Below are positions 1 to 20,818 of a stretch of 20,818 nucleotides of DNA, piece after piece (positions within the stretch are counted from its first letter, which is position 1; each line of letters opens with the position of its first letter). Source of the DNA: a bacterium. Its GTDB lineage: Bacteria; UBA9089; CG2-30-40-21; SBAY01. A program made the translations under genes and the position numbers. The stretch is from NCBI GenBank assembly GCA_040757115.1, contig JBFLYA010000051.1, positions 1 through 20,818 on the forward strand. The letters are read 5' to 3'. Under the pieces are notes generated by a model. That model saw nothing but the letters and a program-made list of their open reading frames with translations, searched no databases and was not told where the DNA came from.

Positions 1-235
1 ATTTTGATTTTTGATTTGTAATTTTACATTTTGATGTTTGATTTTTAATTTATTTTATGGTATTCCAGAAAAGTGGAAGTTAATTTTGCAAAAACCATAA
101 GGTTCGCACTACATTTATCGAATGTCATAGGTTACTTCGTGTCCATTTGTAGCTAATTTCTCTAATTCTCTGTGAACTCTGTGCCTCTGTGGCTGAATGC
201 TTACGGGTTGACGATTTGAAAGGGAGGTAATTTTT
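1..235. repeat. Left-edge intergenic repeat block
   Basis: There is no gene here. Bases 1-56 are a degenerate T-rich stretch built from TTTGATTT-like words, resembling the GAATTTG-type stretch near 20470-20545. Bases 99-214 are a copy of a dispersed repeat, recognisable by GGTTCGCACTACATTTA at 101 and CTCTGTGAACTCTGTGCCTC near 169. It matches the reverse complement of 20133-20248 with only scattered differences. The repeat stops about 20 bases before the first start codon, so it replaces or contains the leader of the operon. I see no convincing sigma-70 promoter in it. Confidence 0.75.
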
Positions 236-850
236 ATGATTAAAAGAGTAACCTATTTACTTTGTGGGTTATTACTTATAAGCGGGACGGTTTGGGGAGA
301 AATAGAACAAGGTGATGTAGATATAGAATTAGAGGTGCCAGAGATTATCCAATTAGAGATTTTAACCGCAAATTTACGAATAATTCCTGGTCCTGAGGAT
401 TATGCCCGAAATTTAGGTAAAGATGAATATGAAGGTGGAAATGAAGAGATAGACCCGGGTAAAGGCTTTGCCGATAGGAGCAGCGCTATTGAATTGACTA
501 TGTTCAGTAATGCTCAAAATGGTGGACTTCTTTATGTCCATGGTATTCAGTATGGAGGTCCAGAAGGCATCCTCAGACTCGAAGATACATATTTAGCCGT
601 TCAAACAGAAAAAACATATATCCTCCAGAATAATATCGAAGGTGCAACCACTAAATTTAGAACATATCCCGATAAAAAGACATATTGGCTTAGACTTCAT
701 AACGAAGCTCAGGAAATATTTAAAGTAACTATGTCAACTAAAGATGCAAGATTGATAGTATTTAAAGCCGGCCTGGGTAATTTAGCCCGATATACACACG
801 GCCATTATAAAAATACTATCACCTTCTCTCTAATGCCATCAATTATCTGA
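236..850 (+). CDS. Small secreted protein of unknown function
   Basis: The product is 204 residues long and begins with a clear signal peptide (MIKRVTYLLCGLLLISGTVWG, likely cut after residue 21), so it should reach the periplasm or surface. The start is fixed by a strong ribosome binding site, AGGGAGG, about 8 bases upstream of the ATG. The mature part opens with an acidic stretch (EIEQGDVDIELEVPEIIQLEI) and looks beta-rich, with patterns such as SAIELTMFSNAQNGGLLYVHG. The 'VPEII-LEI ... SN-Q-G-L-V' pattern loosely recalls small secreted beta-sandwich domains, but I do not recognise the family. It is the first gene of a five-gene operon and stops 12 bases before the NHL gene. That position suggests a surface or secretion-related role, which is inference. 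Confidence 0.8.
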   Translation: MIKRVTYLLCGLLLISGTVWGEIEQGDVDIELEVPEIIQLEILTANLRIIPGPEDYARNLGKDEYEGGNEEIDPGKGFADRSSAIELTMFSNAQNGGLLYVHGIQYGGPEGILRLEDTYLAVQTEKTYILQNNIEGATTKFRTYPDKKTYWLRLHNEAQEIFKVTMSTKDARLIVFKAGLGNLARYTHGHYKNTITFSLMPSII

Positions 851-862
851 GGAAATTTAAAA

Positions 863-2953
863 ATGAAGAAAAAAATTATACCTTTAATTTCTTTAGTCTG
901 TATTTTAGCATATAACAATATATTTGCTCAACAATTACTCTCATTTATTGGAAAATGGCCTGACGATGCTATTATTTATCGATTTAATTCACCAGGTGAT
1001 ATAGGTGTTGATTCACAAGGTAATGTTTATGTTGTAGATACCGCAAATCATCGCCTTCAAAAATTTGATTCTATGGGAAATCTAATTACCATCTGGGGGA
1101 AAAAAGGTAATAATAGAGAAGAATTCCTTGCTCCTGAAGGAATAGGTATTGATAAAAATGACAATATCTATGTAGTTGATACAGGGAATAATCGTATCCA
1201 AAAATTTAGCTCTGATGGAAAATTACTTCAGATATTTGGTAGTTTTGGGGACGATTATGGTGAATTCAAATTACCGCAGGATATTGTTGTTGATTCAGAA
1301 TTTAATATTTATGTTCTGGATACAAATAATAATCGTATCCAAAAATTTAGTAATACAGCCGCTTTCCTTATGGCGTTTGGCGGTTATGGAACCGAAACCG
1401 GGAAATTCTCCAGTCCACAAAGTATAACTTTAGATATAAATGATTCTATCTATGTTGCGGATACAAATAATAATCGTATCCAGAAGTTTGATAAAAACGG
1501 TAATTTTATACGAAGTTGGGGCATAAAAGGAAATCAAGACGGTGAGTTTGATTACCCAACAGGAATAAATGTGGATAAAATTACCGGGCAGATTTATGTC
1601 GTTGATACGACAAATAGACGAATACAGGTTTTTGATGTAAATGGTGGTTTTGTGAAAAAATTTGGGGAAAGAGGTGAAGGATTAGGAAAATTCGAATCTC
1701 CTAAAGGAATAGTTATTAACAGTTCAGGTAATGTATATGTCTCAGATAAAGTAAATAATTGTATTCAAAAGTTTGATGAAACAGCTACTCCTCTTGAGAT
1801 GTGGAGTGAATATAGTTATGAGCCAGGAAGGTTCAATTCTCCATTTGGGATTGATAGGGATTCTCAAAATAATATCTATGTCGCTGATTCTAATAATCAT
1901 CGCATCCAACAATTTGATAAAAATGGTAATTTTATTAGATGGTGGGGTGGTAAAAGCACCCCAGTTATGGAGCCTGGTAAATTCTGGAATCCTTATGGGA
2001 TACTGGTAGATACAAAGGATAATAATCGGGTATATGTGGCGGATACGGAAAATTGCAGAATTCAAGTATTTGAAAATGGAAATTTTATCCGCAAATGGGG
2101 CAAATACGGCTCTATGGAAGGAGAGTTCATATCACCTTATGACTTAGCGGTTGATTCTACAGGCTTGATTTATGTCGTAGATAAAGATAATCAACGCATA
2201 CAGGTCTTTACTAAACAAGGTGTTTTCAAAAAACAGTGGTCCACTTTACTTAATCCTGAAACAATTAGTATCCCTGTAAATATAGAGATTGATTCTAAAG
2301 ATAAAGTCTATGTTGTGGATATTAAAAATCATTGTGTTAAAGTATATGATAAAGATGGTAATTTTATTAAAAAAATTGGTGAGAATGGACAGGATGACGG
2401 CGAGTTCAATAGCCCTTTTGGAATTGATATTGATGTAAGTGATAATCTTTATATCGTAGATAAGGGAAATAATCGAATACAGGTATTTGATGCCAATGGT
2501 AATTTTATTTCTACCTATGGACATTACGGAGATAATGATGGTGAGTTTAATTCACCAAGAGGAATTACACTTGATAATGAAAATAATATTTATATCGTTG
2601 ATACTGGAAATCAACGAGTCCAGAAGTTTGAAAATGAGATTAATCAAAATAATCCTGTTCCTAATTCAGAAATAAACGCCTATAATTTTCCAAATCCATT
2701 TAATCCTAATCTACGACAGACAACGATTACTTATACCATTGGAACAACACAACCAATCACGATTAAAATTTATAATATAGCCGGTGAACTAATTAGAACC
2801 TTACTTGATTCTGCACAACGACCAGCCGGACAATGTCAGGATAAATGGGACGGCAAAAACGATGATAATGAAATAGTCTCAGAAGGCGTTTATATCTGCG
2901 TGATTAAAACTCAAGATGCCACAACAAAGTTTAAAATTGCGGTAGAAAAGTAA
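863..2953 (+). CDS. Secreted NHL double beta-propeller with FlgD-like C-terminal domain
   Basis: The protein has 696 residues. A signal peptide (residues 1-22, ending NNIFA) is followed by twelve NHL repeats of about 45-50 residues between residues 41 and about 592. Each carries the hallmark 'G-I-x-x-D-x-x-x-N-I/V-Y-V-x-D-x-x-N-x-R-I-Q-x-F'. NHL propellers are usually six-bladed, so twelve repeats fit two propellers in tandem. Residues 603-696 are a FlgD-like Ig domain starting NAYNFPNPFNP and containing DKWDGKNDDNEIVSEGVY. Domains of this kind end many surface or secreted proteins in FCB-type bacteria and may act as export or anchoring signals. A GAGG ribosome binding site precedes the ATG. 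The next gene, a PorV-like barrel 12 bases downstream, is a plausible export partner. NHL propellers bind proteins, RNA or glycans; the ligand here is unknown. Confidence 0.9.
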   Translation: MKKKIIPLISLVCILAYNNIFAQQLLSFIGKWPDDAIIYRFNSPGDIGVDSQGNVYVVDTANHRLQKFDSMGNLITIWGKKGNNREEFLAPEGIGIDKNDNIYVVDTGNNRIQKFSSDGKLLQIFGSFGDDYGEFKLPQDIVVDSEFNIYVLDTNNNRIQKFSNTAAFLMAFGGYGTETGKFSSPQSITLDINDSIYVADTNNNRIQKFDKNGNFIRSWGIKGNQDGEFDYPTGINVDKITGQIYVVDTTNRRIQVFDVNGGFVKKFGERGEGLGKFESPKGIVINSSGNVYVSDKVNNCIQKFDETATPLEMWSEYSYEPGRFNSPFGIDRDSQNNIYVADSNNHRIQQFDKNGNFIRWWGGKSTPVMEPGKFWNPYGILVDTKDNNRVYVADTENCRIQVFENGNFIRKWGKYGSMEGEFISPYDLAVDSTGLIYVVDKDNQRIQVFTKQGVFKKQWSTLLNPETISIPVNIEIDSKDKVYVVDIKNHCVKVYDKDGNFIKKIGENGQDDGEFNSPFGIDIDVSDNLYIVDKGNNRIQVFDANGNFISTYGHYGDNDGEFNSPRGITLDNENNIYIVDTGNQRVQKFENEINQNNPVPNSEINAYNFPNPFNPNLRQTTITYTIGTTQPITIKIYNIAGELIRTLLDSAQRPAGQCQDKWDGKNDDNEIVSEGVYICVIKTQDATTKFKIAVEK

Positions 2954-2965
2954 AGGAAAAATCAA

Positions 2966-4219
2966 ATGAAAAAGATATTATTCTCTTTATTAGTTTTATT
3001 AGTTTTATTCTCTGTAACTGAGGCAAAAAGTCAAGGAAAAAGCGGAGCGACATTTCTAAAAATAGGTGTTGGTGCCAAACCGACAGCAATGGGTGGAGCT
3101 TTTGCCGCCGTCGCCGATGACTCAACAACCATCCACTATAACCCTGCCGGATTAGCCCTGTTCGAAAATAAAGAATTATCCTTTACCCATATCGCCTGGT
3201 TTGAAAAGATTAACTACGAATACTTAACTTATATCAACCCATTATCACAACTAAATTTGCCTGGTGTTTTTGCCACTAATCTGTCCTATCTTGGAATAAA
3301 TGATATTAAAGAATATGACCAAAATCAAACTTACCTTGGAGAATTTAAAGCATCCGATTTGTTACTTAATCTCACTTATGCCAGGACAATAAAACCTAAT
3401 CTTTATTCAGGACTGAATTTAAAATATGTTAATCAAAAAATTAAATCATCAAGAAGTGCCCTTGTGACAGATTTAGGATTATTATATAACACATCTATTA
3501 AAAATCTAACTTGTGGACTGACACTCCAAAATTTTCTCCCACTTTTTAATAATTTTAAAGATAACCTGCCTTATAATATTAAATTAGGTGCCTGTTACAG
3601 ATTGTTAACAAACAAAATACTCACTCTGGCAATGGATGTTGATTTACCTAACAATGATAATGGACTGAGATTACATTTAGGTGCTGAATATCGGTATCCG
3701 GAAATGGAAAATATCGCTATTAGACTGGGATATAAAACAGGTGTTGATTGTGGTAACTTAAGTTTCGGTTTTGGAGTAAATTACGATAAATATAAACTTG
3801 ATTATGCCTATTCTTCTTACAATGACCTCGGTAATGTTCATCAACTTTCTCTTAATATGAAGTTTGAAAGTTTAAAGTCGAAAGTCCAGAATGAAAGCCT
3901 AAAACCTGAAATCCAAAGTTCAGAAAACAAAATCCAAAATACTAATGTCCTCTCCCCCTCTACCTCTTCGGACTCAAAGCCCAATGTGGTTTTTGAGTCC
4001 GAAGAGAAGAGGATAATTGAATATGTCGAATCTGAAAAAGAAACGATACAAAAAATAGAAACCGTAGAAAAACCGGTCATAGAAGAATTTGAAGAAGACC
4101 AGAAACAAGAAGACCCTTTACCAGAGCCAGAATCCAAAATCCAGGATTCAGAAGAATCAGATGCTCTAAAACCTGAAGAAGTTAGAGCCAAAGTAACCAT
4201 AGGAGGAGATGAAATATGA
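2966..4219 (+). CDS. PorV/PorQ-like outer-membrane protein with acidic C-terminal extension
   Basis: The protein has 417 residues. A signal peptide (about residues 1-20) is followed by the PorV/PorQ (UPF0164) signature: GATFLKIGVGAKPTAMGGAF, then VADDSTTIHYNPAGLAL. Alternating barrel strands end at LSLNMKF, with Phe300 in the position of the usual C-terminal aromatic residue of an outer-membrane barrel. In type IX secretion PorV receives cargo with C-terminal sorting domains; PorQ is a relative. Residues 301-417 are an extra Glu/Ser/Lys/Pro-rich tail absent from the minus-strand paralogue at 8135-9073, which ends ISVGVKF. The tail DNA contains repeat-like words and a 15-bp hairpin. AAGGAA precedes the start. 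The stop overlaps the next start in ATGA, so translation of the TPR gene is probably coupled. Confidence 0.88.
   Translation: MKKILFSLLVLLVLFSVTEAKSQGKSGATFLKIGVGAKPTAMGGAFAAVADDSTTIHYNPAGLALFENKELSFTHIAWFEKINYEYLTYINPLSQLNLPGVFATNLSYLGINDIKEYDQNQTYLGEFKASDLLLNLTYARTIKPNLYSGLNLKYVNQKIKSSRSALVTDLGLLYNTSIKNLTCGLTLQNFLPLFNNFKDNLPYNIKLGACYRLLTNKILTLAMDVDLPNNDNGLRLHLGAEYRYPEMENIAIRLGYKTGVDCGNLSFGFGVNYDKYKLDYAYSSYNDLGNVHQLSLNMKFESLKSKVQNESLKPEIQSSENKIQNTNVLSPSTSSDSKPNVVFESEEKRIIEYVESEKETIQKIETVEKPVIEEFEEDQKQEDPLPEPESKIQDSEESDALKPEEVRAKVTIGGDEI
3866..4216 (+). repeat. Repeat-derived segment coding the PorV-like tail
   Basis: This in-frame segment encodes residues 301-417, downstream of the barrel-ending Phe300. 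It contains recurring words of the AATCCAAAAT type (3930-3939 and 4131-4140), CCAGAAT (3887 and 4126 areas) and TTCAGAA, read on the opposite strand as GGATTTTGGATT-like DNA. This resembles the degenerate repeats at 1-56 and 20384-20545. The encoded peptide echoes itself: ENKIQN and ESKIQD, SLKPE and ALKPE. Derivation from a dispersed repeat is my inference from word composition, not from an alignment. Confidence 0.5.
3964..4006 (+). repeat. Perfect 15-bp inverted repeat inside a coding region
   Basis: CTCTTCGGACTCAAA (3964-3978) and its exact reverse complement (3992-4006) enclose a 13-base loop. The reading frame runs through the structure without a stop, encoding about TSSDSKPNVVFESEEKR (residues 333-349). 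There is no T-run after the stem, so it is not a classical terminator. It resembles palindromic elements known to insert in frame into bacterial genes. Confidence 0.85.
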
Positions 4220-6369
4220 GATATTTAGTTTTGACCCTGACATTGCTTGGGGTAATGTTAATAATGAATAATAGGAATGTCTGCACTGAGGAAAATGCCT
4301 ATTTCTATTTTAATCAAGGAGAAAAGTATCGAGCAGAAAAAAACTATGAAGCGGCAATCTCTATGTATAAAAAGGCAATAAAATTAAATCCTGACTACGA
4401 TATCACCTACAATAATCTTGGCTGTGCTTATTATGAAAAAGGACAGTTTGATGAGGCAATTGCTAATTATAAAAAGGCATTAGAATTTAACTTAACGACA
4501 AAAGTTACACATAGTAATCTTGCCTGTGCTTATTATTATAAAGGGATGTTTGATGAGGCAATTGAGGAGTTCAAAAAGGAATTAGAAAATAACCCTGTAT
4601 GCGTTGACTCGTTAAATGGTCTTGGTTGTGCTTATTATAACAAAAAAATGTATGAGGAGGCAATAAAATGGTTCAAAAAGGCACTTGAAATTAACCCGGA
4701 TTATACCTCTGCTAAAAATAAGTTAGCCTCAGCAAAAAAGGCGATTGAAAAAGAAAATTATTGCAAATACTACAATTCAGGTATTGACCAACTATCTCAA
4801 CAAAAATATGAAGATGCCATCTCAAGTTTTAACCAGGCACTCGAATATACCACAATGGATTATGAAAAGACACTGGTAAAAGAAAAGATAAAATCTGCAC
4901 AAGACAACTTAAATAAGATAAGAATAAGAGAAAATTACTTCAGATGCTACAATTCAGGTATTGACCAGTTTGCTCAACAAAATTGGGAACAGGCAATTTT
5001 GAACCTTAATCAAGCACTTGAATACGCCGCCACCGATGAAGAAAAGATAATGATAAAAGAAAAGTTAAAATCTGCACAAATTGGTTTGAATAAACGGAAA
5101 GTTAAAGCAAACTACTGGAAGCGGTATAATTCAGGAATTGAACAGATGGCTCAAAAAAGATGGGAAAATGCCATTAATGACTTTAATAACGCCCTTAAAT
5201 ATGCCACTACCGCCGATGAAAAAGGAAAGATAACCGTCCAATTAAATCAGGCAAAAAGGTCTTTGAATGAGACAAAACGCCAGGAAACCTACCATAAATG
5301 GTATAATTTAGGAATGAGCCGAATAGCTCAAAATAGATGTAAAGATGCAATGGAAAATTTTAGTCAGGCACTTAAATACGCTATTACCGATGAAGAAAAG
5401 ATAATGGCACAAAAAAAGATAGATGAAGTCAGAACAATTCTGGAAAAATCCCAACAATCTAAAGCCATCGCCTCTTTAAAAACTCCAGAAACCCCAGTAG
5501 AGATAAAGCAAAAAGTATTAATCAAAGAAAATAAACCATGGAAATTTAATGTAAGTGATATTGCCTCGGTTTTATTGATAGTTATTTTAGGGTTATCCAT
5601 TTTGCCACAATCAAATTCTATAAAAGCAAAAATTTATCTCTGGCAAAAAAAATATGACCAAGCGGCTTCAATCTATGAAGAGGCAATATCAAAAGGGAAA
5701 AAAGTCTGGCTTTATCCAGCATTAGCAGAAATTTATCTGAAATTAGACCAGGTAGATGAAAAGGCTATAAAAGTCTATGACAAAGCGATATTCCTTGATG
5801 CCGGTAATCGAAAAATGATTAGAATTGTTGCAGATTATTATATGAAGAAAAAGAGACCCGGAGAACGAGCAATTGAAATTTTTGAAGAGGCATTAAAATT
5901 TGACCCAAATAATATTCATATATTGAATATTCTTGGAAAAACATATTGTAATTATGGAGAGGAGGCAAAGGCAATTGATGTTTTTCAAAAATTATATGAA
6001 TTAGGACATAGAGATGAAACTGTGGTAAAAAATCTGGCAAAGGTATATCTGAAAGAAGATAGATTGGATAATGAGGCAATTCCAATCTATGAGGAGGCAA
6101 TGAAATACGAACCAGAAAATCATGATTTGATTATTGCCTTGAGCCAGGCATATATAAATCAAGGAATGAGGGATAAAAGAACAGTAGATATTTACAGGAA
6201 GTCTGTTGGTTTATGCTCAAACTTAGTCAAAACTTATAAAGAAAAAAATGATTTCGATAAAGCACGGCGATACGCAGAAATAGCCTACAAAATAGTTTAT
6301 TGCTATTCATCAGGAATAGTCGATAGTTTAGTTCGCGAAAGCGTCATGGGGGTCTTGAATAAATTGTAA
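4216..6369 (+). CDS. TPR-repeat membrane protein with central transmembrane segment
   Basis: The product has 717 residues. A hydrophobic N-terminus (residues 1-18, a signal peptide or anchor) is followed by four canonical TPRs (about residues 25-160; for example NNLGCAYYEKGQFDEAI). Next come four units of exactly 59 residues (about 180-415) with the core YNSGIDQ-AQ-W--AI--FNQALEYA-TDEEK. A single hydrophobic segment (about 447-464, SVLLIVILGLSIL) separates these from a second TPR array (about 470-690). TPRs mediate protein-protein contacts, so this looks like an assembly scaffold with solenoids on each side of a membrane segment. Its start overlaps the PorV-like stop in ATGA, implying it acts with that protein (inference). 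No enzymatic motif is visible. Confidence 0.88.
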   Translation: MRYLVLTLTLLGVMLIMNNRNVCTEENAYFYFNQGEKYRAEKNYEAAISMYKKAIKLNPDYDITYNNLGCAYYEKGQFDEAIANYKKALEFNLTTKVTHSNLACAYYYKGMFDEAIEEFKKELENNPVCVDSLNGLGCAYYNKKMYEEAIKWFKKALEINPDYTSAKNKLASAKKAIEKENYCKYYNSGIDQLSQQKYEDAISSFNQALEYTTMDYEKTLVKEKIKSAQDNLNKIRIRENYFRCYNSGIDQFAQQNWEQAILNLNQALEYAATDEEKIMIKEKLKSAQIGLNKRKVKANYWKRYNSGIEQMAQKRWENAINDFNNALKYATTADEKGKITVQLNQAKRSLNETKRQETYHKWYNLGMSRIAQNRCKDAMENFSQALKYAITDEEKIMAQKKIDEVRTILEKSQQSKAIASLKTPETPVEIKQKVLIKENKPWKFNVSDIASVLLIVILGLSILPQSNSIKAKIYLWQKKYDQAASIYEEAISKGKKVWLYPALAEIYLKLDQVDEKAIKVYDKAIFLDAGNRKMIRIVADYYMKKKRPGERAIEIFEEALKFDPNNIHILNILGKTYCNYGEEAKAIDVFQKLYELGHRDETVVKNLAKVYLKEDRLDNEAIPIYEEAMKYEPENHDLIIALSQAYINQGMRDKRTVDIYRKSVGLCSNLVKTYKEKNDFDKARRYAEIAYKIVYCYSSGIVDSLVRESVMGVLNKL
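4750..5457 (+). repeat. Four tandem 177-bp units within the TPR gene
   Basis: The tyrosine codon that opens the YNSG (or YNLG) core lies at 4771, 4948, 5125 and 5302, an exact 177-base (59-codon) spacing. The DNA of the first two units is almost identical around TACAATTCAGGTATTGACCA, while the fourth is most diverged. This indicates internal tandem duplication with no length change since. Confidence 0.9.
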
Positions 6370-6417
6370 TTGGTAAGTATTTAACCAGTTATCAAATAAA
6401 AAGGAGGAGAAATTAAA

Positions 6418-7941
6418 TTGAAAGAGAATATAAGAGAAAAAATAATGATGATTATATTTATTTTGGGTTTATTATTAACTCAAACAAGTTGTGCCAATCA
6501 ACAAGTGGAAGCAAAAATACCCAGAAATTTAATTCAATCTTTAAAATCTACGGATGCTGAAGTTCGTAAGCAAACAGCAATTATCTTAGGCGAATCAGGA
6601 AATAAAAAGGCAGTAAAACCATTGATTCAGGCTTTAAAAGATGAAGATTGGCAAGTGAGACGAGAAGCAGTCAAGGCACTGGGTAAATTAAAGGATGACC
6701 AGGCATTAAAACCGTTAATTGATAAACTAACAGATTCACATTGGGTAGTGCAGGGTAATGCCGCCTGGGCACTGGGTGAAATAGGAGGTGACCGGGCATC
6801 TAAAGCTTTAATTACCGCACTATCCCATAAACAACCTTTTGTTAGAGAAAATGCGGCTAAATCAGCTGGCAAACTTAAGATTCAAGAGGCAATAAAACCA
6901 TTGATTAACCTGCTGAAGGATGAGGATAGTCAGGTTCAACAATCAGCCACTGAGGCACTTTCGCAAATAGGCAATCCTCAACCCCTGATTGAGGCATTGG
7001 ATAGTAAAAATATACTTGTTCGCTGGCATGCAGGTGAGGCTTTAGGAAATATTGGTGATAAAAATGCAATTAAATATCTCCTGCCTTTATTAAAAGAGGA
7101 GGATAAAAATCTTCGACTTAATATCGCCTTTGCTCTTGCTAAATTAGGAAATAATGACGGCATAGAAATGTTAATTAATAGTTTAAAAGAGGAAGACGAA
7201 GAGGTAAAAACTTATGCCGCACTTACACTCGGCAAAGTAGGTGATAAAAGGGCAGTAGATGACCTGATTGGACTTTTAAATGATTCAAACATAAATATTA
7301 AGGCACAGGCAATATCTGCGTTAGGAAATATAGGAGAGGAAAAGGTAATATCACATCTTATACCCCTCTTAAATGATAAAAACGCATTTATTCAACAATT
7401 GAGTAGTAATGCCCTGATAAAAATAGGCGAACCTTCAATAAAACCTTTGATGTTTGGCTTACAAAATGCCAGGGAGAAAACTTTAAAAAACACCATTACA
7501 AATACTTTAATAAAAATAGGCACATCCGCTATTACACCTTTAATTGAGCTAAATGAGACTAAGACTATAGAAAATGACGAAACACAATGGTATATCGGAA
7601 TCGCCTTAGGTGAAATTGGAAAAACAGGCAACGACCAAATTTTTAATTCATTAATTACTACTTTAACTTCTGAAAATTGGTATGCACGAGGCGGGGCAGT
7701 CATTGGGCTGGGGAAAATGAAAAATAAACAGGCACTTGAACCATTGATTAAGATTTTAAAAAATGACTCAAATAAAACTGTCCGTATGACCGCGATTGAA
7801 TCACTGGCTAAAATAGATTATAAAAACAAAAGGATAATGAATGTGTTAGTCTCTGCCTCAAAAAACGATAATGACCCGGGTGTCCGAACATTTGCTAAAG
7901 GGATTATTAATGCACTGAAAACGATAAAAGAAAATCAATAA
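6418..7941 (+). CDS. Secreted HEAT-repeat (PBS-lyase-type) protein
   Basis: The protein has 507 residues starting at a TTG codon. The choice rests on AGGAGG at 6402-6407, 10 bases upstream; the first ATG (6445) would be too far from it. A hydrophobic signal sequence runs to Cys25 (LLLTQTSC). The residue at -3 is Gln, so a lipoprotein is possible but the lipobox is atypical. About fifteen HEAT repeats of roughly 31 residues follow, such as VRREAVKALGKLKDDQALKPL and VQGNAAWALGEIGGD, of the kind called PBS-lyase HEAT-like. These alpha-solenoids are scaffolds, and no lyase activity is implied. It starts 48 bases after the TPR gene and is the last gene of the operon, followed by the terminator at 8026-8111. 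Confidence 0.88.
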   Translation: MKENIREKIMMIIFILGLLLTQTSCANQQVEAKIPRNLIQSLKSTDAEVRKQTAIILGESGNKKAVKPLIQALKDEDWQVRREAVKALGKLKDDQALKPLIDKLTDSHWVVQGNAAWALGEIGGDRASKALITALSHKQPFVRENAAKSAGKLKIQEAIKPLINLLKDEDSQVQQSATEALSQIGNPQPLIEALDSKNILVRWHAGEALGNIGDKNAIKYLLPLLKEEDKNLRLNIAFALAKLGNNDGIEMLINSLKEEDEEVKTYAALTLGKVGDKRAVDDLIGLLNDSNINIKAQAISALGNIGEEKVISHLIPLLNDKNAFIQQLSSNALIKIGEPSIKPLMFGLQNAREKTLKNTITNTLIKIGTSAITPLIELNETKTIENDETQWYIGIALGEIGKTGNDQIFNSLITTLTSENWYARGGAVIGLGKMKNKQALEPLIKILKNDSNKTVRMTAIESLAKIDYKNKRIMNVLVSASKNDNDPGVRTFAKGIINALKTIKENQ

Positions 7942-7959
7942 TACGAATTTCGTTAGAAA

Positions 7960-8015
7960 CAGAAAACAGAAGATAGATATAAAGTAAAACATTATAATCT
8001 GACTTCTGTTCTCTG
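7960..8015. repeat. 13-bp inverted repeat between convergent operons
   Basis: CAGAAAACAGAAG (7960-7972) and CTTCTGTTCTCTG (8003-8015) pair with one mismatch across a 30-base AT-rich loop. It lies after the HEAT gene and may add to termination on either strand. No strong T-run follows on either side. Confidence 0.6.
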
Positions 8016-8025
8016 ATAATCAGTG

Positions 8026-8111
8026 ACTCCGAAGTTCTTAACTAACCCAATAATTAATCTTTTCATCTCGATAAATAAGAGATAAAATCATAAGGGCTTC
8101 GGAGTTTTTTT
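8026..8111 (+). terminator. Intrinsic terminator of the five-gene operon
   Basis: ACTCCGAAGTTCTTA (8026-8040) pairs with TAAGGGCTTCGGAGT (8091-8105), giving 15 pairs with two G-U, followed immediately by seven Ts (8105-8111). The 50-base apical part contains a second small stem (ATCTC with GAGAT, near 8064-8082), so the RNA would be a long, compound hairpin. Its orientation serves the plus-strand operon. Confidence 0.82.
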
Positions 8112-8134
8112 ATAGCATGACCCCAAATGCCCCC

Positions 8135-9073
8135 CTAAAATTTCACTCCTACAGAGATATAATGATTCCTGTCCAGATCTCCACGCACTAGATATGCATA
8201 GTCTAAAGAATAACCTCGTTCGACAAATCCCAGCCCAGCAGTAAAATCTTTTGTTTCATATCCAAATGCATATCCTACTCTTAGATACACATTTAATTCA
8301 CACTCTACATTTAAATATTCCATTCCCACATGAGTTTTAATATCATCTCCTTTAGGTTTAACTAAATCTACACCTAAAAGAATATTGTTTGCATTTGGAA
8401 GTAGAAATTTATAAGAAGCTCCTGCTCGTATATTGAATGGCAATGGATCTTTTTTCTCACGATATTTTACATCTGACCCAAAATTTTGTCCTGCCACCCC
8501 AAAGCTAAGATTTTCTGAAATAAGTAATAATGTCCCAAAATCTATAGCATACGCCTTTGCCTTTATCTCTTCTACCAATTCACTTTGTATCTTTTTAAGA
8601 TTAATTCCTGCTGATAGATTTTTAGTTAGTTTTAGCCCTCCAGATAGACTAATCACATAATCACTTTCTGCCTTTACCTTTCTACAGGGTTTATTCTCAT
8701 AATTAATTTCAATATCACCCACTTGCAATGTAGCAATACTTAGACCAAAGACACTATTTTCTTTCACCCTTTGTGCATAGCCTGCAAAACCATGTTTAAT
8801 ATCCAATAGAGTTGAGTAGAAGAAAGCCGCCTCCTTATGGTCAATTAATGACAAGCCTGCAGGGTTAAAGAAGATACTATCTATGCCATTTGGGCAACTA
8901 ACTCCAATTTCACCTATGCCAGATAGTCGAGCACTTGTGGGAAATTTTAGCACTACCAGAGCAGAAGTTTTATCTCCTGCTTCAGCTTGATGAGTTAATA
9001 ACATAACCCACCATATTGAAAAAACCAGGATAGTTCTTAAAATTATAAAACTTATCACTGTTATCCCCCTCAT
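8135..9073 (-). CDS. PorV/PorQ-like outer-membrane protein
   Basis: The product has 312 residues with a long signal sequence (cleavage near THQAEA, about residue 32). It carries the PorV/PorQ family pattern: TSALVVLKFPTSARLSGIGE followed by GIDSIFFNPAGLSLIDHKE, comparable to the NPAGLAL motif of the paralogue at 2966-4219. It ends ISVGVKF, a standard outer-membrane barrel terminus, and has no tail. The start codon overlaps the stop of the upstream fibronectin-III gene (ATGA), so the two are translationally coupled. By analogy with PorV it may receive or display the FlgD-domain protein encoded beside it; this is inferred from gene pairing. A start at the internal ATG (residue 24) would still leave a short hydrophobic leader but is less likely. 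Confidence 0.85.
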   Translation of the reverse strand: MRGITVISFIILRTILVFSIWWVMLLTHQAEAGDKTSALVVLKFPTSARLSGIGEIGVSCPNGIDSIFFNPAGLSLIDHKEAAFFYSTLLDIKHGFAGYAQRVKENSVFGLSIATLQVGDIEINYENKPCRKVKAESDYVISLSGGLKLTKNLSAGINLKKIQSELVEEIKAKAYAIDFGTLLLISENLSFGVAGQNFGSDVKYREKKDPLPFNIRAGASYKFLLPNANNILLGVDLVKPKGDDIKTHVGMEYLNVECELNVYLRVGYAFGYETKDFTAGLGFVERGYSLDYAYLVRGDLDRNHYISVGVKF

Positions 9074-9987
9074 TTAATCACCGCTATCTTCTTTATTTCA
9101 TTGAAATAGCCACAATCAAAATATACCAAATAAATTCCACTGGCAACTATCTCATCATCTTCATCCTTACCATCCCATTTATCCGTATTATGTGGTCCGG
9201 CATCCCTATAACTATCTACAACTGTTTTTACCAGGAGACCATCTAATGTATAAACCTTAATTTTTACTTTAGCAGCCCATGAAAGGGTATATCTAAATGT
9301 TACTTGTTGTCCTTTTGTTGGGTCAAATAAGTTATCATAGGGGTTAAATTGTGGTCTTAGAGGAGTAGTAGCAGATATTGGTTCAGAATAATTTGAATAT
9401 CCATAACCATCCCGTCCAGCTATTCGATAGTAGTAAGTAGTATTTTCACTTAAATTTTTATCGTAATATGAAGTGGTATTTGCAACTACAGTGGTTATTG
9501 TGCTATAAACTCCATCCACACCCGTTTTTCTTTGAATAGTAAAATCATATTCATCGTCATAGGTATCATTCCAGGATAATTTTATCTCATTCCACCAAAT
9601 TGCATTAGCAATAAGACCAGTTGGTGTTCCAGGTGGTTTATCGTCAATAGTTTTAAATGTCCAGGTACCTCCTTCAGTGAATGTGCCATTGGTAGCAATG
9701 ATTTTCCAGATATACCATGTATCATAGGCTAATTGGTGTAAATTATTATAAAAGGTGGAAGTAGTAGTTCCAATTTTATTTAGAGTAAATGAACGAGTTC
9801 CAAAATACACTTCATAAGTTACAGTACCACCTGTCCATGACCAGACTAAGTCTGTATCTATAGATTGATTAGTTGCATTGTTTGGGGGGATAATTGGTTG
9901 AAGTTCATCAAGTGGCTGAATACCAAAGGTTAAATTTGCAAATACTAATGATAAAAGTAAAACTACTATGAAAACCTTACATTTCAT
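9070..9987 (-). CDS. Secreted fibronectin type III protein with FlgD-like C-terminal domain
   Basis: The protein has 305 residues with a signal peptide (residues 1-22, ending ANLTFG). Residues 29-113 form an Ig/FN3-like domain (NATNQSIDTDLVWSW ... YEVYFGT), and residues 118-209 a typical FN3 domain (KPPGTPTGL ... NTTYYYRIAGRDGYGYSNYS). Residues 213-305 form a FlgD-like Ig domain with DKWDGKDEDDEIVASGIY and final KKIAVIK. The last part matches the C-terminus of the NHL protein at 863-2953 (DKWDGKNDDNEIVSEGVY, KIAVEK), so both probably use the same export or anchoring route. It is first in a two-gene operon with a PorV-like gene. The predicted promoter lies directly upstream, and no ribosome binding site precedes the ATG. 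Confidence 0.87.
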   Translation of the reverse strand: MKCKVFIVVLLLSLVFANLTFGIQPLDELQPIIPPNNATNQSIDTDLVWSWTGGTVTYEVYFGTRSFTLNKIGTTTSTFYNNLHQLAYDTWYIWKIIATNGTFTEGGTWTFKTIDDKPPGTPTGLIANAIWWNEIKLSWNDTYDDEYDFTIQRKTGVDGVYSTITTVVANTTSYYDKNLSENTTYYYRIAGRDGYGYSNYSEPISATTPLRPQFNPYDNLFDPTKGQQVTFRYTLSWAAKVKIKVYTLDGLLVKTVVDSYRDAGPHNTDKWDGKDEDDEIVASGIYLVYFDCGYFNEIKKIAVIK

Positions 9988-9997
9988 CTTAACAGAT

Positions 9998-10026
9998 ATT
10001 ATATTCTATATTCTTAAAATTGTCAA
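9998..10026 (-). promoter_or_regulatory. Consensus sigma-70 promoter of the FN3/PorV-like operon
   Basis: On the minus strand TTGACA (10026-10021), a 17-base spacer and TATAAT (10003-9998) match the bacterial housekeeping consensus exactly. The expected transcription start, about 7 bases past the -10 box (near 9991), is only 4-5 bases before the ATG at 9987, so the mRNA should be leaderless or nearly so. Confidence 0.8.
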
Positions 10027-10042
10027 GGAAATATTGGGGGCA

Positions 10043-10181
10043 TCAGCAATTCTCGGTGAATTTTTAGAGACTGAATTCACCTATGTTGAGGAGAGATAGA
10101 GAAAAATATTTTTCGTAAAGATTTTGAGAGGAAAATAAGGAATAATGAGTCTCTATCTAATTTTTCACCGAGAATTTCTGA
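10043..10181. mobile_element. MITE-like element with about 30-bp terminal inverted repeats
   Basis: TCAGCAATTCTCGGTGAA (10043-10060) matches the reverse complement of 10164-10181 with one mismatch. Inside these, TAGAGACT (10065-10072) pairs with AGTCTCTA (10148-10155) after a short length difference. The whole is 139 bp and has no coding capacity that I trust. It sits between the FN3 operon promoter and the promoter at 10198. No obvious target-site duplication is seen. Confidence 0.6.
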
Positions 10182-10197
10182 AAAGAGCCGATTTTTG

Positions 10198-10226
10198 TTG
10201 ACAAAGGATAAAATTTGTGGTAAAAT
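10198..10226 (+). promoter_or_regulatory. Sigma-70-type promoter upstream of the glycan region
   Basis: TTGACA (10198-10203), a 17-base spacer and TAAAAT (10221-10226) form a near-consensus plus-strand promoter. The next plus-strand features are the dehydratase pseudogene and then the methyltransferase at 10924, so it may drive the whole glycan cassette through the pseudogene. The 15 bases CGATTTTTGTTGACA (10189-10203) recur exactly at 20609-20623. Confidence 0.65.
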
Positions 10227-10278
10227 ATCCTCACAATGGGCACAAATGGATATAATACCCAAAACACTTAAAAAGTAA

Positions 10279-10861
10279 TTTCCTATCAGTTCAGTTCACT
10301 TAGCTATTGTTTCAACCCGTGCTGGTAATACAATAGGCGGCGGAGATTGGGGCAAGGATAGACTTGTTTGTGACTGCATGCGAACCCTTATGGAAGATAA
10401 ACTAATTGAGATTCGCAACCCTAATTCTACTCGTCCGTGGCAGTATGTCCTTGAGCCAGTGAGTGGTTATCTTCTTCTGGCGATGAAGTTATTAACCCAA
10501 GGAAAATAAATTTGCTCAAGCCTGGAATTTTGGTCCACTCGAATTGAAAGGGGTGACAACCAGAGTAGTTGGTAGAAAAGGTGATTGAATTATGGGGGCA
10601 AGGAGAGTGGAAAGATATAAGTTCAAAGGATGAACCTCACGAAACATCTATCTTGCGGATAAACTGGGAAAAAGCGGCTAACTTACTTAACTGGTAACCA
10701 GTTTATACCTGGCAAGAAGCATTACCCAGACAGTTAAGTGGTTTAAGGCATATAAAAATCAAAATGTTGATATGTATGAGGTCTGTGTTAATCAGATTAA
10801 CCAGTACACAAATAAGGCTGGACAATTAAATATTGAGTGGGCTAGTGCTTTATCACATTAA
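10279..10861 (+). pseudogene. rfbG: Remnant of CDP-glucose 4,6-dehydratase (3' half, frameshifted)
   Basis: Translating 10279-10506 gives a segment typical of CDP-glucose 4,6-dehydratase: VSTRAGNTIGGGDWGKDRL, then IEIRNPNSTRPWQYVLEPV and SGYLLLAMKL. The similarity continues in other frames: KFAQAWNFGP from about 10508, VEKVIELWGQGEWKDI from about 10572, and TVKWFKAYKNQ ... DMYE near the end. That requires at least three frameshifts plus an in-frame TAA at 10695-10697, where the family has a charged residue in LGW-x-PV. The N-terminal half, with the Rossmann fold and catalytic residues, is missing, and there is no start codon. The intact enzyme makes CDP-4-keto-6-deoxyglucose for 3,6-dideoxy and related sugars. 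The gene is dead, but it shows that the neighbouring cassette was once linked to CDP-sugar synthesis. Confidence 0.85.
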
Positions 10862-10867
10862 TTTTTG

Positions 10868-10908
10868 GTAACAGGTTAGCCATCTCTCTCAGATGGCTAA
10901 ATTGTTAC
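10868..10908. repeat. 41-bp palindromic repeat, copy 1
   Basis: GTAACAGGTTAGCCATCT (10868-10885) pairs with AGATGGCTAAATTGTTAC (10891-10908) across a 5-base loop, with one G-T pair and one mismatch. It begins 7 bases after the dehydratase remnant ends and stops just before the ribosome binding site of the methyltransferase. An inverted copy lies at 15534-15574. Confidence 0.85.
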
Positions 10909-10923
10909 AAAGGAGGGATATAT

Positions 10924-11595
10924 ATGTTTTTTAAAAACGATCCGTGGTGGGAAATAAATAAATCCCATTTCTGGGATGGAGATGTGAGTATCTCACAATT
11001 ACAGTTAGCAAAAGAGCATAATTTCCGAATAAGAAAGTTAATACCTCCAAGCAATCAAAAAGAAAAAATATGTTTAGATGTAGGATGTGGCTCGGGGTTA
11101 TTCAGTGAACAAATTATAAAAAAGGGATATGATGTAATAGGAACTGATTATGATGAACGAGCAATTAAACTTGCTAAGGAAAGAGGGATTAATACTATTC
11201 AGGTAGATGTAGAGAGAGAAAAAATTCCTTTTGAAAATCAAACCTTTGACTTAATTGTATGTTGTGAAGTGATTGAACATATAAAAAACCCTCACAATAT
11301 GTTAAAGGAAATACACCGAGTGCTAAAAGATGATGGTTTTTTTGTTATTACTACTCCTAATATTGCGTGGTGGTACTTGAGATTAAAAATGTTATTTGGC
11401 ATTTGGGGCGTAATTGAACCAGACCATATTCGTTTCTTTACCCCGCGTTCATTAAAGGAGTGTTTAGATTTTTTTGGGTTTAAGGTTATAAAAGTAGCTT
11501 CTCTTTTCAATCTTCCCCGATTAGGCATCAGGGAATTACCCTATGGTCATTCTATTTCCTATAACTTTGGGTTTCAATGTATTAAGAAAAGGTAG
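10924..11595 (+). CDS. Class I SAM-dependent methyltransferase
   Basis: The protein has 223 residues. The SAM-binding motif I is LDVGCGSGLF (residues 51-60), with acidic residues in VIGTDYDERA (71-80) for the ribose. FDLIVCCEVIEHIKNP follows, in the style of UbiG-like methyltransferases. The C-terminal WWYLRLKMLFGIWG ... HIRFFTPRSL is common in members from polysaccharide clusters. The fold is a soluble cytoplasmic Rossmann domain. It probably methylates a sugar or lipid-linked intermediate of the glycan made by this cassette; the acceptor is unknown. AAGGAGGG lies 7 bases before the ATG. It is the first intact gene after the palindromic repeat, and the next gene starts 5 bases after its stop. 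Confidence 0.85.
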   Translation: MFFKNDPWWEINKSHFWDGDVSISQLQLAKEHNFRIRKLIPPSNQKEKICLDVGCGSGLFSEQIIKKGYDVIGTDYDERAIKLAKERGINTIQVDVEREKIPFENQTFDLIVCCEVIEHIKNPHNMLKEIHRVLKDDGFFVITTPNIAWWYLRLKMLFGIWGVIEPDHIRFFTPRSLKECLDFFGFKVIKVASLFNLPRLGIRELPYGHSISYNFGFQCIKKR

Positions 11596-11600
11596 ATGAT

Positions 11601-12683
11601 ATGGAAAAAGAAAATATGGAGAGATTCAAATCAAAGATTATTTTAGATGATATTGCTCGAATTATTCAAAAGTTAGGTGATAAAATTGAAAGATTAGAAA
11701 ATAAATCTTTTTTAATCACAGGCGCAAATGGAATGCTTCCCAGTTATATGGTTTATGTTTTGACTCGTTTAAATGATATATATTTTAAAGATAAATGTAA
11801 AATTTATGTTTTAACCAGAAACAAGATATTAGATAATGACCGATTAGGTTATAGTTTAAAAAGAGATGATGTTGTTCAAATAACCGTAGATGTCAGTCAA
11901 CCATTTACTTTCAATTATCCAGTTGATTTTATTATTCATGCTGCATCTAAGGCTTCCCCTAAACATTACTTACAACATAGGCTTGATACTATTTTTGCTA
12001 ATGTCAATGGAACTATAATTTTACTTGAATATGCTAGGAAAAATCCAATAGAGAGTTTTTTATATTTTAGCAGTGCAGAGATTTATGGAACACCAGATAT
12101 AAATAATATTCCTACTCCTGAAGATTATATAGGAAGGGTTTCTCATCTCAACAATAGATCTTGTTATGTAGAATCCAAAAAGTTTGCAGAAACTTTATGT
12201 ATGAATTATTTTTGGGAATTTGGTATTCCGGTTAAGATAGTTCGTCCATCTCATATTTTTGGTCCAGAGATTTCATTAGATGATGGTCGGGTTATTGCAG
12301 ATTTTATAAATAATGGATTGAATGGACAGAATATTAAATTATTGAGTAGAGGAACTGCGACAAGGACTTTTTGTGATCTTTCTGATGCAACTATTGCTTT
12401 TTTCCTGGTGTTATTAGCTGATTATAATGGAGAGGTATTTAATATAGGTAATGATTCTGGAGAAATAAGTATGAAGTCTCTGGCAGAAATGATGGTTAAA
12501 CTTTTTGATTATAAGATCAAAGTTGAAATGCCGGAAAAAGAACAGACAGATTATATAGTTGAGTCACCAGAGAGAAGTTGTGTTAGTATTGATAAGATAA
12601 GAAAAAAGTTAGGGTATAACCCCGAAATTACCTTAGAAGAATGCCTTAAAAAAATAATTGCTTATCATAAAGAAAAAATGTAA
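11601..12683 (+). CDS. SDR-family nucleotide-sugar epimerase/dehydratase, decarboxylase-like
   Basis: The protein has 360 residues of the extended short-chain dehydrogenase type. An N-terminal extension of about 35 residues precedes the NAD-binding motif FLITGANGML, in which Pro replaces the third Gly of the usual pattern. Catalytic candidates are Ser158 and Glu160 (FSSAEIYG) and Tyr189-Lys193 (YVESK); the substrate loop is VRPSHIFGP. Arg in TATRTFCDLSD recalls the arginine of UDP-glucuronate decarboxylases. Ser-x-Glu with Tyr-x-x-x-Lys fits a decarboxylase or dehydratase better than a simple epimerase, but the substrate is not readable. It lies between the methyltransferase and the split transketolase, so it probably supplies the keto-sugar or pentose nucleotide used by the cassette. 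A downstream ATG at codon 6 is an alternative start. Confidence 0.82.
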   Translation: MEKENMERFKSKIILDDIARIIQKLGDKIERLENKSFLITGANGMLPSYMVYVLTRLNDIYFKDKCKIYVLTRNKILDNDRLGYSLKRDDVVQITVDVSQPFTFNYPVDFIIHAASKASPKHYLQHRLDTIFANVNGTIILLEYARKNPIESFLYFSSAEIYGTPDINNIPTPEDYIGRVSHLNNRSCYVESKKFAETLCMNYFWEFGIPVKIVRPSHIFGPEISLDDGRVIADFINNGLNGQNIKLLSRGTATRTFCDLSDATIAFFLVLLADYNGEVFNIGNDSGEISMKSLAEMMVKLFDYKIKVEMPEKEQTDYIVESPERSCVSIDKIRKKLGYNPEITLEECLKKIIAYHKEKM

Positions 12684-12701
12684 CCCTTCAGATGGTTGAG
12701 T

Positions 12702-12726
12702 GTCTATGTATCTGAGATACGTAGAC
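12702..12726. repeat. Hairpin in the gap before the transketolase genes
   Basis: GTCTATGTATC (12702-12712) and GATACGTAGAC (12716-12726) form an 11-bp stem with one T-G pair and a 3-base loop (TGA). A competing pair, GTGTCT (12701 area) with AGACAC (12731 area), surrounds it. No T-run follows, so read-through into the transketolase genes is expected. Confidence 0.65.
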
Positions 12727-12781
12727 CACCAGACACCGAAATACCAATAATGCTGATCAAAAAGCTTACAAAAGGTGTTAA

Positions 12782-13594
12782 ATGATTAATGATATAAAAT
12801 ATTTAGAAAATTTAGCAAAACAGGTTAGAGTTAAAATACTTGATATTATTACCACAGCAAAAAGTTCTCATTTAGGCTGTTCTTTTTCCATAGTGGAGAT
12901 TTTAATTGTCTTATATTATGAAATATTAGATATAACATTAGAAAACTGGCGTTCAGTTAATCGAGAGCGGTTTATCTTAAGCAAAGGACATGCCTGTGCA
13001 GCTCTATACACTGTCTTATGGCAAAAAGGTTTTATTACAGAAGATACCTTGAATACCTATTATCAAAATGGTTCCCTTTTGGGAGCCCATCCCTCCTTAG
13101 ACACTATTCCTGGAATTGAAGCCTCTACTGGTTCTTTGGGACATGGTTTGTCAATTGGTTGTGGTTTAGCCTATGCTAATAAATTGAATAATCTAAACAA
13201 AAAGGTTTATGTCTTAATTGGTGATGGAGAATGCAATGAGGGAACGATTTGGGAGGCAGCCTTATTTGCTAATCACCATCGCTTAAATAACCTGATAGTT
13301 ATTTTAGATAGAAATAAAATACAGGGTTACGGTTATACCGAAGAGATTATTAAATTAGAACCGCTACAGATGAAATGGCAGTCTTTTGGGTGGAATGTGT
13401 TACGAGTAAATGGGCATGATATAACTCTTTTAGTGGAGACATTCAATTCGATACAGAACAATGAAGGACCAACAATAATTATAGCGGATACACTTCATGG
13501 GAAATGTGTAGACTTTCTTGAAAATAAATTGGAATGGCATTATCGCTCTCCGACAGAAGAGGAATTTAAAAAAGCAAAGGAATGTTTAGTATAA
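12782..13594 (+). CDS. Transketolase, N-terminal (thiamine-diphosphate-binding) subunit
   Basis: The protein has 270 residues, the usual size for the N-terminal half of a split transketolase. Visible elements are SSHLG with His30, SKGHACAAL with His70, GSLGHGLSIG (117-126), and the thiamine-diphosphate/Mg motif GDGECNEG (147-154) leading to DRNKIQG with Asn178. The enzyme moves a two-carbon ketol unit between sugars. The partner C-terminal subunit starts 4 bases downstream, so the two form one enzyme, probably a heterotetramer. The location inside a glycan cassette and the separate subunits suggest a dedicated role in sugar-nucleotide chemistry rather than the pentose phosphate pathway; this is inference. 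The ribosome binding site is AAAGGTG. The 98-base gap upstream contains a hairpin. Confidence 0.9.
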   Translation: MINDIKYLENLAKQVRVKILDIITTAKSSHLGCSFSIVEILIVLYYEILDITLENWRSVNRERFILSKGHACAALYTVLWQKGFITEDTLNTYYQNGSLLGAHPSLDTIPGIEASTGSLGHGLSIGCGLAYANKLNNLNKKVYVLIGDGECNEGTIWEAALFANHHRLNNLIVILDRNKIQGYGYTEEIIKLEPLQMKWQSFGWNVLRVNGHDITLLVETFNSIQNNEGPTIIIADTLHGKCVDFLENKLEWHYRSPTEEEFKKAKECLV

Positions 13595-13598
13595 TATT

Positions 13599-14516
13599 AT
13601 GAGGACAGCTTTTGTAGATGAATTGTCAAATATTGTTAAACAAGACAAAAATGTTATTTTGATAACCGGGGATATGGGTTATTCTGTTTTTGAAAATTTT
13701 CAAAAACAATTTCCCCAAAATTTTATCAATGCAGGTATTTCAGAAGCCAATATGGTAGGAATTGCGGCTGGTTTGGCTTTGGCAGGTAAAAAAATATTTT
13801 TATATACCTTCGCCTCATTTGATACGATGCGTAGCTTTGAACAGGTGAGAATAGATCTATGTTATCAAAATCTTAATGTCAATATAATTGGTCTGGGAGG
13901 AGGAATTACCTATGGTAAAGAGGGTTCTACTCATCAAGCTTTAGAAGATATTGCCTTGATGAAAAGTCTGCCTAATATGACGGTTTTATGTCCTGGAGAC
14001 CCTATTGAAACTAAGGCATTAGTCTCAGAAATTATAAAAAGAAATGGACCATCTTATATTAGAATAGGTAAAGCAGGTGAACCTATAGTTTATAACCCAA
14101 ATCAGAAGTTTGCCATTGGTAAAAATATTAAATTAAATCAGGGCAAAGATGGTACTATTTTTACTACCGGAAATATGCTGGCTTCAGCTAAACAACTTGT
14201 GTCTGAATTGCACCAGGAAGGACTCAACCTTAATTTATATCAAGTTCATACGATTAAACCATTGGATAAGAGTATAATAAATGATGACCTGGGGAAATTT
14301 ATATTCACCATCGAAGAACATTCAGAAGTAGGAGGATTAGGCTCATCTATAGCGGAATTATTGTATGAGAATAGAATCTACTTACCTTTTTTTAAAATCT
14401 CATTACCTGATGCCTTTATTAAAGAAGTAGGAACTCAAGATTATTTAAGAAATATTTATGGATTGTCGGTAAGTAAGATGAAAAGTAGAATATTATCACA
14501 GGTGAAAAATATATAA
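13599..14516 (+). CDS. Transketolase, C-terminal (pyrimidine-binding) subunit
   Basis: The protein has 305 residues covering the Pyr and C-terminal domains of transketolase. FINAGISEANMVGIAAGLAL contains the glutamate (Glu49) that activates the cofactor aminopyrimidine. YTFASFDTMRSFEQVRIDL and GLGGGITYGKEGSTHQALED follow, and the C-terminal transketolase fold ends with FTIEEHSEVGGLGSSIAELL. Together with the 270-residue protein just upstream it makes a complete transketolase. The start codon lies 4 bases past the upstream stop, so the subunits are co-translated. It is closer in layout to split transketolases and 1-deoxyxylulose-5-phosphate-synthase-like pairs found in specialised pathways than to the single-chain housekeeping enzyme. 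Confidence 0.9.
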   Translation: MRTAFVDELSNIVKQDKNVILITGDMGYSVFENFQKQFPQNFINAGISEANMVGIAAGLALAGKKIFLYTFASFDTMRSFEQVRIDLCYQNLNVNIIGLGGGITYGKEGSTHQALEDIALMKSLPNMTVLCPGDPIETKALVSEIIKRNGPSYIRIGKAGEPIVYNPNQKFAIGKNIKLNQGKDGTIFTTGNMLASAKQLVSELHQEGLNLNLYQVHTIKPLDKSIINDDLGKFIFTIEEHSEVGGLGSSIAELLYENRIYLPFFKISLPDAFIKEVGTQDYLRNIYGLSVSKMKSRILSQVKNI

Positions 14517-14531
14517 AAAGGCAAATTTACG

Positions 14532-15491
14532 ATGAATGAATTAAAGTTATCTATCTTAATACCCACCTATAATCGGGCAAGATATTTAGAAGAATGTCTA
14601 AAATCAATTATTAATTCCTATAAGAATGATGATATTGAAATAATTGTTAGTGATAATTGCTCTGATGATGATACGGAGTTAGTTGTCAAAAATTATAGTT
14701 CAGATTCAAGGATTAGATATTTTCGGAATAAAGAAAATATTGGCTCTGAAAGGAATTATTTAAGCTTATTGGAAAAAGCAAGGGCTAAATATATATTTTT
14801 TCTGACTGATGATGACCAGGTAAAACCACAAGCAATCTCCAAAATAATTAACCTCATTGATAATTCTAATTATGGAATTATTATGGGAGGATATGAAGAT
14901 TTTGATGATGATAAAAAAGAATGTATTAATATTAATATAAAGCATAAAGAATTTAAGTCCTTTGAAAAAGGGGAAGACGGGTTAATCAACCTCTTTTCTT
15001 TAAGTCATATCTTGAGTGGTATAATTGTCAGACGAGATTGTATTGATTTGGCTGAATTTCGAAGTACTATTGGAACTATGTATTGTCAGATGTTCCTGGT
15101 AGGAAGTGTGTTAAATAAAACCACATCCTGCTATTTACCTGAAGTTATAGTTATTCATCGAGTTAATAATCAACTTTTCTGGTCACTCTCAAATGATTAT
15201 AACGCCAGGAAGATATTAGATATTATTGAAAAGGTCTGTCAGGGAGAAAAACTAAAAAAAGCAAAGGGAATTTTGATTAGTCAGCGGGCAAAAGAAACCT
15301 TGTCTAATCTTATTTGTGCAAAAAAAGTTTCCTTAGTTAAGTATTTCAAAACCATCTTTATTTTCTTCCAATTTAAGGAATTTAGATTCAATATATTTTT
15401 TTGGAGAAGTCTGATTTTATCATTCTTATATACTCAAAAACTTAACACAATGAGAAGAAAAATGCTTAAAATATATCGACCTGTGCGGTGA
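14532..15491 (+). CDS. Family 2 (GT-A) glycosyltransferase
   Basis: The protein has 319 residues. The GT-A signature is clear: LSILIPTYNRARYLEECLKS (residues 6-25), IIVSDNCSDDDTE with the nucleotide-binding aspartate (Asp41), and FLTDDDQVKP with the DXD metal site (Asp93-Asp95). A hydrophobic and basic C-terminal region (FKTIFIFFQF ... IFFWRSLILSFLY) could hold the enzyme on the cytoplasmic membrane face. It should transfer a sugar from a nucleotide donor to a lipid-linked glycan. It is the last gene of the cassette, so it is the natural user of the modified sugar made upstream (inference). Donor, acceptor and linkage are unknown. Confidence 0.88.
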   Translation: MNELKLSILIPTYNRARYLEECLKSIINSYKNDDIEIIVSDNCSDDDTELVVKNYSSDSRIRYFRNKENIGSERNYLSLLEKARAKYIFFLTDDDQVKPQAISKIINLIDNSNYGIIMGGYEDFDDDKKECININIKHKEFKSFEKGEDGLINLFSLSHILSGIIVRRDCIDLAEFRSTIGTMYCQMFLVGSVLNKTTSCYLPEVIVIHRVNNQLFWSLSNDYNARKILDIIEKVCQGEKLKKAKGILISQRAKETLSNLICAKKVSLVKYFKTIFIFFQFKEFRFNIFFWRSLILSFLYTQKLNTMRRKMLKIYRPVR

Positions 15492-15824
15492 GGAATTACA
15501 AGCAATGTAACCTTTGGGGGGGTAAAATAAGGGGTAACAGTTTAGTCATCTGAGAGAAATGGCTAAACTGTTACAACATCTTCATATCCACATTCCAAAA
15601 GGGATAATTATGGTCAAACCTTGATGCAACTTCATACTAAATTGGTCATTTTGATCTAAAACTTGTCATTTTAAAAAATGAAATATCAATAATATCAATG
15701 GGTTAGAAATTTAAAGTGGTGAGGTGAACGGTTACTAAAATGTGCAAGGAAATTTTACTTTCCCGTTTTCTCTCATGCTCATTTTGCCTATATCCCTTCC
15801 ACCGATTACTGATTACCTGCTTTC
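15492..15824. other. Gap between convergent operons, repeat remnants
   Basis: There is no credible gene. Besides the palindrome at 15534-15574, it contains TGAACGGTTACTAAA (15725-15739), which matches the right edge of the large repeat at 20373-20387 in 14 of 15 bases, suggesting a leftover repeat end. A short GGAAA/TTTCC stem (near 15749-15765) precedes a CGTTTT run. No strong intrinsic terminator is evident for either converging operon. Confidence 0.55.
15534..15574. repeat. 41-bp palindromic repeat, copy 2 (inverted)
   Basis: GTAACAGTTTAGTCAT (15534-15549) pairs with ATGGCTAAACTGTTAC (15559-15574), with one T-G pair and a 9-base loop. Its reverse complement matches copy 1 at 10868-10908 with about five differences, including the loop (CTCTCAGATG). 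The two copies therefore face each other around the glycan cassette. Confidence 0.85.
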
Positions 15825-17369
15825 TTACCAAATCACTTTTATCTTAAAATAAAACGCCTGTGGATGAGGTTCAGAGGATGTATAAGTATATTTAGTTATT
15901 AATTCCTTTCCCTGCCTTTTTATTTTTATCTGTCCATAAGTTTCCCTTTTTTCATCCGAACCATATTTAAACCTTGAAGTGAAGGTTATCCCCGGGTTAA
16001 AATAATATGTCCACTTCGCATAGGCATAGTCACTAATCTTTTTATCTTCACTGGTATATTTATAATAAAACTTTATATCAAATTTTTCATAATTATTGTC
16101 TAACTCAAAGGAATAATTGGTCTTTTTACCTTCAGCCCGGACTATATCTTTATCTTCATATTCAATTTTACCCCTGATTTTTACTCGAGAGGATAATTTG
16201 TGCTCAACACAACCCCAGTATGTTTCATCTGTGATAAAAATAGAAGGATGTTTATGGTAATCAACAAATCCTGTAAGTTTTAAGTTCCCTGAACTATACT
16301 CTATTTTAGCCTCACCGCCTTTCTCATCCCCTTCTTTTATTTGACTATGGGGATTAATAAAATCTTGTTCATATCTTCTTAATGAGAGCCAATATTTAAA
16401 ATTACTTATCTTTTTATACCCTCTAAGAAATATTCCAGTGCCTTGATTTTTACTTTTGGCTATTTCTGCGGCAATCTCTGCCGTATTAATCCTTTTCATA
16501 AAGTCCATTCCCAGTATTTCAATCCGTTTATTTTCATCTTTAGAATTAAAATTACTGATATAACCTGTTAGTCCAATGTGATTATCGCCTTTTACCAGAT
16601 TAAGATTGCCTCCCCATAATTCCTCTTTACCATCAAATTCTGATAAAACATTGTTTGGGAATTTACTTAAATCCACACAGGAATAGAAAAAGGCAGAATT
16701 TAAGTTATCAAAAGATGTCTCGATGAATATTCCATCTTGAATATCACTTTTTCTGGTCATATCATCCGGAACAACACCCTGGTATGAATTACGATGGGCA
16801 GAATTAAAGGTTATCCCTTCACCAAATCGTGCTTGATAATTACCGATGAGGATTTGCGGCCACATTAAATATCTTTTCTTTAATTTAATCTCCTCTTCAC
16901 GCTGACCGAAACCACCAAGTTTTATATTTTTAGTATAAATACCTAATTTTGTATTAACCTCTGCCTTTTTATTATCCTCAAGGGTTTCGCTCGACCACAA
17001 GTCAAACTTTCCTTTCAATAATTCTTCAACCTGAATAAATACCTTAATTTGTTCAAATATATCATTGCCAACGATAGGGATTATATCTAAAGTGGTTTTA
17101 TAAGGTCTTTGATTATAAATCTGGTAAGCCAGGTCAAAACTTATATTAGGTAATTCTTGAATTTCTGAAGGTTTTGCAGTATTCAAATCAATGGGGTGTT
17201 GATAAAGGTAGTTTAAGATTTCATAATCATTCCAGGAAATTTCATTATCAGTATATAATTCCCAGATGTCATTTTCATCCTCAATTTTTATGGTAGGAAT
17301 CTTGATTTCTCCAAAGGATAAATTATGGCATATCAAAATAAGGAATAGGACTGAGATTAACTTCTTCAT
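15825..17369 (-). CDS. Helix-hairpin-helix plus outer-membrane beta-barrel protein
   Basis: The protein has 514 residues. A signal peptide (about residues 1-20, ending NLSFG) precedes a ComEA-like helix-hairpin-helix motif, PIDLNTAKPSEIQELPNIS (59-77) continuing to residue 90. The remainder is rich in alternating aromatic strands typical of an outer-membrane barrel, including MWPQILIGNYQARFGEGITF, and ends FYFKIKVIW with a terminal aromatic. HhH plus barrel proteins of this layout are widespread in Bacteroidetes-like genomes, and their function is not established; DNA contact at the surface is only a guess. It lies 33 bases downstream of the M16 protease and has no clear ribosome binding site, so it is probably expressed from the same mRNA. 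Confidence 0.8.
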   Translation of the reverse strand: MKKLISVLFLILICHNLSFGEIKIPTIKIEDENDIWELYTDNEISWNDYEILNYLYQHPIDLNTAKPSEIQELPNISFDLAYQIYNQRPYKTTLDIIPIVGNDIFEQIKVFIQVEELLKGKFDLWSSETLEDNKKAEVNTKLGIYTKNIKLGGFGQREEEIKLKKRYLMWPQILIGNYQARFGEGITFNSAHRNSYQGVVPDDMTRKSDIQDGIFIETSFDNLNSAFFYSCVDLSKFPNNVLSEFDGKEELWGGNLNLVKGDNHIGLTGYISNFNSKDENKRIEILGMDFMKRINTAEIAAEIAKSKNQGTGIFLRGYKKISNFKYWLSLRRYEQDFINPHSQIKEGDEKGGEAKIEYSSGNLKLTGFVDYHKHPSIFITDETYWGCVEHKLSSRVKIRGKIEYEDKDIVRAEGKKTNYSFELDNNYEKFDIKFYYKYTSEDKKISDYAYAKWTYYFNPGITFTSRFKYGSDEKRETYGQIKIKRQGKELITKYTYTSSEPHPQAFYFKIKVIW

Positions 17370-17402
17370 AAGTATTCAGTCATTATCATAAACCACTAAT
17401 GA

Positions 17403-19988
17403 CTAATTGGGTCGAGTAATAGTCAGGACATAATTGTTAAAATATTTATTAGCAACACTTTTAACTTCTTCCTTCGTCACAGCATTTATCTTTTCAATTA
17501 AATCATCCCGCCAGTCATAGTTTAAACCATAAAGTTCATATTGAGCGGATAATGATGCCTGGGATGAGTTTGTTTGCTTTAAGTATAATGCCTCCATCAC
17601 AATGCAGGCTTTTTTTGCTCTATCTAATTCTTCATCTAAAACTAATTCGTTTTTGATTAATTCCTGTTTTTCTTTGATAATTTTTAATGCCTTATCCAGA
17701 TTTTCAACCGTTGTGGCGGCTTGAATAGCGTAATAGCCCGGGTCTTGTTTGACCTCATTCCAGGCATGGACAAAATAAACTAATTCCTCACCGCGCAAGG
17801 TATTATGTAACCAGCCTCCAGGATAACCAATGCCAGAGGTAATGGCATCAATAACCCGCATTGTATACCAATCCTTATCTCCGACCTTCATTCCTGAGTA
17901 GCCCATAAAGATTACCGCCTGCTTTTTCTCCGTGTTCATAGTCGCTTCAACATTTGAAGAAAGTGGTTCTTCAACAACTACTTCCGGGAAAGTAATCTCT
18001 GCCGGCGCCCACCCTTTAAATTTCTCCAATATTAATTCCTTTGCTATTTTGGGGTCAATGTCACCAAAAACAGTTAGAATGATATTGTTAGGCAGACAAT
18101 ATCTTTTCCAGACATCAACCAAATCTTGCCTTTTTAGATTAGTAATACTTTCTTTTGTCCCGAGTGAGATAAATTGGTAAGGGCTTTTTTTGTAAAATGT
18201 CTTTTTGAAAAAGACCTCTGATTGTGCCTTCCAATTATCGTCTAAACTCTCAATATCGGCTAAAATTGCCTTTTGTTCTTTTTTTAACTCCTCCTCGTCA
18301 AAAACAGGATTCATCAAAACATCGGCAATTATATCCATAGCCAGGTTAATATCCTGTTTCAGAACTTCTAAGGAGCAATTGAAGTAATCCTCACTACCAG
18401 CGGCGTTGATACTTCCACCTATCGAATCTATCTGTTTAGCAATTTGTTCTGCAGTGCGGTTTTTTGTGCCTTTAATCAGCATCCTTGCCATAAAATTAAA
18501 CACACCATTATTTTGTGCATTTTCATACCGTAGTCCGCCTTTAAGATATGCACCAATATAGACTAATGGCACATTTACATTTTGTTTTAATAAAATGGTC
18601 ATACCGTTGTCCAAAATTACCTTTTCTACCTTTCCAACCGCAATTTGTTCTTTTGCCGTTTCTGTTTTCTCTAATTTTGCTCCTTTAGGTTTTAGCATTG
18701 CCACGGTTAAGGCATCATCATAAAAATATGTATTTACGACCCGTTGAATGTCCTCTTTCGTCACCTTTTTTATGTTTTCTACATAAATTTCGTGAAATAA
18801 AGGATTACCCGTATGAAGGACATCTCTACCAATAACATTGGTTTGACTTTGCACGGTTTGATTGGCAAAGACATACTCACTTATTATTTGTGTTTTTGCC
18901 TTTTCAAGTTCTTCATCTAAAACAGATTCTTTTTTTAATTTATAAATCTCATCGAGTATAGACTTTTCTGCTTGATGAATATTAGAATAATCCAATGTTG
19001 CCTCAATCGTAAAGTCAGCGGCATCATATCGCGGGGTGAAAGATGAGGCAGAAATGCTGTGAACAAGTTGTTTTTTATCCTTTATTTCGCGATATAGTCT
19101 TGAGCTCTCCCCTTGACCTAAAATACAGGCCAGGACATCAAGCGGATACATATCCGGATGAGTAATCGTCACGGTGCGAAATCCCATCAATAAATAGGTA
19201 AGTTTGACATCTAATTCCTTCTCAACTGTCCTTTTCCCCATTTGTTTTGGGTCAGACTCAATATAAATAGGTGGAGTAGGATTGCCTTTAAAATCGGCAA
19301 ATGCCTTTTCTATCTTTGTTAATACCTCTTTTGAGTCAAAATCACCAACCGCAACAACAATTATATTTTGAGGGACATACATTCGATGATAGTATTTCAA
19401 AAGGTCGTCACGGGTTAATTTTTTAAATAATTCTGCGATGCCAATTATGGGAAAATGTTCAGGATGACGCTGAAACATTGTTTGATTATAGATTTTGCTT
19501 AACATCCTTTGCGGGTCATCGTCAATCATATTTATTTCTTTTAAAATTACCCCCTTTTCTTGTTCGATTTCCTCTGGGTCAAAGTTACAATTCAAAATCC
19601 AATCAGATAAAAGGTCTATAACCGTATCAAAGTATAGATTTGCGGTAGAAATATAGTAGCAGGTATGGTCTGATGAGGTGTAGGCATTAGATGCCCCGCC
19701 GATTGATTGGATAATCTTTTCGATTTCATCCTTGCTGTGATTTTTTGTTGACCCACCGGCAATGATATGTTCACAATAATGTGATATTCCTGCCCCTAAA
19801 TACTCCTGTTCATAGATACTGCCGGCATTATAGACATAAACTTGCATTGTGGCAACAGGTGCGGCGTGATTTTCCATAATCACCACACGCAGACCATTAT
19901 CCAATGTAGTTTGAACTATCTGTGCCGCAGAAACTAACTCTTCTGCCAACATCATTAAGGTTATCAATACTGCCATTAAATGTTTCAT
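17403..19988 (-). CDS. Secreted M16 zinc protease with two M16 halves
   Basis: From the start used here the protein has 861 residues. The ATG at 19988 is preferred because AAGGAG lies 9 bases upstream and it begins a signal peptide (MKHLMAVLITLMML ... VSAA). A longer form from 20054 would add 22 basic residues ahead of it. The N-terminal half has the inverted zinc motif HYCEH (His70, Glu73, His74) and the third ligand Glu151 in VILKEINM. The C-terminal half has the same fold (VILDNGMTILL, SIGGSINAAG) but FNFMARM replaces HxxEH, so it is catalytically dead. One active and one inactive half is normal for M16 enzymes, which enclose and degrade peptides. A periplasmic role in peptide turnover is likely. 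Confidence 0.9.
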   Translation of the reverse strand: MKHLMAVLITLMMLAEELVSAAQIVQTTLDNGLRVVIMENHAAPVATMQVYVYNAGSIYEQEYLGAGISHYCEHIIAGGSTKNHSKDEIEKIIQSIGGASNAYTSSDHTCYYISTANLYFDTVIDLLSDWILNCNFDPEEIEQEKGVILKEINMIDDDPQRMLSKIYNQTMFQRHPEHFPIIGIAELFKKLTRDDLLKYYHRMYVPQNIIVVAVGDFDSKEVLTKIEKAFADFKGNPTPPIYIESDPKQMGKRTVEKELDVKLTYLLMGFRTVTITHPDMYPLDVLACILGQGESSRLYREIKDKKQLVHSISASSFTPRYDAADFTIEATLDYSNIHQAEKSILDEIYKLKKESVLDEELEKAKTQIISEYVFANQTVQSQTNVIGRDVLHTGNPLFHEIYVENIKKVTKEDIQRVVNTYFYDDALTVAMLKPKGAKLEKTETAKEQIAVGKVEKVILDNGMTILLKQNVNVPLVYIGAYLKGGLRYENAQNNGVFNFMARMLIKGTKNRTAEQIAKQIDSIGGSINAAGSEDYFNCSLEVLKQDINLAMDIIADVLMNPVFDEEELKKEQKAILADIESLDDNWKAQSEVFFKKTFYKKSPYQFISLGTKESITNLKRQDLVDVWKRYCLPNNIILTVFGDIDPKIAKELILEKFKGWAPAEITFPEVVVEEPLSSNVEATMNTEKKQAVIFMGYSGMKVGDKDWYTMRVIDAITSGIGYPGGWLHNTLRGEELVYFVHAWNEVKQDPGYYAIQAATTVENLDKALKIIKEKQELIKNELVLDEELDRAKKACIVMEALYLKQTNSSQASLSAQYELYGLNYDWRDDLIEKINAVTKEEVKSVANKYFNNYVLTITRPN

Positions 19989-20077
19989 TGAACAAATCTC
20001 CTTTTTTAAACTGATAAGAAATTGCTTTTTGGGTCTTTTGGACCGTGCATTCATTTTTGCCCTTTCTGGGTGGGGGT

Positions 20078-20106
20078 ATTATAGCAGAAATTTTAGTATA
20101 TGTCAA
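20078..20106 (-). promoter_or_regulatory. Consensus sigma-70 promoter of the M16 / HhH-barrel operon
   Basis: On the minus strand TTGACA (20106-20101), a 17-base spacer and TATAAT (20083-20078) match the consensus exactly. The expected start near 20071 gives an 83-base leader before the preferred ATG at 19988. It would leave about 17 bases before the alternative ATG at 20054. Confidence 0.85.
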
Positions 20107-20136
20107 GAGGCTGACCGAAAATTTTTTAAAAATATC

Positions 20137-20383
20137 GTAACCGTTAGGAATATAACCACAGAGGCACAGAGTTCACAGAGAATTAAGGAAAGTAGCCACA
20201 AATGGATACGAATTAACCTCTGACAACCCATAAATGTAGTGCGAACCTTTAAGTTCGCCTTTTGGCTTGCCAGAAGCGAAGCTAACGCCTCGCACTACAA
20301 ATCTTTTTGTATTTGTGTTCATTCGTGGTTATATATTCCTTCTGTGTTCTCTGTGACTCTGTGGCTATATCCTGAACGGTTAC
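20137..20383. mobile_element. 247-bp MITE-like element with long imperfect inverted repeats
   Basis: The ends are exact inverted repeats, GTAACCGTT (20137-20145) and AACGGTTAC (20375-20383). The similarity continues inward with CCACAGAG-CACAGAG on the left and CTCTGTG-CTCTGTGG on the right. A central pair TGTAGTGCGA (20235-20244) and TCGCACTACA (20290-20299) encloses a short core. The left arm also occurs, inverted, at 99-214. It has no coding capacity, so it would need a transposase supplied elsewhere if it is mobile. Confidence 0.7.
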
Positions 20384-20432
20384 CAAATTCCAAACACCAA
20401 ATTCTATTCGTTCAGAGTTCATTGTTTAAGAC

Positions 20433-20463
20433 TCCTCGTTATTCGTTCAACGAATATCGAGGA
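20433..20463. repeat. 31-bp palindrome
   Basis: TCCTCGTTATTCGTT (20433-20447) and AACGAATATCGAGGA (20449-20463) pair with one mismatch around a single central base. It lies inside the degenerate repeat stretch. It could be an operator-like site or another small palindromic element; no gene adjoins it. Confidence 0.7.
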
Positions 20464-20617
20464 ACGGACTAATTTGGAAATTTGAATTTTGGTCATTGGG
20501 ATTTATTTGTCCTTTGGAATTTGTGATTTGAAATTTCTTTGCCTCCTTTGTGCCTTTGCGAGAGGAATATTTTTTACCACCGATGACTGACGCATTACAT
20601 AACGGACACGATTTTTG

Positions 20618-20646
20618 TTGACATTTATCCAAAAATTTGTTATTCT
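20618..20646 (+). promoter_or_regulatory. Possible sigma-70 promoter with no visible gene
   Basis: TTGACA (20618-20623), a 17-base spacer and TATTCT (20641-20646) form a site with a perfect -35 and a partial -10. The preceding bases CGATTTTTG are shared exactly with the promoter at 10198. Any transcript would run to the window edge through the G-rich repeat. Confidence 0.4.
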
Positions 20647-20733
20647 TCTTTATACAGAAAGCATAGGGCTTCACGAAATTCTCTCACCCAAATATAGAAA
20701 AGATTAGAGGTGGAGGACAGATATTCCCCCTTA

Positions 20734-20789
20734 ATAAAGGGGGTTAGGGGGTTGTAAGTATATAAAGGGGGTTAGGGGGTTGTAAGTAT
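20734..20789. repeat. Two 28-bp G-rich tandem repeats
   Basis: The unit AAAGGGGGTTAGGGGGTTGT plus AAGTAT occurs twice with a 28-base period. The first copy is preceded by CCCCCTT (20726-20732), which can pair with AAGGGGG (20737-20743). Four runs of five Gs with spacers of 3, 15 and 3 bases could form a G-quadruplex. CCCCCTT-AAGGGGG-TTAGGGGG sequences are a common style of dispersed repeat. Confidence 0.75.
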
Positions 20790-20818
20790 GAAGATTCATT
20801 ACAATCCGAAATTGAAAA

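What the first reader, a model, noticed from the sequence alone, without database searches (positions are those of the whole stretch)
3866..4216. A PorV-like barrel carries a 117-residue tail beyond its canonical terminal phenylalanine
The barrel ends LSLNMKF at Phe300, the position where the paralogue at 8135-9073 stops (SVGVKF). The extra acidic tail has internally repeated words at both DNA level (AATCCAAAAT twice) and protein level (ENKIQN/ESKIQD, SLKPE/ALKPE) and resembles local intergenic repeats. A terminal aromatic is normally part of the signal recognised by the barrel assembly machinery, so a tail would move it inside the protein. This may be a gene extended by repeat DNA, and the tail may contact the TPR protein encoded next.
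Basis: partly seen in the sequence, partly recalled or inferred. Interest (0 to 1): 0.65.

Follow-up and report, generated by a model that had tools for sequence, protein, structure and literature searches.

The report
Outer-membrane barrel tail from repeat DNA
A bacterial outer-membrane barrel protein carries an extra floppy tail that was partly built from short repeated DNA, one example of a habit in this little-known bacterial lineage of reading seven-letter DNA repeats as protein inside ordinary genes.

Summary
The PorV-family barrel ends at Phe300, where the family profile and the last predicted strand also end. A 117-residue acidic tail follows that matches no Pfam family and is predicted mostly disordered. 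The repeat-DNA idea holds for part of the tail. DNA 3858-3945 is a degenerate seven-base tandem repeat (60% identity at lag 7 against 28% in the barrel; codon-shuffle P 0.0004). It contains a 22-base word found at four other places in the genome, two of them in other reading frames read in the same phase. A perfect 15-bp hairpin follows. In the sister genus the same site carries a nine-base repeat, also found upstream of the gene. The tail is no recent accident: every orthologue read in the order has one, of 46 to about 300 residues, but the sequence turns over. Extensions past the barrel are ordinary here (7 of 30 paralogues, several with SH3, TPR or other domains), so the barrel-assembly argument is no anomaly. 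The TPR-partner idea is weak: order-level orthologues keep the tail without that gene. The wider finding is genome-wide in-frame heptamer repeats, some inside core enzymes (IleS, QueA, TrpE, PilB).

The parts
2966..4219 (+). PorV/PorQ-family outer-membrane barrel gene with C-terminal tail (417 aa)
   Evidence: NF033709 PorV_fam 172.7 bits, cut-off 90; Foldseek top hit PorV 8gl6_F, E 6.4e-13
3830..3865 (+). last predicted barrel strand, residues 289-300, ending at Phe300
   Evidence: AlphaFold2 model; family profile ends at residue 300
3866..4216 (+). tail, residues 301-417; 31 acidic and 15 basic residues, no Cys
   Evidence: pLDDT mostly under 50; no Pfam match
3858..3945 (+). degenerate heptanucleotide tandem repeat starting at the barrel end
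   Evidence: lag-7 segment score 15.2; codon-shuffle P 4e-4
3889..3910 (+). core word GAATGAAAGCCTAAAACCTGAA, read within NESLKPEI
   Evidence: 5 places in the genome, 0 for the reversed control; two others are in ORFs in the same phase: NERLKPEL, NERLKSEL
3964..4006 (+). inverted repeat with perfect 15-bp arms inside the coding DNA; the predicted fold extends to about 3947-4014
   Evidence: z -7.1 against shuffles
3995..4090 (+). predicted helix, residues 344-375, low to moderate confidence
4126..4160 (+). second short heptamer-like stretch (AGAATCCAAAATCCAGGATTC)
   Evidence: sequence; not scored as a tract on its own
4166..4216 (+). distal end LKPEEVRAKV..., loosely shared with the sister genus (KPEEVKAEP...KAKVNLWR)
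   Evidence: alignment; weak
863..2953 (+). upstream gene: NHL beta-propeller with a T9SS-type sorting domain at 2687-2944
4216..6369 (+). downstream TPR gene, overlapping by ATGA
8135..9073 (-). PorV-family paralogue without a tail
2..51 (.). intergenic heptamer-type tract in the same window

Best explanation
The gene encodes a PorV/FadL-type outer-membrane barrel, probably a cargo-holding (shuttle-like) partner for the propeller protein encoded just upstream, which bears a T9SS-type sorting domain. After the last strand the chain turns into the periplasm as a flexible acidic tail with one possible helix. The tail is an old architectural feature of this orthologous group. Its sequence has been rebuilt separately in each lineage out of short repeat DNA: seven-base repeats plus a hairpin in this genus, nine-base repeats in the sister genus. 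A seven-base array whose 21-base cycle lacks a stop is read as the same seven residues in all three frames, so such DNA can be taken into a gene in any frame and is tolerated where a disordered linker does no harm. Shown: barrel, tail, repeat make-up, recurrence of the core word, lineage difference, tails in the orthologues. Inferred: periplasmic location, the tolerance argument, and that the tail acts mainly as a spacer.
For: Profile, model and Foldseek agree on a barrel ending at Phe300. The tail is predicted disordered and matches no Pfam family. Heptamer repeat; core word at 5 places, 3 in ORFs in one phase. Tail segment about 3902-3945 hits dozens of dispersed places in G002 and G003. Sister genus: nine-base arrays in the tail, and in G003 also upstream of the gene and in the next gene's signal peptide. 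Lag-7 tracts are far commoner than lags 5, 11 or 13 (211 against 0, 2, 7). In the coding tracts the sense strand is stop-free in 34 of 36 and the more hydrophilic reading in 30 of 36. Of 27 (AAAATCC)n arrays read, 23 lie in ORFs of 200 aa or more on the sense strand and none antisense. The tail is intact, without indels or stops, in the same-genus relative at 3.4% divergence. Upstream sorting domain over its cut-off.
Against: The tail copy is degenerate, so a low-complexity acidic linker that drifted towards such words is not fully excluded. Only about 88 of 351 bases form a scored tract. No orthologue without a tail was found, so the insertion event itself was not seen. Tail and barrel dN/dS rest on 12 and 14 differences, and the syn/nonsyn contrast is not significant (P 0.22). 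In CarB and TrpE the heptamer-like words sit in linkers of about the same length as in relatives, which looks like replacement or drift rather than simple insertion.
Confidence: 0.7

Rival explanations
1. Ordinary low-complexity acidic linker: the tail evolved by normal substitution, and the heptamer look is a by-product of biased codons in an A-rich gene.
For: Most of the tail (residues about 329-417) shows no significant seven-base period; relatives have other low-complexity tails.
Against: Codon shuffling keeps codon bias and still gives P 4e-4. The core word recurs in unrelated genes and in the same phase. Perfect hairpins of this size are rare in coding DNA: 2 with arms of 14 bp or more in about 581 kb.
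Confidence: 0.18
2. The tail is a docking peptide for the TPR protein encoded next, and that interaction is why it is kept.
For: The TPR gene follows directly and overlaps by 4 bases in the window, and a TPR gene follows in both sister-genus genomes. One paralogue fuses TPRs to the barrel (L056).
Against: Four order-level orthologues keep tails but have a large propeller-type protein gene downstream instead. The tail sequence is hardly conserved beyond the genus.
Confidence: 0.12
3. A recent read-through accident: the stop after Phe300 was lost and the frame ran into intergenic repeats; the tail has no function and is on its way out.
For: CarB of this genome shows such a case: its last residues come from another dispersed repeat, whereas the same-genus orthologue stops.
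Against: All orthologues read have tails. The tail is intact in the same-genus relative.
Confidence: 0.05

Closest known systems
PorV/PorQ family (NF033709), including the T9SS shuttle PorV (PDB 8gl6)
   Same: barrel profile, fold match, sorting-domain cargo gene next door
   Different: below the cut-offs of the PorV, PorQ and PorV2 equivalogs; tail after the last strand
Short tandemly repeated repetitive (STRR) and other heptameric repeats of cyanobacteria (Nostoc GGGGA(C/T)T, PMC4692102; STRR within rnpB, Vioque 1997, seen here only as a citation in PMC2858038)
   Same: seven-base units, dispersed, mostly intergenic, a fraction inside genes
   Different: other units, another phylum, arrays read in frame inside core enzymes and in a barrel tail
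TAACTGA repeats of Beggiatoaceae (PMC4679880)
   Same: dispersed seven-base direct repeats; that paper discusses tolerance inside or at the ends of proteins
   Different: that unit carries stop codons in one orientation; no core word
Rickettsia palindromic elements and enterobacterial RU elements inside genes (Delihas 2007, PMC2759123)
   Same: dispersed repeats read in frame within host genes
   Different: those are longer elements of defined sequence; here tandem seven-base arrays with a short core word, no sign of transposition

Membership tests
PorV/PorQ family barrel (NF033709) | score over the curated cut-off along the barrel | tested here: met
   172.7 bits against 90, residues 26-300
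PorV/PorQ family barrel (NF033709) | FadL-like barrel fold | tested here: met
   model and Foldseek: PorV 8gl6_F, then FadL entries
T9SS PorV or PorQ equivalog | score over the equivalog cut-off | tested here: not met
   PorV 70.8 of 250, PorQ 132.6 of 220, PorV2 70.3 of 325
Type IX secretion system in this genome | sorting-domain cargo | tested here: met
   46 TIGR04183 matches
Type IX secretion system in this genome | SprA translocon over its cut-off | tested here: inconclusive
   SprA-like frame of 2011 aa, 106 bits against 200
Type IX secretion system in this genome | secretion of cargo depends on the PorV-like protein | not testable with these tools
   needs genetics
Short tandem heptanucleotide repeats (STRR-like) | dispersed tandem seven-base units, enriched between genes | tested here: met
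   211 tracts at score 12 or more in 800 kb; 0.58 per kb intergenic and 0.06 coding
Short tandem heptanucleotide repeats (STRR-like) | tail DNA 3858-3945 shows a significant seven-base period | tested here: met
   degenerate copy
Rickettsia palindromic element | one long palindromic family in many genes | tested here: not met
   the tail hairpin has no second copy in the genome; the core word has only 5 places

The most novel reading that the evidence does not exclude
In this candidate phylum (named relative: Ca. Desantisbacteria) seven-base repeats are a general source of new protein sequence. Because a stop-free 21-base cycle reads as the same seven residues in every frame, arrays can be taken into any gene in any frame and become loops, linkers and tails, even in essential enzymes, and each lineage renews them with its own repeat type. 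The PorV tail is one such site.
Probability: 0.35. Interest if true: 0.7.

Novelty: new member of a known kind. Interest (0 to 1): 0.5.

Why it matters
It gives a traceable case of non-coding repeat DNA becoming protein in a bacterium, at the C-terminus of an outer-membrane barrel, and points to a genome where the process can be studied in many genes at once, including aminoacyl-tRNA synthetase and nucleotide-synthesis enzymes. It also warns annotators that disordered tails and loops in this phylum may be repeat DNA.

Tried and rejected
The single-protein scan of named genomes found no relative; the alignment scan did. A TPR-docking reading was weakened by the order-level operons. An RPE-type element was rejected for the hairpin: no second copy. 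A recent read-through was rejected because all orthologues have tails. A first idea that CarB and TrpE carry clean insertions was corrected by alignment: there the words occupy linkers of similar length. In IleS and QueA the loop is longer by about 14 and 7 residues than in solved relatives.

Full report
What is there. The ORF 2966-4219 is a PorV-family barrel of 300 residues followed by a 117-residue tail. The family profile ends at Phe300. An AlphaFold2 model built from the window protein, window paralogue and 11 relatives shows strands up to residues 289-300 with good confidence; the tail is below pLDDT 50 except around a helix at 344-375. Foldseek puts PorV of the T9SS first, then FadL entries. 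The tail matches no Pfam family.

Repeat DNA. 3858-3945 has a seven-base period. Lag-7 tracts are abundant in this genome and lags 5, 11 and 13 are not. With a simple gene caller, 128 of 167 tracts scoring 14 or more are intergenic, 36 lie in genes and 3 at gene edges, i.e. 0.58 and 0.06 per kb. The word GAATGAAAGNCTAAANCCTGAA with up to two mismatches occurs at five places and its reversed control at none. Two other copies lie in ORFs, flanked by heptamer arrays, and are read in the same phase as here; the other two show no long frame. In G002 and G003 the tail segment around 3902-3945 finds dozens of dispersed (AAAATCC)n places. A perfect 15-bp hairpin lies at 3964-4006; only two perfect ones with arms of 14 bp or more lay inside genes in the 800-kb sample.

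Relatives. The same-genus genome has the same tail without indels; over barrel and tail the nucleotide divergence is 1.6% and 3.4% (P 0.047). In G002 and G003 the tail starts at the same place with nine-base repeats. In 126 kb of G003 all four such arrays found lie on this contig: before the gene, twice in the tail, and in the TPR signal peptide. That contig's porV frame is broken near its N-terminus, perhaps by an assembly error. The order-level genomes G004-G007 have tails of about 200 to 300 residues with other repeats, after the same propeller gene, and no TPR gene next. The phylum of the window is inferred from this.

Is the tail odd? Thirty PorV-like matches in this genome gave seven proteins with extensions beyond the barrel: SH3 in three, TPR in two (one with a sub-threshold transglutaminase-like match), CHU_C in one, and the present one. 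So a chain continuing past the last strand is common here. BAM work shows that assembly signals are not confined to the last strand (PMC10945584). That OmpA has a periplasmic domain after its barrel is my own knowledge.

Likely role. The upstream gene carries a T9SS-type sorting domain. In this genome 10 of 30 PorV-like genes have such a domain less than 900 bases upstream on the same strand; I estimate about 0.15 by chance from 46 matches in 4.3 Mb. In Flavobacterium specialised shuttle proteins pair with their cargo for type B signals (PMC12618676). A cargo-holding role is therefore plausible but unproven, and the protein does not reach the PorV equivalog cut-off.

Wider pattern. Perfect AAATCCAAAATCCAAAATCC sites: 32 in G002, 25 in G003, 1 to 2 in this genus, 0 in G004-G007, 0 in controls. 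Of 27 distinct arrays in the loci read, 23 lie in sense in ORFs of 200 aa or more and none antisense; some of these loci came from the tail search, so the sample is not fully unbiased, and a stop-free array itself lengthens frames. Against solved relatives IleS has about 14 extra residues, QueA 7 and PyrC 5 at the array; PilB has heptamer words between its cysteine pairs, where relatives have a loop of other sequence. Alignment with relatives shows that in CarB and TrpE such words fill a linker of similar length.

Limits. All genomes are metagenome-assembled. Gene calling in the sample was heuristic. Counts of substitutions are small. The model used 13 sequences.

Noticed in passing
G000, 30 PorV-like loci (L031-L060); window 863-4219: Large expansion of PorV-like barrels with 46 T9SS-type sorting domains and one SprA-like frame; 10 of 30 barrels have a sorting-domain gene directly upstream, suggesting dedicated cargo pairs.
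   Followed up: partly
L127:7738-11079: CarB of this genome has a C-terminal extension made of another dispersed repeat (residues about 1087-1113 match many places in G000 and G001); the same-genus orthologue stops before it.
   Followed up: partly
L246, L276, L270, L250: (AAAATCC)n arrays read in frame as KIQNPKS in IleS, QueA, PyrC and a LarC-like gene of the sister genus.
   Followed up: partly
L123:16595-16626: Heptamer repeat between the two cysteine pairs of a PilB-type ATPase.
   Followed up: partly
L092, four nine-base arrays: All four nine-base arrays found in 126 kb of G003 lie on the porV contig, one of them encoding the TPR signal peptide.
   Followed up: partly
L038: A PorV-like barrel with a CHU_C (T9SS signal) domain at its own C-terminus.
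   Followed up: no
window 99-209 and 20139-20249: 111-base inverted repeat pair (85%) near the two ends of the window.
   Followed up: no
window 10867-10910 and 15533-15576: 44-base repeat pair, itself nearly palindromic.
   Followed up: no
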